Made by a program: the position numbers and the translations under genes. Below, piece after piece: positions 1-47,271 of a DNA stretch of 47,271 nucleotides; positions within the stretch are counted from its first letter, which is position 1; each line of letters begins with the position of its first letter. Source of the stretch: Merismopedia glauca CCAP 1448/3 (lineage in GTDB: Bacteria > Cyanobacteriota > Cyanobacteriia > Cyanobacteriales > CCAP-1448); assembly GCF_003003775.1 (NCBI RefSeq), contig NZ_PVWJ01000023.1, positions 1-47,271 of the forward strand. Reading direction: 5' to 3'. The notes under the pieces are model-generated. The model saw only the letters and a list, made by a program, of their open reading frames with translations, did not search any database and had not been told where the DNA came from.

Positions 1-19
1 AGATGTGTATAAGAGACAG
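1..19. other. Tn5/Nextera mosaic-end adapter
   Basis: The first 19 bases (AGATGTGTATAAGAGACAG) match the Tn5 mosaic end used in transposase-based libraries. The exact reverse complement forms the last 19 bases of the window. This is a technical sequence and not genomic DNA; it truncates the rnhA gene that follows. Confidence 0.97.
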
Positions 20-363
20 CACAAAAACAATAATTTAGCCCACAAGTCTGGGTTTACTGCCATTTTCCCATCTTTTTTACGCCAGCCTTTAGCTTGCCAC
101 CCCTTCGCCCAACCTTTAGTAATTGAATTAACTACATACTGGGAATCAGAATAAATAGTCACAGCACACTTGGTTTTTAAGCTTTCTAAACCGATAATCG
201 CGGCGATAATTTCCATCCGGTTGTTGGTAGTTCGACGAAATCCACCAGATAACTCCTGGCGATGCTCTCCATATAATAAAACTACCCCATAGCCTCCAGG
301 GCCAGGGTTACCAAGACAAGCCCCATCTGTGTAAATATTTACTTCCTTAAGTTGATCTGCCAT
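20..363 (-). CDS. rnhA: Ribonuclease HI, 3' end missing
   Basis: RNase HI cleaves the RNA strand of RNA-DNA hybrids in the cytoplasm and helps remove primers and R-loops. About 114 residues are readable from an ATG at 361-363. The translation opens [20 protein letters not shown], giving the [14 protein letters not shown] motif with the first catalytic Asp. It continues with the NNRMEIIAA segment carrying the catalytic Glu, then [12 protein letters not shown] with the next catalytic Asp. The basic [11 protein letters not shown] handle follows. The reading frame runs into the adapter, so the final Asp/His region and stop codon are lost. Family members are about 145-160 residues, so roughly a quarter is missing. 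The truncation is a library artefact and not a mutation. Confidence 0.95.
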
Positions 364-484
364 GACAATTTCAGTCTATGCTGCCGAATTTAAATCAAAA
401 CTATCGTAAATCTTAATGAATCTCTAACCGAACTGTTAATTGATGAATGGAGTTTTCTGAAGCTAAAAATTAGCCTATTACGCC

Positions 485-1600
485 TTAAGCCAAATAATTA
501 CTCACTATCTCCACAATTCTGGCAGCCGCATGACCATCTCCAAATGGATTAACTTGATTAGCCATTTGCTTGTAAGCTGTCTCATTCGCCAACAGTTGAC
601 TAGCAGCAGCCAAAATACTTTGCGGTTCAGTCCCAACTAGTTTAGCTGTACCAGCCGCGATCGCTTCTGGTCTTTCTGTAGTTTCTCTCAGCACAAGTAC
701 GGGTTTACCCAAGCTAGGGGCTTCTTCTTGTAAACCACCAGAATCGGTGAGTAAAAGATAACTATTTTGAATAGCGCCAACTAATGCTGCATAATCTAAT
801 GGTTCTACTAGAAAAGCTCTATCTAAATCTCCTAAGTATTGCTTTAAAGGTTCTCTTACTGTCGGGTTGCGGTGTAATGGTAAAAGTAATGCTGTGTCAG
901 GAAACTTGTCTAAAATTAACCTAAAACCTTGAGCAATATCTAGTAAAGGTGTTCCCCAGTTTTCTCGTCTATGAACTGTAGCTAGTAAAACTCGATATTT
1001 TTGCCAATCTAAACCGTTGACTTGACATTGAGGTTTTTGGTTGGCGACTGTCATGAGTGCATCAATGACTGTGTTACCGGTTTGGTGAATTTTACCAGGA
1101 ACCCCAGAACGTTCTAAGTTTGCGACTGATAATGAAGTGGGAGCAAAGTTTAACTGACTGAGTTGGGAAATAAGACGGCGATTAGCTTCTTCCGGGTAAG
1201 GATTAAAGATATCGTCGGTGCGTAGCCCCGCTTCTACATGACCTACGGGAATTTTTTGATATAATGCCGCTAAAGTTGCCGCAAAAGCCGTCGTTGTATC
1301 TCCCTGAACGATGACAATATCCGGTTTGATATCCTGAAAAACAGTTTCTAAACCTTGTAAACTCTTGCAGGTAATATCAGTCAAAGTTTGTTTTGACTGC
1401 ATGATCTCTAAATCGCGATCGGCTTTTAGATCGAACAATTTCATGACTTGTTCCACCATTTCTCGGTGCTGACCAGTCAAAATCACCTTAGTATTGAATT
1501 TTTCTGGTGATAGCTGGAACTTTTGAATCACTGGGGCTAGTTTAATAGCTTCTGGACGAGTTCCAAGGGTAATTGCAACTTTACTTTGACGGTCTGACAT
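485..1600 (-). CDS. wecB: UDP-N-acetylglucosamine 2-epimerase (non-hydrolysing)
   Basis: This cytoplasmic enzyme interconverts UDP-GlcNAc and UDP-ManNAc for surface polysaccharide synthesis. The GT-B fold signatures are visible: GTRPEAIKLAPV near the N-terminus, VQGDTTTAFA, HVEAGLRT and, in the C-terminal half, DSGGLQEEAPSLGKPVLVLR with the ETTERPEA loop. I chose the ATG at 1598-1600 (MSDRQSKVAITLGTRPEA) because the family normally begins just before the first beta strand. An in-frame ATG at 1649-1651 would add 17 residues that look unrelated. The length of 371 residues is normal. It is separated from rnhA by about 120 bp and transcribed in the same direction. Confidence 0.95.
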   Translation of the reverse strand: MSDRQSKVAITLGTRPEAIKLAPVIQKFQLSPEKFNTKVILTGQHREMVEQVMKLFDLKADRDLEIMQSKQTLTDITCKSLQGLETVFQDIKPDIVIVQGDTTTAFAATLAALYQKIPVGHVEAGLRTDDIFNPYPEEANRRLISQLSQLNFAPTSLSVANLERSGVPGKIHQTGNTVIDALMTVANQKPQCQVNGLDWQKYRVLLATVHRRENWGTPLLDIAQGFRLILDKFPDTALLLPLHRNPTVREPLKQYLGDLDRAFLVEPLDYAALVGAIQNSYLLLTDSGGLQEEAPSLGKPVLVLRETTERPEAIAAGTAKLVGTEPQSILAAASQLLANETAYKQMANQVNPFGDGHAAARIVEIVSNYLA

Positions 1601-1688
1601 GAATAATTTTGGGGTTGTAAGTCTAAAATTGGAGATTAAACGTGTGGGCATTTAAATTGTATATTTATTTCCCTTCTTTCTGGTTGCT

Positions 1689-1724
1689 GAGCCTTTCGAC
1701 AGGCTCAAGGTAAGACCTGTCGAA
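1689..1724. repeat. Palindromic interspersed repeat
   Basis: This stretch holds nested inverted repeats. GAGCCT (1689-1694) pairs with AGGCTC (1701-1706), and TTCGACAGG (1695-1703) pairs with CCTGTCGAA (1716-1724). The TTCGACAGGCTC type of palindrome is common between bacterial genes. It lies between wecB and the terminator of the next gene and encodes nothing. Confidence 0.6.
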
Positions 1725-1743
1725 GCGCCTTATTTCAGTCACT

Positions 1744-1766
1744 AAAAAACCCGGCTTGTACCGGGT
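1744..1766 (-). terminator. Rho-independent terminator after the 124-aa membrane protein
   Basis: Read on the minus strand, a 6-bp GC-rich stem (ACCCGG/CCGGGT, loop TACAAG) is followed directly by a T6 run. It lies about 55 bp after the stop codon of the gene at 1823-2197. Confidence 0.8.
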
Positions 1767-1822
1767 CAGGTAATTTGTATACAGCAAAGTATTAATGTTT
1801 TACTGCTCTATGGGAAGCTGAA

Positions 1823-2197
1823 TTAAGATTCAAGATCGCAGGTTAAAGGACAAGAAGCATAAACAGATTTGGTTTTCTCTTCAGCTTCTCCGTGTAACCA
1901 ATGTAACCAACTCACTTGACTGGGATGAATACCTTTGAATGTTAAAATTGAAGCACCAACTATAACTCCTAGTAAGTTCGCACCAATTAATAAACCAGCT
2001 ACTAAAAGAACGGCACTGACAGGTAAAACTGCTTGAAGAGCGATCGCTAGTAATGCTCCTACTGTTACCATTAACACCACTAGAGGGAAACCTACTACTA
2101 ATAGGCAAACTGCTAGGGTAAAAGTCCAGATTAAAAATGTTTTTGTAGTTGACCAGTACTGAGATTTCTTTAAGCCCCCACTTTGAGCTAACGTCAT
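1823..2197 (-). CDS. Small cyanobacterial membrane protein, function unknown
   Basis: A 124-residue protein with no family I can name with certainty. After a polar N-terminus of about 18 residues come two long hydrophobic stretches at about 22-62 and 64-88, enough for two to four membrane spans. The tail of about 35 residues is soluble and contains WLHWLHGE and two cysteines. A good ribosome-binding site (AGGAG, 8 bases upstream) supports the ATG at 2195-2197. A clear terminator follows, so it is probably a single-gene transcript. The product is probably an integral membrane protein, but no enzymatic motif is visible. Confidence 0.7.
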   Translation of the reverse strand: MTLAQSGGLKKSQYWSTTKTFLIWTFTLAVCLLVVGFPLVVLMVTVGALLAIALQAVLPVSAVLLVAGLLIGANLLGVIVGASILTFKGIHPSQVSWLHWLHGEAEEKTKSVYASCPLTCDLES

Positions 2198-2720
2198 ATC
2201 CTTTGCTCCTGCAATTACAAAAGTAAACTTAATTTAATAAAAAGCCCTTGACCGACCGTGCTTGGTCGATGTTATTGAAGACCAGTATAAGTAGTTTTTG
2301 CAAAAGATATGAGGGGTTCTTCACTAAAATTTACATTTTAGTGAGTTTTGGCATCTTCAGGAATTGACGATATCAATAATAACAGGTAGTCAAGTTTTAA
2401 GCTAGTTAATTGTTAAATGCTATACATAACAGGGTTATAAGGTTTATTGATCGGTAAGTTAAAGTAGCGGAAACGTACATTTGTATACTTAAAAAATCTG
2501 CTGTTTACATTTGTTACATTACCGAAAACTATTTCTCATAATTGGCGCTGTGATAAACAGCATCAAGTTTTGGGCATTTTGAAAGTATATTGACTTTGCC
2601 ACTAAGAGTTAATTGTGAGCATAAATGCTTATGAACTAATCATACCTTATTGGAAACAGTTTGCTCAGATGTGGTGGTTGTCTATCTTAAGTCACTTTCT
2701 ACTGCCTACCTATACTAAAA
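2198..2720. other. Intergenic region upstream of the pilT-like gene
   Basis: This 523-bp divergent gap has no convincing open frame. It contains a perfect 10-bp inverted repeat (TCACTAAAAT at 2321-2330 with ATTTTAGTGA at 2335-2344, loop of 4) that could form an RNA hairpin. The rest is AT-rich. Promoters for both flanking genes must lie here, but I see no unambiguous -35/-10 pair. Confidence 0.4.
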
Positions 2721-4055
2721 ATGTCAGAAGTTCAAGCCCAAAATCCCAACCTTACAAGTCACAATCAAAATACTGTTATATGTAAACCACCTCTTCCAGG
2801 GTCACCATTTGTAGTATCTAATTCCTCATCACTGGAAGAATCTATTTCTACCCAGCAGTTATCCCCCTCTACCATGCGTCAAGTTCCATCAGGAAGCTAT
2901 CCTTCTGCGACACATCAACCTACTCAAATTCAAGGTTCTCATCCTCCCAACCAAGTACCTATTAGTCACCAAAATCAGCCAAAAATGTCTCCTAAACAAC
3001 CTAGTTTGGCTTATTTGATTAGAGCCGCTTTTGAGAAAGGATTTTCTGACGTGCATTTGGGGGTGGGGGAAAGACCTCGATTTCGCGATCGCGGTCAAAT
3101 TGAGATGACTAATTTTCCAATTACCGATCAAGCTACCTTTTATAACTGGTTAAAAGAGATTTTGACCGAGGACGAAATCCGCCGTTTTCAAAATCAATTA
3201 GAGTTTGATGGTGCAACTCAATACGATTTTGCTAGGGTACGGATTAATATTTTTGGTTCCCTACTTGGTCCTGGAATGGTTTTACGTCTCATTCCGTTGA
3301 AAATTTTGACAATGGAACAGTTGAGACTACCACCTGTTTTCAGAGATGTTTGTCACTACCATAAAGGTTTAATTTTAGTCACAGGTCCTACTGGTTCTGG
3401 TAAGTCAACTACGATGGCAGCGATGATTGACTATATCAATAAAGAAATGCCAAAGCATATTATTACTATTGAAGACCCAATTGAGTTTGTTCACCAAAGT
3501 AAAAAAGCTTTAATTAGGCAAAGAGAAGTGGGAATTCATACCTTAAAGTTTGACAATGCTTTAAAAGCCGCTTTGCGGGAAGATCCAGACATAATCTTAA
3601 TTGGAGAAATGCGGGATAAAGAAACTGTTAATACTGCCTTAAAAGCGGCTCAAACTGGTCACTTAGTGATGGGTACTTTACACACCAACAGTGCGGTGAA
3701 AACTCTGGAACGGATTCTCAGTCTTTATTCTGCTGAAGAACAAGATGCAATGAGAATGGCATTGTCAGAATCTTTGGTTTCTATTATTGCTCAAGGTTTG
3801 TGCCGAACTACAGATGGAAAACGGATGGCATATCACGATATTTTAATCAATACGGAAACTGTCAAAGATTACATCCAAAAAGGCAGAAATGATGAAATTT
3901 TAGCTCTAATGGCTGAAAACGAATTTGATGGAATGGTGACGATGAACAAGTCTATTTTTAGTCTTTACCAAGAAGGACTAATTACTGAAGAAGTTGCTTT
4001 AGAAATGTCTCCTACACGTAATGAAATGGCAATGATGTTGAGGGGGAGATTCTAA
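2721..4055 (+). CDS. pilT: PilT-family type IV pilus retraction ATPase
   Basis: A cytoplasmic hexameric ATPase of the PilT type, which powers pilus retraction in twitching motility and phototaxis. Of 444 residues, the first 90 or so are polar, low complexity and rich in Ser, Pro and Gln. The PilT core follows: Walker A GPTGSGKST at about 222-230, an Asp box ending EDPIEF at about 251, Walker B REDPDIILIGEMRD at about 286-299, and His box TGHLVMGTLHTNSAVKTLERI from about 312. Classical PilT has an AIRNLIRE motif near the C-terminus. Here the equivalent place reads ETVKDYIQKGR. The extended N-terminus and altered motif resemble the second cyanobacterial paralogue (PilT2) more than PilT1; that subtype assignment is inference. 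No strong Shine-Dalgarno precedes the ATG. Confidence 0.9.
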   Translation: MSEVQAQNPNLTSHNQNTVICKPPLPGSPFVVSNSSSLEESISTQQLSPSTMRQVPSGSYPSATHQPTQIQGSHPPNQVPISHQNQPKMSPKQPSLAYLIRAAFEKGFSDVHLGVGERPRFRDRGQIEMTNFPITDQATFYNWLKEILTEDEIRRFQNQLEFDGATQYDFARVRINIFGSLLGPGMVLRLIPLKILTMEQLRLPPVFRDVCHYHKGLILVTGPTGSGKSTTMAAMIDYINKEMPKHIITIEDPIEFVHQSKKALIRQREVGIHTLKFDNALKAALREDPDIILIGEMRDKETVNTALKAAQTGHLVMGTLHTNSAVKTLERILSLYSAEEQDAMRMALSESLVSIIAQGLCRTTDGKRMAYHDILINTETVKDYIQKGRNDEILALMAENEFDGMVTMNKSIFSLYQEGLITEEVALEMSPTRNEMAMMLRGRF

Positions 4056-4057
4056 TT

Positions 4058-4104
4058 AAAAAAAGGAAGAAGTTCACATAGGGGAGAAACTTCTTCCTTT
4101 TTTT
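4058..4104. terminator. Bidirectional terminator between pilT and the lipoprotein gene
   Basis: A long perfect stem (AAAAAAAGGAAGAAGTT at 4058-4074 with its complement at 4088-4104) ends in a T run on both strands. It can stop both convergent transcripts. Confidence 0.85.
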
Positions 4105-4130
4105 GTCCAGATTAAGCGATCGCTTCTTAA

Positions 4131-6278
4131 TTACTCGCCACTTGAATTACTTTCTAACTCTACTTGTGTATTCTCAGGTTGAGGTAAATAGCGACTAGGA
4201 ATGATGGTTTCTGGTGAAGCTTGGATAATTGGTAAATTTTCCGTTTTTACCTCTGTCGTATCAGGTTTAGTTTCCAAGTTGGGATTGGTTTTAGAACTAG
4301 ATGAGAAAGGTTGAAAAAGATTTTTGAAAGTCTTTTTCTTACTTAGTTCCGGCTTGGTTTCAGTTTGGGGAATATCCTTTAGTAATGGTTTCAGTGTGGG
4401 TAAATCAGGAGTAGCGATCGCTTGAGGTTGAGTTTCTAACTGAGATGGTTCACTTACAGCTTTAGGTATCTCTGTTACTGTAGGTGTTGGTGAGATTTCC
4501 ACTTTCAAAGTTGAACTTGAACGTCTTTTTAAACGGTCAATTAAACCTGGTTGAGGAGTAGGTGTTACCTCTACTTTGGGTGATTCAATGACTACTTCAG
4601 GTGTTTTAATTACCGTTGGTGGGGGTGAAATTTCTACCTTTGGTGTTGAGCGTTTCTGTAGTCGTTCAAACAGGCTTGAAGTAGGTGTTACTTCTACTTT
4701 AGGCGATTCAATAACTACTTTAGGTGTTGGACTTACTATCGGTGTAGGAATCAGTTTTGGTGTAGGTAGTGGTGTGGGTTCAGGAGTAGATGTTTCAACT
4801 ACTGGTGGGGGTGAACTGACAGATGGAGATTTATCTGCTGAACGACGGAAGCGTTGGAAGAATCCACCAGTCGGTGATGGTTTAGGAGTACTTATTGGTT
4901 CGGGTATGGTGTCTAATTGTGGACTAGCTTTAGGAGTAGGTGTAGGTGTAGGTAGAGAAATAATTTCTGGGGTAGATGTAGGTGTTTCCAAAACTGGTGA
5001 TGGAGAAGTCGATATGATGGGAGTGGGTTGCTTCCGACGAAAACGTTGCAAGAAACTACCTTTAGGACTAGTTTGTGTTTCAGGGGTGTTTTGAGGAACT
5101 ACTTCTGGAGTAGGAGTGACCAAAGATGGGGGAGTTGGGGTAATATCTATGTTTTGTCCAGGTGTTTCCTGAATTTGTGGGGACTCTTCCGTAGATTTTG
5201 GTTCTAATGGCTCATATTTAGGCACTTCCGGTTTTAGAGGTAGACTGGGAACTATTTCCACAGGTGCAGTTTTTGGTTCTAATTTTTCCGGTAGTTTAAT
5301 ATCCAGTGGTGGAGAAATTGGAGTCGGTGACGGTTCTAGTATTGGTGTTGCTTCTGGAGTCTCAATTGTTTTTAATGGCTGTGTTTGATACTTGGGATCT
5401 ACTACTTTCAAAGCTTCACTAACTGAAATATTACTTTCTAACAGTTTAGCTAGGGGAGCTTGAAGATTGGGTTCATAATTAACTACTCCCAGTGTGTCTT
5501 TGTAAATGTTATTTAGTGGGTTGCCATCGTTATCTAAAAGTTCAAGTTTAATCCAATTTTTGCCTGGTTTAAACCCTTTGAGATATATTGGCTCAGGATT
5601 GTCCAAGATAAAATCTTGGTTGTTAATAGTTACTCGAACCCGTTCATTTTGTTGATTTTGATTTTGAACATGATTTAAGTAAAAATCTAGTAAAACTGGT
5701 TGCCCGCTATAACTCCCTTGAGGACTGTTATAAGTAATTAATGATTGATTAGCAACTGGAATATTATCTGTGCTTTTAGTTAATACGTGGAACGTTGTTT
5801 GTCCATAAGCATCTTGATTCTTAAAACTTTCATTCCAGGCTGTACTTGCTACAATCCGCAGTGTATGAGTTCCTGGTGCGAGATTTTCTAGTATTAGAGG
5901 TTCATCTAACTTGTAAACTTCTTGATATGGTCGATTATCAACTGTGACGTTTAAGTGAGAGCCTAATTCAAGTTGAGGATCTTTAAAAATTGGTAAACCA
6001 TCAACTTGAAATTTAACACTTACAGTTGTATCGTCTAATATTTCATTAGATTTTGGGGTAACAATCTTGACACGAGGCTGGTATTTTGATGTGACCTGAC
6101 GCAACTGACTAATGATTTCTGGGGGTGCTACTTCTGTCAGTGTAGTTGCTGTAGCACCGAATGTTTTAGCAGCAGGTATGCGATCGCCGCAACTAGCTAA
6201 GCTAGAAACCATAAATACCGCTATCACCCACCCGCAAAATATTTTACCTAGGTTTTTCTGCCTAAATCTGCCCAACAC
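4131..6278 (-). CDS. Proline-rich lipoprotein with repeated basic motifs, function unknown
   Basis: A 715-residue predicted lipoprotein. A signal peptide with lipobox LASC places the lipidated Cys at residue 30. Residues about 70-265 are globular and beta-rich, with two segments that look like immunoglobulin-type folds (PGTHTLRIVAS and PGKNWIKLELLD ends). From about 305 to the end it is low-complexity Pro/Thr/Ser/Glu sequence, typical of a flexible linker through the periplasm or wall. Five short amphipathic basic motifs interrupt the linker: SFLQRFRRK (408), GFFQRFRRS (472), SLFERLQKRS (535), GLIDRLKRRS (578) and TFKNLFQPF (650). They are 43-72 residues apart. Convergent with pilT and sharing its terminator. 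I recognise no named family; the repeats could be binding sites for a partner. Confidence 0.8.
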   Translation of the reverse strand: MLGRFRQKNLGKIFCGWVIAVFMVSSLASCGDRIPAAKTFGATATTLTEVAPPEIISQLRQVTSKYQPRVKIVTPKSNEILDDTTVSVKFQVDGLPIFKDPQLELGSHLNVTVDNRPYQEVYKLDEPLILENLAPGTHTLRIVASTAWNESFKNQDAYGQTTFHVLTKSTDNIPVANQSLITYNSPQGSYSGQPVLLDFYLNHVQNQNQQNERVRVTINNQDFILDNPEPIYLKGFKPGKNWIKLELLDNDGNPLNNIYKDTLGVVNYEPNLQAPLAKLLESNISVSEALKVVDPKYQTQPLKTIETPEATPILEPSPTPISPPLDIKLPEKLEPKTAPVEIVPSLPLKPEVPKYEPLEPKSTEESPQIQETPGQNIDITPTPPSLVTPTPEVVPQNTPETQTSPKGSFLQRFRRKQPTPIISTSPSPVLETPTSTPEIISLPTPTPTPKASPQLDTIPEPISTPKPSPTGGFFQRFRRSADKSPSVSSPPPVVETSTPEPTPLPTPKLIPTPIVSPTPKVVIESPKVEVTPTSSLFERLQKRSTPKVEISPPPTVIKTPEVVIESPKVEVTPTPQPGLIDRLKRRSSSTLKVEISPTPTVTEIPKAVSEPSQLETQPQAIATPDLPTLKPLLKDIPQTETKPELSKKKTFKNLFQPFSSSSKTNPNLETKPDTTEVKTENLPIIQASPETIIPSRYLPQPENTQVELESNSSGE

Positions 6279-6638
6279 AGGATCTTCTCCTCAACGAGCT
6301 AATTCTGTTATCTCAACACAACCTATCTTAAAAAATAAGCCTTATCTCATACCGACCCTATTATTTCTTTATTGTTAAGATTTTAAGTTAAGTTTTTTAA
6401 ATTATTGTCATTTACTATTGACTTTTAGATCCTTGGTGTGAACTCGAAAGTCAAACTTGAGACAGATTTGCCGGACTTTGAATTATTGTTAAGTGCTATG
6501 AAATATATACATTGCCAAGACCTATAATTCACCAACAGAGTTTCTCAAAAAACCTTGAGTAGCAGTGCTTTGAAATCAAGAATTTTGATAGTGAAGTCAA
6601 TGGCTAACTCTTAAACCATAAGAAACTTCCTACAGAAT
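6279..6638. other. Intergenic region upstream of psaA, no gene seen
   Basis: AT-rich divergent spacer between the lipoprotein gene and psaA. I see no open frame with a ribosome-binding site and no RNA gene. The psaA control elements lie in the last 120 bp and are listed separately. Confidence 0.4.
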
Positions 6639-6656
6639 CCCTAAAATCTATGTAAA
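6639..6656 (-). promoter_or_regulatory. Possible HLR1 (RpaB) site upstream of psaA
   Basis: On the minus strand, TTTACATA and TTTTAGGG are separated by two bases. This fits the layout of the HLR1 direct repeat, which the high-light regulator RpaB binds at photosystem I promoters in cyanobacteria. The first half matches well and the second only partly. The site lies about 105 bp before the psaA ATG. A possible -10 (TAGAAT or TAAAAT) is at 6698-6708. Confidence 0.35.
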
Positions 6657-6715
6657 GCATAGCTAAAATAGGTGTTTTCTGGAAAAAATAGAGAGTGTAG
6701 AATAAAATACTATGC

Positions 6716-6760
6716 CTCTAGGAACCATTCCTCGTTCCTTGTATAGAGAGGAGATTCCTC
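6716..6760 (+). promoter_or_regulatory. psaA leader with two anti-Shine-Dalgarno elements
   Basis: The strong Shine-Dalgarno GAGGAG (6748-6753) starts a 5-bp hairpin: GAGGA (6748-6752) with TCCTC (6756-6760), which ends at the base before the ATG. A second identical TCCTC lies upstream at 6729-6733, inside the loop of an AGGAAC/GTTCCT hairpin (6720-6739). CTCTA (6716-6720) can also pair with TAGAG (6744-6748). The ribosome site can therefore be covered by either of two complements, which suggests translational control of psaAB. The pairing is seen; the function is inferred. Confidence 0.5.
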
Positions 6761-9016
6761 ATGACGATTAGTCCTCCGGGGCGAGAGGGTAAAGCGAAGG
6801 TAGTTGTTGACAAAAACCCAGTCCCAGCTTCGTTTGAGAAGTGGGCAAAGCCAGGTCACTTTGACCGGACACTGGCAAAGGGTCCTAAGACAACCACTTG
6901 GATCTGGAACCTCCACGCTAATGCACATGATTTCGATAGTCATACAAGTGACTTAGAAGACGTTTCTCGTAAGATTTTCAGCGCTCACTTTGGTCATCTA
7001 GCCGTAGTGTTCATATGGCTGAGCGGCATGTACTTTCATGGCGCGAAGTTCTCTAACTATGAATCTTGGCTAGCTAATCCAACCGCAATCAAGCCTAGCG
7101 CTCAAGTGGTTTGGCCAATTGTAGGACAACAAATTTTAAATGCTGATGTTGGCGGCGGCTTTCACGGAATTCAGATCACATCGGGTCTGTTTTACCTGTG
7201 GCGCGCCTCTGGATTTACAAACACCTTCCAACTTTATTGCACAGCCATTGGCGGCTTAGTTATGGCTGCCTTGATGCTCTTTGCTGGCTGGTTCCACTAT
7301 CATAAAAGCGCTCCCAAACTGGAATGGTTCCAGAATGTGGAGTCTATGATGAACCATCATTTAGCTGGGCTATTGGGATGTGGATCTTTAGGTTGGGCGG
7401 GTCACCAAATCCACGTATCCATGCCAATTAACAAATTGCTGGATGCGGGAGTAGCAGCCAAAGATATTCCCTTGCCACACGAGTTCATCTTGAATAAAAG
7501 CTTGATGACAGAGCTATATCCTAGCTTTGCTAAGGGATTAACACCTTTCTTTACCTTAGATTGGGGTGCTTACTCAGATTTTCTGACTTTTAAAGGTGGT
7601 TTAAACCCAGTTACCGGCAGTTTATGGCTTTCAGATCAGGCACACCATCATTTGGCGATCGCCGTTCTGTTTATCATCGCCGGTCACTTCTACCGCACCA
7701 ACTGGGGTATCGGTCACAGCTTTAAAGAAGTTCTGGAAGCTCACAAAGGTCCCTTTACTGGCGAAGGCCACAAGGGGATGTATGAAATCTTTACAAATTC
7801 CTGGCACGCACAGCTAGCTTGGAATCTCCAGTGGATGGGTTCTTTGTCGATCATAGTGGCACATCATATGTACTCTATGCCGCCCTATCCCTACCAAGCC
7901 ATAGACTATGCAACTCAGTTGTCGTTGTTCACCCACCATATGTGGATTGGCGGCTTCCTAATTGTTGGGGGCGCGGCTCACGCAGCCATCTTCATGGTTC
8001 GGGATTACGATCCAGCAGTTCATCAAAACAACTTGCTAGATCGAGTACTTCGTCATCGGGATGCCATTATCTCTCACCTGAACTGGGTTTGTATGTTCCT
8101 AGGCTTCCATAGCTTTGGTCTATACATTCACAATGACACCATGCGGGCTTTGGGTCGTCCCCAAGATATGTTCTCGGATAGCGCAATTCAATTGCAGCCT
8201 ATCTTTGCCCAGTGGGTACAAAATATTCATAGTATTGCTCCTGGCGGTACGGCACCTCATGCTTTAGCCCCAGTTAGCTATGCTTTTGGTGGTGGTGTAG
8301 TAGCTGTAGCTGGAAAAGTCGCGATGATGCCTATTGCTTTAGGTACAGCCGACTTCCTGGTACATCACATCCATGCTTTCACCATTCACGTCACAGTTTT
8401 AATTCTGCTGAAAGGCGTATTATTCGCCCGTAGCTCTCGCTTAGTACCAGATAAAGCGAACCTAGGGTTCCGTTTCCCTTGCGACGGTCCTGGTCGTGGC
8501 GGTACTTGCCAAGTATCGGGTTGGGATCACGTTTTCCTCGGTCTGTTCTGGATGTACAACTCCCTATCAGTCGTGCTATTCCACTTTAGTTGGAAGATGC
8601 AATCTGATGTCTGGGGTACTGTAGGGGCAGATGGTAGCGTATCTCATATCACTGGTGGCAACTTTGCTCAAAGTGCTTTGACGATTAATGGTTGGTTAAG
8701 GGACTTCCTGTGGGCGCAAGCTGCTCAGGTAATTCAATCCTACGGTTCGGCTCTATCCGCCTACGGTTTGATGTTCCTAGCCGGACACTTCGTATTTGCC
8801 TTTAGCTTAATGTTCCTGTTCAGTGGTCGCGGTTACTGGCAAGAACTAATCGAGTCGATTGTTTGGGCACATAATAAGCTGAAAGTAGCACCAGCCATTC
8901 AACCTAGAGCTTTGAGTATCACTCAAGGTCGTGCAGTAGGGGTAGCTCATTACCTCTTGGGAGGAATTGTCACAACCTGGGCATTCTTCCTGGCTCGGAC
9001 ACTATCATTAGGATGA
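6761..9016 (+). CDS. psaA: Photosystem I P700 chlorophyll a apoprotein A1
   Basis: One of the two large thylakoid-membrane subunits that bind P700 and most antenna chlorophylls and carry electrons to the Fx cluster. The 751 residues match the family length. Visible landmarks include many HHHLAIAV-type chlorophyll-ligand segments and the Fx-binding loop [12 protein letters not shown], whose two Cys ligate the shared 4Fe-4S centre with those of PsaB. The C-terminal transmembrane hairpin [19 protein letters not shown] is also present. The ATG is preceded by a strong GAGGAG. psaB follows after a 24-bp gap, so the two form the usual psaAB operon. Confidence 0.99.
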
Positions 9017-9040
9017 GGGCGAGGAGGATAGTAAAAACCT

Positions 9041-11272
9041 ATGGCAACTAAATTCCCAAAATTTAGCCAGGATCTCGCTCAAGATCCGACGACACGTCGG
9101 ATATGGTATGGGATTGCTACCGCTCATGATTTTGAAAGCCACGATGGCATGACAGAAGAAAATCTTTATCAAAAGATTTTTGCCTCTCACTTCGGTCATC
9201 TAGCAATCATCTTCTTGTGGGTATCTGGTAATCTCTTCCACGTGGCCTGGCAAGGAAACTTCCAAGAGTGGATTAAAGATCCGCTCAACGTTCGTCCCAT
9301 CGCTCACGCGATTTGGGACCCGCACTTTGGCTCACCTGCGGTAGAAGCATTTACTCAAGGTGGTGCTAACTATCCAGTTAACATTTCCTATTCTGGTCTG
9401 TACCACTGGTGGTACACCCAAGGGATGCGGACTAACGGAGATCTGTATGCTGGGGCGATCGCCCTGTTAATCTTGTCAGCAGTGTTTCTATTTGCTGGCT
9501 GGTTACACCTACAGCCCAAGTTCCGTCCTAGCCTATCTTGGTTCAAGAATGCTGAATCCCGCCTGAACCACCACTTAGCTGGTTTGTTCGGTGTCAGTTC
9601 CTTGGCTTGGACAGGTCACCTAGTACACGTAGCTATCCCCGAATCTCGCGGACAGCACGTAGGTTGGGATAACTTCTTAAGTACCCCTCCACATCCAGCA
9701 GGGCTATTACCCTTCTTCACCGGAAATTGGGGCGTATACGCTCAAAATCCAGATACTCCTCAGCACGTATTTGGAAGCTCTCAAGGCGCTGGAACTGCTA
9801 TCTTGACCTTCTTGGGTGGCTTCCATCCCCAAAGTGGAGCTTTGTGGTTGACTGATAACGCTCACCACCACTTGGCGATCGCTGTCCTCTTCATTGTTGC
9901 CGGTCATATGTACCGCACCAATTGGGGTATCGGTCATAGCATCAAAGAGATTCAAGAAGCTCACAACCCACCTAAAGGTACGCCATTTGGTGGCTTATTA
10001 GGAGCAGGTCACAAGGGTATCTATGATACCTACAACAACTCCTTGCACTTCCAACTAGGATGGCACTTGGCCTGCTTAGGTGTAATTACATCGTTAGTAG
10101 CTCAGCATATGTACTCTATGCCTCCTTACGCTTTTATAGCTAAGGACTACACCACGATGGCAGCCTTGTATACTCATCATCAATACATTGCTGGCTTCCT
10201 GATGGTAGGTGCATTTGCTCACGGTGCTATCTTCTTAGTCCGGGATTACGATCCTGAAGCTAACAAAGATAACGTTTTAGCTCGGATGCTAGAGCATAAA
10301 GAAGCCTTGATCTCTCACTTGAGTTGGGTATCTTTATTCCTCGGTTTCCACACCCTAGGCATCTACGTTCATAACGACGTAGTAGTAGCCTTCGCTACTC
10401 CTGAAAAACAAATCCTGATTGAGCCAGTCTTTGCTCAATGGATTCAAGCATCTCACGGTAAACTGCTGTACGGATTCAACACCTTGTTATCCAATTCAGA
10501 CAGTATCGCCGCTACTGCTTGGCCCAACCACGGTGACGTTTGGTTACCTGGCTGGTTAGATGCTATCAACAACAGCACTAACTCTTTATTCTTGACCATC
10601 GGTCCTGGCGACTTCTTAGTTCACCATGCGATCGCTTTAGGTCTGCACACCACAACCTTAATTCTGGTCAAAGGTGCTTTGGATGCCAGAGGCTCCAAAC
10701 TCATGCCAGACAAGAAAGACTTTGGTTACTCCTTCCCTTGCGACGGTCCAGGTCGTGGCGGTACTTGCGATGTCTCTGCTTGGGATGCCATGTACATGTC
10801 AGTCTTCTGGATGCTGAATACAGTAGCTTGGTTAACCTTCTACTGGCATTGGAAACATTTAGGTGTTTGGCAAGGTAACGTAGCTCAGTTCAACGAATCT
10901 TCTACCTACTTGATGGGTTGGTTCCGCGACTACTTGTGGCTGTATTCTTCTCAGCTAATCAATGGTTACAACCCCTACGGGATGAATAACCTAGCTGTTT
11001 GGTCTTGGATGTTCCTCTTCGGACACCTAGTTTGGGCAACCGGATTCATGTTCTTGATCTCTTGGCGCGGTTACTGGCAAGAGTTGATCGAAACCCTAGT
11101 TTGGGCACACGAGCGTACTCCTCTAGCTAACCTAATTCGCTGGAAAGACAAGCCAGTTGCTTTATCCATCGTCCAAGCTCGCTTGGTTGGTTTGGCTCAC
11201 TTCTCAGTCGGTTACATTGTGACCTACGCTGCGTTTGTGATTGCTTCTACCGCAGGTAAGTTTGGTAACTAA
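9041..11272 (+). CDS. psaB: Photosystem I P700 chlorophyll a apoprotein A2
   Basis: Partner of PsaA in the photosystem I reaction-centre heterodimer. The 743 residues show the family features: an N-terminal [20 protein letters not shown] start and the Fx loop [18 protein letters not shown]. Multiple His-rich membrane helices and the C-terminal [15 protein letters not shown] segment also match. A GGAGG ribosome site lies in the short spacer after psaA. A terminator follows the stop codon, so the operon has only these two genes. Family and function are certain. Confidence 0.99.
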
Positions 11273-11297
11273 CCACTAAACTCACCTAAAAATAAGT

Positions 11298-11326
11298 AAA
11301 CCTCTGCCATTTGGTAGGGGTTTTTC
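11298..11326 (+). terminator. psaAB terminator
   Basis: An imperfect stem (AAACCTCTGCCA with TGGTAGGGGTTT) is followed by a T5 run, 25 bp after the psaB stop. Confidence 0.8.
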
Positions 11327-11450
11327 TTTGACCGGATCTTGGTTACAAAACTCCGATGATTAGTTTGAGGAGATTATGAATTTATAAGTTAACTTGTTTA
11401 TTTCTAGTTAACGAGCAATAAATATAATTAAGTTCATGAAATGAGGAAAG

Positions 11451-12383
11451 TTGGGTGTGGGTAGGAAGCGTTATATATTTGCTCAAGATAAAAAAACTAG
11501 GTTTGGTTCCCCCAAATTTATCTATCTCGGAATATTGGCTTTAGGAAGCCTAGGCGCAGGTTCTTGGGCTTTTTGGCAGTATTCTCCCCAAGCTCAAACT
11601 ACTATTGGTCTTCAATCTCAAAAGCCAGTAACTTCATTAGAGCCAATTTTAGCAGCACAAATAACTAGCTGGCAGCAAGCAGCTAAAAATATCTTGTTTA
11701 CTGAGTCTGTACCCCAGGAATTTCAACAAAAAGCCTTAAAAGAGATATCTTTACTTAAGAAAGACAAAATAATAGCCTTGACATTTGATGATGGTCCTTG
11801 GCCAGTCACTACCATACAAATTTTAGATATTCTCAAACAAGAGAAGATTAAGGCTACTTTTTTCCTCTTGGGACAGCCTTTACAAAACTATCCTCAAATT
11901 GCCCAGCAAGTAGTCGCCCAAGGACACGCAATTGGTAATCATACCTGGCATCATTGGTATCATAAATTAGATGCAACCACTTCAGCTAAAGAGATTGAGA
12001 CAACCGCAGCTTTAATTTATAAAACTACAGGCATTAAAACCTATCTATTTCGTCCTCCTGGTGGGTTATTAAATAACGGAGTGGCAGATTATGCCAAGCG
12101 GAAAAAATACTTTGTGGCTTTGTGGTCATCTGACTCTACTGACTATAATCGCCCCTCAGTGGCGACTTTAGTCAATAACGTCATGAAAAATGCACGTCCT
12201 GGGGGGATGGTATTGATGCATGACGGAGGAGGCGATCGCTCTCACACCGTCAAAGCTTTACCTATCATTATTGCTCAGTTGAAAAGTCGTGGCTACAAGT
12301 TTGTCACCGTACCAGAGTTATTAGAAATAGCTGATACAGAAACTAAAACCCAGGTCAGTACCAAAGTAGGAACTTCCCAGTAG
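11451..12383 (+). CDS. Membrane-anchored polysaccharide deacetylase (NodB domain), copy 1
   Basis: A metal-dependent carbohydrate esterase family 4 enzyme, likely removing acetyl groups from peptidoglycan or another N-acetylated glycan outside the membrane. An N-terminal transmembrane anchor lies at about 24-42. The NodB domain carries motif 1 TFDDGP (111-116), motif 2 HTWHH (164-168), motif 3 RPPGG (201-205) and the late motif LMHDGGGDRSHT (about 255). All metal ligands are present. There is no ATG; TTG at 11451 or the in-frame GTG at 11457 must start it, and the GTG is better spaced from the GAGGA at 11443. A paralogue follows directly, 62 bp downstream, on the same strand. The exact substrate cannot be read from sequence. 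Confidence 0.88.
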   Translation: MGVGRKRYIFAQDKKTRFGSPKFIYLGILALGSLGAGSWAFWQYSPQAQTTIGLQSQKPVTSLEPILAAQITSWQQAAKNILFTESVPQEFQQKALKEISLLKKDKIIALTFDDGPWPVTTIQILDILKQEKIKATFFLLGQPLQNYPQIAQQVVAQGHAIGNHTWHHWYHKLDATTSAKEIETTAALIYKTTGIKTYLFRPPGGLLNNGVADYAKRKKYFVALWSSDSTDYNRPSVATLVNNVMKNARPGGMVLMHDGGGDRSHTVKALPIIIAQLKSRGYKFVTVPELLEIADTETKTQVSTKVGTSQ

Positions 12384-12445
12384 ACCAAAAGTCACCCTAA
12401 AATATTAACGGTTGAGATTGCGACAAGGAGTCAGCAGGGATAAAT

Positions 12446-13429
12446 ATGACTAAGATAAATCTGTTCGCTGGACGAGGTTGGCTTTTGCTTGTACTCGGTG
12501 CTATGGGTGCTACTATAGCTGCTATCAATTTATTACCTTTAAACCAACTTTTCCGCCAAGCAGTTTCTCAACCTTCTAGTGAAAAACCTAAATTAGCTAC
12601 TAATGTAATCAATCCAACTAATAGCAAAGTATCTATCCCTACAACTAATACAAGTATTAGCAGTACTGTAGCCCAATGGCGGGGGCAAACTAAAGCTTTA
12701 ATTTTGAGTTTGAGTATACCTAGTCAATACCAAGGTAAGGTCTTTGAAGAGGTTAAAATTAAGGCTAATCCCAAAGTTATAGCTCTAACCTTCGATGATG
12801 GTCCCTGGCTAGGAAGTACTGATGAAATTCTGCAAATCCTGAGACGCAACAACGTTAAAGCGACTTTCTTTATTATTGGTCGAAATTTACAACTTTATCC
12901 CCAAATTGGGCAGCAGATAGTATCTGAAGGTCATGCGATCGCCAACCATACTTGGAGTCATTCATATCATCATTTTAGTCCAACTGCTTCAGCTAGAGAA
13001 ATTGAAGCTACTACTAACTTAATTTACAAACTCACTGGCGTGAAAACCTATCTATTTCGACCACCAGGAGGCTTTTTGAATAACGGTCCGGCAGGTTATG
13101 CTAGAAACAAAAAATATGCCGTTGTCCTGTGGTCTGCCGATTCTAATGACTGGAAACGTCCTTCTGTAGCCAACTTAGTTAATAACGTAGTAGGAGGAGC
13201 AACCCCTGGAGGAATTGCCTTAATGCACGATGGAGGAGGCGATCGCTCTCATACTATCAAAGCTCTGCCCATCATTATTGCTCGACTCAGAAGCAAAGGC
13301 TATAGCTTTGTCACAATTCCAGAATTACTAGAACTAGGAAATCAACTTCCACCACAGGATCAAGTAGCCAAATCCATGCTGGTCAAATCATCTAAAAGAG
13401 CGATCGCTAGTAGGGTTTTCAAACATTAA
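12446..13429 (+). CDS. Membrane-anchored polysaccharide deacetylase (NodB domain), copy 2
   Basis: Tandem paralogue of the preceding gene with the same layout. It has an N-terminal membrane segment (about 12-31), a polar Ser/Thr linker, then the NodB domain with TFDDGP (115-120), HTWSH (168-172), RPPGGFLNNG (from 205) and LMHDGGGDRSHTIKALPIII. The catalytic Asp and both metal-binding His are kept, so it should be active. The two copies are strongly alike in the catalytic domain but differ in the anchors and linkers. This points to an older duplication followed by divergence of the exported stem. A 36-residue tail rich in Lys and Ser follows the domain. Probably co-transcribed with copy 1. Confidence 0.9.
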   Translation: MTKINLFAGRGWLLLVLGAMGATIAAINLLPLNQLFRQAVSQPSSEKPKLATNVINPTNSKVSIPTTNTSISSTVAQWRGQTKALILSLSIPSQYQGKVFEEVKIKANPKVIALTFDDGPWLGSTDEILQILRRNNVKATFFIIGRNLQLYPQIGQQIVSEGHAIANHTWSHSYHHFSPTASAREIEATTNLIYKLTGVKTYLFRPPGGFLNNGPAGYARNKKYAVVLWSADSNDWKRPSVANLVNNVVGGATPGGIALMHDGGGDRSHTIKALPIIIARLRSKGYSFVTIPELLELGNQLPPQDQVAKSMLVKSSKRAIASRVFKH

Positions 13430-13558
13430 ACTTCTAGGCGTTGCTGAATTAAGGTATGAACTAGGTTGACACCCCAAATAGGAATAGTGAGAGATCAGGG
13501 CGAAAGAAAACCCAATCAACAATCAACAATTCATACTTCAAATCAGCAATGCCAACTT

Positions 13559-14164
13559 CTACAAAGGAATCAATTCCGGGAAATTAGTCAATAGTTGGTC
13601 ATCGCTTAATTCATCTCCAAACTGAGAGGGGGAAAAGTGGATTTGGATAGCTCTGAGTCTTTGTTGGTAATGCAAATTGATAATTGCTTTCAAACCAGCT
13701 TGCAGAGCATTCATCTCAGCCAAGTCTGTTTCGAGTTCTGGAACTTCCCCCTCACTAGCAACAGTAATCATAACCACTAGGTTTCTGGTTGCTGGTAATA
13801 CTAAAGGTTCGTTATTGCTAGGTAGAGGCTCATCCAAATCAATTTCGCTTAAATATCTGCCTGCCGAGTCCGTAAATAACTCATTGACAAAATCTCCAGC
13901 TTCACCTTCATTCCAGAAGACATCACCTTCATTAGCCGCAGAACGCCAGTAAGTATCGTATTGCAATAGATTTTGGCAAATATCTACCAAACCTTCCCCC
14001 AAAATATTTAAATCTCCATCAGCCTCTACAGCTTCCCTCGCAGCACGATTCAACAATCCTAATAATGGAGCCACTTCTTGTCCACCCAAGTGGAGAAAAA
14101 TCCGACAAACCACAAAACGAGTTTTACCACTCAATTTATTAAAGCGATCGCTCCAAGAAGTCAT
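13559..14164 (-). CDS. DUF1517-type cyanobacterial protein
   Basis: A 201-residue soluble protein. The central and C-terminal part (NLVVMITVASEGEVPE near 130, then a helix, then LRAIQIHFSPSQFGDELSDDQLLTNFPEL) fits the DUF1517 pattern of cyanobacterial and chloroplast proteins of unknown role. The N-terminal half is helical. No signal peptide, membrane segment or catalytic motif is visible. Its start ATG lies at 14162-14164. Family assignment is from pattern memory and is moderately sure; biochemical function is unknown. Confidence 0.72.
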   Translation of the reverse strand: MTSWSDRFNKLSGKTRFVVCRIFLHLGGQEVAPLLGLLNRAAREAVEADGDLNILGEGLVDICQNLLQYDTYWRSAANEGDVFWNEGEAGDFVNELFTDSAGRYLSEIDLDEPLPSNNEPLVLPATRNLVVMITVASEGEVPELETDLAEMNALQAGLKAIINLHYQQRLRAIQIHFSPSQFGDELSDDQLLTNFPELIPL

Positions 14165-14371
14165 ATAAATTTTTCCCTCTATTCATAGCAGAGTGGGTGA
14201 GATCGACATCTCTTCCAGGTCAGGTCAGGTTAATAGCTGAAGTTAAGCCTTCGAGTATGGTGTTTGTCGATGGTCAATCTGTCTCCATGTAAAAAATCCG
14301 CTAAACAAACCAACGAGCTAGATAGATTGGCAGAAATACCAACCTACATTTCCCAATCCCGAATTCCCAAT

Positions 14372-14584
14372 TTATTGATGCTCTCGATAATGTGAATCTA
14401 CCCAACACCGAGGTAAAGATTCACCAGAAGGAAAAATAAGCTCAGATTTCGGAAATTTTTCTTCGTCTTGAAGTTCTTCCCCAGCATGGAATCTACCAAT
14501 AACTTCGGTTTCGGAAGGGTTCAAAAGAGTTTGTAAATTTAAAACTTCGACTAAACTACCGTCTTGCTGATTAATGAGAAACAT
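14372..14584 (-). CDS. Small conserved cyanobacterial protein, function unknown
   Basis: A 70-residue soluble protein beginning MFLINQQDGSLVEVLNLQTL. I chose the ATG at 14582-14584 because GGAGGG sits 5 bases before it. An upstream in-frame ATG would add 15 residues without a ribosome site. The composition is acidic, with a Trp and Cys near the C-terminus (LPRCWVDSHYRE). Similar short proteins occur across cyanobacteria and are sometimes labelled acetyltransferase, but at this length no acetyltransferase fold is possible. It lies just upstream of prk in the same orientation. Confidence 0.65.
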   Translation of the reverse strand: MFLINQQDGSLVEVLNLQTLLNPSETEVIGRFHAGEELQDEEKFPKSELIFPSGESLPRCWVDSHYREHQ

Positions 14585-14650
14585 ACCATCCCTCCAATTT
14601 GAAAAACAGCAATGTTTGACAGCCAACACCGCTATATTTTCATTCTAGAT

Positions 14651-14676
14651 GAGGGGCACAATGCATTGTGCCCCTC
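14651..14676. repeat. 26-bp perfect palindrome
   Basis: GAGGGGCACAATG followed at once by its complement, between the 70-aa gene and the prk stop codon. It belongs by style to the family of perfect intergenic palindromes seen at 17468, 28334, 32067, 38079 and 41057. Confidence 0.8.
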
Positions 14677-14704
14677 CAGGATTTCGTGGCTAAAACTTAA
14701 TTAT

Positions 14705-15706
14705 TTAAACGCTAGCCATTGCTTTGGCAGGTTTTTCAGTTAAGCGATCATAGGTAGCACGCATTTTCAATCCAGTTAATACTTGCAAGAAGCCAGTTCC
14801 GTTGTTAGAACCAGGATAGCCACGATTTTGAATCAATAGGTGAGTCAATTCGCCATGATATTTGGTGGAAGTGCTACTCAGATGGCTTTCAATGTAGATT
14901 ACTTCTTCTAAATTGTCGAATTGTCCGTCTATTTCTAGTACGGAGACTTCATTACCATAGTAGCTGTCAGGACCATAGAAAAGTCTGATTCCAGGCCAAG
15001 AACAGGTTAATTTCCGACCACAGGGAATCCAGTCAATAGTAGACCCTTCATCGAAGAGATAGACAGGCTCAAATCCTTCAATACCTTCTTTTTGGATCAA
15101 TCGCACCCGCAATACCTTCTTCTCTTCGTCGTCTGGAACTAACTTGGTAGGAAGAACCTGAATCACCACATCAGCGTGTTCTCTTTGAGGTTCGATGTAG
15201 GCAGTAAAGTCAGGACGACGGGAGTTAATCGCCGCCATCACATCAGCGTAGGAATGACCCCGTTCTGCCATGTCTCTTTGGATTTTCCAGGCAATTTTGA
15301 CTTCATCGCTGATATCAAGATAGACGCTGAAATCGAGTAGCGATCGCATTCTCTCGTCATACAAGGGGTGTAAACCTTCAACCACAATAATGTGATTGGG
15401 TTCGATCTTCTCTGGGGGATCGATCATACCAGTTTCATGGTTGTAGATCGGCTTATCGATGGTTTTCCCTTCTTTCAGAGCTTTGATTTGCTCATACATC
15501 AAATCGAAGTTGTTAGCTCTGGGATCTAAAGCCGTAATCCCTGTTTCTTTGCGCTGTATTCTATCTAAGCAATGATAATCATCTAGACAGATCACAGTTA
15601 CCAGTTCTGTCCCAAAAAGGTCGGTCAGTCGGTTCAAAAAAGTTGATTTACCGCAACCAGAGTCTCCAGCAACCCCAATTATCACCACGCGATCCACCTG
15701 ACTCAT
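14705..15706 (-). CDS. prk: Phosphoribulokinase
   Basis: Calvin-cycle enzyme making ribulose 1,5-bisphosphate from ribulose 5-phosphate and ATP. The 333 residues fit the family. The P-loop GDSGCGKST (14-22) contains Cys18, and Cys40 lies in VTVICLDDYHC; this is the N-terminal redox pair used in light/dark regulation. The second pair is present as CGRKLTC near 230. The C-terminal CP12/GAPDH-interacting redox design is therefore kept. The catalytic Asp region LDDYHCLD and ribulose-5-P-binding Arg residues are present. It is divergent from petH across a 537-bp gap that contains a duplicated structured element. Confidence 0.98.
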   Translation of the reverse strand: MSQVDRVVIIGVAGDSGCGKSTFLNRLTDLFGTELVTVICLDDYHCLDRIQRKETGITALDPRANNFDLMYEQIKALKEGKTIDKPIYNHETGMIDPPEKIEPNHIIVVEGLHPLYDERMRSLLDFSVYLDISDEVKIAWKIQRDMAERGHSYADVMAAINSRRPDFTAYIEPQREHADVVIQVLPTKLVPDDEEKKVLRVRLIQKEGIEGFEPVYLFDEGSTIDWIPCGRKLTCSWPGIRLFYGPDSYYGNEVSVLEIDGQFDNLEEVIYIESHLSSTSTKYHGELTHLLIQNRGYPGSNNGTGFLQVLTGLKMRATYDRLTEKPAKAMASV

Positions 15707-15840
15707 AGTTTCTATTTCCCTTTATTTGGTAATTAACCCTTAACCAATTTTTGTAAGCAATTAATACTAGCCACTGCCAGTAGATTTTATCAGAAGGAGT
15801 GTTTAGCTACAAGGCTAGAGATGGCTAAATATTGGGGTTA

Positions 15841-15990
15841 CTCGTGGCGAACAGTCGATCCCACCGATCGAATATTGTGTGAGTTAGCCGTCGAAATATC
15901 TCCTCTGTAGCTGTTCAACAGAAACACCGATCGAAAGCCATAATTTTGGGGATCGACCTGACTCAGATACGTGCAACATCTGAAGGGGGT
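15841..15990 (+). ncRNA. Candidate structured RNA element, copy 1 (prk-petH gap)
   Basis: First of two diverged copies about 180 nt apart. Conserved blocks shared with copy 2 include GGCGAACAGT, ATATTGTGTG or GTATTGTGTG, AGCCGT, ATATCTCCTCT and CTGACTCAGATAC. CTCGTGGC (15841-15848) can pair with GCCGTCGA (15887-15894) leaving one bulged T. Inside it CGATC/GATCG (15856-15870) forms a hairpin, and TCAGAT/ATCTGA closes another near 15970. One base pair changes from G-C here to A-T in copy 2, which supports a folded RNA. The strand is inferred from its position before petH. Confidence 0.5.
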
Positions 15991-16019
15991 AAGCGAAAAG
16001 TGTCAAATATGGCACGTTG

Positions 16020-16178
16020 CTCACGGCGAACAGTTCATCTCCAGTAGGATCGAGTATTGTGTGGGTAAGCCGTTGAGATATCTCCTCTCACCCGTCAAGG
16101 AGGATTGTTGACCAAATCCCATAAATTGATTTTTGGATCTTTCTGACTCAGATACCTAGAATCAAGTAGTCGGGGTGT
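16020..16178 (+). ncRNA. Candidate structured RNA element, copy 2 (prk-petH gap)
   Basis: Second copy of the element. CTCACGGC (16020-16027) pairs with GCCG-T-TGAG (16069-16077), with the bulged T in the same place as in copy 1. A further stem is possible between ATCTCCT near 16079 and AGGAGGAT near 16099. The element ends about 65 bp before the petH ATG, so it may form the petH 5' leader. It could instead be a free small RNA. Confidence 0.5.
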
Positions 16179-16181
16179 CAT

Positions 16182-17458
<1,277 letters not shown>

Positions 17459-17467
17459 AAGTCATTT

Positions 17468-17496
17468 GTAGAGACGTAGCACTGCTACGTCTCTAC
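17468..17496. repeat. Palindromic repeat, GTAGAGACGTAGCA family
   Basis: Two perfect 14-bp arms (GTAGAGACGTAGCA and its complement) around one base, followed by AGAAGT. The same 29-bp unit recurs at 28334, 38079 and 41057. Confidence 0.9.
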
Positions 17497-17637
17497 AGAA
17501 GTTCTGATTTAATCAAGCTTTTGACCTGTTGACAACAGTTGGTTTATTTTTGTTGTGCTGTAGTGGATTTGGGGTGATCGACTGAGCCTTCAGCCGATTT
17601 TAAAGTTGATCGCTGATAGTTGACCGCTTAAACTATA

Positions 17638-17679
17638 CCAGGAGTAATAGCCTTGAATAAGGCGGCTCCTGGCTTTTTC
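17638..17679 (+). terminator. Rho-independent terminator between petH and ftsH
   Basis: Outer stem CCAGGAG/CTCCTGG encloses an inner CCTT/AAGG hairpin and is followed by CTTTTTC. It is 180 bp after petH, so it ends either a long petH 3' UTR or a small transcript in the gap. Confidence 0.75.
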
Positions 17680-17902
17680 TTTGCTGCCCTCTTGCTGGAA
17701 GTCTGAGAATTAAGTTAAATTTGATTAAGATATGTTTAGGCAAATAGCTAAATCTCTCAACTCCCACAAATAGTCAAAGTGGTCATTTTATGATTTGAAC
17801 TCAATTTACCTGCCTTGGGACGCAGGACAGGTAGCTAAAACGAAAGATTAGTTCTGGAGTGAGTCAGTCTTATAAAAACCGGAAATAGAGGCTAATTTAA
17901 TT

Positions 17903-19795
17903 ATGAAATTTTCGTGGAAGATACTTCTACTTTGGACCTTACCTTTGCTGGTAATTGGCTTCTTTTTTTGGCAAGGAGCTTTTTCTCCAGTCGCCAGTAG
18001 CGGAACTAGAAACACTGCTAGCGCGCCGATGAGCTATGGTCGGTTTTTGCAGTACCTGAATAGCGAACCTCAAAGAATAGTCAACGTAGACTTTTATGAA
18101 GGCGGTAGAACTGCGATCGTCGAAGCTAAAGATCCAGAATTGGATAACCGCATTCAAAGATTGCGAGTAGATCTGCCAGTAAATGCTCCAGAACTGATTA
18201 GTCGTCTCAAAGAAAGTAACATTGCTTTTGATGTCCATCCGATTCAAAATAATGGTGCTATCTGGGGACTATTGGGGAATTTGATTTTCCCAGTTTTGTT
18301 GATTGGAGGCTTGTTCTTACTATTCCGCCGTTCTAGCAATATGCCTGGTGGTCCCGGTCAAGCGATGAATTTTGGCAAATCTAAAGCTAGATTCCAAATG
18401 CAGGCGCAAACTGGGGTTAAATTCGACGATGTGGCAGGAATTGAAGAAGCGAAAGAAGAATTGACTGAAGTTGTTACCTTCCTGAAACAACCAGAAAAAT
18501 TCACTGCCGTTGGCGCTAGGATTCCCAAAGGGGTATTATTAGTAGGTCTTCCAGGAACTGGGAAGACTTTGCTAGCTAAAGCTATTGCTGGTGAAGCTGG
18601 TGTTCCCTTTTTCAGTATCTCTGGTAGTGAATTTGTGGAAATGTTTGTGGGTGTGGGTGCTTCTCGCGTCCGTGACTTGTTCAAAAAAGCGAAGGAAAAT
18701 GCTCCCTGTTTGATCTTCATTGATGAAATTGACGCTGTGGGTCGTCAAAGAGGCGCAGGAATCGGCGGTGGAAACGACGAACGGGAACAAACCTTAAACC
18801 AACTATTAACTGAAATGGACGGGTTTGAAGGCAATACAGGCATCATTATCATTGCGGCTACCAACCGTCCTGATGTGCTAGATTCAGCCTTGTTGCGTCC
18901 AGGACGTTTCGATCGCCAAGTAACCGTCGATCCTCCCGATTTGAAAGGACGTTTGGAAATTCTGGAAGTCCACGCCAAGAACAAAAAGCTGGCTGATGAA
19001 GTATCATTAGAAGCGATCGCCAGACGCTCTCCTGGGTTTACTGGGGCAGATTTGGCTAATTTGCTGAATGAAGCGGCAATTATGACTGCTAGACGCAGAA
19101 AAGATGCCATCACCATGTTAGAAATTGACGACGCTGTAGATAGAGTCGTTGCTGGGATGGAAGGGACACCCCTAGTTGATGGCAAAAACAAGCGTTTGAT
19201 CGCCTATCATGAAATCGGACACGCTTTGATCGGTACTGTCTTAAAGCATCACGATCCAGTCCAAAAAGTTACTTTGATTCCTCGCGGACAAGCTCAGGGT
19301 TTAACCTGGTTTATGCCATCAGAAGAGGAAATGTTAGTTTCTCGCGCCCAGTTACTAGATAGAATCAAAGGAGCTTTGGGTGGAAGAGCGATCGAAGAGG
19401 TAGTCTTTGGCGACGGAGAAGTAACGACAGGTGCTAGCAGTGACTTGCAAATGGTGACTAGTTTAGCCCGTCAAATGGTAACTCGTTTTGGGATGTCAAC
19501 TCTCGGTCCTCTGTCTTTAGAAAGCCAAAGTGGAGAGGTTTTCTTAGGTAGAGATTGGACGAGTCGTTCTGAGTATTCTGAAGAAATTGCCTCTAAAATT
19601 GACGTTCAAGTCCGGGGTATTGTCCAGCAATGCTACGATGAAACCAAGCAAATTATCCGCAACAATCGGACTTTAATCGATCGCTTGGTCGATTTGTTGA
19701 TTGAGAAAGAAAGTATGGACGGAGATGAATTCAGACAAATCGTCTCTGAATATACTGAGGTTCCTAAAAAAGAGCGGTTCGCACCTTCTTTGTAA
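17903..19795 (+). CDS. ftsH: ATP-dependent zinc metalloprotease FtsH (FtsH2-like)
   Basis: A thylakoid/plasma-membrane AAA protease that degrades damaged membrane proteins, notably photosystem II D1 in cyanobacteria. The 630 residues include a first membrane span (about 8-25), a periplasmic or lumenal region, and a second span (about 124-141). The AAA module has Walker A GLPGTGKT (215-222), Walker B IFIDEID (271-277) and second region of homology with [10 protein letters not shown]. The zinc protease site is HEIGH (436-440). The N-terminus [16 protein letters not shown] resembles the FtsH2 paralogue that acts in photosystem II repair; that subtype call is by resemblance. A shared terminator follows. 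Confidence 0.96.
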
Positions 19796-19837
19796 ATCTT
19801 TAAGTCATCTTTGATTACTTAAAACTGCTGAGTCCCA

Positions 19838-19869
19838 GAAAAAGCCTCCTTTCCCAGGGGGCTTTTTTT
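19838..19869. terminator. Terminator between ftsH and yajQ
   Basis: AAAAAGCCTCC pairs with GGGGGCTTTTTTT. The flanking A and T runs allow termination of both convergent genes. Confidence 0.8.
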
Positions 19870-19898
19870 GATGATAGGGGTATAAATATAGTCTCAGA

Positions 19899-20390
19899 TC
19901 ATCGATAATTGGTAAACTGCAAAGCGACGGGATAATCTTCTTGCTTGAGTCGCTGAATTACCAGTTGCAGATCGTCTTTAGATTTAGCTGAAACCCTGAC
20001 TGTATCTCCTTGGATTGAGGCTTGTAACTTCTTAAATTCGTCTCGAATTAACTTACTAATCTGCTTGGCAATTTCCGAACTAATTCCTTTGCGTAACTTA
20101 ATTTCCTGACGCACGCGGTTCCCTCCCGCCGACTCTGACTTACCATAATCAAATATTTTCAAAGATAGATTCCGTTTAGCCGCTTTAGTAGTCAAAATGG
20201 TGTGAACTGCATCTAGAGTGAACTCGCTATCGGTATTAATATTAATAGCTTCCTCGCCCAACTCAACGGTAGTTTGAGTATCTTTGAGATCGTAGCGACT
20301 TTTGATTTCTCGAACGGTTTGATCTACCGCATTGACTAACTCTTGGCGATCAAAATCACTCACAATGTCGAAAGAATAAGTAGATGCCAT
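19899..20390 (-). CDS. yajQ: YajQ-family nucleotide-binding protein
   Basis: A 163-residue cytoplasmic protein of the YajQ family, whose members bind nucleotides; some bind cyclic di-GMP. Typical features are the opening [19 protein letters not shown], the [10 protein letters not shown] motif, and the C-terminal half with [16 protein letters not shown] and [16 protein letters not shown]. Full family length. It is convergent with ftsH and divergent from mutL, from which it is separated by only about 55 bp. The physiological role in cyanobacteria is not established. Confidence 0.93.
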
Positions 20391-20444
20391 AATTTAACTC
20401 TGGTAACTATTAAATATAAGAACGGAATGCCGCGTCGCTAGTTG

Positions 20445-22133
20445 ATGAACTCCCAAACTATCTACAGATTACCCACAGAAGTTGTCCACCTAATTGCTGC
20501 TGGGGAGGTAATTGACTCTTTAGCCGCAGTAGTCAGAGAATTAGTTGAAAATGCCTTAGATGCTGGTGCAACTCGGATTAGCATTTCTTTATTTCCCGAA
20601 CTTTGGAAGATTTCAGTGGCAGACAATGGTGCAGGCATGGAGTTAACCGATCTAGAGTTGGCTGCAACTGCTCATAGTACCAGCAAAATTCATACCTTAC
20701 GAGACTTATCTCAAATTACTAGTTTAGGATTTCGAGGTGAGGCGCTACATAGTTTAGCCCAATTAGGTTCCCTAGAAATTCATTCTCGCGCGGCAGGTAG
20801 TTATGAAGGTTGGCGAGTCAGTTATAACTCTTTGGGAGAGGTGAGGGAAACAGAAATAGTGGCTCTAGCCCCTGGTACAATTGTCACTGTCTCAGATTTG
20901 TTCGCCAATTGGGCAAGTAGACGGGAAGCTTTACCCACAATTCCCCAGCAATTGAGGGCTTTACAGCTAACCATTTGGCAAATCGCCCTGTGTCACCCTC
21001 ATATTACCTGGCAAGTCCAGCTAGATGGGCGTAATTGGCTAGCACTCAGTCGTGGTACTACAGCTAGTCAAATTTTACCCCAAATTTTACCCAAGGTACG
21101 TAGCAGCGATTTACAGCATTTGAGTCTCGAAGTCATTATCCCTGGCGATGAGGGTTTAAATTCCTCTTCAAGTTTACAATTAACTGCGGGATTACCAGAT
21201 AGATGTCACCGCCATCGCCTCGATTGGGTGAAAGTAGGGATAAATGGCAGAATTGTCAAAGCACCGGAACTAGAACAAAGTATTATCGCTGGATTTGCCC
21301 GTACCTTACCACGCGATCGCTATCCTATCTGTTTTTTGCACCTGCAAATCTCCCCACATCAAATTGATTGGAATCGTCACCCAGCCAAAGCTGAAATCTA
21401 CCTAAATCAAGTCAATTATTGGCAAGAAAAAGTCGTAGCAGCCATAGAACAAGTTCTCAAAATCAGCCCCACTCAATTTCCTGAAAGCTTACACGATCGA
21501 AGATTGGGTCAAATCCTCAAAGTTGCGGAAAATAAGGGAAATTATCAAGTAGATCCTCCTCCTCTTCCTGTAGAGTCTAACGATGAAGGATTAATCGAAC
21601 TTAAAGCCGTCGCCCAAATCCACAACACCTACATCGTCGCCGAACAACCTACTGGTTTATGGCTCATTGAACAACATATCGCCCACGAACGGATACTTTA
21701 CGAACAAATCTGCGACACTTGGGAACTCGTACCTATTGAACCAGCCCTAATTCTTCAAAACTTATCTTCCACCCAAGTCGAACAATTAGAACGCATCGGA
21801 TTGGTTATAGAACCATTTGGCGAACAACTTTGGGCAATTCGGACAGTTCCTGCCATATTAAGAGAACGAAAAGATTGTGCGGAAGCTGTTATTGAACTAA
21901 GTTTAGGTGGAGACTTACAAACAGCGCAAGTTGCCGTTTCCTGTCGCAGCGCCATCCGTAATGGTACACCCCTCACTCTTGCAGAAATGCAGGATATTTT
22001 AGATGGCTGGAAGCGTACCCGTCATCCCCGCACCTGTCCTCATGGTCGTCCTATCTATCTATCATTAGAAGAAACTGCCTTATCCAAGTTTTTCCGCCGT
22101 CATTGGGTAATTGGCAAAAGTCATGGGATTTAG
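20445..22133 (+). CDS. mutL: DNA mismatch repair protein MutL
   Basis: GHKL ATPase that couples mismatch recognition to strand incision. The N-terminal ATPase motifs are clear: IAAGEVIDSLAAVVRELVEN, DNGAGM, TSKI and LGFRGEAL. The C-terminal dimerisation domain has EQHIAHERILYE where the endonuclease-type MutL consensus is DQHA-x2-E-x4-E, with Asp replaced by Glu. A CPHGRP motif is near the end. This is consistent with a MutH-independent nicking MutL, although the Asp-to-Glu change is notable. The length is about 562 residues. I use the ATG at 20445; a TTG one codon earlier is also open. Its stop lies 32 bp before the insertion sequence. Confidence 0.96.
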   Translation: MNSQTIYRLPTEVVHLIAAGEVIDSLAAVVRELVENALDAGATRISISLFPELWKISVADNGAGMELTDLELAATAHSTSKIHTLRDLSQITSLGFRGEALHSLAQLGSLEIHSRAAGSYEGWRVSYNSLGEVRETEIVALAPGTIVTVSDLFANWASRREALPTIPQQLRALQLTIWQIALCHPHITWQVQLDGRNWLALSRGTTASQILPQILPKVRSSDLQHLSLEVIIPGDEGLNSSSSLQLTAGLPDRCHRHRLDWVKVGINGRIVKAPELEQSIIAGFARTLPRDRYPICFLHLQISPHQIDWNRHPAKAEIYLNQVNYWQEKVVAAIEQVLKISPTQFPESLHDRRLGQILKVAENKGNYQVDPPPLPVESNDEGLIELKAVAQIHNTYIVAEQPTGLWLIEQHIAHERILYEQICDTWELVPIEPALILQNLSSTQVEQLERIGLVIEPFGEQLWAIRTVPAILRERKDCAEAVIELSLGGDLQTAQVAVSCRSAIRNGTPLTLAEMQDILDGWKRTRHPRTCPHGRPIYLSLEETALSKFFRRHWVIGKSHGI

Positions 22134-22165
22134 AGATTTACAGCAACCGTCGCGGGTTGATCCTA

Positions 22166-23391
22166 GTGGTCTGTCAATTTTGGATTTGTGGGTAAAGGCG
22201 CTTGAGACGGATGCGGGCATCAGTAGTGGTGAACTGCCAATCTACAGATCTTTGGGCACAATTGCGCTGAGTATACCAAGCAGTTGTGGCTCTCTCTAAA
22301 GTCTCAAGATCTGGAATCCGACAATCTAGGCATTGTCGAGTCAAAGCGGATAATTCATTTTCAGCAATATTGAGCCAACTACCATGCTTAGGGGTATGGT
22401 GAATTTCCAAGCGTTCCACCAACCTGCGTGCAGTTGTTGGCTCGAAGGCTTGATAGAGTGAGGCAATTTTATGAGTATTTAACTGGTCACACACTAAAAT
22501 TACTTTGTCAGCCTCAGCATAATCGTCATTGAGTAATCGCTGAATTTGTTGTGCCCAGTCAATTGCGGTTCTGTGCTCGCTAACAAAAGTTTTGCGCCAC
22601 CCAGATAACGGTTCGGTAAAGATAAAAATATTAGCCGTGCCATTACGTTCGTATTCGTAATCAATTGACTGTGGTTGTCCAGGTTTGGCTGGCAGGGGCA
22701 TCCGAGTTTCTTTGACCAATTGAATGGGTGGTTCATCCATACAAATTACTGGACACTTAGGTTAATAGGGTAAGTGATAAATTTCCCACACATCTTCCAT
22801 ATGTGCGACAAATTCGGCATTTTGTCGGGGCGCAATCACATACATCTGTTTCAGATGAGGCTTCAGTTCGTTTTTTTTAGGACTTGGCGTACTGTTTCAT
22901 GACTAATCGCTGGCACAATCTCTAATGAGACAGCACTATCTGCCAGCAACCGTAATGTCCATCGCGCATAACCTTCGGGTGGTTTGCCACAGCGCAGAGC
23001 AATTAGTTTCGCTTCAGCTTCTCCATCGCACACTTGTATTCTCGGTGCTGTCTGGACTGGCTTGCGCTCTAATGCCGCTTCTAAGCCTTGTTCTACTAAA
23101 CGTTTTCTGAGATTAGCCACTGTATGGTGATGGCAACTAAATGCTGTGGCGGCTTCATGATCCGTCCATTTGTCGGCGTTGACATCAACTTTGAGTAGGA
23201 TATTGGCGTGCTTAATTTTATAGGCTGCTGCTTTACCTGTTGAGACTAGTAATTTTAGGTTCTCCTGCTCTTCTGGCTCAAGACGGACGATATAGTTTTT
23301 GTTCACCTGAGTTGTTGGGTAATAAATTTGGTGCAGTCGATCACCTTTTTATTCTCTCACTCAACTCATAAAATTAAAACTGACAGACCAC
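22166..23391 (-). mobile_element. IS630-family insertion sequence, decayed
   Basis: A 1226-bp element bounded by terminal inverted repeats. The left end GTGGTCTGTCAATTTT (22166-22181) and the right end (23376-23391) differ at one of 16 positions. TA dinucleotides flank both ends (22164-22165, 23392-23393), the target duplication expected for the IS630/Tc1-mariner superfamily. Both ends sit in CTAG. One transposase gene occupies nearly the whole element. The element is broken by a stop codon, so it can move only if helped in trans. Confidence 0.93.
22174..23306 (-). pseudogene. IS630-type transposase, frameshifted and stopped
   Basis: The first frame (23306-22863) encodes a helix-turn-helix domain with EGYARWTLRLLAD and ISHETVRQVLKK. 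At a run of eight A it ends with a stop. A -1 shift there continues sensibly as NELKPHLKQMYVIAPRQN and onward. Programmed -1 shifting on A runs is known in IS elements, so the shift may be natural. In that frame a TAA at 22762-22764 interrupts the DDE domain just before KCPVICMDEPP. The rest (to 22174) carries the catalytic Asp in CMDEPP, the second Asp in LVCDQLNTHK, and the Glu in HGSWLNIAENELS. The in-frame stop makes this copy a pseudogene. Confidence 0.88.
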
Positions 23392-23491
23392 TAGCTTTAT
23401 GGTGATTAAAGATTATAAGGGAAGTGAAGTTCTTAAATTTAAGATTTAAAACTAGATGTTAAATGACTGGCGATCGCCTAACTTTTGACAA

Positions 23492-23644
23492 TCATCCTAT
23501 CAGTAGGATTATATCCCTTTCAAAGACAAATTCGCTGTAGTCAGCTAAGTTATCTAATCCCACAAAGTTCAAAACAAGTTCAGTTACCAGCCACAATGAT
23601 ATTTTAACTAGGATTTTCTGCCATTGAATTTCTGGTGATTTCAT
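23492..23644 (-). CDS. Small (50-aa) conserved-looking protein
   Basis: A short gene running from ATG at 23642-23644 to TGA at 23492-23494. A ribosome site GAGGTAAAG lies just upstream. The protein begins MKSPEIQWQKILVKISLWLV and includes TELVLNFVGLDNLADYSEFV. It has one hydrophobic amphipathic helix followed by an acidic turn. The pattern LNFVGLDNLADYSEF looks like short hypothetical proteins of other cyanobacteria, by memory only. It starts about 250 bp beyond the right end of the insertion sequence. No function can be assigned. Confidence 0.6.
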   Translation of the reverse strand: MKSPEIQWQKILVKISLWLVTELVLNFVGLDNLADYSEFVFERDIILLIG

Positions 23645-24136
23645 TTTCTTTACCTCATAGTTGCAGAACTATAGATATTAACCCAAGTTGCTAGTGATAA
23701 ATTGGATCTACTTTTGAGGGATTGGGGATTAGGGATTGGGGATTAGGGATACTCCGTTCATTACTCCTTACTCGTTACTCCCTCATCAACAAGTCAAAAA
23801 TAGTAACTAGCAACTTACGTTATTAGTGAAGTCAAAAGTTAATTTTCTTCAATTTTGTCCAAGACAAGATCGACTTTCCTTTAAGATAATTATTGACCAA
23901 CCACACAGCAGCAGAATTATAGAACCCTAAGAATAAAACTCTCAAATAAATAAGGTTTGCCTGAGATTTGTCCCTCAAAATTCTCAGCTAAATTTAAGTT
24001 TTACCAGTCAGATATTAAACTAATAACAGCCAATTTTTAGGCTCAAAATGCCAGATGATTGGCAAAAAGTGATTTACTAGAGTCATAATTCGGTTTGAGC
24101 CAAATCATTTTTAAATTTGCTCATAAAAAATACTTT
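23645..24136. other. Intergenic region with heptamer repeats
   Basis: Contains four and a half tandem GGGATTR heptamers (23718-23750) and three TTACTCS heptamers (23761-23781). These resemble the short tandemly repeated repetitive sequences common between cyanobacterial genes. The rest is AT-rich and would hold the histidine kinase promoter; no other gene is seen. Confidence 0.6.
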
Positions 24137-25417
24137 ATGGATCTCCAACCAGTTCATCCTTGGCAGCAAGCACAACCTATTTTAGAAGCTTTATCGGCTC
24201 TCAGCTACAGAAGTGGAGAACTAGACGCTTATTTGCAAGAAATAGCTGCTAGTGTTAGCCATTTGCTTGAGTTAGATTGGTCAGTTGTCACTTTATGCGA
24301 AGATGAAATAGAGCGGGTGATGGCTAGTAGTATTGATATGGGTGATGGCGACCATGTTTATTCATTACATGGCTTGCTTACTGAGACGGTAGTTAAAACT
24401 GGGCGCACTTTATGTGTTGAAAATGCGAAAACTCATCCAGAATACGGTTGTCCTCCAGAGGGTTATGTTTCCTATTTGGGAGTACCTTTGCGTACATACG
24501 TGGGAAAAACCATCGGCACAATTTGTTCTTTTTGTATAGAACCGCGTTTATTTGCGCCTGAAGAAGTCCGTACAGTTGAATTATTTGCCGAACGCGCCGC
24601 CACAGCTATTGATAACTACTATCTCTATCAACAACAGCAAAAATTTAATGAAGTTTTGGAAGCTGAAGTTATTAACAGAACGGAAGAATTACGATTAGCT
24701 CAAGCTCAATTAATTGAACGAGAAAGGCTGGCAGCAATTGGTGAATTTGCCTCTACAATTGTTCATGAAATTCGCAATCCAGTTACCACAATGGTGATGG
24801 GATTGAATTATTTTAAAAAAACTTATACATCTGAACCAGACCAAGCCAGGGTTTCTTTAGCACTTGAAGAAGCCGATCGCCTGCAAAATCTGCTCAAAGA
24901 AATTCTACTCTATGCTAAGCCCCAAACATTACAGCTTGAAGAATTAGATCTAAATGCGCTGATGGAGTCAATGCTTTGGCAACTTCGCGAGATGCCGGAA
25001 GCAGCCGGAAAACAGATTAAATTTCTTCCTGAATCTACTAAAGTCACTATTTTGGCAGATAAAGATAAACTCAAACAGGTAACGATCAACCTGATTAAAA
25101 ACGCTTGCGAAGCAATTCCGGCGGAAAGTTGCGGTAATTGTCTAAATCGAGTGGTAACCTGCAAAATAGAGCTAGAAACTAATGGCGATCGCGTTTGTAT
25201 TAGCGTTCACAATCGCGGTACTCCAATTCCTGCCGATCTTTTACCCAGGCTGACTCAACCGTTCTGTTCTGGTAAAGTTGGAGGAACAGGGTTAGGACTA
25301 GCGATCGTCAAGCGGATTGTTGATGCTCATGGGGGTGTATTATCGATTCAGTCTGACAAATCTGTGGGAACTGAAGTAAATATTAGATTACCAAACTCAT
25401 CGCCCAAAAAAACCTGA
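24137..25417 (+). CDS. GAF-domain sensor histidine kinase
   Basis: A cytoplasmic sensor kinase without membrane segments. A GAF domain covers about residues 25-160 (YLGVPLRTYVGKTIGTICSF is its core strand region). A coiled-coil linker follows, then a dimerisation/phosphoacceptor segment with His in FASTIVHEIRNPV (His210 from this start). The ATPase domain has N box QVTINLIKNACEAIP and G2 box GTGLGLAIVKRIVDAHGG. No canonical Cys ligand for a bilin is evident in the GAF domain, so the signal is unknown. No response regulator is adjacent. The ATG at 24137 is used; an in-frame TTG at 24095 would add 14 residues. Stops 6 bp before the convergent gene. Confidence 0.9.
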   Translation: MDLQPVHPWQQAQPILEALSALSYRSGELDAYLQEIAASVSHLLELDWSVVTLCEDEIERVMASSIDMGDGDHVYSLHGLLTETVVKTGRTLCVENAKTHPEYGCPPEGYVSYLGVPLRTYVGKTIGTICSFCIEPRLFAPEEVRTVELFAERAATAIDNYYLYQQQQKFNEVLEAEVINRTEELRLAQAQLIERERLAAIGEFASTIVHEIRNPVTTMVMGLNYFKKTYTSEPDQARVSLALEEADRLQNLLKEILLYAKPQTLQLEELDLNALMESMLWQLREMPEAAGKQIKFLPESTKVTILADKDKLKQVTINLIKNACEAIPAESCGNCLNRVVTCKIELETNGDRVCISVHNRGTPIPADLLPRLTQPFCSGKVGGTGLGLAIVKRIVDAHGGVLSIQSDKSVGTEVNIRLPNSSPKKT

Positions 25418-25423
25418 TTTAAA

Positions 25424-25681
25424 TCAAATTTGAGGTAATAAATTCATCAATTCCCCTAATTTATCTAAAAACTTGTGACCCAAAATAGCTGATAGAGTTC
25501 CACACAACCCCACAAAGCCGATTGAAACTATGATATGTACTGCTGTAAATCCCAAACCCGATTGCCAGGTATAGGATAAGAGGATTAGAGGGAGAATTAA
25601 CCCCACTGTAGCACCCACAAAGAACTGAATGACAGTTTTAGTCAAAATAGAGCGATCGCCCTCAGCATTTTTCAGTTGCAT
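25424..25681 (-). CDS. Small two-span membrane protein, function unknown
   Basis: An 85-residue protein with a short soluble N-terminus and two hydrophobic spans at about 16-37 and 45-66 separated by a short loop (YTWQSGLGFT). A charged tail (HKFLDKLGELMNLL) follows. Similar two-span proteins are widespread as hypothetical proteins in cyanobacteria. It is convergent with the histidine kinase, with only 6 bp between the stop codons, and no terminator is visible between them. No catalytic motif. Confidence 0.65.
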   Translation of the reverse strand: MQLKNAEGDRSILTKTVIQFFVGATVGLILPLILLSYTWQSGLGFTAVHIIVSIGFVGLCGTLSAILGHKFLDKLGELMNLLPQI

Positions 25682-25888
25682 ATGTATATTTTCTCAGCTT
25701 TTCACTACTAAAATAACCCCAGATCGCTTTCACCTACCAAATAGATTAATCCTGTTCTAGCTAGTTTTAACCAGGATAAAAATTTATTAGAAAATCGGAA
25801 ATCTAAAATCTTTCGAGAGATAAAAGTTAACTAGACCCAAAAATCCCTAAAATAAGCACCGTGTAGATCCTCAAGGAGATCAAAACTT

Positions 25889-26215
25889 ATGGCTTGGTTA
25901 CAAAGATTATTTGGCATGGAAAAGCCACAAGATGCCCAAGTTAACGCTTCAGCTAGCGACAGTCAAACTGCTCCTGAAAGAGTAGGACTAAATGGAGAAT
26001 ATGACGAAAGTGGTTTAGCCAAGAGAGTGGCTTTAGCTTTCGATCAAGATTCTAATCTGACTGACGTAGATACTTTATGGGTAGCTCAAACTGGGGGTAC
26101 TGTAGTACTTAAAGGTACAGTTCCCAGTCAAGATATTCTAAGTCAAATGGTATCTGTAGCTGAAGGTGTAAATGGGGCTACTAGCGTCAATACAGACCAA
26201 GTTACTGTTGGTTAA
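25889..26215 (+). CDS. BON-domain protein
   Basis: A 108-residue soluble protein. After a linker rich in Ala, Ser and Gln, residues about 45-108 form one BON domain: LAKRVALAFDQDSNLTDVDTLWVAQTGGTVVLKGTVPSQ then a helix and VNGATSVNTDQVTV. BON domains bind membranes or hydrophobic ligands and occur in stress proteins. No signal peptide is present, so it is likely cytoplasmic. A clear AAGGAG ribosome site supports the ATG. It stands alone, followed by a MITE-like element. Confidence 0.85.
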   Translation: MAWLQRLFGMEKPQDAQVNASASDSQTAPERVGLNGEYDESGLAKRVALAFDQDSNLTDVDTLWVAQTGGTVVLKGTVPSQDILSQMVSVAEGVNGATSVNTDQVTVG

Positions 26216-26220
26216 AGAAA

Positions 26221-26384
26221 AGACCTCTTGCAAAAGTATTTTTCCTGATCGCTCAGACTAAAGTCTGGCGCTATACAACCAAAACCTGCCTACGCAGGTT
26301 AAATATTAGCCCGCGCAGGCGGGCTTTGTCTGTATAGCCCTAGGCTTCCAGCCTTTGGGCACCCAGGACTTATGCAAGAGGTCT
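26221..26384. mobile_element. 164-bp MITE-like palindromic element
   Basis: Perfect 12-bp terminal inverted repeats AGACCTCTTGCA (26221-26232) and TGCAAGAGGTCT (26373-26384). Nested inside are further inverted repeats: CAGACTAAAGTCTG, GCTATAC/GTATAGC, AACCTGCCTACGCAGGTT and GCCCGCGCAGGCGGGC. It encodes nothing. The layout suits a non-autonomous element moved in trans, or a REP-type structure. Confidence 0.75.
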
Positions 26385-26523
26385 AAAGAAGAAGGAAGAG
26401 GGAAGAAGGAAAAAGTGCAATTAGCGCTAGAACTTAAATTTTTCAATCAATCCCAACTTCTTCAATCAATCTCAGGAATTACTCCTATAATGGGGCAATT
26501 TCCATGAAGTCTGGTATTTTAGG

Positions 26524-27435
26524 CTAAGAATCGAGATCGGTCGCTAGCCATTCTAAAAGTATTTGGTTGACTACTTCTGGACATTCATCATGAGGACAAT
26601 GACCCGCGTTTTCCACATCAACTACCCGCAGTTGAGGATTGATGTCGCGAAATCTAGCTGATAGAGCATAGGGAATCATCCGATCTTGTTGTCCCCAAAG
26701 TAAGAGCATCGGAATATTTAAAGTAGGTAAGACGGTGCGCGCGCTAGGGCTAAAATCTGCTCCGATCATAGCTTTGAGCAATGCGGAAAAGGCTCTAGCT
26801 GCACCTCGATCTTGAGCCGGACCACTCAAGATTTCGACTAATTCTTCACTAATCGCACTAGGATTGGCGTAGGCGATACTCGCCCACTTTTTAACGATTT
26901 GGGGACGGCGAACCAAGTAAAATAAGGTTTTTAACACTGGGGGAGAAGCGATCGCATTTTCTAGTCCAGATACTATCGGTTGGAACCACTTGGGAATCAT
27001 GTCGTTGCGGGCAGACATATCTGGTAGGCTAATCATCACAATGCCTTGCACCATTTCTGGATAAGTCTCAGCCGCAGCTAAGCAAACCAACGAACCAATG
27101 GAGTTCCCCACTAGCACCATTGGAGTTTGCACAAAGGTTTGCCAAAAATCATATACCTGATCTACCCACAGGGAGATTTTATAATCGATTCCAGCTTTTT
27201 CAGAAGCCCCAAAACCGAGCATATCTAGGGCATAAACCGTATGAATATCGCTCAAAGCCGGTAAATTATGCCGCCAGTGTCCAATAGAAGCTCCAAAACC
27301 ATGCAACATTAATAAAGGTGGATTGTTGTCAAGATTTTGTTTGCCTCGAATATAAGTATATCTAGTGCGCCAACCCCGCCAAACCCAATCTCGTTGACTA
27401 CCAACTCGCTGCTGCCAAGTCAGAGAAGTTACCAT
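26524..27435 (-). CDS. Alpha/beta-fold hydrolase
   Basis: A 303-residue cytoplasmic serine hydrolase. The oxyanion-hole motif LHGFGAS is at about 45-50. The nucleophile elbow is GNSIGS with Ser112. The acid is probably Asp251 in GQQDRM, and the catalytic His279 is in NAGHCPH. A cap region lies between about 145 and 235. Related cyanobacterial and chloroplast enzymes act on esters, lipids or pheophytin-like substrates, but the substrate cannot be read here. It is divergent from rpsO with about 145 bp between them. Confidence 0.88.
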   Translation of the reverse strand: MVTSLTWQQRVGSQRDWVWRGWRTRYTYIRGKQNLDNNPPLLMLHGFGASIGHWRHNLPALSDIHTVYALDMLGFGASEKAGIDYKISLWVDQVYDFWQTFVQTPMVLVGNSIGSLVCLAAAETYPEMVQGIVMISLPDMSARNDMIPKWFQPIVSGLENAIASPPVLKTLFYLVRRPQIVKKWASIAYANPSAISEELVEILSGPAQDRGAARAFSALLKAMIGADFSPSARTVLPTLNIPMLLLWGQQDRMIPYALSARFRDINPQLRVVDVENAGHCPHDECPEVVNQILLEWLATDLDS

Positions 27436-27581
27436 AGGTGCGATCGCTCGAAATTTTGGACTATTTTTCTTAATCTCGATCCTAACCGATTCATTTTCGC
27501 TAGTGTAGATATTACCCTAGGATGATAGTGCTATGATTGTAGATTGTTGTATTTATCAAAATAATTAAATAATTAAAGTCC

Positions 27582-27851
27582 ATGACCATTACGCAACAAC
27601 GTAAACAAGAACTAATCGGCGAATATCAAGTCCACGAAACCGATACAGGATCTGCCGATTTGCAAATTGCGATGCTAACCGAGCGCATTAATCGCCTCAG
27701 CGAACATCTCAAAAGCAACAAAAAAGACCACGCATCACGGCGCGGATTACTGCAAATGATTGGACGGCGTAAGGGTTTATTAGCTTACGTCCAAAAGCTA
27801 GATCGCGCTCGTTATCAAGCACTAATTGCCAAATTGGGTATTCGCGGTTAA
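27582..27851 (+). CDS. rpsO: 30S ribosomal protein S15
   Basis: An 89-residue ribosomal protein that binds the central domain of 16S rRNA early in assembly. The standard motif set is complete: [46 protein letters not shown] and the C-terminal [12 protein letters not shown]. Starts at ATG 27582. The PAM68-family gene follows after 19 bp and is probably co-transcribed. Confidence 0.98.
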
Positions 27852-27870
27852 TCACTCCTAAATAGACTCT

Positions 27871-28329
27871 ATGAGTTCTCCCCCAAAATCTCAGAAAACC
27901 CCCCCCAAAGCTTCAGCATCAGCTAGAGGTAAAGGGGGAGTGCCTTTTGTACCTGGCAGCCAAAAAGAGCCATCACCACCTAAAGCCAAAAGCAAACGCG
28001 ATCGAGAGAATCCTCCTTCCCCAGGGATTCCGAAAGTAGTGAGCGATCGCATGGTGAAAAGAGTAGCATTTTTTAGCGGAGTGCCTACCATCCTGGGAAT
28101 GCTCACTTTTATAGTTAGTTATGTCATAGTTAAGCAAGAATTGTTCAAATTGCCCAATACAGCCGTAGTCTTAGTCAGCATGGGTTTCTTCGGGCTAGGA
28201 GTTTTGGGCTTGAGCTATGGGGCTTTATCTGCCTCCTGGGATGAAGAGAGTCCAGGAAGTGTCTTAGGATGGCAGGAATTTGCCCTAAACTTCGGACGTT
28301 TGCGATCTGCTGGACGCTCGAAAACGTAG
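27871..28329 (+). CDS. PAM68-family photosystem II assembly protein
   Basis: A 152-residue membrane protein. The first 65 residues are polar, basic and Pro/Ser/Lys-rich. Two membrane spans follow (about 70-92 and 99-121), then a short conserved tail with SWDEESPGSVLGWQEFALNFGRL. This is the layout of PAM68 and its cyanobacterial homologue, which bind early photosystem II assembly intermediates and help load chlorophyll onto core proteins. Placement right behind rpsO supports a link between membrane-protein synthesis and assembly. The family call is confident; the role in this organism is inferred. Confidence 0.88.
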   Translation: MSSPPKSQKTPPKASASARGKGGVPFVPGSQKEPSPPKAKSKRDRENPPSPGIPKVVSDRMVKRVAFFSGVPTILGMLTFIVSYVIVKQELFKLPNTAVVLVSMGFFGLGVLGLSYGALSASWDEESPGSVLGWQEFALNFGRLRSAGRSKT

Positions 28330-28333
28330 AGAT

Positions 28334-28362
28334 GTAGAGACGTAGCACTGCTACGTCTCTAC
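28334..28362. repeat. Palindromic repeat, GTAGAGACGTAGCA family
   Basis: Identical 29-bp palindrome to that at 17468, again followed by AGAAGT, 4 bp after the PAM68-family stop codon. It may act as the 3' hairpin of that transcript. Confidence 0.9.
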
Positions 28363-28424
28363 AGAAGTCAGAAGTGTTGACAGCGCAGGGTGTGCAACCA
28401 TTTCACGTCTGTACATTTACTACA

Positions 28425-28499
28425 GGCAGCACGGATGCCACGAGGATCGTGGCTGGGGAACTTGAACCCGTTAGATTGGCGATCGCTCCCCTTCTTTTT
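28425..28499 (+). promoter_or_regulatory. Hairpin-rich leader before DAHP synthase, possible attenuator
   Basis: Three consecutive stems: GGCA/TGCC (28425-28439), a perfect 6-bp CCACGA/TCGTGG hairpin (28438-28452), and GGGGA/TCCCC (28455-28491) followed by TTCTTTTTC. The last could terminate transcription about 65 bp before the DAHP synthase ATG. This would fit feedback control of the shikimate pathway, but no Trp/Phe/Tyr-rich leader peptide is seen. Confidence 0.35.
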
Positions 28500-28563
28500 C
28501 TTCGTTAGCAGCAAAAAAAGTCGAAAATTCCGATTCCATTAACAAGTAGGCAGGACACAAAAG

Positions 28564-29622
28564 ATGATAGTGGTAATGAAAGCTGGGTCGCCAGAACCTG
28601 AAATAGCCCGGATTACTGAAGAATTAGAAAGTCGCGGCTTAAGCCCTGAAAAAATCGTTGGTAAGCATAAAGTAGTATTAGGTGTAGTCGGAGATACAGC
28701 CGAACTAGATCCCCTACAAATGCAAGAGATTAGTCCGTGGATAGAACAAGTGCTGCGAGTCGAACAACAGTTTAAACGTGCTAGTCGCGAATACCGTCAT
28801 GGTGAAGCCAGTGAAGTAGTGATTCCTACCCCAAATGGCAATATTATCATTGGCGAACATCGTCCCCTAGTGGTTGTAGCTGGCCCTTGTTCGGTAGAAA
28901 ATGAAGAAATGATTATTGAGACGGCGCGTCGCGTTAAAGCTGCTGGAGCGCAGTTTTTGCGGGGTGGTGCTTACAAACCTCGGACTTCACCTTATGCTTT
29001 CCAAGGTCATGGAGAAAGTGCTTTAGCCTTGTTAGCCGCAGCTAGAGAAGCTACAGGCTTGGGAATTATCACTGAAGTGATGGATAGCCCCGATATTGAT
29101 AAAATTGCGGAAGTGGCAGACGTAATTCAAGTCGGAGCCAGAAATATGCAAAACTTCTCGTTATTGAAGAAAATTGGCGCTCAAGATAAACCAGTCTTGC
29201 TGAAGCGGGGCATGGCAGCCACAATTGAAGATTGGTTGATGGCGGCGGAGTACATTTTAGCTGCTGGTAATCCTAATGTGATTTTGTGCGAACGAGGGAT
29301 ACGCACCTTCGATCGCCAGTATGCCCGCAATACCCTAGATTTATCGGTGATTCCCGTCTTGCGATCGCTCACCCACCTTCCAATTATGATCGATCCCAGT
29401 CACGGTACTGGTAGATCGGAATACGTCCCTTCGATGGCAATGGCTGCTATAGCTGGCGGTACAGATTCATTGATGATCGAAGTCCACCCCAATCCAGCTA
29501 AAGCTTTGTCAGATGGTCCTCAATCCTTGACACCAGATCGTTTTGACAGCTTGATGAAAGAATTATCTGTCATTGGTAAAGCAGTTGGTCGTTGGCCCGA
29601 ACCAGCAATGGCAACTGTTTAG
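28564..29622 (+). CDS. aroF: 3-deoxy-7-phosphoheptulonate (DAHP) synthase, type I-beta
   Basis: First enzyme of the shikimate pathway, condensing phosphoenolpyruvate with erythrose 4-phosphate. The 352-residue protein has an N-terminal ferredoxin-like regulatory domain (about 1-70). The TIM-barrel follows, with AGPCSVEN (106-113), RGGAYKPRTSPY (133-144), KRGM and PIMIDPSHGTGR (near 280). The domain order is that of feedback-sensitive enzymes such as the Thermotoga type. A hairpin-rich leader precedes it and a clear terminator follows, so it appears to be a single-gene transcript. Confidence 0.96.
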   Translation: MIVVMKAGSPEPEIARITEELESRGLSPEKIVGKHKVVLGVVGDTAELDPLQMQEISPWIEQVLRVEQQFKRASREYRHGEASEVVIPTPNGNIIIGEHRPLVVVAGPCSVENEEMIIETARRVKAAGAQFLRGGAYKPRTSPYAFQGHGESALALLAAAREATGLGIITEVMDSPDIDKIAEVADVIQVGARNMQNFSLLKKIGAQDKPVLLKRGMAATIEDWLMAAEYILAAGNPNVILCERGIRTFDRQYARNTLDLSVIPVLRSLTHLPIMIDPSHGTGRSEYVPSMAMAAIAGGTDSLMIEVHPNPAKALSDGPQSLTPDRFDSLMKELSVIGKAVGRWPEPAMATV

Positions 29623-29628
29623 ATAGCA

Positions 29629-29661
29629 GGAAAAGGAGTGTAATGGATTATACTCCTTTTT
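29629..29661 (+). terminator. DAHP synthase terminator
   Basis: AAAAGGAGTGTAA pairs with TTATACTCCTTTT, with loop TGGA, and ends in a T run just after the stop codon. Confidence 0.85.
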
Positions 29662-29711
29662 ATTTCGCCTATTAATCCCAATTTTTCAAAGTCATGCTAC
29701 AGATCCAAATC

Positions 29712-29738
29712 TAGAGACGTTGCATTGCAACATCTCTA
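29712..29738. repeat. Palindromic repeat, AGAGACGTTGCA variant
   Basis: Two 13-bp arms with one G-T type mismatch (TAGAGACGTTGCA and its near complement) around one base. It is a variant of the GTAGAGACGTAGCA family. Confidence 0.75.
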
Positions 29739-29907
29739 CTACACCCATAATAAGTAGGTAGGCAAAATTATAGGTATATAGCGGTTCTAGTTTTGATGCA
29801 CTACTCATGGGCGGGCAAGATGCACAGCAAACAAGAGTTTCAAAAAAGTAATCTGTACCTCACTCAATTGAGAACTGCTATAGATCTGCACTAGTTCCCA
29901 ATTACAT

Positions 29908-29991
29908 TAACTCCTTACTCCTTACTCTTTACTCTTTACTCTTTACTCTTTACTCTTTACTCTTTACTCTTTACTCTTTACTCTTTACTCA
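29908..29991. repeat. Heptanucleotide tandem repeat (TTACTCT)n
   Basis: Twelve consecutive heptamers of the form TTACTCY, the first (TAACTCC) and last slightly degenerate. This is the short tandemly repeated repetitive type known from cyanobacteria. It is non-coding, lies 130 bp before tRNA-Asn, and is likely variable in length between strains. Confidence 0.9.
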
Positions 29992-30117
29992 GCCAAATCT
30001 TAAATTAATTTTGCACAGGTACTTAAGTTTCGTGGGGAATAGTGAAAAACTTTTTTGCTAAAACCCTTGCCAAGATATATGCTTTGTGGTTAGAATTAAA
30101 AACGTTGCTATCAACAA

Positions 30118-30189
30118 TCCTCGGTAGCTCAGTGGTAGAGCGATCGGCTGTTAACCGATTGGTCGTAGGTTCGAATCCCACCCGGGGAG
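30118..30189 (+). tRNA. tRNA-Asn (GTT), stand-alone
   Basis: Cloverleaf with acceptor TCCTCGG/CCGGGGA, D arm GCTC/GAGC, anticodon loop CTGTTAA and T-loop TTCGAAT. Discriminator is G, as usual for Asn; CCA is not encoded. It is a normal chromosomal gene, distinct from the second tRNA-Asn in the array. Confidence 0.96.
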
Positions 30190-30601
30190 TTAGTACAATT
30201 GTTGTAAATAAATTTGTACATTAACTAATTGTTTGTAATCGGTTACAAATTAGTGTCGTCTTAACGAATTATTTGTCACTAGTTTTTTACCTACGACCAA
30301 TCAGTTCTTTAAATTTTCATTCACTATTCTAAATTAACAGAATTGATGAAAAGTCCTTCACGGTCGAAGTAATTAAATCGTAGTGGCTAGGCGGGTTTTG
30401 TTTGTCCTGTTTTTGAGAAACAGTCGCCAGGATTTTCTATTTAAAAAAGAGCTATTTTCTTATCTAACTCACATTTTTTACTCATCTGAAACTCATTTTC
30501 TGATGAGAACCTAAAGTTATCAACAAACTATAGCTTGCCGACTTCACAAAGCTTTAAATCAAGCCCTAAAAAAAGTATCTGGTAGGTATCGGAGGAAAAA
30601 T
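30190..30601. other. Intergenic region after tRNA-Asn
   Basis: No gene seen. An inverted repeat TTTGTAA/TTACAAA (30232-30249, loop TCGG) sits within a wider imperfect palindrome (30223-30255) and may end the tRNA transcript. A second hairpin, CTGTTT/AAACAG, lies near 30410. Confidence 0.45.
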
Positions 30602-30868
30602 ATGAAATCTTTAAATCTGTCTCAAATTGTTAGCGGTACACTTCTACTGACTGGGTTAAGCATTGTATCTTTAGGTATGCCCAGCATGGCTAACATGGAA
30701 GGAATGAATGACTATCAAATTGGTCGTCACGCACCTTTAACTTCCAGCACTATCAGTTCCGATGAACGCACCAAATCAATGTCAGATTATGGCATAGGTG
30801 GTGGTATGAACAACCCAGAAATGAAAAAAACCGAAGGCATGAGTGACTATCAAATTGGTCGTCATTAA
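30602..30868 (+). CDS. Small exported repeat protein, copy 1
   Basis: An 88-residue protein with a Sec-type signal peptide ending near SMA (residue 31). The mature part of about 57 residues is built from short repeats: EGMNDYQIGRH, SMSDYGIGGG and, at the very C-terminus, EGMSDYQIGRH. The repeat unit is about 11 residues with invariant M-x-D-Y-x-I/M-G. It has no Cys and no enzymatic motif. A GGAGG ribosome site supports the ATG. The gene and its downstream hairpin are duplicated immediately after. I recognise no family; it is probably periplasmic or secreted. Confidence 0.75.
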   Translation: MKSLNLSQIVSGTLLLTGLSIVSLGMPSMANMEGMNDYQIGRHAPLTSSTISSDERTKSMSDYGIGGGMNNPEMKKTEGMSDYQIGRH

Positions 30869-31130
30869 AAAGATATAGGCTTTAATTGGAGAATTGGGGT
30901 GTCATATACCTACCCCACCAGAGTTTGAGTGAATTGATATCGTCACATTGTATGTGTTGTAGGCGATCGCTTTCAACACATACCTTAATAGCTCCATCCC
31001 CTAGTTTCATCAGATAGATGCATAACTGGATAATTGCCACTCTTTAGGGTGTGCATAAACCTGTCTTCAGGAAGGTAAGTTACTCAACCCTTTTTTAATA
31101 GGATCAACACTTAGGTATTGAAGGAAAAAT

Positions 31131-31397
31131 ATGAAATCTTTAAATCTGTCTCAAATTGTTAGCGGTACACTTCTACTGACTGGGTTAGGCATTGTATCTT
31201 TAGGTACGCCCAGCATGGCTAACATGGAAGGAATGAATGACTATCAAATTGGTCGTCATGCACCTTTAGCTACCAGCACTACCAGTTGGGATGAGCGGAC
31301 TAAATCAATTTCAGATTATGGCATGGGTGGTGGTATGAACAACCCAGAAATGAAAAAAACCGAAGGCATGAGTGACTATCAAATTGGTCGTCATTAA
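31131..31397 (+). CDS. Small exported repeat protein, copy 2
   Basis: Near-identical 88-residue paralogue of the preceding gene, with the same signal peptide and the same three M-x-D-Y-x-I/M-G repeats. Differences cluster in the linker between the first two repeats (APLATSTTSW instead of APLTSSTISS). The second repeat reads SISDYGMGGG. The two terminal repeats are unchanged, which suggests they carry the function. AAGGA lies before the ATG. Confidence 0.75.
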   Translation: MKSLNLSQIVSGTLLLTGLGIVSLGTPSMANMEGMNDYQIGRHAPLATSTTSWDERTKSISDYGMGGGMNNPEMKKTEGMSDYQIGRH

Positions 31398-31674
31398 AAA
31401 GATATAGGCTTTAATTGGAGAATTGGGGTGTCATATGCCTACCCCACCAGAGTTTTACTGAATTGATATCGTCACATTGTATGTGTTGTAGGCGATCGCT
31501 TTCAACACATACCTCAGTAGCTCTATCCCCTAGTTTCATCAGATAGATACATAACTGGATAATTGCTACTCTTGAGATATGCGTAGACCTATCTTCAGGA
31601 AGGTAAGCCGCTCAAGGTTTTTTCATACGATTAAGAGGATCTTACATTGATACTATGTTCTCAGGAGAGAGCCG

Positions 31675-31932
31675 ATGAGTGACTCTAATCGTACTGAATT
31701 GAACCCTAATGAAAACTTTGACGCTCAACGCTTGAGCGAGGACATAGAATCAGGTGAAGTGAATCCACCTGAGCCTAATTTTGAGAAGGATTATCAAAAA
31801 GCCCAGGAATTTGCAGTTAGTAGCGAGTCAGTTTCTGAAAATAAAGATGATGATCCACTCGCTACTGGCAATCCCAAAAACTTTGCGGAAATGGCTAAAA
31901 AAGTCAACATTACTAGAGATGAGTCAGTCTAG
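31675..31932 (+). CDS. Small acidic, probably disordered protein
   Basis: An 85-residue, strongly acidic and hydrophilic protein without Cys, signal peptide or membrane segment. Asn, Glu, Asp and Ser dominate, and PEPNFEKDYQKAQEFA is the only likely helix. A good AGGAG ribosome site is present. It directly follows the tandem exported-protein duplication and may be co-regulated with it. No family recognised; an intrinsically disordered stress protein is possible but not shown. Confidence 0.6.
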   Translation: MSDSNRTELNPNENFDAQRLSEDIESGEVNPPEPNFEKDYQKAQEFAVSSESVSENKDDDPLATGNPKNFAEMAKKVNITRDESV

Positions 31933-32030
31933 TTCCTAGCATAGCCTTTAACTCTAGCTGATTCTCTTCTACATAGCAAGCCCCTTTGACTTCTGCTATT
32001 TTTTCTCTGAAAGAATCTATGATTAGGTGT

Positions 32031-32135
32031 TATACCAATTCACCTTGAAGATGCTACAAATCTTGGGTAGGGGGCGCAAAGCTTTGCGCCCCTACAGAGA
32101 ATTCATACGTAGCAAGTATTTAGTGATTTGGTATT
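32031..32135. mobile_element. ~105-bp MITE-like element with nested palindrome
   Basis: Terminal inverted repeats ATACCAATTCAC (32032-32043) and GTGATTTGGTAT (32123-32134) match at 11 of 12 positions. The interior holds the palindrome GTAGGGG...CCCCTAC (32067-32094), a member of the intergenic palindrome family. Non-coding. Confidence 0.65.
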
Positions 32136-32172
32136 AAAATGCGATCGCCCTCTGTACAGTGTCCAAACCAAA

Positions 32173-32209
32173 ATCCTCCAAACTTTCTGAAAGTGAAAAT
32201 CTGGAGGAT
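32173..32209. repeat. Hairpin ATCCTCCA/TGGAGGAT
   Basis: Perfect 8-bp arms at 32173-32180 and 32202-32209 enclose a small CTTTC/GAAAG stem. It lies at the start of a 290-bp non-coding stretch. Confidence 0.55.
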
Positions 32210-32224
32210 ATGGCTTGAAAATTA

Positions 32225-32437
32225 GTGGGACGGGTGGTTAGCGTATTGACGTTCCTTGACTGTTAGCTACAGTTTCCCAAATCTGGCATCAGGGTGGTTG
32301 AACGGTATACCTAACTCAGTTCCCACGAAATAGCGCTAGATAATGACAAAGGACGGGCAATTAGCGTAAAGGAGGCTCTCAATACACTTCCGTATATCTT
32401 CAACTGATGATGGAATCAGGGAGTTTGTGCCACTTTA
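32225..32437 (-). ncRNA. Possible tandem non-coding RNA element near the RNA-repair genes
   Basis: Two diverged copies about 125 bp apart share GGACGGG-N3-TTAGCGTA (32228 and 32351) and TGG-x-ATCAGGG (32284 and 32411). In the first copy GTGGGA (32225-32230) pairs with TCCCAC (32321-32326) and GTTAG with CTAAC inside it. No reading frame is evident. The strand is unknown; minus is given because the neighbouring repair genes read that way. Confidence 0.3.
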
Positions 32438-32495
32438 CCTAGATTAGTTCCTTCTGTATTACATTTGTAGCACGATAGTTAGTAAATGTCAAGGG

Positions 32496-33530
32496 CTAAT
32501 TTTCCAGATAACTGGATTTAGCAAAGATAGAGGCATAAACTAACTGCTGCACTTCTTGAACTATCTGACCTGCGAAATAGCTGCCGTTTAGAGTTTGTAA
32601 GTTGAGATTGAGGAATTTTTCTTCCTTAGTTACGTCAAACTTCTCTGGTGGGATTTTCGTTAGGTTTTGCTGGACTTCCTTTTCCCAAGCAGACCGACTG
32701 GCAGATAACTGCTGGCGCAATTCCTGAAGGTTTTGGGCGATAAATGGTTCTACAGGTGCAGATTTAACGGGAGAGCGCATTTCTGCCTGCATTGCCGCTA
32801 CCCCATAGCTGAAGCAAACTAAAGGCATCCACACTTCCGCAAAGTAAGCGGGATTGGGGGCAATTTCCAGACCTACTAATTTGTCGTGAATTAGGAACAG
32901 TGCGCCAATTTGGTTGGGTATGAGTTCAAATCGACTTTGATATTGGGTTAGGTATGCCCGCTTGTTGCTGATAATTTGCTCTAAATGACCTCGGTTGGGT
33001 AGGTTAAGTTGCTGGTTGAGGCGACTGATTCCCGCCCACAATTTACTATAACCAGGTATCCCTTGCAAGGATAGGGCTTCTTCTCGCAGTTGTAAGGGGA
33101 GAATGAAGAACCACTGTTCTTTTTCTGTTAAATATCCGCCTTGCGCCGCTTGAACGCAACAAGCATCCTCAAACATCAGTTTTTGCCCGGAGGCGATGAA
33201 TGCAGACCGACACAAGGCATGATTTTGGGCTTTGTCTTGAATGTAACCCATGTGCAAAGGTGCGATCGCTATCCCCTGTGTATGGTTAGTCAGTTCCATG
33301 TTGCCATAACCCCGCACCGCAGAGAGTTTCAACCCAGTTAAAGGGGCGCAAAAGCGATCTCTAGTAGCGTTTGAGGTGTTAAAAATCGGAACGACTGTCA
33401 TGCAGCCAGATTTTTGCGGCATTCCCACGTAGTAGGGCGGTAAATCCCCCTGGAAGGGAATTAAACTGGTAGCGGGTGCGGTGGGACGGTAGGATTTAAA
33501 GATTTGGGGGACGAGTTTTTGGAAGTCCAC
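32496..33530 (-). CDS. Uncharacterised protein coupled to the vWA gene
   Basis: A 344-residue soluble protein. GTG at 33528-33530 is the start, supported by AGGAG 8 bases upstream. The first 70 bases overlap the end of the vWA gene, a sign of translational coupling. The N-terminal half is beta-rich (MTVVPIFNTSNATRDRFCAPLTGLKL, then GYGNMELTNHTQGIAIAPLHMGYIQDKAQNHAL). The C-terminal half has FELIPNQIGALFLIHDKLVGLEIAP and a helix YFAEVWMPLVCFSYGVAAMQAE. It also contains a Cys pair (DACCVQAAQGGYL). I do not recognise the family with confidence. Its coupling to a Ro60-like protein and the nearby RNA ligase suggests a role in the same RNA-related pathway; that is inference. Confidence 0.75.
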   Translation of the reverse strand: MDFQKLVPQIFKSYRPTAPATSLIPFQGDLPPYYVGMPQKSGCMTVVPIFNTSNATRDRFCAPLTGLKLSAVRGYGNMELTNHTQGIAIAPLHMGYIQDKAQNHALCRSAFIASGQKLMFEDACCVQAAQGGYLTEKEQWFFILPLQLREEALSLQGIPGYSKLWAGISRLNQQLNLPNRGHLEQIISNKRAYLTQYQSRFELIPNQIGALFLIHDKLVGLEIAPNPAYFAEVWMPLVCFSYGVAAMQAEMRSPVKSAPVEPFIAQNLQELRQQLSASRSAWEKEVQQNLTKIPPEKFDVTKEEKFLNLNLQTLNGSYFAGQIVQEVQQLVYASIFAKSSYLEN

Positions 33531-34840
33531 GATGGTAACTCCTGTTGCATATGTGTCAGCTTTTGGCTGAGGAAGGTTTGCAAGTCGGTTTCACCTGCTT
33601 TACCAACTAGCGCCAACAGCGAGATGATTAAATCGCTAAAATCGGCTTGATGCCAGAAGGACAATTCAATTAGATTGGTAGCAGGGCGACGCAATTCCAA
33701 GTCGTCTAGGTTGGTAAACTTGCTGTGGCAGAAGATGACGGGGGTATAAATCCCGATTTGAGGTAGGGTGGCGGCAACTTTGGCTAAATCACCTGGAATA
33801 AAGTTTTCGTAGCCGTCGGAGACAATGAGAACTGCATCTGGGTTATCTGCCAGTGCGTCGAGCAATCCAGTGGCTAAATCGGTGTATCCTGAAGGATTGG
33901 GGAGAATATATTCGGTTCCGCCAACCTGATGGACTCTTAAGTTAGTACAGCATTCTTCCAGGACGAATTTGAGTGCCATTGTTTGAGACAAACAGCAGTA
34001 TTCGCGATCGCCATAACTGCGGGTAGAAGCGGATAAATCGAGAACTAACCCCAATTTGCCGTTAAATTTAGGCAATTGGCTGGCTGCTTCGCGCACGTAT
34101 TCCTTCAACGCAAACAACAAGTCGGGAGATTCCCCACCGCGATAGAGATGAACTAGAGTTGCCGCAATTCCCCCCCGATTAGTAGCAGTAACGGTTGCAG
34201 GACGTTCTCTAACCTTCTGGAAGTTAGCTAAGGCTGCTAGATGAGAATTTTGATACGTCCCTTCGCCCATTTGCCGGAATTCCTGGCTATAAAGTTGCGG
34301 AAAAACGGTTTTCAAGGCGCTATCGTTGGGGACAAATCGAGTCAAGCAATTACCATTGAGGTTTTTAACACAACCCCGCGCCGTATTTTTGCCCAAGGCG
34401 TGTTCTAAAATATCCACAAGAGCAGGACGACGACATTTAGCTATGTCTGTTAATTCGGGATGATGGTTGAAATATTGGAGAATGGCTCTACTAGTATGCT
34501 TGTGATTGGCTCTTACCCGTCGCAAGGCGAGGAAGATTCTCAAAACTCTGTCTGGGTGGGTGAGAGATAAAATAATATTCGTTGCAGTAGTCAAAAGAGA
34601 ACGAACTTCTAGATTCAATCCCAAGCGAGAACGTTGCAATAATTGGAATAGAATGCGATCGCGTTGGTATGGCTGCACGCTAGAAACTAATCCCAAAAGT
34701 GCGTACAGTTGCGGATTGTAGTCGTATACTTCTCGATGCAAAGCTTCGTCACTCCATTGCGGAGGTTGACCATTTCGTTTGAGTTGAAACGGTTCGTTAT
34801 GCGATCGCAAATGTTCTATAAACTTATAAATTAATGTCAT
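33461..34840 (-). CDS. vWA-domain protein with Ro60/TROVE-like layout
   Basis: A 459-residue protein in two parts. Residues about 30-250 are helical (RDRILFQLLQRSRLGLNLEVRSLL, LRIFLALRRVRANHKHTSRAI), like a HEAT-type ring. Residues about 262-425 form a von Willebrand A domain with a complete MIDAS: DLSAS (268-272), Thr320 and the Asp of IVSDG (342). This helical-plus-vWA order and size match Ro60/TROVE RNA-binding proteins, which handle misfolded small RNAs and Y RNAs. The TROVE identity is an inference from layout. AGGAG precedes the ATG. Its 3' end overlaps the next gene by 70 bp, and the RNA ligase gene lies 154 bp upstream. Confidence 0.75.
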   Translation of the reverse strand: MTLIYKFIEHLRSHNEPFQLKRNGQPPQWSDEALHREVYDYNPQLYALLGLVSSVQPYQRDRILFQLLQRSRLGLNLEVRSLLTTATNIILSLTHPDRVLRIFLALRRVRANHKHTSRAILQYFNHHPELTDIAKCRRPALVDILEHALGKNTARGCVKNLNGNCLTRFVPNDSALKTVFPQLYSQEFRQMGEGTYQNSHLAALANFQKVRERPATVTATNRGGIAATLVHLYRGGESPDLLFALKEYVREAASQLPKFNGKLGLVLDLSASTRSYGDREYCCLSQTMALKFVLEECCTNLRVHQVGGTEYILPNPSGYTDLATGLLDALADNPDAVLIVSDGYENFIPGDLAKVAATLPQIGIYTPVIFCHSKFTNLDDLELRRPATNLIELSFWHQADFSDLIISLLALVGKAGETDLQTFLSQKLTHMQQELPSWTSKNSSPKSLNPTVPPHPLPV

Positions 34841-34994
34841 TATTCTGCTCCTAAATTGTGAGGAGTTAAGTAGGTCGGCATGAATATTTATCGTTGAGAC
34901 AAGGCAGAAGGCAGAGGGCAGGAGGCAGGAGGGAAGAGAATTTGAGCATAGTTTACTTTTTGTTACATACCTTGATTTATTTGTGCTGTTCTAC

Positions 34995-35987
34995 TTAATG
35001 CAATTCAGTGCCTTCTTTGCGGAGCAAATAGCGATCGCTCAGCAATTTTAAAGCTACTCTACCAATATGGCGATCAGTGCGTTCAATTATTGGTTGAACA
35101 ATGACACCTTCCATCAAACATTTGGGGTAAAGTACGCTATCGGCGTTGTTGAATTGACTTACTGCATCCCAACTGTATTTGCCTATATAAAGTACGGGTA
35201 CTCTAGGTAGGTTGAATTCTTCACAGAAAGCCACAAAATCTGAATAGTTTAGAAATGTTTGTCCTTGGCGAACTGCAAATAAAGCAAGTCCAATTTTGCC
35301 GTTGTTCAAACCATATTTGATATCTTGAACTCCATAAACTTCTCCGAAAACTTGAACGTTCGCAGGAAGTTTTTGTAAAGCGACATTCTCTTGGTAGGCG
35401 CGGATGTAAACTGAGTTTTTGTTAGTTTCATCGTTTTTCCAAAAGTAGTTATGACTCCCAATGTGAGGAATGCCTTCTTTATCCATCCAGACGGTAAAGT
35501 TAGTGCCGTGGATCTTTTCAGTTATTACAATCTCTTCTCCTTCAATCAAAACATCAGGGTAGCGTTTGAGGTGTTCGGGACTGGGGAATTGGCGATGGGC
35601 GATCGCATTTTCTACGTTTCCACCCATACTTTGAGGAATAGGATATTCGTATTTGGTTACACCGAAATGTTCGGTGTAGTCATCGCCAATTGTACAAGTA
35701 AATTTTTCGCCGACAGGGATTAGCAATCCTTCAGAAAATATACCTCTGAGTTTAGCTGCACGGAGTTTTTTGCTGTAGTAAGAACGAATGCCAAATTCGT
35801 CTAAATAAGCTTCAGGAATAACGCTATCAATCGGAAAGTAAAAAGCTAAATCTCCAGACTTTAAATTACCGCTTGCCGTAATGACTTGGTATGCCATGCC
35901 TTGGAGGGTAGCAATTTCTAGGCGATCGGCATTGGGATGTTTGTTGATGGTTTCGATTTGGACTACTTCTACTTTAAAAATGCTCAT
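34995..35987 (-). CDS. RNA ligase, Rnl5/DraRnl type
   Basis: An ATP-dependent ligase that seals nicks in RNA. The 330-residue protein has an N-terminal OB-like domain (HPNADRLEIATLQG, as in EMAP/tRNA-binding folds). The nucleotidyltransferase domain follows, with motif I EKIHGTN (adenylated Lys158), motif III VFGEVYG (213-219), motif IV MEGVIVQP (292-299) and motif V VALKLLS (311-317). This domain order is that of Deinococcus Rnl5-type ligases. It is the first protein gene after the tRNA array, 107 bp past tRNA-Ile on the same strand, with the vWA protein following. No Shine-Dalgarno is visible. Confidence 0.9.
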   Translation of the reverse strand: MSIFKVEVVQIETINKHPNADRLEIATLQGMAYQVITASGNLKSGDLAFYFPIDSVIPEAYLDEFGIRSYYSKKLRAAKLRGIFSEGLLIPVGEKFTCTIGDDYTEHFGVTKYEYPIPQSMGGNVENAIAHRQFPSPEHLKRYPDVLIEGEEIVITEKIHGTNFTVWMDKEGIPHIGSHNYFWKNDETNKNSVYIRAYQENVALQKLPANVQVFGEVYGVQDIKYGLNNGKIGLALFAVRQGQTFLNYSDFVAFCEEFNLPRVPVLYIGKYSWDAVSQFNNADSVLYPKCLMEGVIVQPIIERTDRHIGRVALKLLSDRYLLRKEGTELH

Positions 35988-36008
35988 ATGTTTGGTTAGA
36001 ATTTAACA

Positions 36009-36047
36009 GTAGGGGGTGTTGGGTTTCCTATCGTCAACCCAACCTAC
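36009..36047. repeat. Palindromic repeat between RNA ligase and tRNA array
   Basis: GTGTTGGGTT pairs with AACCCAAC in an imperfect hairpin bounded by GTAGG/CCTAC. It resembles a hairpin repeat found between many cyanobacterial genes. Its place between tRNA-Ile and the ligase gene means it could reduce read-through from the array. Confidence 0.6.
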
Positions 36048-36094
36048 AAATGCTCATAATATTTGTTAGGAAATATAATAATTATGGCTACAGA

Positions 36095-36167
36095 TCCACC
36101 AGGTAGGTACTGCCCCTACTTCACCTGCGTTATCGGCACAGTGCGTCACTATTTCCGCCTCTGGTGG
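36095..36167 (-). tRNA. tRNA-Ile (GAT), atypical, last gene of the array
   Basis: A 73-nt cloverleaf with a perfect 7-bp acceptor (CCACCAG/CTGGTGG), D stem GCG/CGC, anticodon stem CTGTG/CGCAG, loop CCGATAA and T stem GTAGG/CCTAC. The T-loop reads GGCAGTA instead of the universal TTC-type loop, and position 33 is C instead of T. Discriminator A fits Ile. Probably a decayed or highly divergent gene. Confidence 0.7.
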
Positions 36168-36171
36168 ATAA

Positions 36172-36254
36172 AGGAAGATGGAGGAATCGAACCCCTAAGC
36201 CTTCACTTACCCTGGTTTTCAAGACCAGTTGCCATCCTTTTAGCGGCATCTTCC
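36172..36254 (-). tRNA. tRNA-Ser (TGA), in array
   Basis: Class II tRNA of 83 nt with acceptor GGAAGAT/ATCTTCC, anticodon stem CTGGT/ACCAG, loop CTTGAAA, a long variable arm and T-loop TTCGATT. The discriminator is T, unusual for Ser, where G is normal. Confidence 0.85.
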
Positions 36255-36257
36255 TTG

Positions 36258-36329
36258 AGGGCGTTTGAGGAGACTTGAACTCACGAATTGAGTGTGGCGC
36301 ACTCAGATGTTACCAACTACATCACACCC
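36258..36329 (-). tRNA. tRNA-Gly (GCC), degenerate, in array
   Basis: 72 nt with acceptor GGGTGTG/AACGCCC, anticodon stem TGAGT/ACTCA and loop GCGCCAC. T-loop is TTCAAGT. Position 33 is C instead of the invariant T, and the T stem is weak. Discriminator T is normal for Gly. Function is doubtful. Confidence 0.7.
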
Positions 36330-36339
36330 GCAATTCCGA

Positions 36340-36413
36340 AGCTGGCAACAGGAGTCGAACCTGCAACCTACCGATTACAAATCGGTTGCTCTGCCACATT
36401 GAGCTATACCAGC
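36340..36413 (-). tRNA. tRNA-Thr (TGT), in array
   Basis: 74 nt with acceptor GCTGGTA/TGCCAGC, D arm GCTC/GAGC, anticodon stem CCGAT/ATCGG, loop TTGTAAT and T-loop TTCGACT. A regular cloverleaf; CCA not encoded. Confidence 0.93.
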
Positions 36414-36419
36414 ATTTGG

Positions 36420-36495
36420 TGGCGGGGGTAGGAATTGAACCTACTAATAAAAGGCTTATGAGACCTCCAAGCCTACCGTGGCTAAGTCACCCGCA
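36420..36495 (-). tRNA. tRNA-Met-like (CAT), in array
   Basis: 76 nt. The anticodon stem GAGGT/GCCTT holds loop CTCATAA, and the T arm is perfect (GTAGG TTCAATT CCTAC). The acceptor has mismatches at its ends (TGCGGGT/CCCCGCC) and the D arm is irregular. Discriminator A is followed by encoded CCA. The anticodon could be Met, or Ile if the first base is modified to lysidine. Confidence 0.78.
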
Positions 36496-36516
36496 TTGCA
36501 CCAAACAACATTTTGG

Positions 36517-36589
36517 TGGGTCGTTGGAGACTCGAACTCCAACTTCACTGCTTAAAAGGCAGTTGCTCTGCCAATTGAGCTAACGACCC
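36517..36589 (-). tRNA. tRNA-Lys (TTT), in array
   Basis: 73 nt with perfect acceptor GGGTCGT/ACGACCC, D arm GCTC/GAGC, anticodon stem ACTGC/GCAGT, loop CTTTTAA and T arm TGGAG/CTCCA. Discriminator A followed by encoded CCA. Regular and probably functional. Confidence 0.95.
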
Positions 36590-36670
36590 ATATCTTGTTG
36601 GAAAATCCTGAATTTAGATTATGATACTTCCAGCCGGACTCGAAAGTTTAAAATTGGTTGCTTCAAAGTT

Positions 36671-37309
36671 GTGACTACAAAAATAGAAGTTGTATGCGAT
36701 CGCTGTGGTAAGTCATTTTTTCGCTCCATTAGTAAATACAATCAGGATGTCAAAAAAGGCTGGATGCAGTTCTGTTCTAAAGAATGCCATTGGCTAGCTC
36801 AAGATAAAAGACAAGAGGTTGTTTGTGCTAACTGTGGTACTACATTTATTAAGCAGCTAGCACAAATTAGGCAGACTAAGAACAATTTTTGCTCTCGATC
36901 TTGTTCTGCGACTTATTCCAACAAGCATAAAACCAAAGGAAACCGAAGATCTAAACTTGAAATTTGGCTCGAATCTCAACTGTCTGTGCTTTATCCAGCG
37001 TTAGATATTCATTACAATCGTAAAGATGCGATCGATGCAGAACTAGATATTTACATTCCTTCGATTACTTTAGCCATAGAGTTAAACGGTATTTTTCACT
37101 ATGAGCCAATTTATGGAAAAAACAAGCTCTTACAAATTCAAAACAATGACAAGAGAAAGTTTCAGGCTTGTTTAGAAATAGGAATAGAGCTATGTTGGAT
37201 CGATACATCCAGTCTGACTTATTTCAAAGTCAATAAAGCTCAGAATTACTTACAAATAATCACTCAAATTATTGACAGTAAATTGAATCTTAGTGAGTTA
37301 AAAATTTAG
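36671..37309 (+). CDS. Zinc-ribbon, PD-(D/E)xK-like (homing-type) endonuclease
   Basis: A 212-residue protein encoded inside the tRNA array on the opposite strand. Two zinc-binding knuckles come first: C9-x2-C12 with C35-x3-C39, and C52-x2-C55 with C74-x3-C78. A nuclease-like core follows: SKLEIWLESQL, then DAELDIYIPSITLAIELNGIFHYEP with acidic residues on adjacent strands, and ND-KRKFQACLEIGIELCWID. This is the layout of restriction-fold free-standing homing endonucleases found in phages, but the exact family is uncertain. It starts with GTG. It lies between tRNA-Lys and tRNA-Leu, interrupting no tRNA, so it probably arrived as a selfish gene and may mobilise the array. Confidence 0.8.
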   Translation: MTTKIEVVCDRCGKSFFRSISKYNQDVKKGWMQFCSKECHWLAQDKRQEVVCANCGTTFIKQLAQIRQTKNNFCSRSCSATYSNKHKTKGNRRSKLEIWLESQLSVLYPALDIHYNRKDAIDAELDIYIPSITLAIELNGIFHYEPIYGKNKLLQIQNNDKRKFQACLEIGIELCWIDTSSLTYFKVNKAQNYLQIITQIIDSKLNLSELKI

Positions 37310-37345
37310 CAGACTGAATTGAGGAAGTAACAATAACTTCCTTCA

Positions 37346-37420
37346 TGCTCCTGGTGAGATTTGAACTCACAACCTACCGACCCTAAATCGGTCGCCTGCT
37401 TCCAGTTGGGCTACAGGAGC
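37346..37420 (-). tRNA. tRNA with TAG anticodon (Leu) on a class I body, in array
   Basis: 75 nt with perfect acceptor GCTCCTG/CAGGAGC, anticodon stem ACCGA/TCGGT, loop TTTAGGG and T arm GTGAG TTCAAAT CTCAC. The anticodon TAG reads Leu CTA codons. Leu tRNAs normally have a long variable arm; here it is only 5 nt (AGGTT). Discriminator A fits Leu. Confidence 0.82.
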
Positions 37421-37466
37421 ACAATTTAATGCCATCCAAGTTAATGCTGAACTTGAGAGAGCATAA

Positions 37467-37540
37467 CTGAGGAAGCAGGGCTTGAACCTGCATTTTTCCG
37501 CTTTCAAAGAGCGGTGCCATACCGATTAGGCGATTCCTCA
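37467..37540 (-). tRNA. tRNA-Gln (TTG), in array
   Basis: 74 nt with acceptor TGAGGAA/TTCCTCA, anticodon stem CCGCT/AGCGG, loop CTTTGAA and T-loop TTCAAGC. The discriminator G and the weak first pair fit Gln identity. CCA not encoded. Confidence 0.93.
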
Positions 37541-37551
37541 AGGAATATTGG

Positions 37552-37624
37552 CTGCCCCAGTAGGAATCGAACCTACAACCTCCGCGTTAACAGCGCGTTG
37601 CTCTGCCAATTGAGCTATAGGGCA
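37552..37624 (-). tRNA. tRNA-Asn (GTT), in array
   Basis: 73 nt with acceptor TGCCCTA/TGGGGCA, D arm GCTC/GAGC, anticodon loop CTGTTAA and T arm GTAGG TTCGATT CCTAC. Discriminator G is followed by encoded CCA. Differs from the stand-alone tRNA-Asn at 30118, which has no CCA. Confidence 0.93.
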
Positions 37625-37633
37625 TTGAACCAG

Positions 37634-37816
37634 TCCCCCAGGTCAGTATCGAACTCAGGACTTACGCACCCAGCCAGATTATCGACGGAAGAATGAGGCT
37701 TCTAGCTTCTAACGCAACTCTTAAAACCACGAGATTTCGTTTCAGTGCGTAAGTCCTAGAACTGACGACCTCTGGTTTTTCAGACCAGCGCTCTCACCAA
37801 GCTGAGCTACCAGGGG
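37634..37816 (-). pseudogene. tRNA-Phe (GAA) interrupted in the T-loop by a MITE
   Basis: The two halves reconstruct a normal 75-nt tRNA-Phe. The acceptor is CCCCTGG/CTGGGGG, D arm GCTC/GAGC, anticodon stem CTGGT/ACCAG, loop CTGAAAA, T stem GTCAG/CTGAC and discriminator A. A 103-bp element at 37656-37758, with its 5-bp target duplication, splits the T-loop. The interrupted gene should not yield a working tRNA unless the insert is removed, and nothing suggests an intron. Confidence 0.92.
37656..37758. mobile_element. 103-bp MITE inserted in tRNA-Phe
   Basis: Perfect 13-bp inverted repeats AGGACTTACGCAC (37657-37669) and GTGCGTAAGTCCT (37745-37757). A 5-bp direct repeat GAACT flanks it (37651-37655 and 37759-37763). 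The element is non-coding. The GGACTTACGCA end is familiar from small cyanobacterial elements. Confidence 0.92.
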
Positions 37817-37820
37817 ATAA

Positions 37821-37892
37821 CGAGAACGGAAGGAATTGAACCCTCATCATCAGGGTCGAAACCTGATATGTTATCCTTTACACTACGTTCTC
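37821..37892 (-). tRNA. tRNA-Arg (TCG), in array
   Basis: 72 nt with perfect acceptor GAGAACG/CGTTCTC, D stem GTGT/ACAT, anticodon stem TCAGG/CCTGA, loop TTTCGAC and T arm GAGGG TTCAATT CCTTC. Discriminator G. CCA not encoded. Confidence 0.9.
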
Positions 37893-37896
37893 AAGG

Positions 37897-37984
37897 CGGA
37901 GAGAGAGGGAGTCGAACCCACAGTGAGATAGTTAATCCCACCACTGTTTAGCAAACAGCTTGCTTTGCCAATGGCGATCTCTCC
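37897..37984 (-). tRNA. tRNA-Ser (GCT), in array
   Basis: 88-nt class II tRNA with perfect acceptor GGAGAGA/TCTCTCC, anticodon stem GCTGT/ACAGT, loop TTGCTAA, a long variable arm and T-loop TTCGACT. Discriminator G, as normal for Ser. Confidence 0.93.
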
Positions 37985-37988
37985 ACAA

Positions 37989-38069
37989 TGGGTCGGGCTG
38001 GAATTGAACCAGCAACCATAAACGGACTGTTTTACAGACAGCTACCCCCACCAATAGGTGAGCCGACCC
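37989..38069 (-). tRNA. tRNA-Tyr (GTA), in array
   Basis: 81-nt class II tRNA, as expected for bacterial Tyr. Acceptor GGGTCGG/CCGACCC, anticodon stem GCTGT/ACAGT, loop CTGTAAA, long variable arm, T arm GCTGG TTCAATT CCAGC and discriminator A. Confidence 0.95.
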
Positions 38070-38078
38070 AAATCATTC

Positions 38079-38107
38079 GTAGAGACGTAGCAGTGCTACG
38101 TCTCTAC
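38079..38107. repeat. Palindromic repeat, GTAGAGACGTAGCA family, inside the array
   Basis: 29-bp palindrome with arms identical to those at 17468, differing only in the central base (G for C), again followed by AGAAGT. It separates tRNA-Tyr from tRNA-Trp. Confidence 0.9.
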
Positions 38108-38180
38108 AGAAGTAAAATTCAAGCTGAATTGATAGTTTCAGGCTGGGAAAATGTCTTAACCGTTCTGGCAACTGCTTTAT

Positions 38181-38221
38181 CTATTGCATACAAAACTTTT
38201 ATTGAATTGAGTATGCAATAG
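38181..38221. repeat. Long hairpin between tRNA-Tyr and tRNA-Trp
   Basis: Perfect 11-bp inverted repeat CTATTGCATAC (38181-38191) and GTATGCAATAG (38211-38221) with a 19-nt loop. It lies 3 bp from the 3' end of tRNA-Trp, so it could guide processing or be the scar of an element. Confidence 0.65.
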
Positions 38222-38223
38222 AA

Positions 38224-38319
38224 CGCAGAGACTAGGATTTGTTCGCGCAGCGTCTCCGTTAGGAGATACCTAGAACATCGACTTTGGAGATCGAGATGTT
38301 GCCGTTACACCATCCCTGC
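38224..38319 (-). pseudogene. tRNA-Trp (CCA) with an insertion in the T-loop
   Basis: Acceptor GCAGGGA/TCTCTGC, D stem GTGT/ACAT, anticodon stem TCGAT/GTCGA with loop CTCCAAA, T stem CTAGG/CCTAG and discriminator G together define tRNA-Trp. The T-loop is 32 nt instead of 7, because a 26-nt small repeat replaces one of its bases. It is probably inactive, although an enlarged T-loop without disruption of any stem could still fold. Confidence 0.87.
38242..38267. repeat. Small dispersed repeat inserted in tRNA-Trp
   Basis: The 26-nt insert contains TTCGCGCAGCGTCTCC and a TCTCC/GGAGA hairpin on loop GTTA. It resembles the very small dispersed repeats with GCGTCTCC cores known from cyanobacterial genomes; the resemblance is from memory. 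Confidence 0.65.
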
Positions 38320-38325
38320 ATCTGG

Positions 38326-38397
38326 TAGCAGTGGCGAGAGTTGAACTCGCATATCCTCACTTATGAGATGAGTACCTTGCCGTTAGGTGACACTGCG
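38326..38397 (-). tRNA. tRNA-Met (CAT), second copy in array
   Basis: 72 nt with anticodon stem CTCAT/GTGAG, loop CTCATAA and T arm GCGAG TTCAACT CTCGC. In the acceptor the first pair is mismatched (C against T), and the other six pairs form. A 1-72 mismatch is an initiator-type trait, but the three G-C pairs of initiator anticodon stems are absent. Discriminator A followed by encoded CCA. Confidence 0.87.
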
Positions 38398-38406
38398 TCG
38401 ATTTGG

Positions 38407-38478
38407 AGTCTGAGATGGGAATTGAACCCATGATGAACTGTTTTGCAGACAGTTGCCTTCCCACTTGGCTACTCAGAC
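38407..38478 (-). tRNA. tRNA-Cys (GCA), in array
   Basis: 72 nt with perfect acceptor GTCTGAG/CTCAGAC, anticodon stem ACTGT/ACAGT, loop CTGCAAA and T arm ATGGG TTCAATT CCCAT. Discriminator T, as required for Cys, followed by encoded CCA. Confidence 0.95.
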
Positions 38479-38484
38479 ATTTGG

Positions 38485-38558
38485 CAGTCCTGACGGGAGT
38501 TGCACCCGCTTCTCTGTAGTTGAAAATCACAGCGACTTCTCTATTTGCCCACAGGACT
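38485..38558 (-). tRNA. tRNA-Glu (TTC), in array
   Basis: 74 nt with perfect acceptor AGTCCTG/CAGGACT, anticodon loop TTTTCAA on a stem with one mismatch, and T arm GCGGG/CCCGT. The T-loop is TGCAACT, departing from TTC. Discriminator G followed by encoded CCA. Confidence 0.87.
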
Positions 38559-38562
38559 ACGA

Positions 38563-38636
38563 CGGGGATGACGGGACTTGAACCCGCGACTTTCTGTTCG
38601 ACAGACAGGCGCTCTTCTCTACTGAGCTACACCCCC
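38563..38636 (-). tRNA. tRNA-Asp (GTC), first gene of the array
   Basis: 74 nt with acceptor GGGGGTG/CATCCCC, D arm GCTC/GAGC, anticodon loop CTGTCGA and T arm GCGGG TTCAAGT CCCGT. Discriminator G. It is the promoter-proximal gene of the array. Confidence 0.94.
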
Positions 38637-38710
38637 AAATGTGGCAATCTATGAAGTTTTCAAGGTTCTGATGGATTGATGCTGGGCTTTGGATTGGCTT
38701 CGCATCACTC

Positions 38711-38759
38711 ATACTACATTTATAATACATATACTACAGAATGTCAACCCCATACTACA
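38711..38759 (-). promoter_or_regulatory. tRNA-array promoter overlapped by three TGTAGTAT octamers
   Basis: On the minus strand a consensus -35 TTGACA (38742-38747) and -10 TATAAA (38719-38724) are exactly 17 bp apart, about 80 bp before tRNA-Asp. TGTAGTAT occurs just upstream of the -35 (38752-38759), in the spacer (38731-38738) and just downstream of the -10 (38711-38718), with 20-21 bp periods. The octamers therefore face the same side of the helix, as expected of a repressor operator. The regulator is unknown. Confidence 0.75.
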
Positions 38760-38775
38760 AATTTTTTGAAAGTTT

Positions 38776-38815
38776 GAGAGAGCAACAGATTTGCATTTAG
38801 CTGTATTACTCTCTC
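38776..38815 (-). terminator. Possible terminator of the HNH operon
   Basis: GAGAGAG pairs with CTCTCTC around an inner ACAG/CTGT stem. It lies between the stop codon at 38833 and the tRNA-array promoter. The T run after it is weak. Confidence 0.45.
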
Positions 38816-38832
38816 TGTCTTAGCTTCAGCCA

Positions 38833-39213
38833 TCACACGCAAGAGGAAATAGGTGAGAGGCTATCTTGCCACAACTTGTAGATCCAGGATTCAGCCTTTG
38901 AGTCGCTCAGGGGTGCGAAGAAGATACCTTCATCTGCAACTGGACTTTCGGCGATCCAAACTCCTGTCAGGGTGACTTCAATAGATTCGTCGTCAACCTT
39001 AACCACAGAGCTAGCTTCGTGGTGTAACAGTAGTCCTAGTTCAACTAGTCCAACCCCAATAGCGGGAAGCAAAAAGGATGCTTCAGTTGGAGTAATATGG
39101 AGACTACATCCCAAAGACAATGCGAGGAGAGAACGCGAGGCGATCGCATGGTCTAGGGAAGTGTCCACTAGCTCCATATGCAATCCGGTTTCGGTGTAAG
39201 TTAACTTCAGCAT
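38833..39213 (-). CDS. Small protein encoded after the HNH endonuclease, function unknown
   Basis: A 126-residue soluble protein beginning MLKLTYTETGLHMELVD. I place the start at the ATG at 39211-39213, 10 bp after the HNH stop. A longer frame overlapping the HNH gene is open but unlikely. It has a hydrophobic middle (SFLLPAIGVGLVELGLLLHH) and an acidic beta-rich C-terminal part (ESIEVTLTGVWIAESPVADEGIFFAPL). Probably co-transcribed with the HNH gene and perhaps functionally tied to it. No family recognised. Confidence 0.68.
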   Translation of the reverse strand: MLKLTYTETGLHMELVDTSLDHAIASRSLLALSLGCSLHITPTEASFLLPAIGVGLVELGLLLHHEASSVVKVDDESIEVTLTGVWIAESPVADEGIFFAPLSDSKAESWIYKLWQDSLSPISSCV

Positions 39214-39223
39214 TCCGGTTTTA

Positions 39224-39748
39224 CTAGTTGATATCAACGGTTTCTTGGGTTTTCCAAAACTGGTCGCCAAAGGCAACAGCAGGATGAGCGGGGGCTTTGG
39301 GTTTGGCTTGTAGTACCATTCCAACTTCATGAAGAAGGCGATCGCCTTTAACTTGGTTGCATCTTTCGCAAGCTGTCACCACGTTTTCCCATTTGTGCTG
39401 TCCCCCTTTAGAACGAGGGATGACGTGATCGATGGTGAGACGCTTATTGCTACTACAGTATTGACAAGTGTGATTGTCTCGTCTCAGTAAGTCCCGCCGA
39501 TTGACAGGAGGAACTTTCCAATGCCGTTCTGGATTGCCACCTTTAAGGCGAATTTGGGGAGAAATTTGGATAACTATGCTGGGAGAACGGATTTCCCAGT
39601 ATTTCCCATTGCCCAGATCTAAAGATTCCGCTTGTTCTCTCACTAGTAGGGCGATCGCCCTTTTGAGGTTGATTCTAGTTAGCGGTAAGTAGTTCTTGGA
39701 AAATACTACAACCGTGTTTTGTAGTATGTCTGGCGGCTGAACTTCCAT
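39224..39748 (-). CDS. HNH endonuclease
   Basis: A 174-residue nuclease. The HNH motif is complete: DNHTCQYCSSNKRLTIDHVIPRSKGG, then HKWENVVTACERCNQVKGDR. It has two CxxC zinc knuckles and the catalytic IDHVIPRSKGG His. Residues 1-85 form a separate domain (VFSKNYLPLTRINLKRAIALLVREQAESLD). Similar stand-alone HNH proteins are widespread in cyanobacteria. A strong AGGAG precedes the ATG. An inverted pair of the array octamer (TGTAGTAT/ATACTACA, 39703-39727) lies within its first codons. It is the first gene of the minus-strand block leading into the tRNA array. Confidence 0.92.
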   Translation of the reverse strand: MEVQPPDILQNTVVVFSKNYLPLTRINLKRAIALLVREQAESLDLGNGKYWEIRSPSIVIQISPQIRLKGGNPERHWKVPPVNRRDLLRRDNHTCQYCSSNKRLTIDHVIPRSKGGQHKWENVVTACERCNQVKGDRLLHEVGMVLQAKPKAPAHPAVAFGDQFWKTQETVDIN

Positions 39749-39763
39749 ACATTTATTACTCCT

Positions 39764-39803
39764 AAAAAATAACCCCCACTCCTGAAACTCAGAAGCGGGG
39801 GTT
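39764..39803 (-). terminator. Terminator at the end of the pst operon transcript
   Basis: On the minus strand AACCCCC pairs with GGGGGTT around an inner CTGA/TCAG stem, followed by TATTTTTT. It sits just before the HNH ribosome site, so it separates that gene from read-through from pstB. Confidence 0.75.
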
Positions 39804-40172
39804 GGGGGAAATTGGTACTTTTTACCCTATGTTGGTGCTAGAAACTGCTGCACCTCCCGCTTTGGTGGACTTTACCCAGATTTATGACTGCTGCAATAAT
39901 ATCGAAATCTCTGCGATCGCTGGCGCGATCGCCTTTTGGACTCCGCTGTACCCAATTACTAAATAACTCACAACTTCCCTCACCCAAATACAACAAAGCT
40001 CCGCCGACCTCAGCTTTCATGGCTGTGGAGGGCGAGCTATGTAGTGTCGATGAGAATTTGGGAGTCATTGAAGGTAAGTTCTGTTTGTATTACAAGTTAA
40101 CTGTTTATATACTACACACGTCAGATTGATTTGTCCAGAAATTTGTGAGTTATTTTTTTAAGCTTTGTAAAA
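39804..40172. other. Intergenic region between pstB and HNH, with a doubtful short frame
   Basis: A 76-codon frame (40068 to 39838, minus) and an overlapping plus frame (39884-40129) are open, but neither has a ribosome site or a recognisable motif. The minus product ends RRDFDIIAAVINLGKVHQSG, slightly reminiscent of the tail of TnpB-type transposases, so this may be relic sequence. One further ATACTACA octamer lies at 40109-40116. Confidence 0.4.
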
Positions 40173-41003
40173 TTAGCCCCTACTCCCGTTAACATAAGCT
40201 GCTGTAATTGGGTTTTGAGGTGCTGCAAATATTTGCTCGGTGACACCATACTCAATCAATTGTCCTCGATCTTGGTTGACCCAAAAGCAAGCGACATAAT
40301 CGGCGATGCGTCGAGCTTGGGGCAGATTGTGGGTGACAATTACGACTGTATAATTATTTCGCAAGTTGAGAATTAAATCTTCTACTACGCCGCTAGAAAT
40401 AGGATCTAAGGCGCTACAAGGTTCATCCATGAGGATAACTTGGGGATTAAGAGCAAGGGCGCGAGCGATGCAGAGGCGTTGTTGTTGACCGCCAGATAGA
40501 GATAGGGCACTACTTTGCAACCTATCTTTGACTTCATCCCATAATCCTACTGCGCGCAGACTATTTTCGACGATCTGGTCGAGGCGATCGCGGTCTTTAA
40601 TTCCATGTTCTTGGAGGGGGAAAACCAGGTTTTTCCAAATGGATAAGGGGAAAGGATTGGGTTTTTGGCAAATCAGACTGACTCGGCGACGCAATGCTAT
40701 AGCATCTGTTTTGGGATGAAGAACATTGAGGGTTCCAATCTGGATGTCTCCTGAAACTTGACAGCAAGGAATCAAGTCTGTGAGGCGGTTGAGACAGCAT
40801 AAAAAGCTACTTTTCCCGCAACCGGAAGGACCAACTATGGCGGTAATTTCACCTGCGGGGATAGACAGGGTAACGTTACCAAAAGCTGATTTTGAGCCAT
40901 ATTGCAAGCTCAGTTGATGGGTTTGAATGAGAGGGTGGAAGTCTTCTGGGAGTTCTACCTGACAAATACAAGGTGTAGCGATCGAATCTTTTATGTAAGT
41001 CAT
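40173..41003 (-). CDS. pstB: Phosphate ABC transporter ATP-binding protein
   Basis: ATPase of the high-affinity phosphate importer. 276 residues with Walker A GPSGCGKSS, Q-loop region SLICQKPNPFPLSIW, signature LSGGQQQRLCIARALA, Walker B VILMDEPCSALDP and switch His in VTHNLPQA. The NPFP after the Q-loop is typical of PstB. It is the last gene of the minus-strand ars-pst run, separated from pstA by 138 bp holding an interspersed palindrome. The canonical order S-C-A-B is kept. Confidence 0.94.
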   Translation of the reverse strand: MTYIKDSIATPCICQVELPEDFHPLIQTHQLSLQYGSKSAFGNVTLSIPAGEITAIVGPSGCGKSSFLCCLNRLTDLIPCCQVSGDIQIGTLNVLHPKTDAIALRRRVSLICQKPNPFPLSIWKNLVFPLQEHGIKDRDRLDQIVENSLRAVGLWDEVKDRLQSSALSLSGGQQQRLCIARALALNPQVILMDEPCSALDPISSGVVEDLILNLRNNYTVVIVTHNLPQARRIADYVACFWVNQDRGQLIEYGVTEQIFAAPQNPITAAYVNGSRG

Positions 41004-41056
41004 AAATTTAAGGAAGAGGGAATAGGGAAGAAGGAAGAAGGATGAGTAATATGGCA

Positions 41057-41085
41057 GTAGAGACGTAGCACTGCTACGTCTCTAC
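41057..41085. repeat. Palindromic repeat, GTAGAGACGTAGCA family, between pstA and pstB
   Basis: Same 29-bp palindrome as at 17468. As an mRNA hairpin it could lower pstB expression relative to pstA or protect the upstream message from decay. Confidence 0.9.
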
Positions 41086-41141
41086 CAAATTCAGCAGTAA
41101 AAATCAAGATATATATGGATAAATAAATCAGAATGACAGAT

Positions 41142-41978
41142 CTATTGGCGGGTAATCGTTTTGGATAACCATTGGTTAGCTATAGCGGCTGTTTGGTTGA
41201 TGATCAAGAGGAAGAGTATTAAGACACAAGCGGTTCCATATGCTTGAGATTCGCCTCCAGAAACGTTCATGGATAGATCGAAGATGTGGACAGCTAGGGT
41301 TCTTCCTGAATCGAGGACAGATTCGGGGAAGCGATCGACATAGCCACTGGTGAAGATTAAAGCTGCGGTTTCGGCGATCGCTCGTCCAATCCCTAGTATT
41401 AATCCCACCATTAAGCCTGGGAGTGCTGCGGGTAATAGTAAATGCCAGAGGGTGCTAGTGCGAGATAATCCTAAGCAGGCTGCACCTTTGCGGTAATCGT
41501 CGGGAACTGCCCTTAATCCTACTTCAATAGACCTAATTAATAGGGGTAGTATCATACAAGCTAGGGTGAGTCCTCCAGAGAGAATGGAGAAACCCAATCC
41601 CAACTGACGCACGAATAAGGCATTTCCAAATAAACCAAAGACGATGGATGGCACTCCTGAGAGGATATCTAAACTGAGTCGCACCTGTTTGGCAAACCAG
41701 TTATCTATGGGGGTAAATTCAGCCAGGAGAACGGCTGTTCCTATGCTCACGGGGAGGGATACAGCCAAGGATACTAGCAATATAAGGGCGGTAGAGACGA
41801 TTATTGGTGCTATACCTCCATTTCTGCCAGCATTTTGCGGTTCACTAATTAGGAATTCCCAGGAGATTTTTCCCCAACCGTGGATCGCCACATCGCCAAT
41901 AATCCAAATGGATAAGGTAGCGACTAGAAATACTACCGACCAAATTGTTAGGGTGGGTAGGTGATTGGTTCTAGTCAT
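41142..41978 (-). CDS. pstA: Phosphate ABC transporter permease PstA
   Basis: Inner-membrane permease that pairs with PstC to form the phosphate channel. 278 residues with about six membrane helices. The N-terminal region has GRNGGIAPIIVSTALILLVSLAVSLP, the PstA loop near SGVPSIVFGLFGNALFV, and the EAA-type segment DDYRKGAACLGLSRTSTLWHLLLPAALPGLM contacts PstB. Its ATG overlaps the pstC stop by 8 bases (ATGACTAG on the coding strand), a sign of translational coupling. Confidence 0.94.
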   Translation of the reverse strand: MTRTNHLPTLTIWSVVFLVATLSIWIIGDVAIHGWGKISWEFLISEPQNAGRNGGIAPIIVSTALILLVSLAVSLPVSIGTAVLLAEFTPIDNWFAKQVRLSLDILSGVPSIVFGLFGNALFVRQLGLGFSILSGGLTLACMILPLLIRSIEVGLRAVPDDYRKGAACLGLSRTSTLWHLLLPAALPGLMVGLILGIGRAIAETAALIFTSGYVDRFPESVLDSGRTLAVHIFDLSMNVSGGESQAYGTACVLILFLLIINQTAAIANQWLSKTITRQ

Positions 41979-42870
41979 AGATCTTGGGGTGAGAGACGAC
42001 CTCAGTTACAATAACTAAACAGATAACGATCGCCATCAAGGCTAAGCCACTGACAAATAAAGCCGAGCGATGATTTCCCAAAGCGTAAGCCATTTCTAGG
42101 GCGATATTGGCGGTTAAAGTCCGCATGGGGGCAAATAAACTGTCGGGAACTTGGACTACATTGCCACAAACCATCAAAACAGCCATTGTTTCCCCGATCG
42201 CCCTTCCCATTTGCAAAATTAGTCCTGCTAATAAGCCGGATCTGGCTGTAGGTAATACTATTTGCCAGACGGTTCCCCAACGAGATAAACCTAGAGATGC
42301 GGCTCCTAATAGGTATTCTGGGGGGATTTCGGTAAAACTAGCTTCTGCTACCAATGTCATCGTCGGTAAGATCATAATCGTCAAAACGACGATTCCAGCG
42401 AGTAAACTGGTTCCTGGGGGATGAAGACGGTTAATTATAGGGACTAAAACCACTAATCCCCAGAATCCATAAACTACAGAAGGAATTCCCGCTAATAACT
42501 CGATTAAGCGACGATACCAGGTAGCTAACCAATTAGGGGCATAGTAGTGGGAGAAAATAGCGGATAATATGCCTATAGGGGCAGCGATCGCCACCGCACC
42601 TCCCGTAACTAGTAAAGTTCCCCACAGCATCGGCGTTAGATTATAGGAGCCAGAAGCGGGATTCCAGCTAGGATCGCTGAAGAATCGCCAAATTCCCACC
42701 TGTTGTAAGACTGGTAGCGCTTCGATGCCGAGAAAGGCGATAATGGCGAGGATAATGGCACCAGCGATCGCCCCTAGCAAGATTAACACCCACAGCAGTA
42801 GGTCATCAGTTTCTAGTTTGAGCAACTTTCGGGGTAAGGGGAACAAAGTTTTGACTTTCAACGAGGTCAT
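41971..42870 (-). CDS. pstC: Phosphate ABC transporter permease PstC
   Basis: Second permease of the Pst channel. About 299 residues from the ATG at 42868-42870 (MTSLKVKTLFPLPRKLLKLE). The first helix is LLLWVLILLGAIAGAIILAII. Family features include WNPASGSYNLTPMLWGTLLVT, AGIPSVVYGFWGLVVLVP and the EAA loop PEYLLGAASLGLSRWGTVWQIVLPTARSGLL. The chosen start overlaps the pstS reading frame by 65 bases, longer than usual. A later non-ATG start may be used, but the first helix requires a start before about 42810. Confidence 0.9.
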   Translation of the reverse strand: MTSLKVKTLFPLPRKLLKLETDDLLLWVLILLGAIAGAIILAIIAFLGIEALPVLQQVGIWRFFSDPSWNPASGSYNLTPMLWGTLLVTGGAVAIAAPIGILSAIFSHYYAPNWLATWYRRLIELLAGIPSVVYGFWGLVVLVPIINRLHPPGTSLLAGIVVLTIMILPTMTLVAEASFTEIPPEYLLGAASLGLSRWGTVWQIVLPTARSGLLAGLILQMGRAIGETMAVLMVCGNVVQVPDSLFAPMRTLTANIALEMAYALGNHRSALFVSGLALMAIVICLVIVTEVVSHPKIYD

Positions 42871-43654
42871 ATACTTGCTGAGATTGGGCAAAATCGAGGA
42901 ATTCTTTGGCAAGTCCTGATGGTGCTGGTTTTGTGACTAACATTAGCGGACGAGACAGGGGAAATGTACTATTCTGGACGGTTTTAGTATTGGCTTCTAC
43001 TCCATTAATCGGCAAAAGTTTGATGGGTGTACCCTCTTTGAGTTCTGATTCAGCAGCACCGATGGAAACGTAGGCTATAGCATTGGGGTTACCAGCAACG
43101 GTTTTGATTCCTTGCTGATTGTCTCCAATGACGACACTAGCTTTGATTTGGGAGTTTTCTAGTTTAAAGTAGCTGAGGAACAGTTCTAGGGTAGATCGCC
43201 CTTCGGCTTTGTTAATCACGGTGATTGGTGCATCTTTACCGCCAACTTGCTGCCAGTTATTAATTTTGCCTTGGTAAATTGCCACTATTTGCTGATTAGT
43301 GAGTTTATTTACGGGATTTTTGGCGTTGACGATGGGACTGATACCATCGCGGGCGATCGCAAATGCTTGTAGTTTCTGGGTTTCGTTTGGCTTCAAACTC
43401 CGAGAAACCATTCCAATATCAGCTACCCCACTTTCAGCATCGGCGATTCCCCTAGAAGAACCGCCAGTTTGCACGTCAATTCGCACTCCTGGATGTTTGG
43501 CTTCAAAGCGTTTCGCCATTTCAGAGGCTAAAGGTGCGACGGTACTAGAACCTGTCAGGGTAAGTTTGGTTAACTGCTTATTACTAGAATTACAAGCAGT
43601 TAAAGTGGAAACAGCAGCGATACTAGCTACTAAGAAAGTTAGATTTCTATTCAT
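42806..43654 (-). CDS. pstS: Phosphate-binding lipoprotein PstS
   Basis: Periplasmic substrate-binding protein that delivers phosphate to PstCA. 282 residues from the ATG at 43652-43654, with a lipoprotein signal peptide and lipobox LTAC (Cys21). The phosphate-binding signatures are GSSTVAPLA near the mature N-terminus, QTGGSSRGIADAESG and AEGRSTLELFLSYF. It ends FVPLTPKVAQTRN. Phosphate binding by Ser/Thr main-chain groups and an Asp discriminates against arsenate in related proteins. Only 2 bp separate it from arsM, so it is part of the arsenic operon and not a stand-alone pho operon. Confidence 0.94.
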   Translation of the reverse strand: MNRNLTFLVASIAAVSTLTACNSSNKQLTKLTLTGSSTVAPLASEMAKRFEAKHPGVRIDVQTGGSSRGIADAESGVADIGMVSRSLKPNETQKLQAFAIARDGISPIVNAKNPVNKLTNQQIVAIYQGKINNWQQVGGKDAPITVINKAEGRSTLELFLSYFKLENSQIKASVVIGDNQQGIKTVAGNPNAIAYVSIGAAESELKEGTPIKLLPINGVEANTKTVQNSTFPLSRPLMLVTKPAPSGLAKEFLDFAQSQQVYDLVESQNFVPLTPKVAQTRN

Positions 43655-43656
43655 AT

Positions 43657-44844
43657 TTACGAACAGCAACTTTGTTGCGGAGAACAGCAAGAACCAGCCG
43701 ATGAACCAGTGAAAATTGTGACTTGATAATCATCTCCTTTCGTCTCTTTAGGATGGCGTAAAAGAGAACCTTGACAATTAAAAGGTTGAGCTAATTCCAG
43801 GGAAATTTCGGTGTAAGGAGGAACGGGAATGAATTCTTGATGATAAGGTCCTTGAGGATTAGTTAAAATCCGGTAAGTTTTATCACAAACTGCGGTTCTT
43901 TCACCCCGTTTAAAGGTATGTTTGTCATCATCTTGTACTTGTTTCCAAGGACCTTGATAAATCACAGCTTGGTTGCGTTCCCAACAATCTCCTTCTTTAC
44001 CTTTAAAGGCTTGAATTGTCATCGAACGGAATTCTATTCCATCAATTGTTTCTACTGGATTAGGACTGCGTTTCAGGATAGAAATTCCATAAAAGCCCAC
44101 TTGTTCAAACATTTTGAGAAACAAGTCTTCGCGGAAAGCACCTGCAATGCAGCCACTCCAAAGTTCGGGGTTATTCAAGATTTCTAAGTTGGGATCTTCG
44201 TCGCAAACAACATCAGAAATGACAACTCTACCACCTGGTTTGAGGACGCGATAGATTTCTCGAAATAGCTGTTGTTTCTCGGCTGGTTCAACTAGGTTTA
44301 AAACACAGTTAGATACGACGACATCGACAGTACTATCGGGAATGAGAGGAGATTGTTTTCTCAGGCGATCGCATTCTGTTTCCCAAGCACTCAAATCTTC
44401 AACATTGGTAATGGGATGCTGTTGCAACCAAGTTTCAGCTAAATCTAAATTTAACTGTAAATCTTGAATTTTACCTTTGACAAAACTAACATTACTATAT
44501 CCCAATGTTTGTCCGATATCTGCGACATATTTGCGGGCAGTTTGCAGCATATCATCATTTAAATCTACGCCAATTACTTGCCCTTTCGCTCCGACTTTTT
44601 TGGCAATGATATAGCAGTTTTTCCCAACTCCAGATCCTAGATCGACTACAGTTTCCCCAGGATAAACATAGCGGGTAGGATCTCCACATCCATAGTCTTT
44701 TTGGATAATTTCTTCAGGGATATGGTCTAAATCTTGGTGATTGTATTCGGCTGGATAACATAATCCTACAGACACTTTTTGGGCTGCTATTTGATACTTT
44801 TCTCGGACAGCAGTTTCTACGTTAAATTCTAGTTGTTCTTTCAT
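43657..44844 (-). CDS. arsM: Arsenite S-adenosylmethionine methyltransferase
   Basis: Methylates As(III) with SAM. About 395 residues from the ATG at 44842-44844 (MKEQLEFNVETAVREKYQ). The class I SAM fold shows VVDLGSGVGKN (67-76) and VIGVDLNDDML. The four Cys expected of ArsM appear to be present: Cys29 (GLCYPAEYN), Cys53 (YGCGDP), Cys180 (VSNCVLNL) and Cys232 (SGCIAGAF). A C-terminal extension ends in a Cys-rich tail, SCCSPQQSCCS, as in other ArsM proteins. It lies between the ArsI-like lyase gene and pstS. No Shine-Dalgarno is visible, suggesting coupling to the upstream gene. Confidence 0.9.
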   Translation of the reverse strand: MKEQLEFNVETAVREKYQIAAQKVSVGLCYPAEYNHQDLDHIPEEIIQKDYGCGDPTRYVYPGETVVDLGSGVGKNCYIIAKKVGAKGQVIGVDLNDDMLQTARKYVADIGQTLGYSNVSFVKGKIQDLQLNLDLAETWLQQHPITNVEDLSAWETECDRLRKQSPLIPDSTVDVVVSNCVLNLVEPAEKQQLFREIYRVLKPGGRVVISDVVCDEDPNLEILNNPELWSGCIAGAFREDLFLKMFEQVGFYGISILKRSPNPVETIDGIEFRSMTIQAFKGKEGDCWERNQAVIYQGPWKQVQDDDKHTFKRGERTAVCDKTYRILTNPQGPYHQEFIPVPPYTEISLELAQPFNCQGSLLRHPKETKGDDYQVTIFTGSSAGSCCSPQQSCCS

Positions 44845-44899
44845 ATTTATAAAACCACAAAGGCACAAAGTACAAGGGAGAGAATTAATTTAAGAGTAA

Positions 44900-46180
44900 C
44901 TACACAGTTGCTGCTACATTTTGCATCATTTCGTAGTAGCAAATACAGTCGGGACCACAACCTTCATCAGCTTCAGCTTCGACGACGATAAAGACTTCCC
45001 AGCGATTTCCATCAGGATCTGGTGCCCATATTTTGGTTTGAACTGCATAACAGCAAGCTTCTTGTTTTTCTTCTTCAAATTCAAAGCCAGCTTTGATGAG
45101 TCTACGTTTGATTTCGACGATCGCATCGCTATCTTTGACTTGAATTCCTAAGTGATTGATTAATCCTTCTCCTGGATCTGTCATTCCACTATTTTCTAAC
45201 AAGCTTAAGTTCAATCTTGGTTCGTCAATTTCAAATTTGGCGTAGTCTGTTTTGAGTTTGACTGGACTTTGATTGAATAAGGTTTGGTAAAAAGAAACTG
45301 CCCGTGTTATGTTGCGAGTAATCAGATTTGCGTGAATGCGTTTTTCACCAGGAAAATCAATTGCACTCACAAATAGTTTATTTTCGCTACTAATTTGAGG
45401 TTCGCAACAACTTTGATTGGCTGTACCCAAAGAGGTTTGAGTTATTTCTTGATAGCAAATACAATCTGAGGTACAACCTTGATTAACTTCTGGTTCTATT
45501 ACGAGAAATACTTCCCACAAATTACCATCTGGATCGGGAACCCAAATCTTGTTTTGAACTGCGTAGCAACCTGCTGTTTCTGACTGTTCTTCAAAGTAGA
45601 AACCATTGTCAGACAATCGTTGTTTTACTTGGGCGATCGCTTGACTATCTTTAACTTGAATTCCTAAATGATTAATCAAACCTTGTCCGGCTTTGCCAAA
45701 GGTATCATTATGTAGCAAACTGAGGTTTACTGGTGGTTCTTCTAGTTCAAATTTAGCGTAGTCTACTTTATGTTTGACTGGATTGTGATTGAATAAAGTC
45801 CGATAGAAAATCACAGATTTAGTGACATCACGAGCAATTATATTGCAGTGAATCCGTTTTTCAGTCAGAAACTCTACGGCGCTGACAGCCCTATCTACCA
45901 GTATTTCTGGTTCTTCTACACCTTGTTTTAAGTAATCTTGAATTTCTCTAAGTTCGGGAAACCTACCACTCAAAACTGGATGACCGTTAGCTATAGTTAA
46001 AGGAAATGTATATTCCTTTTTCAACATCATTACTTCTAATACCTGTGTAGGAATCTCTTCTGATGTATATAAGTTGATTCCACTTAAGTTTGCGGGTAGG
46101 TTTTCGGCTTCTAAGGAACGATTTAAATGTTGGATAGTATCTAAATCTTGTTCCCGTTCAACATAAATATCGATTTGCAT
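44900..46180 (-). CDS. arsI: Double ArsI/CadI-type VOC protein with ArsD-like N-terminus
   Basis: ArsI is an Fe(II) dioxygenase that breaks the C-As bond of methylarsenite. This 426-residue protein is a fusion. Residues 1-85 are thioredoxin-like and resemble ArsD without Cys (FPLTIANGHPVLSGRFPE). Two VOC domains follow, at about 105-230 and 280-400. Metal ligands are His111, His171, Glu223 and His283, His343, Glu395. Domain 2 keeps the vicinal Cys pair (ACCYAVQ, 376-377) that binds As(III) in ArsI. Domain 1 has AGCYAVQ and so lost one Cys. Each domain is followed by a GC-x3-CIC motif (235 and 408), and the linker has another CC. The start ATG 46180 has GGAG upstream. Confidence 0.88.
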   Translation of the reverse strand: MQIDIYVEREQDLDTIQHLNRSLEAENLPANLSGINLYTSEEIPTQVLEVMMLKKEYTFPLTIANGHPVLSGRFPELREIQDYLKQGVEEPEILVDRAVSAVEFLTEKRIHCNIIARDVTKSVIFYRTLFNHNPVKHKVDYAKFELEEPPVNLSLLHNDTFGKAGQGLINHLGIQVKDSQAIAQVKQRLSDNGFYFEEQSETAGCYAVQNKIWVPDPDGNLWEVFLVIEPEVNQGCTSDCICYQEITQTSLGTANQSCCEPQISSENKLFVSAIDFPGEKRIHANLITRNITRAVSFYQTLFNQSPVKLKTDYAKFEIDEPRLNLSLLENSGMTDPGEGLINHLGIQVKDSDAIVEIKRRLIKAGFEFEEEKQEACCYAVQTKIWAPDPDGNRWEVFIVVEAEADEGCGPDCICYYEMMQNVAATV

Positions 46181-46201
46181 TTTTGACTCCAATTTGGTTA
46201 T

Positions 46202-46528
46202 TTAACAACAGGCGCTACTACAAGAACAATCTTGGGGATTTCCTACAGGTTTACCAGTTTTAATCGCATCTACAGCTACTGCTGGTTCTGGTAGTTTACC
46301 TAGAGCAATAATGACGTTATCAACGACGATAGCTGGTAAGGATTTACCTCCATCACTTTGCATTTTTAGAAAGAGCGATCGCGGTACAGGTACTGATTGA
46401 TTCGGTTTGGCTAAATCGAATACTTTCACTTCCACTTCTTGGGCTAATTCTTGCCGAATGTATGAAGCTAAATCTTCAATCACATTGGTGCGACAACAAC
46501 TTTTGTCATAGATATAAACTGTTTTCAT
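46202..46528 (-). CDS. ArsD-like arsenic metallochaperone/repressor
   Basis: A 108-residue thioredoxin-fold protein beginning MKTVYIYDKSCCRTNVIEDL. The vicinal Cys11-Cys12 and the C-terminal DCSCSSACC match the positions of the metal-binding Cys pairs of ArsD. The third N-terminal Cys of classical ArsD is absent. ArsD passes As(III) to the ArsA pump and weakly represses ars operons; no arsA or arsB is in this window. AAGGAG six bases before the ATG makes this start secure and a TTG two codons earlier unlikely. It is the first gene of the arsenic-phosphate operon. Confidence 0.78.
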   Translation of the reverse strand: MKTVYIYDKSCCRTNVIEDLASYIRQELAQEVEVKVFDLAKPNQSVPVPRSLFLKMQSDGGKSLPAIVVDNVIIALGKLPEPAVAVDAIKTGKPVGNPQDCSCSSACC

Positions 46529-46565
46529 CCTCAACTCCTTTTGGGTACTTCAATCCTAATGAATA

Positions 46566-46594
46566 AATATTAGTAATGTCCACTATTTTGGCAA
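46566..46594 (-). promoter_or_regulatory. Candidate ars-pst operon promoter with inverted repeat
   Basis: Minus-strand TTGCCA (46589-46594) and AATATT (46566-46571) are 17 bp apart, about 40 bp before the ArsD-like ATG. The -10 overlaps an inverted repeat CTAAT-N8-ATTAG (46556-46573) that could be an operator. It does not match the ArsR boxes I know. Confidence 0.4.
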
Positions 46595-46845
46595 ATATAA
46601 AAGACGTAATAGTTAATTTATTGTCTGTAATTCAAAACTGATTATTTAAATCAATCCGGATCGTTCTATGACTCGGAAAAATGGACGAAAAACTATTTAT
46701 TTTATGGATCTTAATCGCGATCTTAAAGTCTTTTTAGTTAGTGGATAACTCTTGTTTTTTCAAGATTGAAGAGTCATTATGTAAGAGAGATGAGTTAAAT
46801 CAATCTCTCATCTAATACACAAACTGAATTCAAGAGGAAAATACC

Positions 46846-47010
46846 ATGTCTAAAATACAAATTCTCGACTTAAATCTGGCGGACAACAACGACAGTTTAA
46901 TTACCGAACTCAAACAGCTTAACTGGAAAGAAGTAGCTAATGTTAAAGGCGGTTTAGGTGTTGGTTGTCGTGCTGCTTGTATGAAAGGAGATTGCTCTTT
47001 AAGTCTATAA
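46846..47010 (+). CDS. Double-glycine leader peptide, putative RiPP/bacteriocin precursor
   Basis: A 54-residue peptide from ATG 46846 to TAA 47010 with ribosome site AGAGGAAA. The first 36 residues look like a double-glycine leader: an acidic, leucine-spaced helix (SLITELKQLNWKEVANVKGG) ending in GG at 35-36. The remaining 18 residues, LGVGCRAACMKGDCSLSL, form a possible core with three Cys and two Ser. Such leaders are cut by C39-peptidase ABC exporters, and Cys/Ser cores are often modified. No modification or export gene is present before the window ends. A 7-bp hairpin (46785-46809) lies in its leader and a terminator follows. Divergent from the arsenic operon. Confidence 0.75.
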   Translation: MSKIQILDLNLADNNDSLITELKQLNWKEVANVKGGLGVGCRAACMKGDCSLSL

Positions 47011-47054
47011 TTAATCTTGACTTGGGGCGATCGCCTAAATTAGTTTAATGATTT

Positions 47055-47084
47055 AGGAGGGAAAGATTTACTTTCTCTCCTTTT
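47055..47084 (+). terminator. Terminator after the leader-peptide gene
   Basis: AGGAGGGAAAG pairs with CTTTCTCTCC, loop ATTTA, followed by TTTT, 45 bp after the stop codon. The precursor peptide is thus a single-gene transcript. Confidence 0.8.
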
Positions 47085-47100
47085 CACGCAAGCTGTTATC

Positions 47101-47123
47101 GGGACAGCCGAGACGGCTATCCC
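47101..47123. repeat. Short palindrome near the window end
   Basis: GGGA-AGCC and GGCT-TCCC arms with matching single-base bulges (C and A). Non-coding; only purine/pyrimidine-rich spacer lies between it and the terminal adapter. Confidence 0.5.
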
Positions 47124-47252
47124 ACAACTGAATTATAATTGCTATATTGGCTTTCTCTTCTTCCTTCTTCCCTCTTCCTTTTTTCTTTTTTTTAACAAGT
47201 AAATTAAATGCGTGACAACTTAGCAATGACAATCGTTAGAACTACAATTGCT

Positions 47253-47271
47253 CTGTCTCTTATACACATCT
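47253..47271. other. Tn5/Nextera mosaic-end adapter (inverted)
   Basis: CTGTCTCTTATACACATCT is the exact reverse complement of bases 1-19, so genomic sequence ends at 47252. Confidence 0.97.

Follow-up and report, generated by a model that had tools for sequence, protein, structure and literature searches.

In Merismopedia glauca CCAP 1448/3, we analysed a 47,271-nt stretch of DNA (contig NZ_PVWJ01000023.1; hereafter the window) that carries a minus-strand tRNA array at 36171–38637, reading Asp, Glu, Cys, Met and on to Ser, in which ARAGORN identified 13 tRNA genes and Rfam gave 17 tRNA-like minus-strand matches. The first gene, for tRNA-Asp, lies directly behind the promoter and shares its strand, starting at 38637, so that the window holds a long co-directional tRNA cluster with Asp first behind an operator promoter, as in trn-type arrays. 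The −35 hexamer TTGACA (38742–38747) and the −10 hexamer TATAAA (38719–38724) lie 17 bp apart, and the near-consensus TTGACA-17-TATAAA promoter reported in the first-pass annotation is thus present, at 38747–38719 of the minus strand. With positions numbered from the first T of TTGACA, exact copies of the octamer TGTAGTAT, all on the minus strand, occur 4 bp 5′ of the −35 (octamer 1; 38752–38759, start −12), in the −35/−10 spacer (octamer 2; 38731–38738, start +9) and just 3′ of the −10 (octamer 4; 38711–38718, start +29), the latter two being 8-bp sites of the type described below for the repressor TrcR and flanking TATAAA. Steps between these exact copies are 21 and 20 bp, and the three octamers at 20–21 bp steps described earlier were therefore located at their coordinates; overlooked, however, was a fourth, degenerate copy with one mismatch, TGTATTAT (octamer 3; 38722–38729, minus strand, start +18), which overlaps the −10 and changes the steps to 21, 9 and 11 bp. 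From 5′ to 3′, the minus strand reads TGTAGTAT-GGGG-TTGACA-TTC-TGTAGTAT-A-TGTATTAT-AAA-TGTAGTAT, with an A-tract (the AAAAAATT region, 38760–38768) 5′ of octamer 1.

The octamer occurs seven times in the window compared to 1.17 expected, a count reached in none of 100 shuffles. Genome-wide, it is not enriched (106 copies versus 113 for the reversed control), and single octamers therefore cannot define a regulon. At that genome-wide density, only ~1e-7 triples with 20–22 bp steps are expected per genome, and a motif search for further octamer clusters, as had been proposed, found tandem pairs with a gap of at most 20 bp at just two places in the whole 5.2-Mb genome: two pairs here and one on another contig, C92. 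The multi-rung clustering is more than chance.

Two genes of the array carry inserts. A ~100-bp element with inverted ends GGACTTACGCAC and GTGCGTAAGTCC (37656–37760) lies within the T-arm of a tRNA-Phe (GAA) gene, which was missed by ARAGORN and matched in part by Rfam (37749–37809), and a tRNA-Trp-like gene at 38224–38319, found by Rfam and not by ARAGORN, has a ~25–30 bp insert in its T-arm region. Both inserts suggest that the array is decaying. Also inside the array, against its direction, is a plus-strand 212-aa gene (36671–37309) with cysteine pairs, small-endonuclease-like by eye and with no Pfam or NCBIfam match. The palindromes GTAGAGACGTAGCA(C/G)TGCTACGTCTCTAC found in the array (38079–38107) and 5′ of transporter genes (41054–41087) are probably a small mobile repeat. 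3′ of the array, its strand carries (32496–35987) genes for an RNA ligase, a 459-aa product and an ARPP-1 domain protein, a possible RNA-repair cluster, with the DRB0094-type ligase (34995–35987) scoring slightly under the NCBIfam cut-off and over that of Pfam RNA_ligase. As a conserved array partner the ligase was rejected, given matches in 5 of 30 genomes (that of the window and four others, one match being partial), with neither octamers nor tRNA genes adjoining it in those four others.

On its other side, the array adjoins three minus-strand genes: an alr0857-family gene (38833–39330; NCBIfam NF045647 alr0857_fam, E 2.7e-37), an HNH endonuclease gene that is the probable alr0856 orthologue (39224–39748; Pfam HNH_5/HNH) and a small ORF at the asr0855 position (39838–40068), assigned weakly by this position and by-eye likeness to the small ORFs of relatives and with a C-terminal SGR-like motif. 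The probable promoter of this asr0855–HNH–alr0857 operon, TGGACA-17-TAGTAT, has a single exact octamer (40109–40116, minus strand), and a corresponding octamer is present in the HNH-orthologue loci of relatives. There, the orthologues of the window HNH gene adjoin trcR. This gene is missing from its usual place beside the HNH operon in the window, where a phosphate-type ABC transporter gene (40173–41003) is found instead. An inverted octamer pair at 39703/39720 was rejected as an operator because it falls on ILQ and VVVF codons of the HNH gene; exact octamers at this position are absent in nearly all HNH orthologues, and the pair is probably a coding coincidence.

A full-text literature search for the octamer linked it to TrcR (all0854) of Anabaena sp. 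PCC 7120, a ribbon–helix–helix repressor with an 8-bp site (Wang et al., 2023; PMC10272220). According to that paper, TrcR protects TGTAGTAT on the trn promoter in footprints, and the one octamer mentioned in its text overlaps the −10 (TAGTAT) of trn, an operon of 26 genes. The operon is off during normal growth and is switched on by deletion of trcR or by antibiotics that target elongation (chloramphenicol and two 30S-targeting drugs, Sp and Sm), TrcR protein levels drop with chloramphenicol, and a Leu44 to Pro change in TrcR abolishes binding. Adjoining trcR are asr0855, alr0856 (HNH) and alr0857, which are derepressed along with it, and loss of TrcR raises expression of alr1554, an ABC transporter ATP-binding gene, 112-fold (PMC10272220).

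An intact trcR is present in the M. glauca genome on a separate contig (C180:4220–4552; 74% identity, E 6.3e-49, no stops), with the published autoregulatory motif ATACTACACTTGTATTAC letter for letter 5′ of its start (locus L040). From its place, its ribbon–helix–helix-like N-terminus and its Leu44 numbering, we also identified as TrcR the predicted ~110-residue product of the divergent gene beside the HNH orthologues of relatives. Leu44 is invariant across 16 TrcR orthologues, ten of which match Pfam RHH_1 weakly (best E 0.0069, under Pfam's cut-off); among solved structures, none is close to TrcR by sequence. The window and Anabaena trn thus have in common an octamer on the tRNA-array promoter and HNH/alr0857 neighbours, and their TrcR proteins share family, the conserved Leu44 and the autoregulatory motif. 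They differ in that the window has three exact octamers plus a near one and TATAAA as −10, where the Anabaena text describes one octamer overlapping TAGTAT, and in that one window copy lies 5′ of the −35, unlike in that text. Moreover, the window array adjoins the asr0855–HNH–alr0857 operon and trcR has moved away, whereas in Anabaena it is trcR that adjoins these genes. The first-pass annotation had postulated repressor operators, an array kept off and release under stress; this agrees with the published TrcR system and the intact trcR in this genome, and the nature of the feature was guessed right, without naming the repressor or its Anabaena precedent.

To what extent the layout is conserved was surveyed in 386 cyanobacterial genomes, 102 with TrcR and 284 without. 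Tandem octamers 8–12 bp apart occur in 45 of the former and four of the latter (odds ratio 55, p 1.4e-25, statistics that ignore shared ancestry), leaving 57 TrcR genomes with no exact tandem pair; for pairs 13–38 bp apart there was no clear link to TrcR presence (p 0.06). Among 100 pairs in TrcR genomes, the spacing was 11 bp in 41 and 8–12 bp in 76, with smaller groups at 21–22 and 33 bp. The peak corresponds to one helical turn, which places the operator copies in helical register. Alignment of array promoters revealed a typical order of A-rich tract (present in most), conserved −35 TTGAC(A/G), octamer at +10/+11 and octamer at +21/+22; in most arrays this last octamer supplies the −10 through its TAGTAT, 17–18 bp from TTGACA. 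The octamer at +9 to +11 is conserved, at times as a one-mismatch or inverted copy, and, like the window, 8 of 23 aligned promoters carry a further octamer at −12, exact or with a single mismatch. Since most arrays step 22 and 11 bp and use the last octamer as −10, the 20–21 bp layout of the window is a variant. The degenerate TGTATTAT recurs at octamer positions of four other loci (L074, L090, L091 and L108), two of which, L090 and L091, belong to a single genome, G081, where the last octamer is at +30. In the window and G081 alike, the promoter is stretched: one more, degenerate octamer lies near the −10, and the last octamer begins at +29/+30. TrcR-like matches number four in G081, one of them partial, and the window-like promoter stands before two or more of its arrays (L090 and L091), with a TrcR-like gene close to the array at L091.

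Because most aligned promoters had been found via octamer pairs, arrays were also gathered via the neighbouring HNH gene, ignoring octamers. A close HNH orthologue was found in 19 genomes, that of the window included, and in eight of these tRNA genes lie in array position beside it (G000, G001, G003, G004, G009, G012, G015 and G026). All eight arrays have TTGACA and two in-register octamer sites, one-mismatch or inverted copies being counted; in G003 and G009 ARAGORN finds only two or three tRNA genes, so that these arrays are short or degraded. When 84,980 species genomes were searched with the pattern TTGACA-N(3–5)-octamer-N(2–4)-octamer, at least 116 matches were obtained, and all 80 loci listed are cyanobacterial, one of them labelled Gloeobacterales. 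Among the matches listed, a tRNA array follows 54 of the 81 sites, with seven too close to a sequence end to judge, and the first tRNA is Asp in 44 of those 54 arrays. The module was not found in viral contigs. Judged from these sequence comparisons, tandem octamers in helical phase are a signature of cyanobacterial array promoters. It extends to plasmid arrays of Nostoc, Tolypothrix and Calothrix, for example on pNOS7524.01 of Nostoc sp. PCC 7524 and plasmid2 of Calothrix sp. NIES-4101, which have TTGACA and octamers (or forms with one to two mismatches) at about −12, +10 and +21. Unlike the window, these are plasmid-borne, step 22 and 11–12 bp and form the −10 with the last octamer.

We consider it very probable that the octamers are TrcR operators, that bound TrcR silences the array, and that a block in elongation lowers TrcR so that the array is transcribed. 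TrcR dimers would occupy octamers on about one face of the DNA across the whole −35/−10 promoter and exclude RNA polymerase from this strong promoter, keeping the tRNA array silent; a block in translation elongation would lower TrcR and allow transcription to start. TrcR may sit on every rung in M. glauca, possibly including the degenerate TGTATTAT, and neighbouring dimers may bind cooperatively, a reading that fits the conserved helical phasing of the octamers. Ribbon–helix–helix repressors commonly read tandem short words through adjacent dimers, which suits the one-turn octamer spacing. The putative TrcR ladder resembles in this the operators of Arc, MetJ, omega and CopG, in which short words bound by adjacent dimers recur at intervals of roughly a helical turn or less; TrcR differs from these proteins in its separate cyanobacterial lineage, its weak Pfam RHH matches and the putative status of its cooperativity. 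Counting against the TrcR reading are the 21, 9 and 11 bp spacing versus the common 22 and 11 bp, the location of trcR away from the array, the 57 of 102 genomes with no exact pair, statistics blind to kinship and the weak Pfam matches.

Somewhat doubtful, to our mind, is the chief rival reading, a simpler arrangement in which TrcR at one octamer near the −10 occludes the promoter, with the other copies adding little and binding non-cooperatively. In its favour, the Anabaena paper's text names a single octamer over the trn −10 (PMC10272220), one octamer seems enough for many TrcR targets, and exact tandem pairs occur in only 45 of the 102 TrcR genomes. Nonetheless, the copies hold register over many families, as unused copies should not, and the commonest distance between them, 11 bp in 41 of 100 pairs, corresponds to one helical turn. 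That the octamers are instead repeated −10-like promoter elements (TG-TAGTAT) for RNA polymerase, with no repressor involved, could be read from the position of the last octamer's TAGTAT at the −10 of most arrays, 17–18 bp from TTGACA, but is very unlikely: the copy 5′ of the −35 would be useless as a −10, pairs track TrcR presence, and TrcR protects the octamer in the published footprint (PMC10272220). The displacement of trcR from the array might point to a different DNA-binding protein reading the octamers in M. glauca; this is highly improbable given that trcR is intact at another place in the genome and retains its exact operator, and the array promoter has no NtcA site (GTA-N8-TAC). A functionless ladder born of chance or a small tandem duplication, for which one might cite the AT-rich octamer and its lack of genome-wide enrichment, can be dismissed in view of the ~1e-7 triples expected, the dissimilar spacers between copies and, above all, the layout conserved across families, which refutes it.

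Returning to repression by TrcR at several octamers, its core biology (TrcR, the octamer, and trn repression and release) is already published for Anabaena; less has been written about the layout of several sites at even spacing. What we add is the phylum-wide in-phase module, as read from the genomes compared, and its stretched four-rung variant in the window. Sequence comparison alone thereby links silent tRNA arrays, which are poorly understood, to a single repressor throughout cyanobacteria, and the TTGACA-octamer-octamer module has the specificity needed to search for such arrays. An in-phase ladder would predict a switch-like release of a spare tRNA set under translational stress. Tentatively, and with less confidence than we would need to favour it, we suggest that arrays may be read through a TrcR ladder. 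It would have as many as four or five rungs, each roughly a turn from the next and the empty one holding the −35, and the number and quality of the rungs would set a steep threshold; arrays would then be on only below a set TrcR level and would respond after single-octamer targets, trcR itself among them.

Octamer pairs were also seen away from tRNA arrays. Two small genomes of ~2 Mb from a family without TrcR (G320 and G245) have in common an 11-bp octamer pair, TGTAGTATTATTGTAGTAT, with no tRNA genes behind it (L113 and L114). In M. glauca, the C92 pair is a direct one with 9-bp spacing, located where an ABC exporter gene begins (L035:2327–2343). On contig C35 of the same genome, an inverted pair, ATACTACA-N4-TGTAGTAT (L034:2117–2136), lies 5′ of a small gene followed by one for a KptA/Tpt1 RNA 2′-phosphotransferase, making this locus a possible further candidate TrcR target in RNA repair.
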